The translations under genes and the position numbers were made by a program. The notes beneath the pieces are model-generated. The model made no database searches. It had not been told where the DNA came from and was given only the letters and a program-made list of their open reading frames with translations. From Ignavibacteriota bacterium (lineage in GTDB: Bacteria > Bacteroidota > Ignavibacteria > Ignavibacteriales > Melioribacteraceae), in contig PAAX01000009.1 in the NCBI GenBank assembly GCA_002698995.1, positions 1 to 42,799 on the forward strand: a stretch of DNA of 42,799 bases, read 5' to 3'. This document shows positions 1-42,799 of this stretch, piece after piece; position 1 is the first letter of the stretch; each line of letters begins with the position of its first letter.

Positions 1-1
1 A

Positions 2-139
2 ACATTGGTAAACCAGACACAAAATCAAGGAAGATACGAAGTTAAGTTTAATGCAAGAGATTTAGCAAGCGGAGTTTATATCTACAGACTTCAAGTAAAT
101 GATTTTGTAACAAGTAAGAAGATGATGTTATTGAAATAG
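2..139 (+). CDS. T9SS-secreted protein, C-terminal end only (5' partial)
   Basis: Reading in frame from base 2 gives 45 residues and a TAG stop. They match the second half of a type IX secretion sorting domain: TLVNQ, then GRYEVKFNARDLASGVYIYRL, split here as GRYEVKFNA and RDLASGVYIYRL, then a basic end SKKMMLLK. The same segments close the genes ending at 1938, 4130, 14537 and 40988. The rest of the gene lies before the window, so the function of the mature protein cannot be stated. The domain directs export through the outer membrane, after which it is normally removed or anchored. Confidence 0.85.
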   Translation, partial: TLVNQTQNQGRYEVKFNARDLASGVYIYRLQVNDFVTSKKMMLLK

Positions 140-176
140 TAAAATAAAACTTATTAAAACGAAATTGGAGAATGAA

Positions 177-389
177 ATGCCAAACTATTATGTAAATAAA
201 AATGCACAATCAACAGGTGAACATGAAGTTCATGAAGAAAGTTGTTCAAAGTTGCCACATTATGAAAACAGAATACATTTAGGTTATTTCTTTAAATGTG
301 AGGATGCTGTAAAAAAAGCAAAAGAGATTATTAAAAATGCAGAAGTAGATGGATGTAAAATATGCTCATCTGCATGTCATAAAAAATAG
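177..389 (+). CDS. small Cys/His-rich protein of unknown function (70 aa)
   Basis: A 70-residue protein beginning MPNYYVNKNAQSTGEHEVH. I chose the ATG at 177 because a GGAG at 167-170 lies 6 bases before it; an in-frame TTG at 165 has no such site. Cysteines lie at residues 23, 41, 60, 63 and 67, and the end reads CKICSSACHKK, so a metal site or disulfides are possible. I recall many bacteria carrying short proteins with the same YYVNKNAQS start and Cys-rich end, all uncharacterised. No signal peptide is visible, so it is probably cytoplasmic. It sits 37 bp after a T9SS cargo gene and is followed by a clear terminator. Confidence 0.8.
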   Translation: MPNYYVNKNAQSTGEHEVHEESCSKLPHYENRIHLGYFFKCEDAVKKAKEIIKNAEVDGCKICSSACHKK

Positions 390-399
390 TAAGGACTCT

Positions 400-430
400 A
401 GCTGCCAAATCGATTGGTTTGGCAGCTTTT
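400..430 (+). terminator. rho-independent terminator after the small Cys-rich gene
   Basis: A 10-bp perfect stem, AGCTGCCAAA pairing with TTTGGCAGCT around an 8-base loop, runs into TTTT. It starts 10 bases after the stop at 389. Confidence 0.85.
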
Positions 431-448
431 ATCAGTATAAGTACTGAT
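431..448. repeat. 18-bp palindromic repeat, copy 1
   Basis: ATCAGTATAAGTACTGAT: 7-base arms ATCAGTA and TACTGAT around TAAG. An identical copy lies at 518-535. It follows directly on the terminator's T run. Confidence 0.6.
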
Positions 449-517
449 ATGCTTATTTTGGCCAATAACAAAAAGCCTCTTTCCAGCTTCAAAACTAAAA
501 ATAACTTTAAAACAAGA

Positions 518-535
518 ATCAGTATAAGTACTGAT
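518..535. repeat. 18-bp palindromic repeat, copy 2
   Basis: Exact second copy of the palindrome at 431-448; the copies start 87 bp apart, about eight helical turns. Such spaced dyads can be protein-binding sites, but there is no gene evidence for a binding partner here. Confidence 0.6.
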
Positions 536-808
536 GTTAATTTGTAAAGCATACCATATATTCATTTAGCAAAATGAGTTTGGCTATTGTTTTTTTAATA
601 GAAATAATAATAGGGATAAACCAATTCAAAATAGACATATGTAAAAGTAAATGAAACAAGGTCAGTTTAAAAAATATGAAAAAATCGTAAGAGCTAGTAT
701 TTTGGAAGAATATGTAAATCTACCAACTTTCATTAACTGTATCGCTGAAATTTAATATTTAGTAAAATAGCTATAAGGTTCAAAAAAACTAAAATCAACA
801 AAATGAAC
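536..808 (+). other. intergenic DNA before the T9SS gene at 820
   Basis: The full gene-free stretch is 390-819 and holds the terminator and the two palindromes. The remainder is AT-rich. It includes a 34-codon ATG frame at 651-755 with plausible codon use but no ribosome-binding site, which I do not accept as a gene. I see no RNA gene and no convincing promoter. Confidence 0.5.
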
Positions 809-819
809 AGGAGGTTCAA

Positions 820-1938
820 ATGAAGTATTTAACTTTCCTTTTTCTTACGTTAATTTTCTCATTAAACTTGATCGGACAAGATCAAAGAATTGCCGACAAA
901 CAATTTATGCTAGGTTGTACTAGTGTTGGAACTACTGAACAAGTTACACACTATATTAATGCTGAGGGCGAAGTCTGGCAGTATAGTAGCGGTTCTTTTG
1001 TAACCGGTGGCGTTTATACAAATTCACTTACAACTGTAGGTAATGCGAACTTTAGCAGTTATGATTGGCCTGGATTTAATTTCAATTGGTTATATGGGCC
1101 ACCTTATTGGTCGCTTGGATTATACAAAGTAACAAATTCCAAACAAACAGATAAATATTTTTACTTAGACGCAAGAGATAGTGACTTTGGAGGTGCTGTT
1201 TATAACCCTGATTTTTATATATATTTTGATAATGATGAAGATGCTTATTATCATAGAGGAGGAAATGAAATCTCACAAGGGGAAGTAGTTAGAGTTTGGG
1301 ATATTCACGATGAATCACCAAACACATCTGAATTACAAAACTATTGGAACAATGTTTTAGTAGTACTTACGGATCAAAGTAATCCTCGAATTGTGTGGGG
1401 ACCTCACCCAACATTTCAGGCAACAAACTATAAGGTATACCGAGCTGTTTCAACAACACCATTAAATAATCCAGAATTAAATGCAGGACTTATAGCAACT
1501 GTAAGCAGTAGTACTTACGAATATAAAGATACTGATATTACTCTTTCAACATACGGGGATTATGTTTATTATTTTGTAAAAGCCTATAATGGTTCTTATT
1601 CAAGCCCATCAAATATAGGTGAAAAACGAGGATATTTTTACAAAGAGGGTATTACAGAGGAATCAGAAAAAATTCGAAATTATAATTTGTTTCAAAATTA
1701 TCCTAATCCGTTCAATCCTTCAACTTACATAAATTATACAGTTTCAGAACCTTCTTTTATTTCATTAAAAGTTTATGATGTTTTGGGAAATGAAATTGAA
1801 GAGTTAGTAAGTGAATCGAAAGAACCTGGTAATCATTCCGCCAAGTTTACTGCTGCTAATCTAGCAAGTGGAATATATTTTTATACATTGAGGGCAAAAA
1901 ATTATTCACATACTAAAATGATGATTTTATCAAAATAA
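820..1938 (+). CDS. T9SS-secreted protein with FN3-like segment
   Basis: A 372-residue secreted protein of unknown function. Residues 1-20 are a signal peptide (MKYLTFLFLTLIFSLNLIGQ). The middle is rich in Tyr, Trp, Gly and Asn, as in extracellular beta proteins. Residues about 195-270 look like a fibronectin type III fold, with TNYKVYRAVS, then SSTYEYKDTDI and YVYYFVKAYNGSYSSPS. From about residue 288 comes the T9SS sorting domain (NYPNPFNPSTYINY, YDVLGNEIEEL, LASGIYFYTL, KMMILSK). AGGAGG at 809-814 sets the ATG. A hairpin follows the stop, so the gene is probably transcribed alone. The likely location is the cell surface or medium. Confidence 0.85.
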   Translation: MKYLTFLFLTLIFSLNLIGQDQRIADKQFMLGCTSVGTTEQVTHYINAEGEVWQYSSGSFVTGGVYTNSLTTVGNANFSSYDWPGFNFNWLYGPPYWSLGLYKVTNSKQTDKYFYLDARDSDFGGAVYNPDFYIYFDNDEDAYYHRGGNEISQGEVVRVWDIHDESPNTSELQNYWNNVLVVLTDQSNPRIVWGPHPTFQATNYKVYRAVSTTPLNNPELNAGLIATVSSSTYEYKDTDITLSTYGDYVYYFVKAYNGSYSSPSNIGEKRGYFYKEGITEESEKIRNYNLFQNYPNPFNPSTYINYTVSEPSFISLKVYDVLGNEIEELVSESKEPGNHSAKFTAANLASGIYFYTLRAKNYSHTKMMILSK

Positions 1939-1963
1939 TTAGAACATGTGTAATTAATAATAA

Positions 1964-1988
1964 AACAGACCTTGTAAAAAGGTCTGTT
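1964..1988 (+). terminator. hairpin terminator after the T9SS gene
   Basis: AACAGACCTT pairs perfectly with AAGGTCTGTT around a 5-base loop, 26 bases after the stop. The tract after the stem is AT-rich but not a pure T run, so termination may be weak. Confidence 0.6.
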
Positions 1989-2033
1989 AATTCTATAGAT
2001 TTGAGAATATAGAAAAATTTAAGGGTTAGGATA

Positions 2034-4130
2034 ATGAGAAAATATTTAACCATTATGATGATACATTTTACGATGATAATAATTGCACAAGATATAACAT
2101 TGAAGTCAATAAATGGACCAATGGGAGGTATAGTCGGCGATATAGGTATTAACTCCAAAGGTGAAATATTTGCCGGCGCTTATTCAGCTTTTATAGGCTA
2201 TTCTGGTCTTTACAAATCTGAGGATAATGGTAATAGCTGGGTGAAAATAGAATCACAATTTGACGACTTTGAAGTTTATTCCATTTACATAACAAACGAA
2301 GACCATATATGGGTTGGAACAAATTTTCAAGGGAGAATTTATCGCTCAACAGATAATGGCAAAACATGGGAAAACAAACGAAACGGATATAATACAGGAG
2401 AATGCTGGGCATTTGGAGAAAGTAAAGACGGGGTTTTATTTGCCGGTGATGGTCAATACTATAATTTATCCCGCTCGCTGGATTACGGCGAAAACTGGGA
2501 ATTATCGGCAAATCTTCGTCCTTTTGTCTTTGCAACAGATTCTAATAATATAGTTTATGCTGGAACACATGATGGATTATTTGGCACAAGTGATAATGGA
2601 ATAACATGGGGACAAAATAATTTTCTAAAAAATATACCTGTATCAACAATAGTGATAGATGAAAATAATAATATTTACTGTGGAACCGGATATTATGATA
2701 ATGGAAATGGAGTATATTATTCGACGGATGGAGGTGTTACATGGACTCAAATAGGATTAGAAGGAAAAATAGTATTATCCTTAGCATTTGATTCTGAAAA
2801 GAACCTATTAGCCGGAACAGCAGAAGATGGTCTTTTCAAAACAACAAATAATGGAGAAAATTGGACACAATATCAAAAGGGGTTATATAAAAAACAACTA
2901 TTTAGGTTAAAGTTAAATAAGGAAGACGATATTTTTATTGGTTCAGAAGAAGAGGGGGTTTTTAGGTCAATAAATGGAGGAGAAGAATTTGAACAGGTTG
3001 GATTACCATTGTCCAATTCAAAAGACATAAAATTTTATGGAGACAGTTTGTTGTTTTCTTCAACTCCATCAGGTGTACAGAAATATAATATTGAGACAAA
3101 GAAATGGACAAATATAGGATTGCACAATGTGTTTGGTATAGATATAACAGAAAATGGAACTATTTATGCTGCAACATTTGCTGATGGATTATTTAAGACA
3201 GAGGATTTTGGCGCGAATTGGATTTTAACCAATCTAACAAAAGATAGTATAATGTCTGTCTATAATGTAGTTGCAAAAAATGAAGATACAATATTAGCGG
3301 CAACAGAATTCAATTTAAGGAAAAGTACTGATGGAGGAGAGAATTGGACAATTCTTCCGGTAAAAACGAGTTTTTTTTCAAGAGGAATGTCTATTAATAA
3401 TAATCAGATTTGGGTAACTGGAACCGGCTCAATGGATTATATATACAAATCAACTGATTATAGTAACTTTGAGTTAATGTTCTCATATAGTTATGGTTGG
3501 GCAGAAAATAATTGCATTTCTGCTTTATCAAATGAAAGTGTATTTGTGACTGATCCATATGATGGGACATATAGATCAACAGATAATGGTGAAACTTGGC
3601 AGCAACTTCTCACTGGTGGTCGAGGAGTATGGACTATTTATGCGGAAGATAATGGGTTATTGCTGGGTGGAGCAAGAGATACTATATGGTACTCGGATGA
3701 CTTAGGAGATAACTTAGTTGGGATCAAAGTTCCATTTGATAGAGATAATAATATAACAGACATTAAAAGAGGCAATAATAACCAACTTTATTTCAGTACT
3801 TATGAAACTGGAATATTTGAATTAGATATTCTTACTATTATAAATGATACTAAAAATACTTTTTTCCACTATGAGCTTTATCAAAATTACCCAAATCCCT
3901 TTAACCCTACAACCAGTATTGAGTATTCAGTACCTAGTAGTGAGTATGTTACGTTAAAGATTTATGATATACTTGGAAATGAAATAGCAACTTTAGTTAA
4001 TGAACAAAAAGATGCTGGAAGATATGAAGTTGAATTTAATGCAATTAATTTAGCAAGTGGCGTCTATTTCTATAGAATACAAACATCAACCGGATTTGTA
4101 TCAACAAAGAAATTAATACTCTTGAAATAA
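2034..4130 (+). CDS. T9SS-secreted Asp-box beta-propeller protein
   Basis: A 698-residue exported protein. A signal peptide ends near residue 18 (IIIAQD). The body holds about ten to twelve Asp-box motifs of the form S/T-x-D-x-G-x-x-W, for example YKSEDNGNSW, YRSTDNGKTW, YYSTDGGVTW and YRSTDNGETW, alternating with LAGTAEDGLF-type segments. This is the pattern of sialidase/BNR or Ycf48-like propellers, probably two of them. No sialidase catalytic residues can be assigned, so a binding or adhesive role is more likely than hydrolysis. Residues about 617-698 are the T9SS sorting domain (NYPNPFNPTTSIEY to KKLILLK). A short AGG lies before the ATG. Confidence 0.88.
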   Translation: MRKYLTIMMIHFTMIIIAQDITLKSINGPMGGIVGDIGINSKGEIFAGAYSAFIGYSGLYKSEDNGNSWVKIESQFDDFEVYSIYITNEDHIWVGTNFQGRIYRSTDNGKTWENKRNGYNTGECWAFGESKDGVLFAGDGQYYNLSRSLDYGENWELSANLRPFVFATDSNNIVYAGTHDGLFGTSDNGITWGQNNFLKNIPVSTIVIDENNNIYCGTGYYDNGNGVYYSTDGGVTWTQIGLEGKIVLSLAFDSEKNLLAGTAEDGLFKTTNNGENWTQYQKGLYKKQLFRLKLNKEDDIFIGSEEEGVFRSINGGEEFEQVGLPLSNSKDIKFYGDSLLFSSTPSGVQKYNIETKKWTNIGLHNVFGIDITENGTIYAATFADGLFKTEDFGANWILTNLTKDSIMSVYNVVAKNEDTILAATEFNLRKSTDGGENWTILPVKTSFFSRGMSINNNQIWVTGTGSMDYIYKSTDYSNFELMFSYSYGWAENNCISALSNESVFVTDPYDGTYRSTDNGETWQQLLTGGRGVWTIYAEDNGLLLGGARDTIWYSDDLGDNLVGIKVPFDRDNNITDIKRGNNNQLYFSTYETGIFELDILTIINDTKNTFFHYELYQNYPNPFNPTTSIEYSVPSSEYVTLKIYDILGNEIATLVNEQKDAGRYEVEFNAINLASGVYFYRIQTSTGFVSTKKLILLK

Positions 4131-4299
4131 AGAAAACTATCCCTCTTTTTGGTGGGGATTATATATTTATAAAATTCAAACCGGTAGAGTTTTTCATAAG
4201 TTCGTAATACGATGTAATTAAAATAAGGAACAAGGCTTGCAGAGCCAAGCCCTCTCGACATTTGGATTTCGGACCCATATAGTCCTGAAATAGGTTGAC

Positions 4300-4578
4300 T
4301 CAAAAATGATAATAAAAGTCAACAATTGTCAGGATGCTGCATCCAATTGATTTAAGAAATTCTCTTCCAATACCTGACTTAAAGAAAGTTTCTCTATTTA
4401 ATGCATCTTGTTTGGAAGTAAACTCTTCGGTATAAATTAATTCAAGAGGTCTGCGATTTTTTGTTGATTTAACTTTTCCGGAATTATGCTCATTCAATCT
4501 TCTGCTTAGATCGGAAGTCATTCCAATATATCTTTTGGAATCTTTAAGAGAAGTCAATATGTAAACAAAGTAGGTCAT
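4300..4578 (-). CDS. GIY-YIG nuclease-superfamily protein
   Basis: A 92-residue single-domain protein of the UvrC/Slx1-type GIY-YIG fold. The first strand reads YFVYIL (residues 3-8) and the second KRYIGMTSDLSRRLNEHNSG, with the conserved Tyr, Gly and Arg. The later RETFFKSGIGREFLK holds the conserved Glu. Length is normal for stand-alone members, which have no known cellular role. It lies directly downstream of tRNA-Cys on the same strand, behind that gene's terminator, and has no clear ribosome-binding site, so expression may be low. Read-through from the tRNA promoter is possible. Confidence 0.85.
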   Translation of the reverse strand: MTYFVYILTSLKDSKRYIGMTSDLSRRLNEHNSGKVKSTKNRRPLELIYTEEFTSKQDALNRETFFKSGIGREFLKSIGCSILTIVDFYYHF

Positions 4579-4580
4579 AA

Positions 4581-4613
4581 TAAGAAAGGTCTGAAGAAAA
4601 AATCAACAGACCT
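4581..4613 (-). terminator. terminator after tRNA-Cys
   Basis: On the minus strand AGGTCTG pairs with CAGACCT across a 13-base T-rich loop and is followed by TTTCTTATT. It separates tRNA-Cys from the GIY-YIG gene. Confidence 0.6.
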
Positions 4614-4623
4614 AAAATATTTG

Positions 4624-4697
4624 AGGTGAAGGTGGGATTCGAACCCACGAATAAAGGTTTTGCAGACCTTCGCCTTAAGCCACTTGGCTACTTCACC
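4624..4697 (-). tRNA. tRNA-Cys (GCA)
   Basis: The minus strand folds into a full cloverleaf. The acceptor arms GGTGAAG and CTTCACC pair perfectly, the anticodon stem AAGGT/ACCTT holds the loop CTGCAAA with anticodon GCA, and the T arm is GTGGG-TTCGAAT-CCCAC. The unpaired base after the acceptor is U, the usual discriminator for cysteine. CCA is not encoded. Its first 38 bases are repeated just upstream at 4748-4785. Confidence 0.95.
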
Positions 4698-4732
4698 AAA
4701 AACAAATTTTCAAATAACTGAAAGTGGATTCG

Positions 4733-4747
4733 CCCGCCGAAGGCGGG
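4733..4747. repeat. GC-rich hairpin (CCCGCC-GAA-GGCGGG)
   Basis: A perfect 6-bp GC stem with a GAA loop, out of keeping with the AT-rich surroundings. It abuts the tRNA-Cys fragment exactly, and resembles short REP-like dispersed hairpins. Confidence 0.6.
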
Positions 4748-4785
4748 TTGCAGACCTTCGCCTTAAGCCACTTGGCTACTTCACC
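4748..4785 (-). pseudogene. 5' half of tRNA-Cys (38-bp fragment)
   Basis: Bases 4748-4785 are identical to 4660-4697, the acceptor 5' arm, D arm and anticodon arm up to the anticodon of tRNA-Cys. The 3' half is absent and replaced by the GC-rich hairpin, so no tRNA can form. Confidence 0.85.
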
Positions 4786-4792
4786 GTATCAT

Positions 4793-4818
4793 AAAAAAAA
4801 ATCCACATTGAGTGGATT
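4793..4818 (-). terminator. terminator after tRNA-Gly
   Basis: On the minus strand AATCCAC pairs with GTGGATT around TCAAT and runs into a stretch of eight or more T. It lies 5 bases after the tRNA-Gly. Confidence 0.85.
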
Positions 4819-4822
4819 AGAG

Positions 4823-4895
4823 AGCGGGAAACGAGACTCGAACTCGCGACATCAACCTTGGCAAGGTTGCGCTCTACCAACTGAGCTATTCCCGC
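4823..4895 (-). tRNA. tRNA-Gly (GCC)
   Basis: Complete cloverleaf on the minus strand: acceptor GCGGGAA/TTCCCGC, D arm GCTC-AGTTGGTA-GAGC, anticodon stem CAACC/GGTTG with loop TTGCCAA (anticodon GCC), and T arm GCGAG-TTCGAGT-CTCGT with one G-T pair. CCA is not encoded. It is the upstream member of the tRNA pair and has its own terminator. Confidence 0.95.
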
Positions 4896-4968
4896 ATTAA
4901 ATTTTATTAAGAACAAAAATTAGAGTACAAAATATAACATGATTCAAACAATCTTGCAAATATCTTTT

Positions 4969-5487
4969 TTATTTCCTAGATCCGTGAATAAATCCGCGGT
5001 ATGGTCTTGAATGCTGAATAGTTATAAATGCGCTTGAATCTATTTGATCTATTATATTTCTAACCATTTTAAGGTCTTTTCTTCTGATAATTATAATCAA
5101 AATAGTCATTCCTCCTGTGCTTCCTTCAGCCGGAATTAAAGTAACGCCGTATTTTGATGATCTGAGTGCATCAGCAATTTTATCTGTAAATCTTCTTGAT
5201 ATTATGTTTATCTGAACATAACCCAATGCAATTTTTTCTTCCAGACTTATACCCAAAATATTTCCGATTCCGAAACCAAGTGCGTAAGCAAAAAGATTTA
5301 TTGTTTCATCCATATTATTAACTATAAACCGCATCGCAAAAATCCAGATTAACACTTCTGCAAATCCGGCTACACCGGCAAGATATTTTTTACCTTGAAC
5401 TACCAGAATAGTTCTAAATGTGCCGATAGTAACATCGCACATACGCATTAATGTTATTAGTAAAGCGCCTAATATTATATCAATCAT
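4969..5487 (-). CDS. UPF0316 / DUF2179 membrane protein
   Basis: A 172-residue protein. Three hydrophobic segments span about residues 1-80 (MIDIILGALLITLMRMCDV, the VAGFAEVLIWIFAMRF helix and the INLFAYALGFGIGNILG helix). They are followed by a soluble C-terminal DUF2179-like domain of about 80 residues with VQINIISRR, GVTLIPAEGSTGG and FITIQHSRPYRGFIHG. Length and order match the UPF0316 family (YebE type), whose function is unknown; the C-terminal domain resembles small-molecule sensing domains. It is divergent from pcm at 5570 and has no clear ribosome-binding site. Confidence 0.85.
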   Translation of the reverse strand: MIDIILGALLITLMRMCDVTIGTFRTILVVQGKKYLAGVAGFAEVLIWIFAMRFIVNNMDETINLFAYALGFGIGNILGISLEEKIALGYVQINIISRRFTDKIADALRSSKYGVTLIPAEGSTGGMTILIIIIRRKDLKMVRNIIDQIDSSAFITIQHSRPYRGFIHGSRK

Positions 5488-5569
5488 AACAAAACTTATT
5501 TAATTGCAAACACAAAAGTTAAATAAAGAAATAGTATTTTATAAGAACAAAATTAATTATTTATAATCA

Positions 5570-6205
5570 ATGTACGAAACCGAAAGAAAAGAATTAATAG
5601 ATTCACTACGAAAAAAGGGAATTACAAATGAACTCGTTCTTAATGCAATGCTTAATGTAGAAAGGCATTTATTTGTTCCCGATGTAGTAAAACATCATGC
5701 ATATGCTGATACAGCTTTGCCAATTGGACACGGGCAGACAATTTCTCAACCATATACTGTTGCTGTAATGACTCAAGCTCTAAATCCTCAAAAGAATGAT
5801 AAAATTCTTGAAATTGGAACCGGCTCCGGTTATCAAGCTGCTGTTTTGAGTCAGATGGGAGTTAAAGTTTACACTATTGAACGAAATAATGAAATTTATA
5901 ATACGGCTTTAAAACTTTTTGATGTATTGAAATTAAGAATTGCATCCAGATGCAGTGATGGAACAATTGGCTGGGATGAATTTGCTCCTTACAACGGAAT
6001 TATTGTTACTGCTGGAGGTCCATCTATTCCAAAAAAATTATTAAAGCAGCTTGCTGTTGAGGGGAAACTTGTAATTCCGGTTGGTGATAGAAAAAATCAG
6101 ACTCTTAACATAATTACAAAAATTGATGAAGAGACTTTTAAGATAAAAGAAGTTCCAAATTTTGCTTTTGTTCCTCTTATTGGGAGGGAAGGTTGGAAAA
6201 ATTAG
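5570..6205 (+). CDS. pcm: protein-L-isoaspartate O-methyltransferase
   Basis: Repairs age-damaged proteins by methylating L-isoaspartyl residues with S-adenosylmethionine in the cytoplasm. The 211-residue length is typical. Residues about 52-68 carry the family signature GHGQTISQPYTVAVMTQ. The AdoMet-binding motif LEIGTGSGYQAAVLSQMG follows at about 80-97, then an acidic YTIERN, and GIIVTAGGPSIPKKLLKQL. The C-terminal FVPLIGREGW is also typical. The gene overlaps miaA by 13 bp, so the two are translationally coupled. No strong ribosome-binding site lies before the ATG. Confidence 0.95.
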   Translation: MYETERKELIDSLRKKGITNELVLNAMLNVERHLFVPDVVKHHAYADTALPIGHGQTISQPYTVAVMTQALNPQKNDKILEIGTGSGYQAAVLSQMGVKVYTIERNNEIYNTALKLFDVLKLRIASRCSDGTIGWDEFAPYNGIIVTAGGPSIPKKLLKQLAVEGKLVIPVGDRKNQTLNIITKIDEETFKIKEVPNFAFVPLIGREGWKN

Positions 6206-7110
6206 CTCTCGTAATAATTGGTCCAACTTGTTCGGGAAAAACTTCACTTGCTCTTAATCTTGCCAAAAAATTAAATTCAGAAATAATTTCGGCAGACAGC
6301 AGACAGATTTATAAATATCTTGATATTGGGACAGCAAAACCAACACTTGAAGAACTAAATTCTATTAAACATCATTTTATTGATATTCTAGATCCTTCCG
6401 CTGAATTTAATGCAAGTATGTTTGAAATTGAGGCGCTTAAAATTATTACAGAGCTGCATTCACAAAATAAAATTCCAATAATTGCGGGTGGTTCCGGCTT
6501 ATATGTGAAGGCATTGATAGATGGAATTTTTGATTCAATTGATTCCGATGATGATTATAGAATAGAACTGCTTGAATTTAAGAATAAGTTCGGTAATGAA
6601 TATTTATATGAAGAATTAAAAAAAATAGATCCGGTTAGTGCAGAAAAAATGCTTCCTCAAAATTGGAAAAGAGTTATTAGAGCATTAGAAGTCTATAAAA
6701 TTTCGGGCGAACCGATTTGGAAATTACAAAGTAGTCATCAAAGAGAAGTAAATGTTAATTTTCTGCAGTATGGATTGAATTGGGAAAGAGAGATTTTATA
6801 TAAGAATATCGAAACCCGTGTTGATAAAATGATTGAAGACGGATTGATAGATGAAGTTTCAAAACTAATTAATAAATATGATAAGTCGCTCAATTCCCTT
6901 AATACTGTGGGATATAAGGAGATAATCGAATTTCTTGAAAATAAAATCAGTAAAGAAAGAGCTGTAGAATTAATAAAAAGAAATACGAGAAGATATGCAA
7001 AACGGCAATTAACTTGGTTCAGAAAAGATGAACGAATTAAGTGGATTGATATTTCTTCATTATCCGAAATCGATAAAGTATCATCAGAAATTATTAAACA
7101 AATCACATAA
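6193..7110 (+). CDS. miaA: tRNA dimethylallyltransferase
   Basis: Transfers a dimethylallyl group from DMAPP to N6 of A37 in tRNAs reading codons that start with U. The 305-residue length is normal. The P-loop is GPTCSGKT at residues 10-17. Then come SADSRQIYKYLDIGTAKP, the DxxxP-type HHFIDILDPSAEFNASMF, and IIAGGSGLYVKALIDG. The tRNA-binding part has TVGYKEIIEFL and RRYAKRQLTWFRKD. The start is TTG at 6193, inside the end of pcm, preceded by a purine-rich GGGAGGGAAGG. A weak 6-bp hairpin (7119-7138) follows the stop. Confidence 0.96.
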   Translation: MEKLALVIIGPTCSGKTSLALNLAKKLNSEIISADSRQIYKYLDIGTAKPTLEELNSIKHHFIDILDPSAEFNASMFEIEALKIITELHSQNKIPIIAGGSGLYVKALIDGIFDSIDSDDDYRIELLEFKNKFGNEYLYEELKKIDPVSAEKMLPQNWKRVIRALEVYKISGEPIWKLQSSHQREVNVNFLQYGLNWEREILYKNIETRVDKMIEDGLIDEVSKLINKYDKSLNSLNTVGYKEIIEFLENKISKERAVELIKRNTRRYAKRQLTWFRKDERIKWIDISSLSEIDKVSSEIIKQIT

Positions 7111-7174
7111 TAAAATAAGACTGATTAATTCTTCAGTCCAAAACAAGCTAAAAAAAAATAAAACTAATTTTAAA

Positions 7175-7203
7175 TTGATTGGAAATAAGATTTAGTATAT
7201 TTA
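7175..7203 (+). promoter_or_regulatory. possible Bacteroidota-type promoter for speA
   Basis: TTG at 7175-7177 and TATATTTA at 7196-7203 are 18 bases apart, close to the -33 TTTG and -7 TAnnTTTG pattern of Bacteroidota. It lies about 150 bp before the speA start. Other AT-rich matches exist nearby, so this is only a candidate. Confidence 0.3.
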
Positions 7204-7349
7204 TTGTTTGTTTTTTCCGCTTTGTTCTAAAAATGAAAATTTGATTCACAAAAAAATGTTTATATGGCGGTAAAAGAAAATTAGTTTTGCATTTTAAATG
7301 ATAATTACTTAATTAAACAATCACTTAAAACGAGGAAAGAAAATATAAA

Positions 7350-9242
7350 TTGAGAAAATGGCGTACAGAAGATTCGGCTGAACTTTATAATATTAATGGA
7401 TGGGGAATTAACTTTTTTTCCATTAATGATAAAGGACATGTTTATGTAACCCCCAAAAAAGATGGTGCTCAAGTTGACCTTAAAGAATTAATTGATGAAC
7501 TGCAGTTAAGAGACGTTTCCACTCCGGTGTTGTTAAGATTTACTGATATTTTAGACAGCAGAATTGAAAAGATGGCTAGCAGTTTTAAACTTGCTGCAGA
7601 AGAATATAATTTCAAAGCACAAAATTTTATTATCTATCCAATTAAAGTAAACCAGATGCGCCCGGTTGTTGAAGAAATTGTAGCGCATGGAAAAAGATTT
7701 AATATTGGACTTGAAGCCGGCTCTAAACCTGAACTTCATGCCGTTATTGCAATTAATACCGATAATGATTCGCTTATAATTTGCAACGGTTATAAAGATG
7801 AAGATTATATTGAACTTGCTATTCTTGCTCAAAAGATGGGAAGAAGAATTTTCCTTGTTGTTGAAAAATTAAATGAATTAAAACTCATTACAAAAATAGC
7901 CAAGCAGCATAAAATAAAACCTAATATTGGAATTAGAATTAAACTTGCCAGTTCCGGAAGCGGTAAATGGGAAGATTCCGGCGGTGATGTAAGTAAGTTT
8001 GGTTTAACTTCATCCGAACTTTTAGAAGCGTTGGATTTTCTTGAAAAAAACAAAATGAAAGACTGTCTTAAACTAGTTCATTTTCATATCGGCAGTCAGA
8101 TTAATAAAATTAGAAGATTTAAAGTAGCGCTGCGTGAAGCATCACAATTTTATGTTCAGCTCCACAAACTTGGTTTCAGTATTGAGTTTGTTGATATTGG
8201 GGGAGGACTTGGAGTTGATTATGACGGGACTCGTTCTTCAAACAGCGAAAGCAGTGTTAATTATAGTATTCAAGAATATTTGAATGATGCAATTTCTACA
8301 ATGGTTGATGTAAGTGATGAGAATGGGTTACCTCATCCTAATATTATAACTGAATCGGGAAGATCATTAACCGCTCATCATTCGGTATTGGTTTTTGAAG
8401 TTTTGGAATCATCTTCTTTGCCGGAATGGAATGAAGAAGAGGAAGTTTCCGAAGAAGATGATGATCTTGTTCAAGAACTTTATAATTTGTGGAATAATCT
8501 TAATCAACCCAAAATGCTTGAAACATGGCATGATGCTCTGCAGATAAGAGAAGAGGCGTTAGATAAATTCAGTTTCGGAATTCTTGATCTTAAAACCAGA
8601 GCACAAGTTGAACGATTGTTCTGGTCAATTGCAAAAGATATTCATCAAATGACAAGCGAACTTAAACATGTGCCTGATGAACTTCTCTATTTAAGAAAAT
8701 TATTATCAGATAAATATTTCTGTAATTTTTCATTGTTTCAATCTTTACCCGATTCCTGGGCTATCGATCAGATTTTCCCGATTATTCCAATTCAAAGATT
8801 AGACGAGAAACCGGAGAGAACAGCAACACTGCAGGATATTACGTGCGATTCCGATGGTAAGATTGATAACTTTATTGCTACTAAAAACTTTTCATATTAT
8901 CTGCCTGTTCATTCATTAAACAGCAAAGAGCCTTATTATATTGGTGTATTTTTAGTCGGTGCTTATCAAGAAATTTTAGGTGATCTTCATAATCTTTTTG
9001 GAGATACAAATGTTGTTCATATTTCTGTTGATGAAAAAGGCTATTCAATCGATCAGATAATTGATGGAGAAACAGTTGCTGAAGTTCTTGATTATGTTTT
9101 ATACAATTCAAAAAAATTAGTTCGAATTGTAGAGACTTGGGTTACATCTTCAGTTAAAGCCGGAAAAATTTCTCAGGAAGAAGGAAAAGAATTCTTGTCA
9201 AATTACAGATCAGGTTTGTACGGTTATACATATTTAGAATAA
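7350..9242 (+). CDS. speA: biosynthetic arginine decarboxylase
   Basis: A PLP enzyme that turns arginine into agmatine, the first step of polyamine synthesis by the agmatine route. The 630-residue length fits the large SpeA family. The N-terminus (RKWRTEDSAELYNINGWG) is characteristic. Lys99 in FIIYPIKVNQMR is the predicted Schiff-base lysine. HFHIGSQI, FVDIGGGLGVDYDG and ITESGRSLTAHHSV complete the barrel site. The C-terminal domain has PVHSLNSKEPYYIGVFLVGAYQE, read here as PVHSLNSKEP and YYIGVFLVGAYQE. Start is TTG at 7350, with a purine-rich GAGGAAAG rather far upstream (about 11-15 bases). A strong terminator follows, so the gene is monocistronic. Confidence 0.96.
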   Translation: MRKWRTEDSAELYNINGWGINFFSINDKGHVYVTPKKDGAQVDLKELIDELQLRDVSTPVLLRFTDILDSRIEKMASSFKLAAEEYNFKAQNFIIYPIKVNQMRPVVEEIVAHGKRFNIGLEAGSKPELHAVIAINTDNDSLIICNGYKDEDYIELAILAQKMGRRIFLVVEKLNELKLITKIAKQHKIKPNIGIRIKLASSGSGKWEDSGGDVSKFGLTSSELLEALDFLEKNKMKDCLKLVHFHIGSQINKIRRFKVALREASQFYVQLHKLGFSIEFVDIGGGLGVDYDGTRSSNSESSVNYSIQEYLNDAISTMVDVSDENGLPHPNIITESGRSLTAHHSVLVFEVLESSSLPEWNEEEEVSEEDDDLVQELYNLWNNLNQPKMLETWHDALQIREEALDKFSFGILDLKTRAQVERLFWSIAKDIHQMTSELKHVPDELLYLRKLLSDKYFCNFSLFQSLPDSWAIDQIFPIIPIQRLDEKPERTATLQDITCDSDGKIDNFIATKNFSYYLPVHSLNSKEPYYIGVFLVGAYQEILGDLHNLFGDTNVVHISVDEKGYSIDQIIDGETVAEVLDYVLYNSKKLVRIVETWVTSSVKAGKISQEEGKEFLSNYRSGLYGYTYLE

Positions 9243-9265
9243 AAAAATTGTTTGATTTGTTGATG

Positions 9266-9298
9266 AAGGGACACGGTAATTTAGTGTCCCTTTTTTTT
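9266..9298 (+). terminator. rho-independent terminator after speA
   Basis: AAGGGACAC pairs with GTGTCCCTT around a 9-base loop, followed by a run of T to 9298. It lies 23 bases after the stop. Confidence 0.93.
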
Positions 9299-9382
9299 AC
9301 TCCGCAAAATATCATGAATGCAACTTTAAATAAATTTTTGTAGTTGTTACTTTATGATTATTCAAAAAATAAAGGAAAATTT

Positions 9383-9697
9383 ATGAAACGTATTATGGTA
9401 TTTTTGTTTACATCACTTTTGTTAATTTCTTTAACATCATGCGGCGATGCAACTGATGTTGTTGATTCCGGAACTTATCAAGGATCAATCAAAAAGATTG
9501 AAGCGGAGAAATCTGAAATTTATGTTGATTTACAAGATGGAAAAACTATTGAATTATATTTTATTGATGAAACGGAATTAACACAGAATGGTGAAGTTGT
9601 TGATTTCTCTGCTTTGCAAGTCGGACAAAAAGTAGAAGTAGAAGTTAAGAAAGTCGGAAAAAGATTAGATCCGCTGAAAGTAAAAATATTGGAATAA
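9383..9697 (+). CDS. small lipoprotein with DUF5666-like domain
   Basis: A 104-residue lipoprotein. I chose the ATG at 9383, preceded by AAAGGAAA, over an in-frame TTG at 9344 that would put 13 polar residues before the signal. The signal peptide ends in the lipobox LTSC with Cys20. The mature part (GTYQGSIKKIEAEKSEIYVD, then ALQVGQKVEVEVKK) looks like a small beta barrel of the DUF5666 kind, but the match is by eye. It ends 1 base before the next gene, so the pair is an operon. Role unknown. Confidence 0.75.
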   Translation: MKRIMVFLFTSLLLISLTSCGDATDVVDSGTYQGSIKKIEAEKSEIYVDLQDGKTIELYFIDETELTQNGEVVDFSALQVGQKVEVEVKKVGKRLDPLKVKILE

Positions 9698-9698
9698 A

Positions 9699-10190
9699 AT
9701 GAATCAATTACCAGAATTTTGGAGGACAGAGATATGGCATCCGCTCTCTGTCCATCTTCCTATTGCACTTCTTTTAGTTGCTGCACTATTCGGATTAACA
9801 GCATTTTTTACAAAAAAAGAAAAATGGTATGAATTCAGCTACATTCTGCTCTTAATTGGAACAGTTGGAGCTTGGGTTTCTGTTTATACTGGAAACTTAG
9901 CTGATGGTGTAGTAGGCAGAACTCTGTGTGATCCAACCGTTTTTGAAAATCATGAAAATGCCGCTTATACAGTTGCATGGCTTTTTTCTGTCGCATCAGT
10001 TTTGGCAATTGCCGATTATAAAAATGTTTTGGTAAAATTTAAAAGTTACAATCGAATTTTAATTCTTGTACTGATGTTAACCGGAAGTGGATTTTTATCT
10101 TATGCTGGACATTTAGGAGCAGAGTTAGTTTATCAGCAGGCAGCCGGTGTTTATACTCCATCAGACGACTGTTCAGAATTTTCTGAGTAA
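9699..10190 (+). CDS. DUF2231 membrane protein
   Basis: A 163-residue integral membrane protein with four predicted helices (about residues 18-36, 43-62, 88-105 and 117-135). The conserved WHPLSVHLPIALLL near the N-terminus and FLSYAGHLGAELVYQQAAGV near the end are the DUF2231 signature; their His residues could bind haem or metal, though this is unproven. It starts 1 base after the lipoprotein stop and is probably co-transcribed with it. It is convergent with the EamA gene, 6 bases away, with no obvious terminator between. Confidence 0.85.
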   Translation: MNQLPEFWRTEIWHPLSVHLPIALLLVAALFGLTAFFTKKEKWYEFSYILLLIGTVGAWVSVYTGNLADGVVGRTLCDPTVFENHENAAYTVAWLFSVASVLAIADYKNVLVKFKSYNRILILVLMLTGSGFLSYAGHLGAELVYQQAAGVYTPSDDCSEFSE

Positions 10191-10196
10191 TTATTA

Positions 10197-11105
10197 TTAT
10201 TCTTTTATTCTATTTGATCGCTTTAACTTGTTTAGATTTTGGTAAATAATTCCACTTACAATAAAAATTAATCCGATTATTGATGAAGGAAGAATTTTCT
10301 CCTTTAAAATCAATGCGATAAAAAACATTGAAATAAATGGGGAGAGATAAGCCAGTGTTGATGTTTTAGCTTTATTGCTGCTTAATGCCAATCCGTTCAT
10401 CCAAAGAAAAAATGTTATTCCCATTTCAAATAATCCAATATAAACTGCTCCAAGTAGGTATTTCGGGTTTTGAATTTCAAATGAATCAAATAATATGAGA
10501 TAAACAAATGAATAGATTGTTCCGAATAAAAAAGCAATGAATAATTTTAATGAAGAATCTCGGTTGTCTTTTAGATTTAAAATCCAAAATGAAGCCCATA
10601 TAATTGAACTTCCAGCCGCCAGAATAACACCAAAAATACTTTCGAACTTAAGTGCAAATAAATCACCTCTTGAGGCAATTATAAACACTCCAAAGAAAGC
10701 AAGAATTAATCCGATTATAGTTTTTAAGGTTAGTTTATCACCTAAAAACAAAACTGAAAAAAGTGAAATAGCTATCGGCCAAGTATAATTAAGGGGCTGC
10801 GCCTCTTGAGCCGGAAGTAGTGAATAAGCTTTGAATAAAACGAGGTAATATAAAAAAGGATTTACAAAACCTAAGAGGAGATTGATTTTAATATATCTTT
10901 TATCAAAAAAATTAAAAACCGCTCTCTTATTTTTTCTGAATGCAAAAAGAAATAAAATCAGAACACTTGAAAGTGATGAAAAAAATAGAAGCTGAACAAA
11001 ATTTAATCCCTCTAAAGTAAACTTAAAAGCAGTGGCAACAGTCGACCATAAGATTACAGCCGATAATGCATAAATATTTGATTTGCTGTTTTTAGAAAGA
11101 TTCAT
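10197..11105 (-). CDS. EamA-family (DMT) transporter
   Basis: A 302-residue protein made almost entirely of ten hydrophobic helices in two EamA repeats (about residues 8-138 and 150-290). The first repeat has ALSAVILWSTVATAFKF and PLNYTWPIAISLFSVLFLGD; the second has GAVYIGLFEMGITFFLWMNG and ILKEKILPSSIIGLIFIVSG. The pattern is that of drug/metabolite exporters of the inner membrane. The substrate cannot be read from the sequence. There is no clear ribosome-binding site, and the gene stands alone on its strand. Confidence 0.9.
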   Translation of the reverse strand: MNLSKNSKSNIYALSAVILWSTVATAFKFTLEGLNFVQLLFFSSLSSVLILFLFAFRKNKRAVFNFFDKRYIKINLLLGFVNPFLYYLVLFKAYSLLPAQEAQPLNYTWPIAISLFSVLFLGDKLTLKTIIGLILAFFGVFIIASRGDLFALKFESIFGVILAAGSSIIWASFWILNLKDNRDSSLKLFIAFLFGTIYSFVYLILFDSFEIQNPKYLLGAVYIGLFEMGITFFLWMNGLALSSNKAKTSTLAYLSPFISMFFIALILKEKILPSSIIGLIFIVSGIIYQNLNKLKRSNRIKE

Positions 11106-11208
11106 TTAGTAATTTGGTTGTTAGTTTTTTCATCATTCAAAAGTAATATGATGATTCTTTATTATGAAATAAAAAGTACTTCGGTAATTAATAGAGACTG
11201 GAAGAATT

Positions 11209-11238
11209 ATGACATTTCCACCGAAGGGAGAAATCTTA
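11209..11238. repeat. degenerate REP-like dispersed repeat
   Basis: Contains GACATTTCCACC-GAA-GGGAGAAATC, an imperfect hairpin with outer arms ATTTC/GAAAT and inner CC/GG. I recall this sequence family as a frequent intergenic repeat in Bacteroidota and relatives. Only one copy is in the window. Confidence 0.45.
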
Positions 11239-11319
11239 TAATTCACAGATGATTTCATCGAAATAGTATTCGAATAATTCTATAGACGATTCAGTTATAA
11301 AAATTTTAATTAAGGGGCT

Positions 11320-11901
11320 ATGACAGATTATTCATTTTTAGAACCGAATACAATGATAAGACTTTATGCGCAAGGTGCTTTTCCTATGGCGGATGAAGAT
11401 GGTTCCATTGAATGGTACTACCCTGAAATTAGAACGATAATTCCTTTAGATAATTTTAATTATCCCAGATCATTAAGAAAATTTATAGAGAAAAGCGATT
11501 TCGAATTTAGATTTGATGTTGATCCCATAAATGTAATCAGAAATTGTGCTGATAGAGAAAATACTTGGATATCGGAAGAACTAATTGATGCTTATAAGCG
11601 TCTTTATAAACTCGGATTTCTTCATTCTGTTGAAGTTTACAAAGAGAATGAATTAGTTGGAGGCTTATATGGGATTACGCATCGTGGAGCATTTTTCGGA
11701 GAATCGATGTTCAGTAAAGTTTCACAGGCTTCTAAATCCGCTTTAGTTAAGCTAATTGAACATCTTAATGAAAAAGGATTTGTACTTTTAGATATTCAAT
11801 TCATTACCGATCATTTAAAGATGTTTGGTGCAGTTGAAATAGCTTTAGAAGAATATCAAAAGCTGTTAATTTTATCTTATACAAAAAATGTTTTTTTCTA
11901 G
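11320..11901 (+). CDS. aat: leucyl/phenylalanyl-tRNA--protein transferase
   Basis: Adds Leu or Phe from charged tRNA to proteins with N-terminal Arg or Lys, marking them for ClpAP through the bacterial N-degron pathway. The 193-residue length is slightly short but in range. Family blocks are present in order: YAQGAFPMADEDG, IEWYYPEIRTIIPL, TWISEELIDAYKRLYKLGF, HSVEVYKENELVGGLYGI, GAFFGESMFSKVSQASK, and LLDIQFITDHLKMFGAVEI. AAGGGG lies close before the ATG. The next gene starts 9 bases after the stop, so they may share a transcript. Confidence 0.95.
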   Translation: MTDYSFLEPNTMIRLYAQGAFPMADEDGSIEWYYPEIRTIIPLDNFNYPRSLRKFIEKSDFEFRFDVDPINVIRNCADRENTWISEELIDAYKRLYKLGFLHSVEVYKENELVGGLYGITHRGAFFGESMFSKVSQASKSALVKLIEHLNEKGFVLLDIQFITDHLKMFGAVEIALEEYQKLLILSYTKNVFF

Positions 11902-11910
11902 GGAGATTTT

Positions 11911-12594
11911 ATGAAAGTGTTAAAATTTGTGTTACTGCTCTTTTTGTTTTCTTTTGTTACTGTTAATGCACAGACGTTTGGGGGTGGTCTTCAGTTGGGT
12001 TATCCTCATGGAGAGTTCAAAGAAAATGTGGATAGAGTTGCGTATGGATTTCAATTACAGGGAACAATCTGGTCTCCAAACAAACTTAGACCGGTTACAT
12101 TAGGGTTAAGCGGGGGATTCATTACTTATGGCGAAGAAACTTCGCGTCGTCCGTTAAGCACTACTATTCCCGATGTAACTGTTGATGTTAAAAGAAGCAA
12201 TAATATGGCAAATCTTCATTTGCTATTAATGATTTCACCTTTTCAAGGAACATGGCGCCCTTATTTAGAAGGTCTTGCCGGTGGTTCTTATTTGTATACC
12301 AGCAGTGAAGTAAGCAGCAACTATAATAATAATTCTGTTTTTGAAGATGTAAATAAAGATGACCTAACATGGAGTGCCGGAATTGGTGGCGGCTTCTTGA
12401 TTAAAGTTGGTAAAGATAATGAGAATGATATTTATATAGACATTAAAACTAGATACATCTGGGGAGGAACTGCTGAATATCTTAAAGAAGGTTCGGTAAA
12501 AATTGTAAACGGACAGGCTCTTTATGATGTAAAAAAATCAAAAACTAATATGTGGAATATTCACATTGGGGTTTTGTTTTACATAAACAGATAA
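11911..12594 (+). CDS. outer-membrane beta-barrel protein
   Basis: A 227-residue exported protein with a signal peptide ending near residue 20 (SFVTVNAQ). The mature part is a series of amphipathic beta strands separated by polar turns (GGGLQLGYPHGEF, AYGFQLQGTIW, MANLHLLLMISPF, WSAGIGGGFLIKV, YIDIKTRYIWGG). The last strand ends IHIGVLFYINR, much like OmpA-barrel or outer-membrane-protein beta-barrel families, which usually end in an aromatic strand. GGGAG 7 bases before the ATG is a good start signal. It follows aat by 9 bases, though the functions seem unrelated. Role unknown. Confidence 0.8.
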   Translation: MKVLKFVLLLFLFSFVTVNAQTFGGGLQLGYPHGEFKENVDRVAYGFQLQGTIWSPNKLRPVTLGLSGGFITYGEETSRRPLSTTIPDVTVDVKRSNNMANLHLLLMISPFQGTWRPYLEGLAGGSYLYTSSEVSSNYNNNSVFEDVNKDDLTWSAGIGGGFLIKVGKDNENDIYIDIKTRYIWGGTAEYLKEGSVKIVNGQALYDVKKSKTNMWNIHIGVLFYINR

Positions 12595-12598
12595 AAAA

Positions 12599-12639
12599 TT
12601 CAAGCCGGTTTCATAAATTAAAATTGAAACCGGCTTGAA
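12599..12639. terminator. bidirectional terminator between convergent genes
   Basis: A 14-bp perfect stem (12599-12612 with 12626-12639) around a 13-base loop. It is followed by ATTTATT on the plus strand and preceded by AAAAAA-rich sequence, so it can serve both the barrel gene and the reductase gene. Confidence 0.88.
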
Positions 12640-12643
12640 TTTA

Positions 12644-13174
12644 TTAAGCAAGCTCATATTTTAGTTGTACTAGTCCGGTATCAAAATTTTTTACGTAAAT
12701 TAATTTAAGCCTCTTTTCCGGAATTCCCTCATTGAATAATCTAACTCCGTTTCCTAAAAAAATAGGAATTACTGAAATTATAAACTCATCTATTAAATTA
12801 TCTTTCATAAGATTGTTAACAAGTTCAGCACCGCCGTCAATAAAAATATCCTTTTGATTTTCTGATTTAAGTTTAGTTATTAATTCATTAAGATTGCCGG
12901 AATAAAAATTTACGTTGTCTTTATTTTTCTTAATTGAATTAGAAATTACATATACTTTTTGATCAGGATAACTTAATTCACCAGCTTCTTTAATAACCCA
13001 GTCATAGGTTTTTCTGCCGAGAATTATTGTTTCAACTGCTTTAATAAATTCGGAATACCCGTAATCTTCACCCAATTTTGCAACAATTGAAAGAAAACTT
13101 AAGTCATCATTAGGTTTTGCAATAAAGCCATCAAGACTCATTGCTATATATAAAACAGATTTTGGAGTTCTCAT
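12644..13174 (-). CDS. dihydrofolate reductase-family protein (RibD C-terminal type)
   Basis: A 176-residue NADPH-dependent reductase-like protein, probably cytoplasmic. It opens with VLYIAMSLDGFIA, the typical first strand and active-site Asp of this family. It continues with IILGRKTYDWV, then KVYVISNS, then DIFIDGGAELVNNLM and DEFIISVIPIFLGNGVRLF. This is the RibD-C/YwjB-like branch, not classical folate-producing FolA, and the physiological substrate is unknown. AGAAGGAG lies about 8 bases before the ATG. It stands alone, ending against the shared terminator. Confidence 0.9.
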   Translation of the reverse strand: MRTPKSVLYIAMSLDGFIAKPNDDLSFLSIVAKLGEDYGYSEFIKAVETIILGRKTYDWVIKEAGELSYPDQKVYVISNSIKKNKDNVNFYSGNLNELITKLKSENQKDIFIDGGAELVNNLMKDNLIDEFIISVIPIFLGNGVRLFNEGIPEKRLKLIYVKNFDTGLVQLKYELA

Positions 13175-13280
13175 CTAAACTTTCTCCTTCTAAAAAAACT
13201 GCTAAAATAAATTTCAAAGTAATAAGAAACAAATCGGATTCAAAATCGTCTTACATCTCTAAAAATTGGAATTCTATTTT

Positions 13281-14537
13281 ATGAATAAATATTTTATTTT
13301 CATTCTAGTACTTTTTCAAACCGGGTTTGCTCAATGGGAAAAGCTTTCAAATTATAACTATGGAGAAACTGGAATTTTATTCTCCGTAAACGATACAATT
13401 CTTGCCGGAAATGAAAATCGTATATTTATAAGTACTAATGCCGGTAATAACTGGATTGCTTCAAATCCAATTAGCGATGAAATAACTTTTATTCCTTCTG
13501 CATACAAGTATGGAAATCTTTTGTTTGTAGGAACTTACACTCACGGAGTTTACTATTCTAAAGATAATGGTGTCAATTGGATTCATCTGCAACAAGGATT
13601 AAGTTCTACACCTGCTAAATCTATTGGTTCTTTTGCGGTTAGAGAAAATAAAATTTACGTCGGCACGCACGGAGCTGGAGTTTTTTATCAAGAGTTAAAT
13701 AATCTTGATACATGGAAGCAGTTTAATAATGGTTTATCTTGGAATTCGACATATACTATAAACTCTTTGTACAATAATAACGGGACTTTAATAGCCGGTG
13801 GAGGAAGCAGCGCTTCTTTACAATTAAACAGAAATGATTCTGATTTATGGGAGCAGATTGATTTTGTTCCATTTAATCCTAATGGAACATCATTACTTGC
13901 TGCAAAAAAATTTAACAATAAACTGATTGGTGCATATTCTCAAGGGATTGTTTACAGCCTTGATTCTGGTAAAACTTGGTCAATATATGAAGGAATTTTT
14001 GGCAATTATGAAAGAGCTGATATTGTAGAATTCAATAACAAATTAATTGTTATGCTTTCCAAAGCAGGATTTGTTAACTTTTACTTATCCGATTATAATG
14101 CTGAAAAATGGGAATTAATAACTCAGTTTAATACTAACTTTTGCTATGATTTTGAAATTGCGAATAAAAGAATTTTAGCAGCTACATTAGACGGGATTTA
14201 CTTTTACGATCTTTCTACAGTTCCGGTTGAAGATGATATTATTCCAAATGAAATAAATCTTGAACAAAATTATCCTAATCCGTTTAATCCAGCAACAAAA
14301 ATAGGATACACAATACCGAAAGCAGAGAAGACCGATGCAAAAACTGATCAGTATAATGTTACATTAATAATTTATGATATACTTGGTAATGAAATAACGG
14401 TTTTAGTAAACGAAACTAAATTTCCGGGAAATTATGAAGTGGAATTTAACGGCAGAAATTTTCCGAGTGGAATTTATTTTTATCAACTAACAATTGATAA
14501 TAAAACTTTAACCAGAAAAATGAATTTAATTAAGTAA
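13281..14537 (+). CDS. T9SS-secreted Asp-box propeller protein
   Basis: A 418-residue secreted protein. I chose the ATG at 13281, which begins the signal peptide MNKYFIFILVLFQTGFAQ, over an in-frame TTG at 13266. Four or five Asp-box-like motifs follow (FISTNAGNNW, YYSKDNGVNW, VYSLDSGKTW and weaker ones), giving a single propeller of about 280 residues, a smaller relative of the protein at 2034. Residues about 325-418 are the T9SS sorting domain (NYPNPFNPATKIGY, YDILGNEITVL, PSGIYFYQL, KMNLIK). It has an insert between the first and second blocks (KAEKTDAKTDQYN). Function unknown; the hydrolase gene starts 29 bp after it. Confidence 0.85.
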   Translation: MNKYFIFILVLFQTGFAQWEKLSNYNYGETGILFSVNDTILAGNENRIFISTNAGNNWIASNPISDEITFIPSAYKYGNLLFVGTYTHGVYYSKDNGVNWIHLQQGLSSTPAKSIGSFAVRENKIYVGTHGAGVFYQELNNLDTWKQFNNGLSWNSTYTINSLYNNNGTLIAGGGSSASLQLNRNDSDLWEQIDFVPFNPNGTSLLAAKKFNNKLIGAYSQGIVYSLDSGKTWSIYEGIFGNYERADIVEFNNKLIVMLSKAGFVNFYLSDYNAEKWELITQFNTNFCYDFEIANKRILAATLDGIYFYDLSTVPVEDDIIPNEINLEQNYPNPFNPATKIGYTIPKAEKTDAKTDQYNVTLIIYDILGNEITVLVNETKFPGNYEVEFNGRNFPSGIYFYQLTIDNKTLTRKMNLIK

Positions 14538-14566
14538 ACTGATTTCAAAATAGAAGGAAAATAAAA

Positions 14567-16066
14567 ATGAAAAGAATTACTCCCTTTTTATTAATAATTA
14601 TTTTTGTATCGACTTTACAAGCACAAATCGATTACAAAAAATTAGATCAGTACATAGAAAACGGAGTTTCACTTTTTGAAGCAGAAGGACTTTCTATTGC
14701 AATCGTTAAAGATTCACAAGTAGTTTTCTCAAAGGCTTATGGTTTTGCTGATGCTGATAAGAAAATTCCACTTACTACAAAAAGTCTCTTTAATATTGCT
14801 TCTTGTTCTAAAGCATTTACTGCGGCACTTGCAGCAAAATTGGTTGATGAAGGAAAACTAAGTTTCCAGGATAAAGTGAAAGATCACATACCATATTTTG
14901 AATTAAGTGATTTATGGATCACTTCCCAGTTAAATATTGTGGATATATTAAGTCATAGAAGCGGATTAAAAACATTTGCCGGTGATCTCCTATGGTATCA
15001 TACAGATTATACCAATAAAGAAATTATTGAAAGGATGAAATATCTTCCAATTGAAAATGAATTTAGAAGTGAATTTGGTTATCAGAATAATATGTTTATG
15101 ATTGCTTCCGAAATTATAACACAAAAAGCCGGTAAAAATTGGTATGAGTATCTTGACAATGAATTATTTGATAAACTTGATATGAATACTTCCAAAAGTG
15201 CTTCTATGTACTTAAATGATAATGATGATATAGCCTACCCTCACGTTGAAAAGAAAAGGTATCCTTTAACTGATGAAGTTCCAAATGCAGCCGGTTCAAT
15301 ATTTTCTAACGTTGAGGAAATGTCTAATTGGATTAAAATGTTGTTGAATAATGGTAAATTTAACGGTGAACAGGTTTTATCAGAAAATGTAATTAATGAA
15401 ATGTTTACTCCTAGAATTAATGTCTATGTCGGCAGATCAATGAAAAAAATGGGAGTAAATTTTAACAACTACGGTTTAGGCTGGTTTTTGTACGATTATA
15501 AAGGAAGAGAAATTGTATTTCATGACGGAGGAATGCCCGGTTATCTTTCAAGGGTGTTATTAGTCCCAGATGAAAATTTAGGTGTTGTAATTTTAACAAA
15601 TGGATTAAATCCTCTTACTTCTGCTTTAAGTCAGCAGATTGTAGATTTATACTTTGGGAATGATGATGCCGACTGGGTAAAAGATTATAAAGAAAGAATT
15701 GATAACTATAAAAAAAGAGATGAAGAAAATAAAGCTAAGATAAATTCATCAAGAGTTGAAAACACAAAACCATCTTTGGAATTACCAAAATATGAAGGGA
15801 AATATAATGACAATTCATACGGCGAAGCAGAAGTAATTTTTAATAACGAAAAACTTACTCTTCAGCTTCCGGCAAAGGATGTTTTTACAAGTGAAATGGA
15901 ACATTGGCATTTCGATACATTCAAAATTAAATTTAAAGATGATTTTCTTCCTGAAGGATTCGTCACGTTCAGTTTTAATTCTAAAGGAGAAGTTACAGGA
16001 TTCAAAATTGATCTCCCAAATCCAGATTTTCACTTTAATGATCTGAACTTTGTGAAAGTAAATTGA
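14567..16066 (+). CDS. secreted serine hydrolase, beta-lactamase class C fold
   Basis: A 499-residue exported hydrolase of the beta-lactamase/esterase/DD-peptidase family. The signal peptide ends near residue 19 (STLQAQ). The catalytic SxxK is S79-C-S-K82 in FNIASCSKAFTA; the second motif is YQN in FGYQNNMF, and the third HDG in IVFHDGGMPGYLS. The C-terminal 110 residues form a separate beta domain like DUF3471 (YEGKYNDNSYGEAEVIF, FVTFSFNSKGEVTGFKI). The substrate is unknown; peptides or cell-wall fragments are likely. AGAAGGA before the ATG marks the start. There is no T9SS domain, so the protein is probably periplasmic. Confidence 0.9.
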   Translation: MKRITPFLLIIIFVSTLQAQIDYKKLDQYIENGVSLFEAEGLSIAIVKDSQVVFSKAYGFADADKKIPLTTKSLFNIASCSKAFTAALAAKLVDEGKLSFQDKVKDHIPYFELSDLWITSQLNIVDILSHRSGLKTFAGDLLWYHTDYTNKEIIERMKYLPIENEFRSEFGYQNNMFMIASEIITQKAGKNWYEYLDNELFDKLDMNTSKSASMYLNDNDDIAYPHVEKKRYPLTDEVPNAAGSIFSNVEEMSNWIKMLLNNGKFNGEQVLSENVINEMFTPRINVYVGRSMKKMGVNFNNYGLGWFLYDYKGREIVFHDGGMPGYLSRVLLVPDENLGVVILTNGLNPLTSALSQQIVDLYFGNDDADWVKDYKERIDNYKKRDEENKAKINSSRVENTKPSLELPKYEGKYNDNSYGEAEVIFNNEKLTLQLPAKDVFTSEMEHWHFDTFKIKFKDDFLPEGFVTFSFNSKGEVTGFKIDLPNPDFHFNDLNFVKVN

Positions 16067-16097
16067 TAATTACCAAGTTAAATTCCTAAAAAATTAT

Positions 16098-16133
16098 AGA
16101 AGCACTTATAAAATCTACATTATAAGTGCTTCT
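16098..16133. terminator. 14-bp perfect hairpin between hydrolase and transporter
   Basis: AGAAGCACTTATAA pairs perfectly with TTATAAGTGCTTCT around an 8-base loop. The plus-strand tail is CAAAAAAC and not a T run, so it is a stability or transcription-stop hairpin rather than a classical terminator. It is 31 bases after the hydrolase stop. Confidence 0.6.
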
Positions 16134-16199
16134 CAAAAAACTTGATCCCTTTGTTAAATTATTTTATAAAATAAGCAATCATCATTTATATTTGTCCAC

Positions 16200-17414
16200 A
16201 TGGATAAAATACAGATTGCATTCTTTTTCATATCGGGATTTTTAGTCTCAAGAATTTTAATCAAAGCCAAAGTACCTCAGTTAATTGTTACTCAGCTTAT
16301 TGATAAAAAACATGTTCCGTTAAGCCGATTAATCTTTTATTTGGTATTTCTTGCTGCAATTCTTTCTTTTTTTATTCCTAATGCAATTACCGTTTTAACT
16401 CTTCTTCCTGTTCTTGAAATAATTAGAAAAACTTATCAAGAAACAACAGGAGTTGAAAAGGGACTTCCGACAATTTTGGCATTGTCCGTTATTTATGGAG
16501 CAAATATTGGCGGAATGGGTTCTGTAACTGCAACTCCGGCAAATGGAATTTTAATTACTTTTATCGAAGCAAATGATATTACTTCATCAAATTTTATTTC
16601 TTTTGCTCAATGGCTTTTGTGGGGAATTCCACTTGTAATTATTTTTTCTGCGGGAGCTTCGTTATTGCTGAATTTCTTCTTTAAAAGCTGGAAATATAAA
16701 TCAATTGCCGCCAACATAAGTACTCATATAAGTTTCGAAAAAGATAAACATTTGAAACATGCTCTCTTTTTAACAGCTCTTTACTTTATTTCTTCATTTG
16801 TTATTTCCATTCTTTCTTTAATGTACGAGGATTTGGTATATCAGCTTTTGGGCACTAGTATTTTTATCACAATATTTATTTTTGTCTATTCGTTTTTAAT
16901 TACATTTAATTTCGGCGGCAGCAAAGAAAAATTACTAAATATAAGTGATCTTTATACTGATCTTCCGGTTAAAGGATTTTTATTTTTATTTGCAGCTATA
17001 ATTATCGGCGGTGTTCTATACTTTCTTGATGTACAACAATTTCTGAATGAGTGGATGAGCACATTTGTCTCAATTCAATATCATCCCTTTTTATTCTTTT
17101 TAATGATTGCTTTAATTGCCTCTTTCAGTACTGAAATTCTAAGCAATACTGTAGTTCAGTTAAGTATATTTGTTATTTTAGAATCCTACTCCTTAAGCAA
17201 TGCAATTCCTTTAATTGAAACATTACTTATTGCAACTCTTTCATCAACATGTGCTTTTATGAGTCCAATTGCAACCGGGGTAAACGGACTTGCATTTGGT
17301 GGAGTTAAAGGGGTATCTTTTAAAAAGATGTTAGGTGTTGGATTTGCCATGAATTTATTTGGAGCAGTCTTAATCTCCTTTTGGGTAAAGTATGTTGTTA
17401 GTTTATTGATATAA
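16200..17414 (+). CDS. SLC13/DASS-like sodium-coupled anion transporter
   Basis: A 404-residue inner-membrane protein with about ten to twelve helices. Two half-site signatures of the ion-transporter superfamily are visible: GANIGGMGSVTATPANGILI (about residues 100-119) and EILSNTVVQLSIF with TCAFMSPIATGVNGLAFG, the SNT-type sodium and substrate motifs of the divalent anion/Na symporters. The substrate is likely a di- or tricarboxylate or sulfate, but this cannot be narrowed. No ribosome-binding site is present. A TATATTTG box at 16187-16194 lies only 6 bases before the ATG, which suggests a leaderless or near-leaderless mRNA. Confidence 0.82.
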   Translation: MDKIQIAFFFISGFLVSRILIKAKVPQLIVTQLIDKKHVPLSRLIFYLVFLAAILSFFIPNAITVLTLLPVLEIIRKTYQETTGVEKGLPTILALSVIYGANIGGMGSVTATPANGILITFIEANDITSSNFISFAQWLLWGIPLVIIFSAGASLLLNFFFKSWKYKSIAANISTHISFEKDKHLKHALFLTALYFISSFVISILSLMYEDLVYQLLGTSIFITIFIFVYSFLITFNFGGSKEKLLNISDLYTDLPVKGFLFLFAAIIIGGVLYFLDVQQFLNEWMSTFVSIQYHPFLFFLMIALIASFSTEILSNTVVQLSIFVILESYSLSNAIPLIETLLIATLSSTCAFMSPIATGVNGLAFGGVKGVSFKKMLGVGFAMNLFGAVLISFWVKYVVSLLI

Positions 17415-17501
17415 TTTTCTCCATTTATTAATTAATAACTTTATATTACTCAATAAAATCCATTATTTTTACATTCTCATTTTCAAGAAAGGGCGCATAA
17501 T

Positions 17502-17717
17502 TTGTTAATGATAGAAATTTTACCGGATAAATGTGATTTCTGCGGATGTTGTGTCGGTGTTTGTCCGGAAGATGCAATAGAACTAAAAGAAGCAGAAATT
17601 AATATAATAGAAGAACTATGTACAAACTGCTCAAAATGTATTTGGGCTTGTCCTATCGAAGTAATCAAGTTTAACAGAAACGGTGTTGGAAAAGGAAACG
17701 ATGAAAAAAGAATATGA
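17502..17717 (+). CDS. 2[4Fe-4S] ferredoxin
   Basis: A 71-residue electron carrier with two cluster motifs: C11-x2-C14-x2-C17-x3-C21-P in KCDFCGCCVGVCPEDAI and a second CTNCSKCIWACPIEVIKF. Both have the full four cysteines, so two [4Fe-4S] clusters are expected. The start may be TTG at 17502, 8 bases after AAGAAAGGG, or ATG at 17508 with longer spacing; the product differs by two residues. It overlaps the reductase gene by 17 bp, so it is very likely the electron donor of that enzyme. It opens a six-gene cluster. Confidence 0.92.
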   Translation: MLMIEILPDKCDFCGCCVGVCPEDAIELKEAEINIIEELCTNCSKCIWACPIEVIKFNRNGVGKGNDEKRI

Positions 17718-18870
17718 TGTTATTGTTGTAGGTGCCGGTCCGGCTGGTTCTACTGCTGCTAGATTTGCAGCAGAACATGGGATTTCTGTTTTAATGCTGG
17801 AAAAAGACCGTGATGTTGGTTATCCGGTTAGATGCGGTGAAGCAATAAGCAGAGCCGGTGTTGCCGAGTTTATTGAGCCTGATAATAAGTGGATAAATGC
17901 TGTAATAGATAAATTTGCAATGGTTTCTCCCGATGGAACCGAAGTCGTAATTCCGCTTGAAGATATTGGATATATTCTTGAAAGAAGAATTTTTGATTAT
18001 GAACTTGCTAAACTTGCTTCTAATGCTGGGGCAGAGATTTTAACAAGAGCTTATGTAAATGGATTGATAATTGAGAATAATAAAGTCTGCGGCGTTAAAT
18101 ATGAATTTCGCGGAGAACAGCATGAAGTTAGATCGAAAGTAGTAATCGGTGCAGATGGAGTAGAATCCAGAGTTGGAAGATGGGCAGGAATTAAAACTTA
18201 TATTGATTTCCGAGATATGGAATGTGCAACCCAAATTACTGCTTCCGGTATTCCAATAGATCAAAGTACATGTTACTTTTATTTTGGAAAAGATTATGCT
18301 CCGGAAGGATATTTCTGGATTTTTCCTAAAGGGGATACTTCGGCAAATATTGGTCTGGGCGTGAGCGGTATGACGGGGAGAAAGCGTTCTGCTCTCTCTT
18401 TCTTAAATGATTTTATGGAAAAGAATTATCCAAATGCATCAGTATTAACACAGATTGCCGGGGGTGTTCCCTGTGTTACAACTTTAGAAAAAATATCCGC
18501 ACCCGGAATTATTCTTGTCGGGGATGCTGCACGTCAAGTTAATCCACTTTCCGGCGGTGGTATTGCAAGCGGAATGATTGGGGGAAAGATTGGAGGAACA
18601 ATTGTTGGCGAAGCCGTTAAAATGAATAAGCTCGATCATATTTTAACTTATGATAAAGCTTGGCATGATAGATTAGGAAAGCGTCACGAAATTTTTGATA
18701 GAATAAAGAATGGTATCTACAATTTCTCTGATGAAAAATTTAATAACATTGCTCACTCGTTCAATAAAGTTCCTTATGACAAAAGAGGCTTAGGTAATCT
18801 ATTTAAGACAGCCTTGTTTAACAATCCCTCTTTATTAGTTGATGTAGCAAAGGTATTTTTAGTAAAATGA
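17701..18870 (+). CDS. geranylgeranyl reductase-family flavoprotein
   Basis: A 389-residue FAD enzyme of the family that saturates isoprenoid chains (digeranylgeranylglycerolipid, geranylgeranyl-PP, menaquinone side chains). The start is ATG 17701 with AAGGA 5 bases upstream; an in-frame TTG at 17683 is less likely. The dinucleotide site is VIVVGAGPAGSTAARFA. GYPVRCGEAIS is the cysteine-bearing family block. EGYFWIFPKGDTSANIGLG matches the substrate motif YxWxFP...GxG. VGDAARQVNPLSGGGI is the second FAD motif. It shares 17 bp with the ferredoxin and 4 bp with the kinase gene. The substrate is not known; a menaquinone or membrane lipid chain is most plausible in this group. Confidence 0.9.
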   Translation: MKKEYDVIVVGAGPAGSTAARFAAEHGISVLMLEKDRDVGYPVRCGEAISRAGVAEFIEPDNKWINAVIDKFAMVSPDGTEVVIPLEDIGYILERRIFDYELAKLASNAGAEILTRAYVNGLIIENNKVCGVKYEFRGEQHEVRSKVVIGADGVESRVGRWAGIKTYIDFRDMECATQITASGIPIDQSTCYFYFGKDYAPEGYFWIFPKGDTSANIGLGVSGMTGRKRSALSFLNDFMEKNYPNASVLTQIAGGVPCVTTLEKISAPGIILVGDAARQVNPLSGGGIASGMIGGKIGGTIVGEAVKMNKLDHILTYDKAWHDRLGKRHEIFDRIKNGIYNFSDEKFNNIAHSFNKVPYDKRGLGNLFKTALFNNPSLLVDVAKVFLVK

Positions 18871-20366
18871 AAAAATTATTAATCCTATTAATAAAAAAGT
18901 ATTACAAAGCCATTCTCGATATTTGGGTTGATAAAATCTTATTATCATTCGGTAATAAGTTTTCTAAAAGTCAAATTACAACTTTTGTGGAAAGTTCTCT
19001 TCATACTATTCTAGAAGTTATTGATACAAGCGATTATACTGTTGCAGATCAATACCTTATTGACAATTATAATCTTTTTACAAAAATAAATTTATCTCTT
19101 CTCGAAGTAAGTCAGGTTTTCAGCTACGGAAGATATGCGATAATTACATACATAGATAATGATGAATCTTCTTCAATAGATCCAATTATTCTAATTGGTT
19201 TTATTGATGAAATAATTGAGCAGATATATGCACGGTACGGAGTCCTTCATCAAGAAGTACAAATGAAAGAATTAGCTGTTGATAGAGATAGAATTGCTGC
19301 AAAGCTTGAGACTAATCAGCAGTATCTTTCCAATGTATTGGATTCTTCCGATTCGGCAATAATGGTAATCGATAAAAATGAAAAGATTGTATCATGGAAT
19401 GAAGGAGCCGAGAGAATTTTCGGCTATTCTGAAGAGGAAGTTTTAGGTAAAGAGTCATCGCTTCTTCTTCCAAATAATAAAAAGTATTTGGATGAGCTTG
19501 AACGGATTAAAGAAGATGTAATAAAGTTTGGTTCAATTAAAATTAGCGAGACCGAAAGAAAATCAAAGAATAATGAAATACTAAATGTACAGTTGAATAT
19601 TACAAATCTTCCCGGCAGTAATGGCGAATCGAGCGGGAGAACTGTAATTATTAAAGATATAACAGAACTAAAAAGATTAAAAGAGCAAGTTGATCAATCC
19701 GAAAAGCTTGCTGTAATTGGTCAATTAGCTGCAGGAGTTGCCCATGAAATTGGAAATCCTTTAGCTTCCATTTCTTCACTAGTGCAAATTCTTCAAAGAA
19801 AATCAAAAGATACTTTTGTTGTTGAGAATCTCTCAATAATAAAAGAGAATATAGATAGAATAACAAGAATTGTGAGAGAACTTGTTGATTTTTCAAGACC
19901 GCCAAGTTATGAAAAAGTTATTATCCAAATTACTGATATTATTAAAACTGCACTTGGTATTGTTAAATATGATAAGCGTGTTAAAAATGTAAAGTTCTTA
20001 ACTGATTTGGATGATGATCTTCCAAAAATTAGTGTGGTTCCCGATCAGCTTTTACAAGTTTTTGTAAACATTCTTATAAATGCTTTAGATGCAATTGAAG
20101 GAAATGGTGTTATCAGAGTAAATTCATATTCCAACAATGAATTTATTTATGTAGAAATTATTGATGACGGATGCGGAATGGATAAAGATACGGTAACAAA
20201 AATTTTCGATCCGTTCTATACAACTAAAGAAGTCGGTAAAGGAACTGGACTTGGACTTTCAGTAAGTTACGGTATAATTAAAAAGTTTCATGGCGATATA
20301 ATTGTAGAAAGTGAAAAAGGAAAGGGAAGTAAATTTATTGTAAAACTTCCTATATCAGAAGATTAA
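18867..20366 (+). CDS. PAS-domain sensor histidine kinase (NtrB-like)
   Basis: A 499-residue kinase with no clear membrane helix, so the sensor is cytosolic. Residues 1-135 are a helical domain of unknown type, similar in feel to the RsbR N-terminal family. A short linker leads to a PAS domain at about 145-265 (DSSDSAIMVIDKNEKIVSWN, RIFGYSEEEVLG). The HisKA domain has H293 in GVAHEIGNPLASISSL. The ATPase has the N box NILINALDAIEGNG, then IIDDGCGMD, the F box IFDPFYTTK and G box GKGTGLGLSVSYG. The ATG overlaps the reductase TGA. It is 12 bp from the response regulator, its likely partner. Confidence 0.95.
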   Translation: MKKLLILLIKKYYKAILDIWVDKILLSFGNKFSKSQITTFVESSLHTILEVIDTSDYTVADQYLIDNYNLFTKINLSLLEVSQVFSYGRYAIITYIDNDESSSIDPIILIGFIDEIIEQIYARYGVLHQEVQMKELAVDRDRIAAKLETNQQYLSNVLDSSDSAIMVIDKNEKIVSWNEGAERIFGYSEEEVLGKESSLLLPNNKKYLDELERIKEDVIKFGSIKISETERKSKNNEILNVQLNITNLPGSNGESSGRTVIIKDITELKRLKEQVDQSEKLAVIGQLAAGVAHEIGNPLASISSLVQILQRKSKDTFVVENLSIIKENIDRITRIVRELVDFSRPPSYEKVIIQITDIIKTALGIVKYDKRVKNVKFLTDLDDDLPKISVVPDQLLQVFVNILINALDAIEGNGVIRVNSYSNNEFIYVEIIDDGCGMDKDTVTKIFDPFYTTKEVGKGTGLGLSVSYGIIKKFHGDIIVESEKGKGSKFIVKLPISED

Positions 20367-20378
20367 AACGGAGTAAAA

Positions 20379-21743
20379 ATGACATATAAAGTATTAGTAG
20401 TAGATGATGAAAAAGCAATCCGCGATTCTCTAAAAATTATTTTAGAAGATGAAGGATACTTTGCTGATACAGCCGGTGACGGCGAAGAAGCGCTTCAAAA
20501 AATTAAAGAGCAGAATTTCGATATTGTGATTTCAGACATAAAAATGCCTAAGCTTGACGGAATGCAGCTTTTAGATCAGGTTTCAAAGCTTTCTCCAGAT
20601 ACCTTTTTTATAATAATGACTGCTTTTGCATCAGTAAACACCGCAATTGATGCATTAAGAAAAGGAGCATTTGATTATCTAATAAAACCTGTTGAGTTTG
20701 ATGATCTTCTTATCAGAATTAAAAGGCTTATCAGTTACAAAAAATTATCTTCTGAAAATAAATTTCTCCGTCAAAGAATTTCTTCGGAAGAAAAATTTGA
20801 TAACCTAGTTGGAAAAAGCGAACCTATGATGAAAGTTTTCAAACTAATTCAGCAGGTTGCTCCAACTAACAGCAATGTTTTAATCTCAGGAAAAAGCGGC
20901 ACCGGTAAAGAGCTTGCAGCTAAAGCTATTCATTATAACAGTAAAAGAAAAGATAATGTTTTTCTTCCCATAAATTGCGGCGCTATTTCTGAAAATCTAA
21001 TTGAAAGTGAATTGTTCGGACATAAAAAAGGTGCTTTTACCGGAGCTACCGAAGATAAACAAGGACTCTTTAAAGTTGCTGACGGGGGAACATTATTCTT
21101 AGATGAAATTGGTGATCTCCCTTTGAATATGCAGGTTAAACTATTACGCGCAATTGAAGATAAAGAATTTCTTCCTGTTGGTGGTACTAAATCAATTAGC
21201 ACAGATGTAAGAATTATTGCTGCAACAAATCAAAATTTATATGAGAAAACTAAAGTAGGTGAGTTTAGAGAAGATTTATTTTACCGATTAAATGTGGTTG
21301 AAATAAAACTTCCTTCACTTAATGATAGAAAAGATGATATTCCACTTTTAGTAAATCATTTTATCGAAAAATACTGCAATGAAATGGGTAAAAAGATTTT
21401 AGGTGTTGATAATGAAACTATGAAAAAGCTTATTTCATACGACTGGCGAGGCGGTGTTAGAGAATTAGAAAACATTATTGAACGTGCCGTAATTTTTGCC
21501 GGCGGAGATAAAATTACTGTAGAAGATTTAAGCGATTATGTGAGAGGATCATCAGGTTCTCACGGTTATCCTGATGGACTTAAAGATGCACTTAAAAAGT
21601 TTGAAAGAGAACATATTCTTAAAACAATTAAAAAGTTTGATTATAATAAAGATGAAGCAGCAAAGGCTCTTTCAATTGGACTTTCATCCTTATACAGAAA
21701 AATGGAAGAATTAAATATTCCTACAAAATCACCAAAAGAATAA
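20379..21743 (+). CDS. NtrC-type sigma-54 response regulator
   Basis: A 454-residue activator. The receiver domain (1-120) has D9, D10 and the phospho-acceptor D53 in DIVISDIKMP, with Thr and Lys later (MTAFAS, LIKPVEFDD). The AAA+ domain (about 139-370) has Walker A GKSGTGKE from residue 171, the sigma-54 contact loop GAFTGA from 218, and DGGTLFLDEIGDLP as Walker B. The C-terminal Fis-like HTH reads NKDEAAKALSIGLSSLYRKM. It should activate sigma-54 promoters when phosphorylated by the kinase before it; no -24/-12 site was confidently placed in this window. AAAACGGAG precedes the ATG. Confidence 0.96.
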   Translation: MTYKVLVVDDEKAIRDSLKIILEDEGYFADTAGDGEEALQKIKEQNFDIVISDIKMPKLDGMQLLDQVSKLSPDTFFIIMTAFASVNTAIDALRKGAFDYLIKPVEFDDLLIRIKRLISYKKLSSENKFLRQRISSEEKFDNLVGKSEPMMKVFKLIQQVAPTNSNVLISGKSGTGKELAAKAIHYNSKRKDNVFLPINCGAISENLIESELFGHKKGAFTGATEDKQGLFKVADGGTLFLDEIGDLPLNMQVKLLRAIEDKEFLPVGGTKSISTDVRIIAATNQNLYEKTKVGEFREDLFYRLNVVEIKLPSLNDRKDDIPLLVNHFIEKYCNEMGKKILGVDNETMKKLISYDWRGGVRELENIIERAVIFAGGDKITVEDLSDYVRGSSGSHGYPDGLKDALKKFEREHILKTIKKFDYNKDEAAKALSIGLSSLYRKMEELNIPTKSPKE

Positions 21744-21755
21744 GTTGAGTTTAGA

Positions 21756-23750
21756 GTGGAATTAAAACTTCTTTTTGAGATTGTAGTAATTTTCAGTTTA
21801 TCCATTATAGTAGTTTTTTTATTTCATAAAATAAAACTACCGGCTATTATTGGCTTTTTATTAACAGGATTAATTGCCGGTCCCTACGGATTCGAATTTG
21901 TGTCTGATGTTCATGATGTTGAATATCTAGCTGAAATTGGAATTCTTCTTCTCCTTTTTACTATTGGTATTGAATTTTCTTTCAAAGAAATTCTTCAATT
22001 AAAAAAACCGGTTTTGCTTGGCGGTAGTTTACAGGTTCTTTTAACTATTGCAGTTGTTTTTGGAGTAGCTCAGTTTAATGTTCCTTTAAATGAAGCAGTA
22101 TTTATAGGCTTTTTGATTACTCTTTCAAGTACCGCAATAGTATTGAGAATTTTGAATGATAAAGGACAGATTGATTCGCCTCATGGCAGAAATGCTTTAG
22201 CAATTTTAATTTACCAGGATATTATTGTTGTTCCTATGATGCTTGTGATTCCAATTTTGGCAGGAACAAGCGGAAATCTTACAAACGAAATTTTATTATT
22301 GGTTGGAAAAGCAGCACTTGTAATTTTGTTTGTATTTGTAAGTACTAAGTATATTGTTCCTTTTTTATTATTCAATATTGCAAAGACTAAATCACGTGAA
22401 CTATTTCTCCTATCAATATTTGTTATTTGCTTTGGTATAGTTGGATTGACTTCTTTAATTGGACTTTCACTTGCCCTTGGTGCTTTTTTAGCCGGATTAA
22501 TTATCTCGGAATCTGATTATTCTCATCAAGCTTTGGGTAATGTTCTCCCGTTTAGAGATATTTTTACAAGCCTCTTTTTTGTTTCTATCGGAATGCTTTT
22601 GGATTTTAGATTTTTATTGGATAATCTTTTATTCGTGCTTCTAATTAGTCTAATAATAATTATAGTAAAGTTCAAAGTTACTTCTTTCTCAGTTTGGCTT
22701 ACGGGAATGCCTTTAAGAACAGCTATATTAACTGGACTTGCACTTAGTCAAGTTGGTGAGTTTTCTTTTATTCTTGCAAAAACCGGATTAGATTTTGGAT
22801 TTTTAAGCGGAAGTGCTTATCAAAGTTTCCTCTCAATTTCTATAATTACAATGGCGCTTACACCATTCCTAATTAATTTCTCTCAAACTGGCGCCAATAT
22901 GATTTTAAAACTCCCTATTCCAAGAAAAATTAAAAGAGAAGCTTTTCATCAAAGGGAAGAAAGACATAAACCGAATCTTACGGATCATTTAATTATTGTT
23001 GGTTACGGAGTTAATGGAAAAAACTTGGCATTGTCGGCTAAAGCTGCAAACATTCCATATATAATTCTTGAAATGAATGTTGATACTGTTAAAAGAGAAA
23101 AAGCATTAGGGGAGCCGATATTTTTTGGCGATGCTTCTAATGAAGAAGTCTTAATTTTTGCCGGAATTAAATCAGCCAGAATAATAGTAGTTGCAATAAA
23201 TGATATAACCGCAGTAAGAAGAATTACAAGCAATATTAAAGCATTAAATCCTGCAATTCATTCAATAATAAGAACCCGTCATGTAAATGAAATGGAAATG
23301 CTTTATAAGCTTGGAGCTTCGGAAGTAATTCCGGAAGAGTTTGAGACATCGGTTGAAATTTTTACCAGAGTTCTAAGTAAATATTTGGTATCACAGAATC
23401 AGATAACCGAATTTGTTGACAGAATAAGAACAAGCGGTTATCATATGTTTAGAAGTTTATCTCCGGAAACAAATAGTTTTCCCGGCATAAAACTTCATTT
23501 CCCCGATTTGGAAGTTTGTTCTTTTGTTGTAGAGGAAAACTCATTTGCAGCAGGAAAAACTTTAGCAGAACTTAATTTAAGAAATAATTATGGATTAACT
23601 CTTCTTGCAATTAGAAATGAAAGTGAAACGAATTCGAATCCAACTGCTCAATCAAAATTGCTGACTAAAAATATTGTTTTTGTTTTAGCTAAACATGAAG
23701 CAGTAAAAGAAGCATCAAAATTATTTAAGAATCAATATGAAGAAAACTGA
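21756..23750 (+). CDS. CPA2 cation/proton antiporter with RCK domain (Kef/YbaL-like)
   Basis: A 664-residue inner-membrane protein. Residues 1-380 form about twelve helices with family blocks GFLLTGLIAGPYGFEFV, LLLFTIGIEFSF, ITLSSTAIVLRIL and SLALGAFLAGLIISESD. Residues about 410-530 are an RCK/TrkA-N domain (LIIVGYGVNGKNLALSA, FFGDASNEEVLIFAGI). Residues about 565-655 are a TrkA-C-like domain. It exchanges K+ or Na+ for protons, gated by nucleotide at the RCK. The start is GTG at 21756, 12 bp after the regulator; it overlaps the CDF gene by 14 bp. Its place after a two-component pair suggests that pair controls it. Confidence 0.93.
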   Translation: MELKLLFEIVVIFSLSIIVVFLFHKIKLPAIIGFLLTGLIAGPYGFEFVSDVHDVEYLAEIGILLLLFTIGIEFSFKEILQLKKPVLLGGSLQVLLTIAVVFGVAQFNVPLNEAVFIGFLITLSSTAIVLRILNDKGQIDSPHGRNALAILIYQDIIVVPMMLVIPILAGTSGNLTNEILLLVGKAALVILFVFVSTKYIVPFLLFNIAKTKSRELFLLSIFVICFGIVGLTSLIGLSLALGAFLAGLIISESDYSHQALGNVLPFRDIFTSLFFVSIGMLLDFRFLLDNLLFVLLISLIIIIVKFKVTSFSVWLTGMPLRTAILTGLALSQVGEFSFILAKTGLDFGFLSGSAYQSFLSISIITMALTPFLINFSQTGANMILKLPIPRKIKREAFHQREERHKPNLTDHLIIVGYGVNGKNLALSAKAANIPYIILEMNVDTVKREKALGEPIFFGDASNEEVLIFAGIKSARIIVVAINDITAVRRITSNIKALNPAIHSIIRTRHVNEMEMLYKLGASEVIPEEFETSVEIFTRVLSKYLVSQNQITEFVDRIRTSGYHMFRSLSPETNSFPGIKLHFPDLEVCSFVVEENSFAAGKTLAELNLRNNYGLTLLAIRNESETNSNPTAQSKLLTKNIVFVLAKHEAVKEASKLFKNQYEEN

Positions 23751-24660
23751 AACCATATCTCAATCAAAAGCAAAAAAGGGAATTCGTTCAACTTTAATTG
23801 GGATTTTCACAAATCTTATACTCGCATTAATAAAGGGGATTACCGGTGCTGTTGGTAATTCTTATGCTTTAATTGCAGATGCTATAGAATCACTTTCTGA
23901 TGTAATAACTTCAATTGTTGTATACAGCGGATTACGGATAGCCGCAAAACCTCCGGATGATAATCATCCATACGGACATGGAAAAGCTGAACCGATGACT
24001 GCGGCAGTAGTATCAATAGCTCTGTTTATAGCTGCTGCGGTTATAATTATTCAATCTATAAACGAAATTATTACTCCGCATAAAGCTCCCGCCACTTTTA
24101 CTCTTTATGTTTTAGCCGGAGTAATTTTTATAAAAGAAGGTTTATTCAGATTTGTTTTCAAAGTTGGTGAAAATATTGAAAGCGGCGCAGTTAAATCGGA
24201 TGCTTGGCATCATAGAAGTGATGCAATAACTTCTGCGGCAGTTTTTGTTGGTATTTCAATTGCATTAGTTGGTGGTGATGGATATGAAAGTGCAGATGAT
24301 TGGTCTGCTTTAATTGCTTCATTTATTATAATTTTTAACGCATACAGGTTATTCCAGCCGGCAGTTAAAGAATTAATGGATTCCTCTCCTTCACCGGAAA
24401 TTGAAAATAAAATAAGAACAAATGCATTATTAGTTGATGGAGTTATTGCATTGGATAAATGCAGAATTAGAAAGATGGGTTTTGATTATTATGTTGATCT
24501 TGACATTATTGTTGATGGGGAAATTTCGGTGAGAACAGGACATAAAATTGCTCATAGGGTGAAAGATCAATTAACTAAATCAATCCCCGAAATTGCAAAT
24601 GTTCTTGTTCATGTTGAACCGGATGATGAAAATCGATTGAAAAGACTTGAGCTGAATTAA
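23737..24660 (+). CDS. cation diffusion facilitator (CDF) metal exporter
   Basis: A 307-residue exporter of Zn, Fe, Mn or Co from the cytoplasm. Six helices are expected. The first metal site is SYALIADAIESLSDVI with two Asp residues; the second is DAWHHRSDAITSAAVF with a HHxxD pair. The HPYGHGKAEPMTA block between helices II and III is characteristic. The C-terminal 85 residues form the cytosolic metal-sensing fold (VDGVIALDKCRIRKMG, YYVDLDIIVDG, IANVLVHVEPDD). It starts inside the antiporter gene (14 bp overlap), so the two are coupled. It is the last gene of the cluster. Confidence 0.93.
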   Translation: MKKTETISQSKAKKGIRSTLIGIFTNLILALIKGITGAVGNSYALIADAIESLSDVITSIVVYSGLRIAAKPPDDNHPYGHGKAEPMTAAVVSIALFIAAAVIIIQSINEIITPHKAPATFTLYVLAGVIFIKEGLFRFVFKVGENIESGAVKSDAWHHRSDAITSAAVFVGISIALVGGDGYESADDWSALIASFIIIFNAYRLFQPAVKELMDSSPSPEIENKIRTNALLVDGVIALDKCRIRKMGFDYYVDLDIIVDGEISVRTGHKIAHRVKDQLTKSIPEIANVLVHVEPDDENRLKRLELN

Positions 24661-24699
24661 ATAATATTTTAAAGTAAATATTGCTGCTGCGTTAGCATT

Positions 24700-24885
24700 T
24701 TATTTTTGTGAAGCCATTCTTTTCAACTCATCAAATTTTTCGGGAGGCATTCCGCATGAAGATAAAATTGCTCTTACTTCTATTTCACTTTTGCAGTTAG
24801 TATATTTTAAGAAATTTACTAGATTTTTAAACTCGGTAAAGTTATTCGTTCTTAAAATTTCTTCTACTTTTTTACAAATTTCCAT
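24700..24885 (-). CDS. small hypothetical protein (61 aa)
   Basis: A 61-residue acidic-basic helical protein (MEICKKVEEILRTNNFTEF, ending LKRMASQK) with three Cys residues, unlike any family I recognise. On the minus strand GAGAAGA lies 8 bases before the ATG, which supports it as a gene. It is convergent with the CDF gene and divergent from the aminotransferase gene. No transmembrane segment or signal peptide is visible. Confidence 0.5.
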   Translation of the reverse strand: MEICKKVEEILRTNNFTEFKNLVNFLKYTNCKSEIEVRAILSSCGMPPEKFDELKRMASQK

Positions 24886-25073
24886 TTATGTCTTCTCAAC
24901 TAATTTGTTAATAAAAATAAATAGATTAGGAATTAAAATTATAGAATAAAAATTCGAATTTAGTTAAGGAAATTTTAGAATTCCTACATAACTAACTTTT
25001 AATTGATGTAATCATCTGCTATATTTCGCCTAATTTATTTTATAAAATTAAAATAACAGAAAGAGGATATAAA

Positions 25074-26267
25074 TTGGCGGTTTCCAAAAGAGTAAATAAT
25101 ATCGGTGTTTCACCAACAATGAAAGTTGCTGCTAAAGCAAAAGAATTAAAAGCACAAGGGTTGAATGTTATTGATCTTAGTGTTGGTGAACCGGATTTTC
25201 CAACTCCGGATAACATTAAAGAGGCGGCTAAAAAAGCAATTGATGCTAATCATACCAGATACACAATCAATTCCGGCATTCCTCAATTACGCCAAGCTAT
25301 ATCTGATTATTTAAAGAAAAGCTGCAAGTTAGATTATTCACCGAATGATATTATTGTATCGAGTGGTGCTAAGCAGAGTATTTACAATACAATTCTTTCT
25401 GTTGTTGATCCTGGAGATGAAGTCATAATTCCTGCTCCTTACTGGGTTTCTTATCCACACATGGTTTCTATGGCTCAAGGGGAATCGATTGTAATTCCAA
25501 CAACTCAAGAAAATAATTTTAAGATAACCGCAGAACAGTTAGAAAAGGCAATTACACCTAAGACAAAAGTTTTAATAATGTGCAATCCTTCAAATCCTAC
25601 TGGAGCAGCTTACACTCCAGAAGAATTAAAATCAATTGCAGATGTTGTTAGAAAATATGATATGTATGTGATTTCAGATGAAATATACGAACAGTTAGTT
25701 TATGACGGATTTGAACTTGTAAGCTTTGCATCTTTTGATGATGAAATAAAAGCTAAAACTATTACTGTTAATGGTGTTTCTAAAACTTATGCAATGACGG
25801 GATGGAGAATTGGATTTACTGCCGGTCCTTCTGATGTTATAAATGGAATTAACAAAATCCAAAGTCACAGCACATCAAATGCAGCTTCTATTTCTCAGTA
25901 CGCAGCGTTAGAAGCTTTAACGGGACCACAGGAAGCAATTGCTAGTATGAAAGTTGAGTTTGCGAAAAGAAGAAATTATTTACATACCGAATTAAATAAG
26001 ATTGACGGAATTTCTTGTAATCTTGCGGAAGGTGCTTTTTATTTATTCCCTAATGTTGAAGGTATTTTCGGTAAATCTTATGATTCTGTTAAGATTGAAA
26101 ATTCAACTGATTTAGCATTGTACTTGCTGAATGAAGCACAAATAGCGGTAGTACCGGGAAGTGCTTTTGGAGCCGAAGGATACTTAAGATTTTCTTATGC
26201 TACTTCTTTAGAAATTTTAGAAGATGCCGTAAATAGATTAAACAAAGCTTTATCTAAATTGAACTAA
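25074..26267 (+). CDS. class I/II pyridoxal phosphate aminotransferase (AspAT type)
   Basis: A 397-residue PLP transaminase closest to the prokaryotic type I-gamma/1-beta aspartate aminotransferases. Family blocks are IDLSVGEPDFPTP, RYTINSGIPQLR, SSGAKQSIYN, CNPSNPTGAAYTPEEL and NGVSKTYAMTGWRIGF, where K237 is the Schiff-base lysine. Bacteria of this group also use such enzymes to transaminate prephenate to arogenate, so either role is open. The start is TTG at 25074, 7 bases after AAGAGG. The 3' end overlaps the convergent aroE by 4 bp, which fits a link to aromatic amino acids but does not prove it. Confidence 0.92.
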   Translation: MAVSKRVNNIGVSPTMKVAAKAKELKAQGLNVIDLSVGEPDFPTPDNIKEAAKKAIDANHTRYTINSGIPQLRQAISDYLKKSCKLDYSPNDIIVSSGAKQSIYNTILSVVDPGDEVIIPAPYWVSYPHMVSMAQGESIVIPTTQENNFKITAEQLEKAITPKTKVLIMCNPSNPTGAAYTPEELKSIADVVRKYDMYVISDEIYEQLVYDGFELVSFASFDDEIKAKTITVNGVSKTYAMTGWRIGFTAGPSDVINGINKIQSHSTSNAASISQYAALEALTGPQEAIASMKVEFAKRRNYLHTELNKIDGISCNLAEGAFYLFPNVEGIFGKSYDSVKIENSTDLALYLLNEAQIAVVPGSAFGAEGYLRFSYATSLEILEDAVNRLNKALSKLN

Positions 26268-27142
26268 GCTCCAAGATAAGACTGCAGCGTTTTGTAAATC
26301 TTATCTTTGGGCATTTCATGCCCTGTCCAAAGTTCAAATGCTTTTGCCCCTTGTTCTACAAACATTCTTAATCCGTTTAAAGTAACAGCCCCTTGCGATT
26401 TAGCAAGCTGAAGAAATTTTGTTTCCAAAGGATTATAAACCACATCAAAAATTATTTGATCTTTATTGAATGATCCTGGAATTGTTGTAGGTGAATCATC
26501 TTCTTCGGGAGACATTCCGATTGACGTAGTATTTATAATTAATTTTGATCTGTTAAAAACATCAATAAGATCGGGCGGAGTTAAATCGTATGCTTTAATT
26601 CCGTTGTAAAGCATCTTTGCAGAAAAGTACTCTTTCAGTCTTTCAGCTTTTTCTTCAGTGCGATTAACAATATTTATTTTTTCAATTTTGAAATGTCTTA
26701 TCAAAGAATATAATGCTGCCCGTGCAGCTCCTCCGGCACCTATTATTGTTACTTCACTTCCGGCTAATTCATCTTTAAATGGAAGAAGTGTTTCAACAAT
26801 TCCGGCAACGTCTGTATTGTAACCATGTAAAATTCCGTTTTCATTTACAACAGTGTTTACTGCACCAATTACGCTTGCCTCTTCGGAAACATCATTTAAG
26901 AAATCAACAATTTTTTCTTTATGCGGAATAGTAACATTAAATCCTTTAATTCCAAGTGCAATCATTCCTTTTAAAGCATCTTTCAGGCTTTCTGAAGGGA
27001 CATCAAAAGAAAGATATAAATAATCGAGCTGCAGTATATCGAAAGAAATATTATGCATTAACGGAGAAAATGAATGCTTTATAGGATGCCCGATAACTGC
27101 AACTATATTAGAATTATGATTGATTTTATTTTCAAAATTCAT
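26264..27142 (-). CDS. aroE: shikimate dehydrogenase
   Basis: Reduces 3-dehydroshikimate to shikimate with NADPH in the aromatic amino acid pathway. The 292-residue length is normal. The N-terminal domain has VIGHPIKHSFSPLMHN, the SxS substrate site, and FNVTIPHKEK with catalytic K75. The partner Asp is in HGYNTDVAGIVETL. The NADP site is VTIIGAGGAARAALYSLI, with NRT after it (NIVNRTEEKAE). INTTSIGMSPEED and LFVEQGAKAFELWTG-like sequence (MFVEQGAKAFELW) complete it. It lies 24 bp after the TPR gene on the same strand, so they may be co-transcribed. Confidence 0.95.
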   Translation of the reverse strand: MNFENKINHNSNIVAVIGHPIKHSFSPLMHNISFDILQLDYLYLSFDVPSESLKDALKGMIALGIKGFNVTIPHKEKIVDFLNDVSEEASVIGAVNTVVNENGILHGYNTDVAGIVETLLPFKDELAGSEVTIIGAGGAARAALYSLIRHFKIEKINIVNRTEEKAERLKEYFSAKMLYNGIKAYDLTPPDLIDVFNRSKLIINTTSIGMSPEEDDSPTTIPGSFNKDQIIFDVVYNPLETKFLQLAKSQGAVTLNGLRMFVEQGAKAFELWTGHEMPKDKIYKTLQSYLGA

Positions 27143-27166
27143 AAAAGTTAATCCAATAGAGGAATA

Positions 27167-28585
27167 TTAATTTTCGTTCAAAAGTTTTTCAATTAATTTG
27201 GAAGAATTTGCATCGGGATAATCGCGTGCAAATCTGTTTTTTATATTCGGATCTAATTTGAAGGCTGATTTAAGCGAGTCAATTGCTTCTTGTGTTCTGC
27301 TCATCAAAAAACTTAGTTTAGCTTTACCGTAATAAGCGTTGGCATGTTTAGGATCAATTTTTATACATTGATTGAAGGCTTTAAATCCTTCGTCTAATTT
27401 TCCGCTTTCAAGATAAATTTCGGCTAATTTAAACCACGCATCACTATTATTTCTGTTCAGCTTTGTAACCTTAATAAAGCTTTTAATTGCTTTTTCGGGC
27501 TTATTAAGATGATACTCAATCTCTGCTTTAGCAAACCAAGCTTCCTCGGCTTGATCATCAATTTTAGTTGCTTTATTAAAATCTTTTAGCGCTTTTAGAT
27601 TATCACCTATTTCTTCAAAACAATAACCTCTTGAAATATAAGCTTCGTAAAAATCATCAGATAATTCAATAGTTTTTGAATAAGCCTCAATTGCTTTTTC
27701 GTACTCGTTTAAATCTTCGTAAGCCTGTCCCAAATTAAACCAAATTGTATCGTCAAATGGATCAAGATCGGCAGCTTTCTCAAAACATTCGGCAGCTTTT
27801 CCTAAAAATCCGATATTTGCATAAGCAACACCGCAGTTAAACCATGCACTTGCAAAGTCATCCTTTACTGCTATTGAAACTTCAAAACTGTTAATTGCTT
27901 TTTGATAATCATTTTTTCTTATTTCAACAATTCCTTTATTGTACCATCCGCCGGAACTATATGGTTCAAGTTCTAGAAATTTATCATAAGCAATTAATGA
28001 TTTATCAAGTTCATCTATATTTTCGTAGCAATAACCGAGTTCGTACCATGCTTCGGAATAAACCGGATCAACGGCAACCGATTCTTCGAAGAAATTTATA
28101 GCTTCCAAATATCTTTCTTGTCTTTCATATAAAACGCCCAAACTGAACAAAACTTCTTCGTTTTGCGGTTCAAGACGTAATGCAGTTTCAAGGGAACTGA
28201 CAGCATCTTCAAAGAAACCTAAATTATCTTCCGCAATAGATTTATTAATAATAGTTTCAACATCAGATGGATTTAATGAAAGTGCTTTATTGAAAGCTTT
28301 ATAAGCTTCACCAAATTCAAAAAGGTTATTAAGAAGAACTCCTTTATACTGCCAAAACTCGGAATTATAAGGAGCCACCTCCAGCACTGCATCGGTTAAA
28401 TAAATACCGTCTTCTGTTAATTCGTTTTCTAAACACAATAAAATTACCTCTTCAATATAATCGAGCTGAAGAAATGTCTCTCCGTTCTCAATAAATTCTG
28501 AAGCGGTTTTAATCTTTAATTTTATTTGATCGTTTGAAAAAAACGAGTCTTGTCTATCATCAAAAAAGTCTTCAGAAAGACTCAT
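27167..28585 (-). CDS. tetratricopeptide-repeat protein
   Basis: A 472-residue protein made of about twelve 34-residue TPR units. Each has the W/Y-x2-L/K-G and A/G-Y positions, for example AWYELGYCYENIDELDKSLI, AWFNCGVAYANIGFLGKAAE and AWFAKAEIEYHLNKPEKAI. The unusually acidic character and lack of signal peptide suggest a cytosolic scaffold. The partners are unknown. The ATG is preceded by GAGGAG. The gene is upstream of aroE on the same strand, with 24 bp between. A 17-bp palindrome lies before it at 28631-28647. Confidence 0.92.
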   Translation of the reverse strand: MSLSEDFFDDRQDSFFSNDQIKLKIKTASEFIENGETFLQLDYIEEVILLCLENELTEDGIYLTDAVLEVAPYNSEFWQYKGVLLNNLFEFGEAYKAFNKALSLNPSDVETIINKSIAEDNLGFFEDAVSSLETALRLEPQNEEVLFSLGVLYERQERYLEAINFFEESVAVDPVYSEAWYELGYCYENIDELDKSLIAYDKFLELEPYSSGGWYNKGIVEIRKNDYQKAINSFEVSIAVKDDFASAWFNCGVAYANIGFLGKAAECFEKAADLDPFDDTIWFNLGQAYEDLNEYEKAIEAYSKTIELSDDFYEAYISRGYCFEEIGDNLKALKDFNKATKIDDQAEEAWFAKAEIEYHLNKPEKAIKSFIKVTKLNRNNSDAWFKLAEIYLESGKLDEGFKAFNQCIKIDPKHANAYYGKAKLSFLMSRTQEAIDSLKSAFKLDPNIKNRFARDYPDANSSKLIEKLLNEN

Positions 28586-28630
28586 TAACTCCTCAATTAA
28601 TTCATCGAAAATGTATTACTAAGTGAAGTT

Positions 28631-28647
28631 AAAATCAAGTTGATTTT
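28631..28647. promoter_or_regulatory. 17-bp perfect palindrome upstream of the TPR gene
   Basis: AAAATCAA-G-TTGATTTT, a perfect dyad about 46 bp before the TPR start and just after the preceding gene's terminator. It could be an operator. In AT-rich DNA such short dyads also occur by chance. Confidence 0.35.
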
Positions 28648-28661
28648 ATGGTCAGAAATTT

Positions 28662-28696
28662 TACAAAAAATGAGGCACTAAAGCTGTGCCTCATTT
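28662..28696 (-). terminator. terminator overlapping the end of the galactokinase-like gene
   Basis: On the minus strand AAATGAGGCAC pairs with GTGCCTCATTT around a 7-base loop and is followed by TTTTTTG. The stop codon at 28678-28680 and the last codons are inside the hairpin. Confidence 0.85.
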
Positions 28697-29892
28697 AACT
28701 CTTTCTTTAAAATTCTTTTTGCACCGTCGGTAAGTTTGTAAAAATAGAGTGTAACTTCTTTGCCGAACTTATTTAAATATTCTTCTTTAATTATTTTCTC
28801 AAAATCAGGTTGAGAATTTTCATCTAATAAAGTTACCGTAGTTTTAATTGTAGAACATGAAACAATTTTTGATCCGTAAACACCGGGTATTTTTTTAGCT
28901 GTTGAAACTAAAAGATCGGTCTCATCGGAATTAATTTGATATTCTTCCCTTAATCCTACGTGAGATTCAAACATTGAATTACCAAGCTTATCAATTTCTC
29001 CTTTGCGTAATCCTTTCAGACTTTCTTCTGCTCTTTGAATTTCTTCTATTGTAAATTTACATTTACCGAAAACTTTTTTTGGAACAGTGTACGAATGTCT
29101 GTTTAAGAAAGAAATTTCAACATCTCTTAAATTTTTAATTCCCCAAATATAAAGCCTTAGTCCCTTAATGCCTATTTCGCATTCAGTTACTCTTTCTTCG
29201 CACAAAGTGCTGAATTTTGAAATCGGAATTTCGGTATCACATATTGCAGCAATAATATTTTCGTTTTTTACAGTATAATTTTTTGATGGGGATAAACGAA
29301 GATCATTTGCAATTATTTTTCCGCTTTTAGCATTTAATGAAGCATCAATAAAACCGATGTTTGCCAATTTACCAATGGCAATTTCTTCCGACTTATAAGC
29401 ATACTTTTTGATTTGTTCATCGGTTAAACTGATATGGAATTCTTTGTTAATTCCTTTAAGAATGGAAACAAGAATAGCAGATATTTTTCCATGTCCTACT
29501 GAATGCGGAATATTAGTTTCAATACAGCAATTAAAACCGTTTGGAATGAGATTTTCCGTTTTAATTATTCGGATAAGATTAATAATAATTCTTTCAAAAG
29601 GATCGGGTGATATGTCTGCGTTTTCAAAATTTTGAATTTGTTCTGTAAATGAAACACCATCAATAATCAGAGCAAAATTTCTGTCTTTTCGTTTTTCTAA
29701 AATAGCAGCGGCAAATGAGTCAATAGCAGCAGTAATTAAAATGCCGTCGTTATTTTGTGTGTGATCTCCAATTAGAAGAATTGAAGCAGGTGAGAGGATT
29801 AAAGATGCACTGATCGATTCTCCGAAATGGGTTTCGTACTTTTCTAATGCTCTATCTAAAAGAGCAATTGTGTTGTGGTTTAATTCTATCAT
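28678..29892 (-). CDS. divergent galactokinase-like GHMP-superfamily protein, probably non-catalytic
   Basis: A 404-residue protein with galactokinase length and order. Residues 34-50 (SPASILLIGDHTQNNDG) align with the galactokinase signature around RVNLIGEHTDYN, but the Arg is Ser37 and the Asp is Gln46. The phosphate loop at 129-138 reads PHSVGHGKIS where the family has PxGxGLSSSA. IGFIDASLNA keeps the catalytic-Asp position at D183. VYGSKIVSCSTIKTT at 339-352 lacks the GxGFGG motif. GLREEYQINSDETDLL is well kept. I infer a pseudo-enzyme, such as a sugar sensor or regulator, or an unknown substrate. Its last codons lie inside the terminator. Confidence 0.75.
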   Translation of the reverse strand: MIELNHNTIALLDRALEKYETHFGESISASLILSPASILLIGDHTQNNDGILITAAIDSFAAAILEKRKDRNFALIIDGVSFTEQIQNFENADISPDPFERIIINLIRIIKTENLIPNGFNCCIETNIPHSVGHGKISAILVSILKGINKEFHISLTDEQIKKYAYKSEEIAIGKLANIGFIDASLNAKSGKIIANDLRLSPSKNYTVKNENIIAAICDTEIPISKFSTLCEERVTECEIGIKGLRLYIWGIKNLRDVEISFLNRHSYTVPKKVFGKCKFTIEEIQRAEESLKGLRKGEIDKLGNSMFESHVGLREEYQINSDETDLLVSTAKKIPGVYGSKIVSCSTIKTTVTLLDENSQPDFEKIIKEEYLNKFGKEVTLYFYKLTDGAKRILKKELNEAQL

Positions 29893-30073
29893 TCTGAACC
29901 CATTTATAAGTTATTAAGCCATTTTCCCAAAATTAATCAGAACAATGAACGCTAATATCTTTTTTCAAACTTAGCTAAAAAGAAGACTAATTGCTATTTT
30001 TTTCTTTATTTGTTAAAAAATTTTGTGAAATATTTCTCTTTATACTAACTTTAAGTAATTAATAAGACTAAAT

Positions 30074-30571
30074 ATGAACAAAATTGAAAGCAGCATAAAT
30101 AAAATCAGCAATTTTTTAGGTAAAATTGTCTCTTGGTTTACTTCCATTCTTGTTCTTGTGGTTGTTTACGATGTTATTTCTAGATATTTTTTTGGAATCA
30201 GCAGTACGGCAGTTCAAGAACTTACTTGGCATATCTTTTCGATTATATTCCTTTTAGGGGCTTCTTATACTTTAAAAGAAGAGGGACATGTTAGGGTTGA
30301 TTTGTTTTATCAGAAATACAGCGAAAAAACTAAAGCAGTAGTTAATCTTATAGGTACTTTAATATTTATTGTTCCGTTCGCTTTAGTTGTAATAATTACC
30401 TCAATTAATTGGACTATCAATTCATTTATGATGAATGAAGTTTCACCGGATCCAGGGGGATTAGGTTTTAGATTTTTAATTAAAGCAGTTCTTCCGTTAA
30501 GCTTTGTTTTTTTACTTCTCCAAAGTTTTTCTTTAATGATCAATTCAATAAATAAAATCAGAAGGACTTGA
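30074..30571 (+). CDS. dctQ: TRAP transporter small permease subunit (DctQ)
   Basis: A 165-residue inner-membrane protein with four helices (about 16-38, 55-68, 92-115 and 135-155). Family features include VVVYDVISRYFFGISSTAVQ, where the R-Y/F pair and the following Gln-Glu are typical, then ELTWHIFSIIFLLGASYTLK and GHVRVDLFY. It is the helper subunit of a tripartite ATP-independent periplasmic transporter. The stop is 1 base before the large permease start. The binding protein gene faces it from 32975. No clear ribosome-binding site is seen before the ATG. Confidence 0.92.
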   Translation: MNKIESSINKISNFLGKIVSWFTSILVLVVVYDVISRYFFGISSTAVQELTWHIFSIIFLLGASYTLKEEGHVRVDLFYQKYSEKTKAVVNLIGTLIFIVPFALVVIITSINWTINSFMMNEVSPDPGGLGFRFLIKAVLPLSFVFLLLQSFSLMINSINKIRRT

Positions 30572-30572
30572 T

Positions 30573-31889
30573 TTGGAAGCAATCTCAATAGTATTCTTTA
30601 TTGTTGTTCTGCTGTTATTGCTTTTCGGATTTCCAGTTGCATTTACTTTGGGCGGCGCATCAATTCTTTTTGGTTTAGCAACTTTTGGCTTCGATTTCTT
30701 CAATCTACTCCCGCTAAGAATCTGGGGAATAATGAATAATTATATTTTGATTGCGGTTCCTTTATTCATATACATGGGAGTAATGTTTGAAAAATCGGGT
30801 TTGGCTGAAGATCTTCTTGAAACAATGGCTCTTCTATTTGGAAAACTTAGAGGCGGACTTGCAATTTCCGTCCTTGTTGTTGGTACTCTTTTAGCTGCCG
30901 CCACTGGAATTGTTGGTGCAACTGTTGTTACAATGGGAGTTTTGAGTCTTCCGGTTATGCTAAAAAAAGGATACAGTCCTGCTGCTGCAACCGGTATAAT
31001 TTCTGCTTCTGGTACATTGGGACAAATAATTCCCCCTAGTATTGTATTGGTTTTACTTGGAAGTGTTTTAAATATTTCTGTCGGACAGTTATTTATCGGT
31101 GCAATTATTCCGGGATTTATGCTTGTCGGTTTATATTTATCTTGGCTTATTTTACTTGCAATCTTCAAACCAAAATCTGCTCCTGCTATGCCAAAAGAAG
31201 ACTTAGCAGAATTTAAAGGAGCAATAAAATTTAAGAGAATTCTTTTTGCTTTTGTAATTCCTTTCTTTCTTATTGTTGCCGTATTGGGCTCAATATTTGC
31301 TGGAATAGCTTCACCAACAGAAGCAGCCGCAATAGGTGCATTTGGAGCTACTATCTTAACAATTCTTAAAGGAAGATTTAACAAAGAAACTTTAACTGAA
31401 GTAATGAAAAGTACAATGATGCTTACAAGTATGGCTTTTATTATTTTGGTTGGTGCATCTGCGTTTGGTTTGGTTTTTAGAGGTTTAGGTGGTGATAGAT
31501 ATTTAACCGAATTAATAGCTCAATCAAATTTAGAATCACATCACTTCTTATTAATTGTTATGGCTATAATATTTGTTGCCGGATTTTTTATAGATTTTAT
31601 TGAAATAATATTCATCATTGTTCCGGTTGTAGCTCCAATTTTTGTTCATTTAGGAATTGATTTACTTTGGGTTGGAATTTTAATTGCAATTAATCTACAG
31701 ACTTCATTTTTAACTCCTCCATTCGGATTTGCTCTATTCTATCTTAAAGGAGTTGCGCCTCCTTCTGTTACAACAAATCATATTTATAAAGGAATTTTAC
31801 CTTACGTAATTATTCAGTTAACGGGATTGCTTCTTGTAATCTTTTTCCCGGAATTAGCCACATGGCTCCCAAGTTTATTAGGAGCCTAA
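30573..31889 (+). CDS. dctM: TRAP transporter large permease subunit (DctM)
   Basis: A 438-residue membrane protein with about twelve helices that carries the sodium-driven transport step. Conserved blocks are FPVAFTLGGASILFG, VPLFIYMGVMFEKSGLAEDLLE, GATVVTMGVLSLPVMLKKGYS, SGTLGQIIPPSIVLVLLG and FIDFIEIIFIIVPVVAPIF, with LQTSFLTPPFGFALFYLKGV near the end. The start is TTG 30573, 6 bases after AGAAGGA. The last 12 bp overlap the convergent dctP gene, so transcripts overlap tail to tail. The substrate must be read from the binding protein. Confidence 0.94.
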   Translation: MEAISIVFFIVVLLLLLFGFPVAFTLGGASILFGLATFGFDFFNLLPLRIWGIMNNYILIAVPLFIYMGVMFEKSGLAEDLLETMALLFGKLRGGLAISVLVVGTLLAAATGIVGATVVTMGVLSLPVMLKKGYSPAAATGIISASGTLGQIIPPSIVLVLLGSVLNISVGQLFIGAIIPGFMLVGLYLSWLILLAIFKPKSAPAMPKEDLAEFKGAIKFKRILFAFVIPFFLIVAVLGSIFAGIASPTEAAAIGAFGATILTILKGRFNKETLTEVMKSTMMLTSMAFIILVGASAFGLVFRGLGGDRYLTELIAQSNLESHHFLLIVMAIIFVAGFFIDFIEIIFIIVPVVAPIFVHLGIDLLWVGILIAINLQTSFLTPPFGFALFYLKGVAPPSVTTNHIYKGILPYVIIQLTGLLLVIFFPELATWLPSLLGA

Positions 31890-32975
31890 GTAATTATATT
31901 CGGCAATCTTTGTCCATGTAGAAATGTTTTTCTGAAACTTTAAGTAAGATTCATACACTTCTTTGCTTAGATTATCTGCATCGGTAATTTCTTGAATTAC
32001 TTCTTTAGAAAACTTTCTGAAAGCTGTAAGAACATCATCAGGCAGCGGCAGAATATTAACCTTTTCTTCATTCATTTTTGCCAAATATTCTTGATTCTTA
32101 TTTTCAAATTCAGAAATCATTTCTGATTGATAAGACTTTGCAGCATATCTAATAATTTCTTGTAAATCTTTTGGCAGATTATTAAAAGCAGATTTATTCA
32201 CAATTAATTCTACAACACCGGTTGGCTCCTGCCATCCCGGGTAATAGTAATATTTAGCAATTTTATGAAATCCCATTAAATAATCATGATAAGGACCAAC
32301 CCAATCAGCAGCATCAATAACACCTCTTTCAAGATTAGTATAGAGTTCTCCTCCGGGGGAAAGAATTGCAGCTGCACCAGCTTTGGTAATTACATTTCCG
32401 CCAATACCGGGTTGACGCATTTTCAATCCTTTATAATCTGCTAATGAATTTATTTTTCTGTTATACCATCCTCCCATTTGTCCACCAGTATTACCAGCCG
32501 GCATAGGAAGGAGATTGAAACTATCATAAACTTTTTCCCACAATTTCAATCCGTCTCCAAAGTAAAACCAAGCGTTTGTCTGCTGAGTATTCATTCCAAA
32601 GGGAACACTTGTAAAGAATTGAGATGCAGGAGTTTTGCCGGCCCAGTAATAAGAAGCAGAATGACACATTTCTGCAACTCCCGAACCTACTGCATCAAAA
32701 GCTTCCAAAGGAGGAACAAGTTCTCCGCCGCCGTAGACCTGTATTTTCAATCTTCCGCCGCTCATCGATTCAATTATTTTGGCAAGCTTATCTGCTCCTT
32801 CACCCAAAATTGGAAAGTGAGGAGGCCAAGCAGTTACCATTTTCCATTCATATTTTTTATCTGAAATTACTGCTGGACCTTGATTGTCTTTTTCATTTGC
32901 ACAAGCTGTAATTAAAGCCGATGAACCAATTGCTGCTACAGAAGCTTTCTTTAAGAAATCTCTTCTTTTTATCAT
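31878..32975 (-). CDS. dctP: TRAP transporter solute-binding protein (DctP, TakP-like), lipoprotein with Tat signal
   Basis: A 365-residue periplasmic binding protein. The N-terminus MIKRRDFLKKASVAA is a Tat signal and ITAC is a lipobox, so it is likely a membrane-anchored lipoprotein. YEWKMVTAWPPHFPILG, YGGGELVPPLEAF, YYWAGKTPASQFFTSVPFG, GNTGGQMGGWYNRKI, GLKMRQPG and IDAADWVGPYHD match the branch that includes Rhodobacter TakP, which binds 2-oxoacids such as pyruvate; the ligand here is an inference. AAGGAG lies 7 bases before the ATG. It converges on dctM rather than joining dctQM in one operon. Confidence 0.93.
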   Translation of the reverse strand: MIKRRDFLKKASVAAIGSSALITACANEKDNQGPAVISDKKYEWKMVTAWPPHFPILGEGADKLAKIIESMSGGRLKIQVYGGGELVPPLEAFDAVGSGVAEMCHSASYYWAGKTPASQFFTSVPFGMNTQQTNAWFYFGDGLKLWEKVYDSFNLLPMPAGNTGGQMGGWYNRKINSLADYKGLKMRQPGIGGNVITKAGAAAILSPGGELYTNLERGVIDAADWVGPYHDYLMGFHKIAKYYYYPGWQEPTGVVELIVNKSAFNNLPKDLQEIIRYAAKSYQSEMISEFENKNQEYLAKMNEEKVNILPLPDDVLTAFRKFSKEVIQEITDADNLSKEVYESYLKFQKNISTWTKIAEYNYLGS

Positions 32976-33121
32976 TCATTTACTCCTTATAATTTGGAAT
33001 TTGGAGTTAAAATTTTTTGCAAAACAATATAGAAAAATATCATTAATCTTTTTGAAATGTTTATTTGTAACCTATGCGAAAAATTAAAAGTCACAACTGA
33101 TATAAACATAAAGGAGAATAA

Positions 33122-34567
33122 ATGAGATATTTTTTATTGCTGTTTTTATTTGCCTCAACATATATCGCACAAATAATAGATACTAACAAAATAGATTCAT
33201 TCATTAATAAAACAAGAGAAAGACTAAATCTGCAAACCGGTTTTTCAATAAGTGTTGTAGTAAAGGATTCGATAATTTACAAAAAAGGTTACGGGTATAT
33301 TGATATAGATAATAAAACTAATACAACATCTGAAACTCCATTTTATATTGCATCGGCAACTAAATCATTTGTAGCTGCTTTGAATAAAATCTTAATGAAT
33401 GAAAAAGTTATAGATATTGACGAACCAATTTCTACTTATTTACCGGATTTCAAATTCCAAACAAAACCGCTTGATACAGAAACAATTTCTATTAGAGATT
33501 TGCTTACTCATAAACATGGAATTGTGAGTCTGCCGGCAGTTTTGCGAACAGCATTTACCGGAGATTATACCAAAGAAAAGCTTTTTGAACTTTATCAGAA
33601 TGCAGAATTTACCGGAGTAAATTTTAAATACTCAAATGACGGCTACGTTTTTAATTCATTGATTCTCGAAAAAGTAACGGGAAAAACTTGGCAGAATCTT
33701 CTTGAAGAAAAAATATTTATTCCGTTGGAAATGAATAATACAAGTAGTAAAGTTTCAGACTACACTTCTCTTGTACTGCCCAAAGCTTACAGCACAATTA
33801 ACGGTGAAATTAGAGAACTTCCTTTTCTTAAAGAAGATAAAACAATGCATGCCGCAGGTGGAATTATTTCTACCGCAGAAGATCTTTCTAATTGGTTGAT
33901 TTTCAATTTGGGAAATGAAGAATTTAACTCAAAAAAGATTTTACCAAAATCAGATTTAGATGAAATTCATTCAGCTCAGGTAAACTGTGAAAAAACATTC
34001 TGGAAATATAACAGGTATTCTTACGGACTTGGCTGGTATTTATCTGATTATAACGGAGAAACTTTAATTCATCATTTTGGCGGTTATACCGGTGCAAAAA
34101 GTCATATTTCATTTATGCCGGAATATAAAATTGGAATTGTTGCTTTAACTAACGATGAAGGAGACGGTTACTATTTAACTGAGATTGCAGCAGATTACGT
34201 TTATAATCTATTTACTGGGAAAGATGCTGATCAAATTGCAGAAGAAGAATTGAAGATAATTCTAAATAATCAAGAAGAAGCTAATTCAGTAGAAAAAGAA
34301 GAGAAGTCGAAAATTAAATCTGATTGGAACTCAGAATTATTAGTAGGTGAATATTACAGTGAAGATTTTGGACAGGTAGTTATAAATGAAAATCTGCATT
34401 TAAAATTCGGCAACTTAAACGGCGATTTAATTCCAAGTGATAATAAAAAGTTCATCTGCGATTTGAAAGCTTTCAGATTAAAAGTAGAATTTACTGAAGA
34501 AGATGGAAAGGTGATTGAATTAATTTTACATGGACCAACTTCATTGGTTTTTCAAAAAGTGAAGTAA
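33122..34567 (+). CDS. secreted serine hydrolase, beta-lactamase class C fold
   Basis: A 481-residue exported hydrolase, paralogous to the one at 14567. The signal peptide ends near residue 16 (ASTYIAQ). SxxK is S78-A-T-K81 in YIASATKSFVAAL. The second motif is YSN in FKYSNDGYVF, and the third HFG in LIHHFGGYTGAKS. The C-terminal part after about residue 395 is a small beta domain (LVGEYYSEDFGQVVINE). The substrate is unknown. AAAGGAG sits 6 bases before the ATG. It diverges from dctP and ends against a hairpin. Confidence 0.9.
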   Translation: MRYFLLLFLFASTYIAQIIDTNKIDSFINKTRERLNLQTGFSISVVVKDSIIYKKGYGYIDIDNKTNTTSETPFYIASATKSFVAALNKILMNEKVIDIDEPISTYLPDFKFQTKPLDTETISIRDLLTHKHGIVSLPAVLRTAFTGDYTKEKLFELYQNAEFTGVNFKYSNDGYVFNSLILEKVTGKTWQNLLEEKIFIPLEMNNTSSKVSDYTSLVLPKAYSTINGEIRELPFLKEDKTMHAAGGIISTAEDLSNWLIFNLGNEEFNSKKILPKSDLDEIHSAQVNCEKTFWKYNRYSYGLGWYLSDYNGETLIHHFGGYTGAKSHISFMPEYKIGIVALTNDEGDGYYLTEIAADYVYNLFTGKDADQIAEEELKIILNNQEEANSVEKEEKSKIKSDWNSELLVGEYYSEDFGQVVINENLHLKFGNLNGDLIPSDNKKFICDLKAFRLKVEFTEEDGKVIELILHGPTSLVFQKVK

Positions 34568-34605
34568 TTTATGTTAACTGATTTATTAAGTGAACATTTA
34601 TTTGA

Positions 34606-34633
34606 AGGAGTATTGCAGCAGAGCAATACTCCT
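34606..34633. terminator. hairpin between convergent genes
   Basis: AGGAGTATTGC pairs perfectly with GCAATACTCCT around AGCAGA. The flanks are AT-rich without a long T run. It lies between the hydrolase and the prohibitin-like gene and could serve both. Confidence 0.65.
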
Positions 34634-34673
34634 AATTAAAGTTACTAATAACAATTGACCAATGACTAATTAA

Positions 34674-35546
34674 TTATTTATCACCGCCAAGAATAATCGG
34701 TAAACCATCTTTACCGGAACCAATTACTACAATTTTAGAATTATTTGAACTTGCTAATTTTTCCGTAGCTTCAATTCCTTTCCATTTCAAAAGCTGCTCG
34801 CTAATTCCTTTAGAAACTATTTCTTGGAAATCCGAAATACCTTTTGCTTCAATTCTTTTTCTGTCGGCTTCCTGTTCTTCTTTCCTAAGAACAAACTGCA
34901 TTCTTTGCGATTCCTGCTCGGCTTTCAATTTTTCTTCTATTGATGCTGTTAATCCGGGAGGAAGAATAATTTGCCTCATAGGGGCATTTTCAACTAAAAT
35001 TCCTCTTGGTTCAACAAGAGTTTGTAATTCATCTCTTATAGATGTCTGCAGCTCTTCTCTTGATGCAGTATATAGAGCTTTAGCTTCGTACTTAGCTGTA
35101 ACTCCTCTAACTACCGATCTGAACTGAGGAGTAAGAATTATTTCTTGATAATTTGGTCCGACAGTTTTATAAATTTTTGATGCATTTTCTGGATCGAGAG
35201 AAAACAATAAACTTAGCTCTAATTGAACGCTTAACCCTTCTTTAGAAGGAACCGCCATTGTTTCTTTGAATTCCTGCGTCTTGATACTGAACAACTGAAC
35301 TTTAGCCATTGGGTTAACAAAGTTGATTCCCGCTTTCAAAGTATTTTCACTTACGTTACCAAAGAAATCGACAACACCAACGGAACCAGCAGGAACAACG
35401 GTTATTGCTTGGAGAATAGCTACTACGGCTCCGGCTAATACTCCCAATGAAGCAAAAACAGATTCTTGTTTTCTTCCTACTTTTCTAAAATTACTTGCTA
35501 CAACAAATGCAGCAATTGCGAACACTATTGCAAAAATGAATAACAT
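34674..35546 (-). CDS. prohibitin-like SPFH/Band 7 protein
   Basis: A 290-residue membrane-anchored SPFH protein. It begins with MLFIFAIVFAIAAFVVASNF and a second hydrophobic stretch at about 30-48, then GSVGVVDFFGNVSENTLKAG, VNPMAKVQLFSIKTQEFKET and FRSVVRGVTAKYEAKALYT. A coiled-coil rich in Glu, Lys and Arg (LKAEQESQRMQFVLRKEEQE) follows. This order is typical of prohibitin/HflK-type proteins, which form large ring assemblies and often control membrane proteases. GGAGG before the ATG is strong. The nucleoside phosphorylase gene is 24 bp upstream on the same strand, so they may form an operon. Confidence 0.92.
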   Translation of the reverse strand: MLFIFAIVFAIAAFVVASNFRKVGRKQESVFASLGVLAGAVVAILQAITVVPAGSVGVVDFFGNVSENTLKAGINFVNPMAKVQLFSIKTQEFKETMAVPSKEGLSVQLELSLLFSLDPENASKIYKTVGPNYQEIILTPQFRSVVRGVTAKYEAKALYTASREELQTSIRDELQTLVEPRGILVENAPMRQIILPPGLTASIEEKLKAEQESQRMQFVLRKEEQEADRKRIEAKGISDFQEIVSKGISEQLLKWKGIEATEKLASSNNSKIVVIGSGKDGLPIILGGDK

Positions 35547-35570
35547 TTTCCCTCCTATTATTAAATAAAC

Positions 35571-36875
35571 TTATCTTAAAACTGCTTTTATCAGTTTAGG
35601 TGCTTTTACTTTTTCTTTGCTGAATTCAACAGCAGATAAAATTCTTTCCTTCACTTTATCTATTGATGATTTATTATCAGTATAGATTTCAGCAATTACA
35701 TCCCCTTTATTAATTTTGTTTCCGATTTTAGAATTAAAAATAATTCCAGCTTTCGGATCAATCTTATCCTCTTTTGTTAGTCTGCCTGCTCCTAATTCCA
35801 ATGAAGCCATACCAATTTGGTAATTGTCAATTGCTTTAAGGCTGCCAGATTTATCAGCGTAAATCTTTTCGGAATATTTTGATTTTTTGTATTTGTCAGG
35901 ATTTTTCAACAAAGATACATCACCATTCTGCAGTTTTGTTATCTCAACAAATTTGTCAAATGCTTTTCCGCTGGCAATCATTTCTTTAGATATCTCTATT
36001 CCTTCATTAATTGATTTAGCTTTTCCGCCGAGATAAATCATAGCCCCGGAAAGATTAAAAGTTACTTCGCATAAATCTTCAACATATTCACCTTGTAAAA
36101 CTTTTATCGATTCATAAACTTCAAACCAGTTCCCAATGTAATTTCCTAAAGGCTGGTTCATATCTGTAATAAAAGCAATAACTTTTTTATTAAACGATTT
36201 TGCAGTATTTATTAAAGAATTTGCTAATGCTTTAGAATCAGATAAATTTTTCATAAACGCACCGCTTCCGGTTTTAACATCAAGAACAAGTCCGTCAATT
36301 CCTTCAGCCAATTTTTTGCTCATAATACTTGCAGTTATTAATGGAATTGATTCGACAGTAGCGGTAACATCTCTTAAACCGTAAATTAATTTATCAGCTG
36401 GAGCAATATCTTTTGTCTGCCCGATTAAAACAGCTCCGCATTTTTTTAATACTGATTTATATTGAGTTAAATTGAGATTTACATCAAAACCGGTTATAGA
36501 TTCTAATTTATCTAATGTTCCTCCGGTATGTCCTAATCCTCTTCCCGAAATCATTGGAACTTTAACTCCCGCTGCTGCGACAATAGGTGCAAGAATTAAT
36601 GAAGTTTTGTCACCAACTCCGCCGGTTGAATGTTTATCAACTTTTACTCCTTCAATTTTTGATAGATCAATAACCTTACCGCTGTACAGCATAGATTTTG
36701 TTAATGCCGCTGTCTCTTTTTTATTCAATCCGTTTAAGAATGAAGCCATTAAGAAAGCTGAAAATTGGTAATCCGGAATTTTCCCTTTGGAATAATTCTG
36801 TACTAAAAAATCAATTTCCTCATCTGTTAATTGTTGTTTTTCTCTCTTCTTTTTAATTAGTTCTACAGTATTCAT
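35571..36875 (-). CDS. deoA: pyrimidine-nucleoside / thymidine phosphorylase
   Basis: Splits thymidine, and in the wider-range form uridine and deoxyuridine, with phosphate to the free base and (deoxy)ribose 1-phosphate. The 434-residue length is right. The signature is SGRGLGHTGGTLDKLE. Other blocks are VDKHSTGGVGDKTSLIL, the phosphate-binding Lys-Ser-Thr region, LIYGLRDVTATVESIPLITA, SIMSKKLAEG and LDVKTGSGAFMK. Whether it is DeoA or the broader Pdp cannot be told from motifs. The prohibitin-like gene follows 24 bp later. Confidence 0.93.
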   Translation of the reverse strand: MNTVELIKKKREKQQLTDEEIDFLVQNYSKGKIPDYQFSAFLMASFLNGLNKKETAALTKSMLYSGKVIDLSKIEGVKVDKHSTGGVGDKTSLILAPIVAAAGVKVPMISGRGLGHTGGTLDKLESITGFDVNLNLTQYKSVLKKCGAVLIGQTKDIAPADKLIYGLRDVTATVESIPLITASIMSKKLAEGIDGLVLDVKTGSGAFMKNLSDSKALANSLINTAKSFNKKVIAFITDMNQPLGNYIGNWFEVYESIKVLQGEYVEDLCEVTFNLSGAMIYLGGKAKSINEGIEISKEMIASGKAFDKFVEITKLQNGDVSLLKNPDKYKKSKYSEKIYADKSGSLKAIDNYQIGMASLELGAGRLTKEDKIDPKAGIIFNSKIGNKINKGDVIAEIYTDNKSSIDKVKERILSAVEFSKEKVKAPKLIKAVLR

Positions 36876-36998
36876 TAATTATCCTGTTTTATTTTGTTTT
36901 CAAATTAATCAAAAAATGAAAGATATTTTAGAAAAAGGGGAATTAGGAACTTTTGATTTCTTTATTTTATTTAATGATGCAAATTAATTAGGAGTTAT

Positions 36999-37943
36999 AT
37001 GAGTATTATAGAAATAATTTTGTACTTAGTATTCGGTTTAATTTTATTGGTTTTAGGAGGTGAAGGTTTAGTTAGAGGAAGTTCTGCTTTAGCCGCAAGA
37101 TTTGGTGTAACTCCACTTTTAATTGGATTAACAATTGTAGCATTCGGTACCAGTAGTCCGGAGCTTGTTGTTTCTCTTCAAGCAGCATTAAAAGGAAACT
37201 CCGATATAAGTCTTGGAAACATCATCGGCTCCAACATAGGCAATATTGGTTTGATACTTGGGATATCTGCTCTGATAATGCCACTTAAAGTTCAAGTGCA
37301 AATCATAAGAAAAGAAATTCCATTTATGATTTTAATCTCGGTTTTGATTGCGGCTTTAATTCTAACGGTTGATTCATTTTCATTTGTGCATGGATTGATA
37401 TTTTTCTTGATGCTGATTACTTACCTTTTCTTTGCAATAAAAAATTCTAAAAAGGAAGTAATTACTGAAGAAATAATTGAAGAATACACTCCACAAAAAT
37501 TAAATGCAGGTTTATCTATTGTTTTTATAATTGCCGGATTAGCCGGATTGATTTTCGGTTCCGATCTTTTTGTTAAAGGGGCTGTTGAAGTTGCTAAAAT
37601 ATTTGGCATTAGTGATTTAGTAATCGGATTAACAATTGTTGCTGTAGGTACAAGTCTGCCCGAACTTGTTACATCGGTAATTGCTGCAATTAAAAAAGAG
37701 ACCGATATAGCAATCGGAAATATTGTGGGCTCCAACATTTTCAACCTTTTGGGAATACTTGGAATTACCGGAATGGTAAAGGAAATAAATCTTAATTCAA
37801 TTACTTATGCCGATTTAGGAGTTTTCATTTTATTTGCAGTTTTAATACTACCATTAAGCAGAACAAAATTTGTACTTCAAAGATGGGAAGGAGCATTACT
37901 TCTTGCAGTTTATGCCGGTTATGTTGCTTATTTAGTTTATTAA
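36999..37943 (+). CDS. calcium/sodium antiporter (CaCA, YrbG-like)
   Basis: A 314-residue inner-membrane exchanger with ten helices in two inverted repeats. The alpha repeats are FGTSSPELVVSLQAAL with IIGSNIGNIGLILG, and VGTSLPELVTSVIAAI with IVGSNIFNLLGILG; both keep the acidic residue that binds the ions. It likely moves Ca2+ or Na+ against protons or each other. TTAGGAGTTAT gives an AGGAG just before the ATG. It diverges from the phosphorylase gene and is 93 bp before pepT. Confidence 0.95.
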   Translation: MSIIEIILYLVFGLILLVLGGEGLVRGSSALAARFGVTPLLIGLTIVAFGTSSPELVVSLQAALKGNSDISLGNIIGSNIGNIGLILGISALIMPLKVQVQIIRKEIPFMILISVLIAALILTVDSFSFVHGLIFFLMLITYLFFAIKNSKKEVITEEIIEEYTPQKLNAGLSIVFIIAGLAGLIFGSDLFVKGAVEVAKIFGISDLVIGLTIVAVGTSLPELVTSVIAAIKKETDIAIGNIVGSNIFNLLGILGITGMVKEINLNSITYADLGVFILFAVLILPLSRTKFVLQRWEGALLLAVYAGYVAYLVY

Positions 37944-38036
37944 AGAAGGATGAATGCTAAATAGATTGTTTGTTTAATTTTCTCAATTTCTATATAATTG
38001 ATAATCTTATAAAAAGAAAAATTAAATGAGGTTTGT

Positions 38037-39281
38037 ATGTTCGATCCTAATTATAAGTACACTGTAGTTGACAGATTTTTAAAATATGTAAAGTATGATA
38101 CTCAATCAGATGAAGAATCAACAACATTTCCTAGTGATCCGAAACAGTTAGAATTATCAAAAGATTTGGTTACTGAATTATTGGAACTCGGTTTGAAAGA
38201 TGCGCATATGGATGAAAACGGATATGTTATTGCAACACTTCCATCAAATTCAGAAAAAGATGTAACAACAATCGGTTTTATTGCTCACGTTGATACATCA
38301 CCAGCGGTTTCCGGTAAAGATGTAAATCCTCAAATTGTTAGAAATTACCAAGGAGGTGATATTGAACTTCCTAACGGTAAAAAAATTGAAGCCGCATTTA
38401 ATCCCGAGTTAAAAGATTTGGTAGGTTATGATATTATAACAACCGACGGAACAACTCTATTAGGAGCAGATGATAAAGCCGGTATCGCAGAAATTATGGA
38501 TGCATTAAATTATTTGGTTACTCATCCTGAAGTTAAACATGGTACTGTTAAAATCTGCTTTACACCTGATGAAGAAGTTGGGCGTGGTACCGAAAAATTT
38601 GATGTAGCAAAGTTCGGCGCTAAATATGCCTACACAATTGACGGCTCAACAAGAGGTGAAGTAGAAACAGAAACATTTAGTGCAGATGCAGTTGTTATTA
38701 AAATTCATGGAATTAATGTTCATCCAGGTTATGCTAAGGGAAAAATGGTAAACTCTCAGAAAGTTGCTGCAAGATTTATAGAATCACTTCCAAAAGATAA
38801 TCTTTCTCCCGAAACTACAGCCGGAAGAGAAGGTTATGTTCATCCTGTATCTATGAATGGTAATGAAGAATTGACTACACTTAAATTTATCATTAGAGAT
38901 TTTGTTGATACCAAACTTAAAGAGTTTGAAACCATGCTTGAAAATCTTGTTAAAAAAGCGGTTGAAGAATTCCCCGGTGCTAAATATGAATTTGAAGTTA
39001 TTGAACAATACAGAAATATGAAAAATGTTCTCAATGAACATCCGCAAGTTGAAGAATATGCTTTGGAATCATTAAAACGCTTAAATATTACTCCTATCCA
39101 ATCCGCTATTAGAGGTGGAACAGATGGATCAAGATTAAGTTATATGGGGCTTCCAACTCCAAATCTTTTTGCGGGGGGACACAATTTCCACGCTATTACC
39201 GAATATGTTGCAATTCAAGATATGCAGGCTTCCGTTCAAAATATTGTTACAATTGCCCAAGTTTGGGAAGAAAAAGCATAA
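38037..39281 (+). CDS. pepT: peptidase T (tripeptidase)
   Basis: A zinc aminopeptidase of family M20 that cleaves the N-terminal residue from tripeptides in the cytoplasm. The 414-residue length is typical. Metal ligands are in GFIAHVDTSPAVSG (HxD), LLGADDKAGIAEIM, CFTPDEEVGRGTEKF (Glu pair), YTIDGSTRGEVETETFSAD and the C-terminal FAGGHNFHAITEYVAI. The dimerisation domain has IKIHGINVHPGYAKGKMVNS. GAGG about 5 bases before the ATG marks the start. A strong terminator follows. Confidence 0.96.
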   Translation: MFDPNYKYTVVDRFLKYVKYDTQSDEESTTFPSDPKQLELSKDLVTELLELGLKDAHMDENGYVIATLPSNSEKDVTTIGFIAHVDTSPAVSGKDVNPQIVRNYQGGDIELPNGKKIEAAFNPELKDLVGYDIITTDGTTLLGADDKAGIAEIMDALNYLVTHPEVKHGTVKICFTPDEEVGRGTEKFDVAKFGAKYAYTIDGSTRGEVETETFSADAVVIKIHGINVHPGYAKGKMVNSQKVAARFIESLPKDNLSPETTAGREGYVHPVSMNGNEELTTLKFIIRDFVDTKLKEFETMLENLVKKAVEEFPGAKYEFEVIEQYRNMKNVLNEHPQVEEYALESLKRLNITPIQSAIRGGTDGSRLSYMGLPTPNLFAGGHNFHAITEYVAIQDMQASVQNIVTIAQVWEEKA

Positions 39282-39295
39282 ATTTATTTTTTCCT

Positions 39296-39358
<63 letters not shown>

Positions 39359-39452
39359 CAGATCATCTAAATAATTCATAAAGACTCCCATATCATGCAG
39401 TGTTAATTATAGAAGAACTTTAATAGTTTTTAATAAACATTAATTGGAATTT

Positions 39453-40988
39453 ATGAAAACTATTACGAGTACTATTTTTCTTTGTCTTTTATTCAACTTA
39501 ACTGCACAGAACTTAACACAAAAATTAGAAGAGATTAAAAGTAAGTACAATGCAGTAGGAATGTCCATAGCAGTCGTTATAAATGACTCTGTTATTTTTA
39601 ATGAAGGTTTCGGCAAAAGAGATGTTAACAGAAATCTGAATATTGACGACAGCACCTTTTATAGAATTGCATCTGTTTCAAAAATGGTGACTGCAACTGC
39701 TTTAATGATTTTACATGATGAAGGTTTATTTAAATTAGATGATGATGTTAGTGAACACTTGGGTTTTACATTACGGAATCCGAATTTTCCTAATGATGTA
39801 ATTACAGTTGAAGATATACTTAATCATACATCAAGTCTGCGAGATGGAAGTGCTTATGATAATTTTCTAAGTGCAACTTACAATAATTATAATCCGCCAA
39901 ACATAATAGAATTATTAACTCCCGGCGGAGATTATTATAATTCATCTCTCTTCAGCAGCACAAAAAGACCAGCAGCAGATTATTTCAATTATGCAAATAT
40001 CAATTATGGTATTGTAGGTACCTTAGTTGAAAAACTATCTGGCCAAAGGTTCGATCAGTTTTGCAGAGATAGAATTTTTATTCCTTTAAATATGAGTGCA
40101 AGTTTTAATGTAACTGATTTACCCAACATTAATAATTCTGCAGTATTGTATCGCAGACAAGGTTCAAACTGGATTCCTCAAGCAGAAAATTATTTGGGAG
40201 TAAAACCTCCTCCAAGAAATTTGAATAATTATGAAGTAGGAAATAACGGATTAATCTTTGCACCTCAAGGGGGACTAAGATGCAGCAGCTATGATCTTGC
40301 TAAATTTATGATAATGCACATGAATAACGGTATATATAAAGGAACAAGAATTATTAGTGATTCTGTCGCACAATTAATGCACAAACCACGCTGGATATTT
40401 AACGGGAGCAATGGAAATAATTATTACGGAATTTTTAATGCTTACGGTATTGGAAATAATAGAACTTCAGATTTATTACCTGATGAAGAATTATTTGGTC
40501 ATCCCGGAGAAGCTTATGGATTGATAAGTGATTTATACTTTTCTAAAGAAAAAGATTATGGCATAATTTTCATTACAAATGGAGGCGAATGGGGATATGG
40601 CGATTATTCCGGTTGGTATAATATTGAGGAAGAAATTTTTAATGCTTGTCTGGATGAACTAGAAAATTTGACTGTCGGCGGAATTAATAATATTGAGAAT
40701 AATTTCAATTTTATTTTAGAACAAAACTATCCGAATCCTTTTAATCCTTCTACCAGTATTGAGTACTCAGTACCAAAAGTTGTGTCGACTCATGAGTTGT
40801 CCGTACATGTTACACTGAGAGTTTATGATATTCTTGGGAAAGAAGTTGCTGAATTAGTTAATGAGAGAAAAGATGCCGGAAAATATAAAATCAATTTTGA
40901 TGCTTCTGCTTTATCAAGCGGAATCTATTTCTATCAGTTACAAGCCGGTTCAATTATTCAAACAAAGAAACTTATCCTTCTTAAGTAG
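39453..40988 (+). CDS. T9SS-secreted serine hydrolase, beta-lactamase class C fold
   Basis: A 511-residue exported hydrolase fused to a T9SS sorting domain. I chose the ATG at 39453, which begins the signal peptide MKTITSTIFLCLLFNLTAQ, over a TTG at 39444. SxxK is S74-V-S-K77 in YRIASVSKMVTATAL. The second motif is YAN in FNYANINYG, the third HPG in LFGHPGEAYG. The catalytic domain ends near residue 410; residues about 420-511 are the sorting domain (NYPNPFNPSTSIEYSVP, YDILGKEVAELV, SSGIYFYQL, KKLILLK). Unlike the paralogs at 14567 and 33122 it should reach the cell surface. Its substrate is unknown. Confidence 0.92.
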   Translation: MKTITSTIFLCLLFNLTAQNLTQKLEEIKSKYNAVGMSIAVVINDSVIFNEGFGKRDVNRNLNIDDSTFYRIASVSKMVTATALMILHDEGLFKLDDDVSEHLGFTLRNPNFPNDVITVEDILNHTSSLRDGSAYDNFLSATYNNYNPPNIIELLTPGGDYYNSSLFSSTKRPAADYFNYANINYGIVGTLVEKLSGQRFDQFCRDRIFIPLNMSASFNVTDLPNINNSAVLYRRQGSNWIPQAENYLGVKPPPRNLNNYEVGNNGLIFAPQGGLRCSSYDLAKFMIMHMNNGIYKGTRIISDSVAQLMHKPRWIFNGSNGNNYYGIFNAYGIGNNRTSDLLPDEELFGHPGEAYGLISDLYFSKEKDYGIIFITNGGEWGYGDYSGWYNIEEEIFNACLDELENLTVGGINNIENNFNFILEQNYPNPFNPSTSIEYSVPKVVSTHELSVHVTLRVYDILGKEVAELVNERKDAGKYKINFDASALSSGIYFYQLQAGSIIQTKKLILLK

Positions 40989-41659
40989 TCACGTAAAAAC
41001 GTTTAGACGAAAAACGGAAAGAGGTAATGAATTGATTTTCTTGAATTGTGTAATTTTACTGGGTTTGTAAACTCAATTTTAAAGTTGACTAAATGAATGA
41101 ATGTAGTTTGTACATTCCCCCACTTTTTGCTTTAACATAACTACCAGATTATATATGATATCCTTTTTTTAAAAAATTAAAGCGGAAATTTGCTTCTTAA
41201 ATGATCTATATTTTGCATTCTCTAATCATATTAATAAATAATCACTTTATTAAATAATGTGATTTATAATTATTATTTAGAGAACTCAATTTAATGCGCT
41301 TAATTACTCATTAAAATCTAAACTTTCAATAATAATATTTTAGTAAAAAGTTTGTTTGAGTTAATTCCTATCAATATTGAATTTTGCTTGAAATTGTTGG
41401 TTGAAATACTAATTGACAATTAGAAAATTCAATCAATATTACTTATATAATTGAAAATGACTCATCAAGTTTCCCTCTTTTCTTACTAAATATTACAAGT
41501 AATACGAGTTCAATTTGAAAATATAGTTTTATTTACTGCAGATTTTACGCGCTTACTTCAAAATATTCTCACTTACTTCTTTTTATTAAATAATTATGTT
41601 TAGAGTTTCGATAATTAATAGTCCTTTTAAACATTTTTTTAATAATTAATGGAGCAATG
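40989..41659 (+). other. 670-bp AT-rich intergenic region
   Basis: No accepted gene on either strand. It holds a long imperfect hairpin (41218-41284) and a looser inverted pair AATATTGAATTTT and AAAATTCAATCAATATT about 60 bp apart near 41372-41440. I see no clear sigma-28-like promoter for the chemoreceptor and no small RNA I can name. Confidence 0.5.
41218..41284. repeat. 67-nt imperfect AT-rich inverted repeat
   Basis: Outer arms TTCTCTAA and TTAGAGAA are perfect. Inside, ATCACTTTATT-AA-ATAATGTGAT (41241-41263) forms the centre with one or two mismatches. The whole can fold into one long hairpin about 375 bp before the chemoreceptor gene. Confidence 0.6.
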
Positions 41660-42799
41660 ATGTATTGGTTTTCAAATCTTAAGATCAAAAATAAGATTAC
41701 TTTAGCATATGGTATAGTAATAATATTTTTTGCCGTAAATTGTTTCGTTGTTTACTTCAATAACACAGAAGTCCATGAGAAAACTGAAGTTGCAATAGGT
41801 GAACATACTCAAGTTCGTTTTCTTGAAAGCTCAATTGCCAGTCAAAATCTTTGGAATAAACAATTGCTTGAAGCTATTATAAACAATAAAGAATTTTCTG
41901 GTCAGCTAGATCCAACTAAATGTGGATTTGGGAGTTGGTATCATTCGACAAGTGCACCTGAAGGAGTTAGTATTGCAAGATGGAACGAAATGGGTAAGCT
42001 TCATGATCAATTTCATAATGAAGCAAAAAAAGTAAACAGTATGATTAAAGAAAACATCGAAGTTCCAGAAGTGTTGCTTTACTATAACGAAAATGTTAGT
42101 AATCTAGTTGATAATGTAAATAGTGAAATCAGTTATATTTCGCAAACTATGGTACAAAATGCTGAGAAATATACTAACGAACTTGAAGAAGTGAATGAAT
42201 CAACTAATATGACTATTATAATTCTTGGCAGCTTAATTGTTTTGATAGTTCTTCTATTAACAAAAATGATTATAAATGCAATAAATAATCCAATAAGCAT
42301 TGTTGTTGAAAGAGTAAAGCAGCTTCAAACAGTTTGTTTAACCAATTTAAGCAATGGACTTGTAGCAATGGCAAAGGGGGATTTATCTGTTAAAGTAGAA
42401 AAAGCTACAAAACACATAAATATGACTCAAAAAGATGAAATAGGTGAACTTGCAAATACAATAGATCTAATGATAAATTCTGCCCATGGTGGTATAAACG
42501 AATATGAAAAGGTTCGCGATAAAATTAGTGATCTTTCAAAAGAAGCGACAAAACTAATAGCTGATGCACAGAACGGATTATTAGACAACCGCGGTAATGC
42601 ATCCAAATTTGAAGGGGCTTATAAAGATATAGTAGGCGGAGTAAATGAATTATTAGATGCAGTAATTAAACCTGTACAAGACGGGACACAAGTATTAGAA
42701 GTAATGGCTACGGGAGATTTAACCGTAAGAGTTCACGGTGAATATAAAGGTCAGCATGCAAAGATTAAGAACAGTATTAATAAATTAGGCGATTCGTTA
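41660..42799 (+). CDS. methyl-accepting chemotaxis protein, N-terminal part (3' partial)
   Basis: 380 residues are visible before the window ends, with no stop. I use the second of two adjacent ATGs (41660), 5 bases after GGAG; 41657 is the alternative. Transmembrane helices lie at about 14-33 and 185-205. The outer domain between them is a helical bundle with a CZB-like zinc-site core: C88 in CGFGSWY and H115/H119 in KLHDQFH; the usual first His is Gln62 here. HAMP-like GDLSVKV and GDLTVRV segments follow the second helix. The methylation and signalling parts must lie beyond the window. Confidence 0.85.
   Translation, partial: MYWFSNLKIKNKITLAYGIVIIFFAVNCFVVYFNNTEVHEKTEVAIGEHTQVRFLESSIASQNLWNKQLLEAIINNKEFSGQLDPTKCGFGSWYHSTSAPEGVSIARWNEMGKLHDQFHNEAKKVNSMIKENIEVPEVLLYYNENVSNLVDNVNSEISYISQTMVQNAEKYTNELEEVNESTNMTIIILGSLIVLIVLLLTKMIINAINNPISIVVERVKQLQTVCLTNLSNGLVAMAKGDLSVKVEKATKHINMTQKDEIGELANTIDLMINSAHGGINEYEKVRDKISDLSKEATKLIADAQNGLLDNRGNASKFEGAYKDIVGGVNELLDAVIKPVQDGTQVLEVMATGDLTVRVHGEYKGQHAKIKNSINKLGDSL

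Follow-up and report, generated by a model that had tools for sequence, protein, structure and literature searches.

Integrases classically land in tRNA genes, and duplication of a tRNA end is a classical signature of integration. REP hairpins and integron attC sites serve their enzymes as folded sites, and REP sequences, the Rickettsia palindromic elements and the double-hairpin elements of mitochondrial DNA are all small palindromic elements. The Ssn proteins of Neisseria and others are single-strand-specific GIY-YIG nucleases, small and single-domain, that act on repeats.

The known systems closest to the locus described here are SegB-like nucleases and rtT-type repeats, two kinds that it appears to join. 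SegB, of phages T4 and T6, is a free-standing GIY-YIG homing endonuclease that cuts in tRNA genes and drives segmental amplification; the accessible part of the SegB paper gives its motif as RAWTSGAAC and describes donor cutting as typically inefficient (PMC13096335). In our reading, this motif would be the complement of the T-loop consensus. The likeness, which is drawn from gene context and motif and not from sequence comparison, is that a GIY-YIG gene adjoins tRNA genes and that the SegB motif appears to match T-loop sequence. Unlike SegB, a phage gene, the nucleases considered here form several isotype-tied groups in bacterial genomes and have a domain of about 80 aa, and they are found with hairpin-implanted tRNA remnants, which do not appear in the accessible part of the SegB account (PMC13096335).

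The rtT repeats of the E. coli tyrT/tyrV locus (L384) have the same layout as the implanted remnants; common descent is not claimed. In all four units, the T arm of tRNA-Tyr (59-66 or 59-67) is split from positions 67-85. The insert is 68 nt long in the three units measured, and 6, 10 and 17 of 300 shuffles folded as well. A T arm split at the T loop by a structured insert is common to rtT and the T-loop implants described below. The rtT units end in the tRNA 3' end, which some of the remnants described below also contain; the rtT inserts are longer, and the copy found at our locus keeps the 5' half. A small RNA, rttR, is annotated in the rtT locus, and none of the seven annotated features of the 1.6-kb tyrT/tyrV stretch is a GIY-YIG gene by name.

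With the REP, Rickettsia and mitochondrial elements, the implants share short perfect hairpins, some of them double, in RNA genes or remnants; in contrast to those elements, their sequence varies by site while the structure is kept, and they lie in tRNA copies, many of which are near a nuclease gene. The titles and opening parts of abstracts that we searched, with few subscription journals among them, yielded neither hairpin-implanted tRNA remnants nor isotype-specific bacterial GIY-YIG lineages, and the three mentions of tRNA in the accessible part of PMC1564403 do not concern tRNA-adjacent genes.

Anatomy of the tRNA-Cys locus

The window, that is, the whole stretch of 42,799 nucleotides that was analysed, belongs to an Ignavibacteriota genome of 4.23 Mb (G000). 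A repeat search revealed a direct repeat (4660-4697 and 4748-4785) with 38 of 38 positions identical, an offset of 88 nt and a spacer of only 50 nt between the two copies. A first-pass annotation of this DNA had reported an exact 38-bp copy of the 5' half of tRNA-Cys whose break point meets a CCCGCC-GAA-GGCGGG hairpin exactly. Both claims hold, as the hairpin directly adjoins the repeat copy, with the refinement that this 5' half is that of a minus-strand tRNA. On this strand, the order is tRNA-Gly, a terminator-like repeat, a pseudo-tRNA-Cys (5' half, hairpin and CGAATCC), a 28-nt spacer, the intact tRNA-Cys, another terminator-like repeat and a GIY-YIG ORF (Table 1).

Table 1. Features around the tRNA-Cys gene of the window
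Feature	Position	Strand	Evidence
Intact tRNA-Gly (gcc), upstream neighbour	4822..4895	-	ARAGORN; RF00005 match
Terminator-like inverted repeat and T-run after tRNA-Gly	4791..4818	-	Read in sequence
Pseudo-tRNA-Cys 5' half, positions 1-38, identical to intact gene	4748..4785	-	38/38 repeat
Putative implanted hairpin, 6-bp stem, 3-nt loop; replaces 18 nt reaching from the anticodon loop to the T loop	4733..4747	.	Sequence; same site in other genomes
Probable residual T-arm of pseudo-tRNA, CGAATCC, short	4726..4732	-	Sequence; compare G008, G113, L174
Intact tRNA-Cys (gca)	4623..4697	-	ARAGORN, cloverleaf fold, RF00005
tRNA-Cys trailer with terminator-like hairpin	4580..4612	-	Sequence; shared with G000:C7:414-474
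GIY-YIG nuclease ORF, 92 aa, single-domain	4300..4578	-	PF01541 (Pfam scan), E 1.4e-17; Cys group in tree

The hairpin seems to lie within a degraded tRNA copy and not at the end of that copy, because CGAATCC beyond the hairpin also matches the tRNA. Within the window, this heptamer could in part come from AATCCAC of the tRNA-Gly terminator. In other genomes, 12 to 19 nt beyond the hairpin match the tRNA, and this longer match supports CGAATCC as a T-arm residue. The pseudo-copy was also considered as a folded RNA, and this was rejected for the window copy, whose folding does not exceed that of shuffles (z -0.71 and -0.07, with -1.62 for the entire intergenic stretch).

The Cys hairpin has no further match in the window at up to two mismatches (mean of 100 shuffles, 0.00), and the repeat 38-mer has just two copies genome-wide with up to three mismatches allowed. 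The genome scan proposed in the first-pass annotation for further copies of the GC-rich hairpin returned only the one in the window (CCCGCCNNNGGCGGG, one occurrence in 4.23 Mb), and a dispersed palindromic repeat (REP- or RPE-like) was rejected for the Cys hairpin on this single copy. On the far side of the window ORF, no remnant was found within 500 nt. As for the neighbouring genes, two ORFs at 820-4130 carry a C-terminal secretion-system sorting domain (Por_Secre_tail), the second of them also matching Sortilin-Vps10 and BNR repeats, and the surroundings of the tRNA pair include ORFs for PCMT, IPP transferase (miaA-like, tRNA modification) and Leu/Phe-tRNA-protein transferase (5570-7110 and 11320-11901).

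The invariant columns of the nuclease alignment (A1) include Y6, Y17, R27, H31 and E63, which we take to be the catalytic residues of the GIY-YIG domain, and the nearest solved structures in the PDB by sequence are those of UPF0213 (1zg2 and 1ywl) and then SLX1. The ORF is under purifying selection: over 70 codons, its comparison with a second copy on contig C7 gave a dN of 0.066 and a dS of 0.26, and two other ORF pairs gave dN values of 0.13 and 0.17 with saturated dS. The second copy (G000:C7:414-701, L052) has a tRNA-Cys trailer in front of it and no tRNA. Altogether, 12 places in the own genome match the window ORF, some of them beside tRNA-Met, -Leu, -Ser and -Arg.

Implanted remnants in this and other genomes

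We searched 58 genomes (the own genome and its relatives) for the junction of hairpin and tRNA at the DNA level, and found it in two other genera (G006 and G008). With up to two mismatches, the Cys pattern occurred in 11 of the 164 genomes of the order. The matched contexts run from tRNA-Cys through a GIY-YIG ORF, GAAGGTCTGCAA and the hairpin to CGAATCCGACC, some as repeated units; the hairpin stems are CCCGCC/GGCGGG, CCCGGC/GCCGGG or shorter, with variable loops, and the same 18 nt were replaced in 12 of the 15 Cys inserts examined. G008, G113 (two) and L174 also have a pseudo-Cys that precedes the intact gene, as the window does, and G023 and G114 have one in decayed form. Three loci among the G113/G114 pattern matches (L079, L082 and L083) are not tRNA-related.

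Whether relatives carry the fragment without an accompanying element, a question raised in the first-pass annotation, received a divided answer. In 31 genomes the tRNA-Cys lay in the fetched loci; an ORF lies downstream of it in four of these (G000, G006, G008 and G023), each with a hairpin-implanted copy, and all 11 genomes with the Cys pattern have a GIY-YIG ORF in at least one matched locus. Conversely, three of the 27 genomes without an ORF at tRNA-Cys (G009, G055 and G018, whose contig stops 30 nt downstream) carry an implanted copy; the copy can thus occur without an adjacent ORF. In the own genome, remnants of tRNA-Phe, -Ser-cga and -Val likewise have no ORF within 700 nt. Six further ORF-less Cys loci have short tRNA-Cys pieces only; those in G043 and G046 may be decayed implants, and those in G002, G019, G034 and G042 showed no clear implant on reading. 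A sequence error at the locus, which had also been considered, is unlikely, as the layout recurs in the single-contig genomes G008, G046 and G048 and in the isolate Maribellus luteus (L199).

A census from the tRNA side found remnants within 700 nt of eight of the 42 tRNAs of the own genome, that is, at seven loci, two Ser genes sharing one remnant pair. These comprise ten single remnants (Cys 1, Leu 2, Met 1, Ser-gct 1, Ser-cga 2, Phe 1 and Val 2), each with a hairpin by eye. The Met locus has a displaced tRNA 3' part with TCCGCCGCGGCGGA; the Leu locus has two ORFs, each followed by a tRNA 3' part with CCTACTGCGTAGG, the second 3' part bearing three consecutive hairpins; at the Ser locus, a displaced 5' part with two D-loop hairpins precedes the ORF and the intact tRNA; and at the Arg locus with an ORF, no remnant was found. 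The tRNA 3' end is present in the Ser-cga, Leu and Phe remnants and in the arrays of a relative, G048, where 13 of 43 tRNAs have remnants, nine of them without an ORF, and some arrays reach at least eight units. Arrays with implants and no ORF within 700 nt were seen there for Cys (L336), Glu (L320), Thr (L317) and Arg (L332), with periods of about 92, 113, 112 and 90, respectively. Two genomes without a GIY-YIG match at E 1e-8 had remnants at two of 44 (G051) and none of 39 (G038) tRNAs. At least one of those in G051 (Asn) is a hairpin remnant; a Lys fragment there was rejected as an implant since it looks like a native anticodon arm instead. The difference between genomes with and without GIY-YIG has a p value of 2e-5 when the tRNAs of these four genomes are taken as independent. 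Across the four genomes, then, remnants track the nuclease at the genome level, and a nuclease next door is not needed.

We also counted from the nuclease side. A profile search gave GIY-YIG matches at E 1e-8 in 51 of 58 genomes, often in tandem (for example, five units with a period of 315 in G048 and 450 in G046), and units of GIY-YIG ORF and remnant also occur in tandem. Of the 152 loci analysed, 11 belong to the own genome (12 matches, with two at a single locus), 86 to relatives (30 loci and 60 stretches among the matches listed, minus four duplicates; these are part of the listed places, chosen down the list) and 55 to named genomes, one of these loci having no recognisable ORF. In 109 of the 152 (5 of 11, 71 of 86 and 33 of 55, respectively), the GIY-YIG domain has a tRNA no more than 300 nt away, always on the same strand; about 0.9% would be expected by chance. 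Of the 110 loci that have a tRNA up to 600 nt away, 97 have partial tRNA copies beside them, against four of 110 for the reversed-tRNA control; by set, copies of at least 12 nt were found in 4/5, 70/72 and 23/33 (reversed tRNA, 0/5, 2/72 and 2/33), and colinear pieces with an insert between them in 1/5, 49/72 and 16/33 (reversed control, none). The chance expectation and the reversed controls led us to reject the ideas that ORF and tRNA lie together by chance and that the tRNA fragments are accidental. Inserts with a stem of at least 5 bp were found at 40 of 86 loci in relatives, 13 of 55 in named genomes and 1 of 11 in the own genome, where the fragment threshold makes the nuclease-side count too low and the tRNA-side census corrects it. 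The tRNA-adjacent GIY-YIG ORFs occur under the record titles Bacteroidetes, Ignavibacteria and Patescibacteria, among others, and they stand free beside tRNA genes and not in an intron. A group I intron in the anticodon loop was rejected because the insert is only 15 nt long and an Rfam scan of 16 own-genome stretches (including L051) found tRNAs and no intron family.

Implant structure and nuclease lineages

Fold energies of 96 distinct inserts were compared with shuffles, and 76 were significant at p<0.05 and 51 at p<0.01. Several of the 20 that were not are double mini-hairpins, which the single-stem test misses; some, such as L087 and L140, are still unconvincing. By crude position windows, the inserts lie in the T loop (35), spanning into it (8), in the anticodon arm (30), in the D loop (20) or elsewhere (3), and random placement would give 15.1, 6.4, 29.0, 20.7 and 28.8%. 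The T loop is therefore enriched (43 of 96 in or spanning into it, against 21.5%) and the rest of the tRNA avoided (3 of 96 outside the D, anticodon and T windows, against 28.8%), whereas D and anticodon counts are as random. Six remnants (L096, L113, L124, L134, L153 and L171) have more than one implanted loop.

The site tends to repeat with the isotype. In addition to the Cys case, the Met remnants after the ORF have their insert at 58|61-63 in six of the six loci with inserts, L130 having an additional upstream D-loop insert. The Pro implants are mixed (anticodon arm in L148, L155, L167 and L171; T loop in L148, L149 and L171). The T loop is intact and the anticodon arm alone implanted in Pro remnants of L155 and L167 and in an Ala remnant of L215. 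In the seemingly hairpin-free L174, L154, L167 and L215, the hairpin was, by eye, bridged or missed by BLAST; the T-loop insert of L145 has ends that pair as CTTACC/GGTAAG around a long loop, and in the L195 remnant no hairpin was seen by eye.

Pairing holds in almost every cell (53/56, 24/24, 60/60 and 21/21, among others) in nine groups of equal-length inserts, which were hand-picked after the inserts were seen, and every group has at least one two-sided change. A scan of 22-mers between GTTC and a T-arm-like end for two 4-bp hairpins with 3-nt loops gave stronger evidence: pairing was complete (8/8) in 18 of 79 distinct T-loop sequences, against three of the 200,000 random strings tried. 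At two of the eight pair positions, C-G, G-C and T-A all occur. Paired arms that persist despite sequence change could reflect selection on structure or mutational correction between the arms.

A tree of the nucleases, built by a quick method from 157 domains over 80 columns and with 68 of its 152 inner branches open, shows groups that sort by tRNA isotype. The isotype label changes 53 times, against a mean of 94.7 for shuffled labels and with none of 200 shufflings as low, where 18 labels were used with 'no tRNA' counted as one and near-copies add to the clustering. Six Met and two unlabelled rows form one group (SH-aLRT 99), and seven Leu and two unlabelled rows another (SH-aLRT 100), three Leu rows lying elsewhere; 16 of 17 Cys rows fall into one group of 21 (support 87), and Ser rows are scattered over several groups. 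A separate group of 14 rows, including L059-L062, has no tRNA label. According to the translations, a GIY-YIG group without tRNA label splits apparent four-helix-bundle (S23-type) genes at L053, L094 and L107, and at L097, L122 and L127 its members lie inside or at genes looking like tyrosine recombinases.

Proposed origin of the implanted remnants

We propose, with a probability of roughly 55%, that the implanted tRNA remnant was left or amplified by a small free-standing GIY-YIG lineage specialised in one isotype, here Cys. The nuclease would cut its tRNA gene, and repair would then insert or tandemly duplicate the unit such that one complete tRNA survives, next to a surplus copy or half. 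Palindromic implants would arise in the surplus copy and end its capacity to act as a tRNA, as a good substrate or as a long partner in recombination; in this way the implants might protect it. Several observations stand against this proposal. The intact tRNA still carries the supposed target and would need a protection of its own, although for SegB donor cutting is described as typically inefficient. Implants in the D loop and anticodon arm are no commoner than random (20 and 30 of 96). Hairpin remnants exist without a near ORF (Phe, Ser-cga and Val here; 9 of 13 in G048; Cys in G009 and G055), and the GIY-YIG-free G051 has at least one (Asn), in a census of only four genomes. The remnants of L155, L167 and L215 keep an intact T loop and are implanted in the anticodon arm only. 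Finally, the window lacks a remnant on the far side of its ORF, and the fold energy of 20 of the 96 inserts is not significant.

Since similar palindromes occur elsewhere in the genome, a general palindrome-inserting process is possible. Such a process would be directed by structure into the loops of any foldable, dispensable sequence; tRNA remnants would just be suitable targets, and the GIY-YIG gene would only make them. CCTACNNNGTAGG has 12 copies in the own genome, three of them in Leu remnants (reversed control, 3), and TCCGCCN{2,4}GGCGGA has seven, one each in Ser and Met remnants (reversed control, 0); by eye, three of the five TCCGCC copies that are not in remnants sit within a larger inverted repeat, and remnants without a near ORF are implanted too. 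However, the repetition of the site with the isotype (Met 6/6 and Cys 12/15, with Pro mixed), the single genome copy of the Cys hairpin and the rule-based count of only four GC-rich hairpins (stem of at least 6 bp) in the whole 42.8-kb window all point away from it, and we regard this explanation as possible but on the unlikely side. A more doubtful alternative is that the remnant is a working part, either a folded DNA or RNA site for nuclease mobility or a structured RNA controlling the nuclease, in which case structure would be kept while sequence drifts. The near-perfect pairing with two-sided changes in the nine groups and the 22-mer scan is consistent with this, as are the amplification of remnants in arrays, the similarity to UPF0213 and then to the structure-specific nuclease SLX1, and the E. 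coli rtT, where the same T-loop layout goes with an annotated small RNA. Arm-to-arm mutational correction could, however, maintain pairing without selection; moreover, 5' and 3' remnants keep very different parts of the tRNA, some remnants have no near ORF, and the window pseudo-copy folds no better than shuffles. Similarly long odds apply to a bolder version, in which the implanted remnants would be the cognate folded DNA or RNA sites of a large class of isotype-specific, single-domain GIY-YIG nucleases of bacterial chromosomes, with E. coli rtT as fossils of that system and with loops rebuilt as hairpins because the enzyme reads structure.

The first-pass annotation saw in the partial tRNA the mark of integration or excision, or of a failed duplication mediated by the hairpin. 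An event involving a mobile element or a duplication agrees with our results, and both the tRNA-end duplication and the exact break point are what an ordinary integrase might leave at tRNA-Cys. However, none of the eleven ORFs scanned against Pfam (the GIY-YIG ORF and ten further main ones at positions 1-12,000) matched an integrase, only 50 nt separate the repeats, and the repeat is the 5' half. Failed hairpin-mediated duplication fares no better, given that the hairpin appears as an implant inside the tRNA copy and that other genomes, in other genera, have other hairpins at the same site, and given the family-wide pattern. We therefore consider an integrase remnant or such a failed duplication very improbable.

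A small free-standing nuclease tied to one tRNA isotype would point to a second, integrase-free route into tRNA genes, by which their invasion and amplification have been little noticed, and it offers a possible origin for the E. coli rtT repeats. The targets of unnamed GIY-YIG proteins may be predictable from neighbouring tRNAs, and intact and hairpin-disrupted tRNA copies would make testable substrate pairs. For annotation, a hairpin-bearing pseudo-tRNA may be called a real tRNA: ARAGORN called a hairpin-implanted tRNA-Pro-like copy (L152, 1237-1313) tRNA-Ser. Separately, at L268, L270 and L271 (G000 C3, C6 and C19), TCCGCC..GGCGGA is centred in larger inverted repeats of the GGGGAC...GTCCCC type, as if hairpins had been inserted into hairpin loops.
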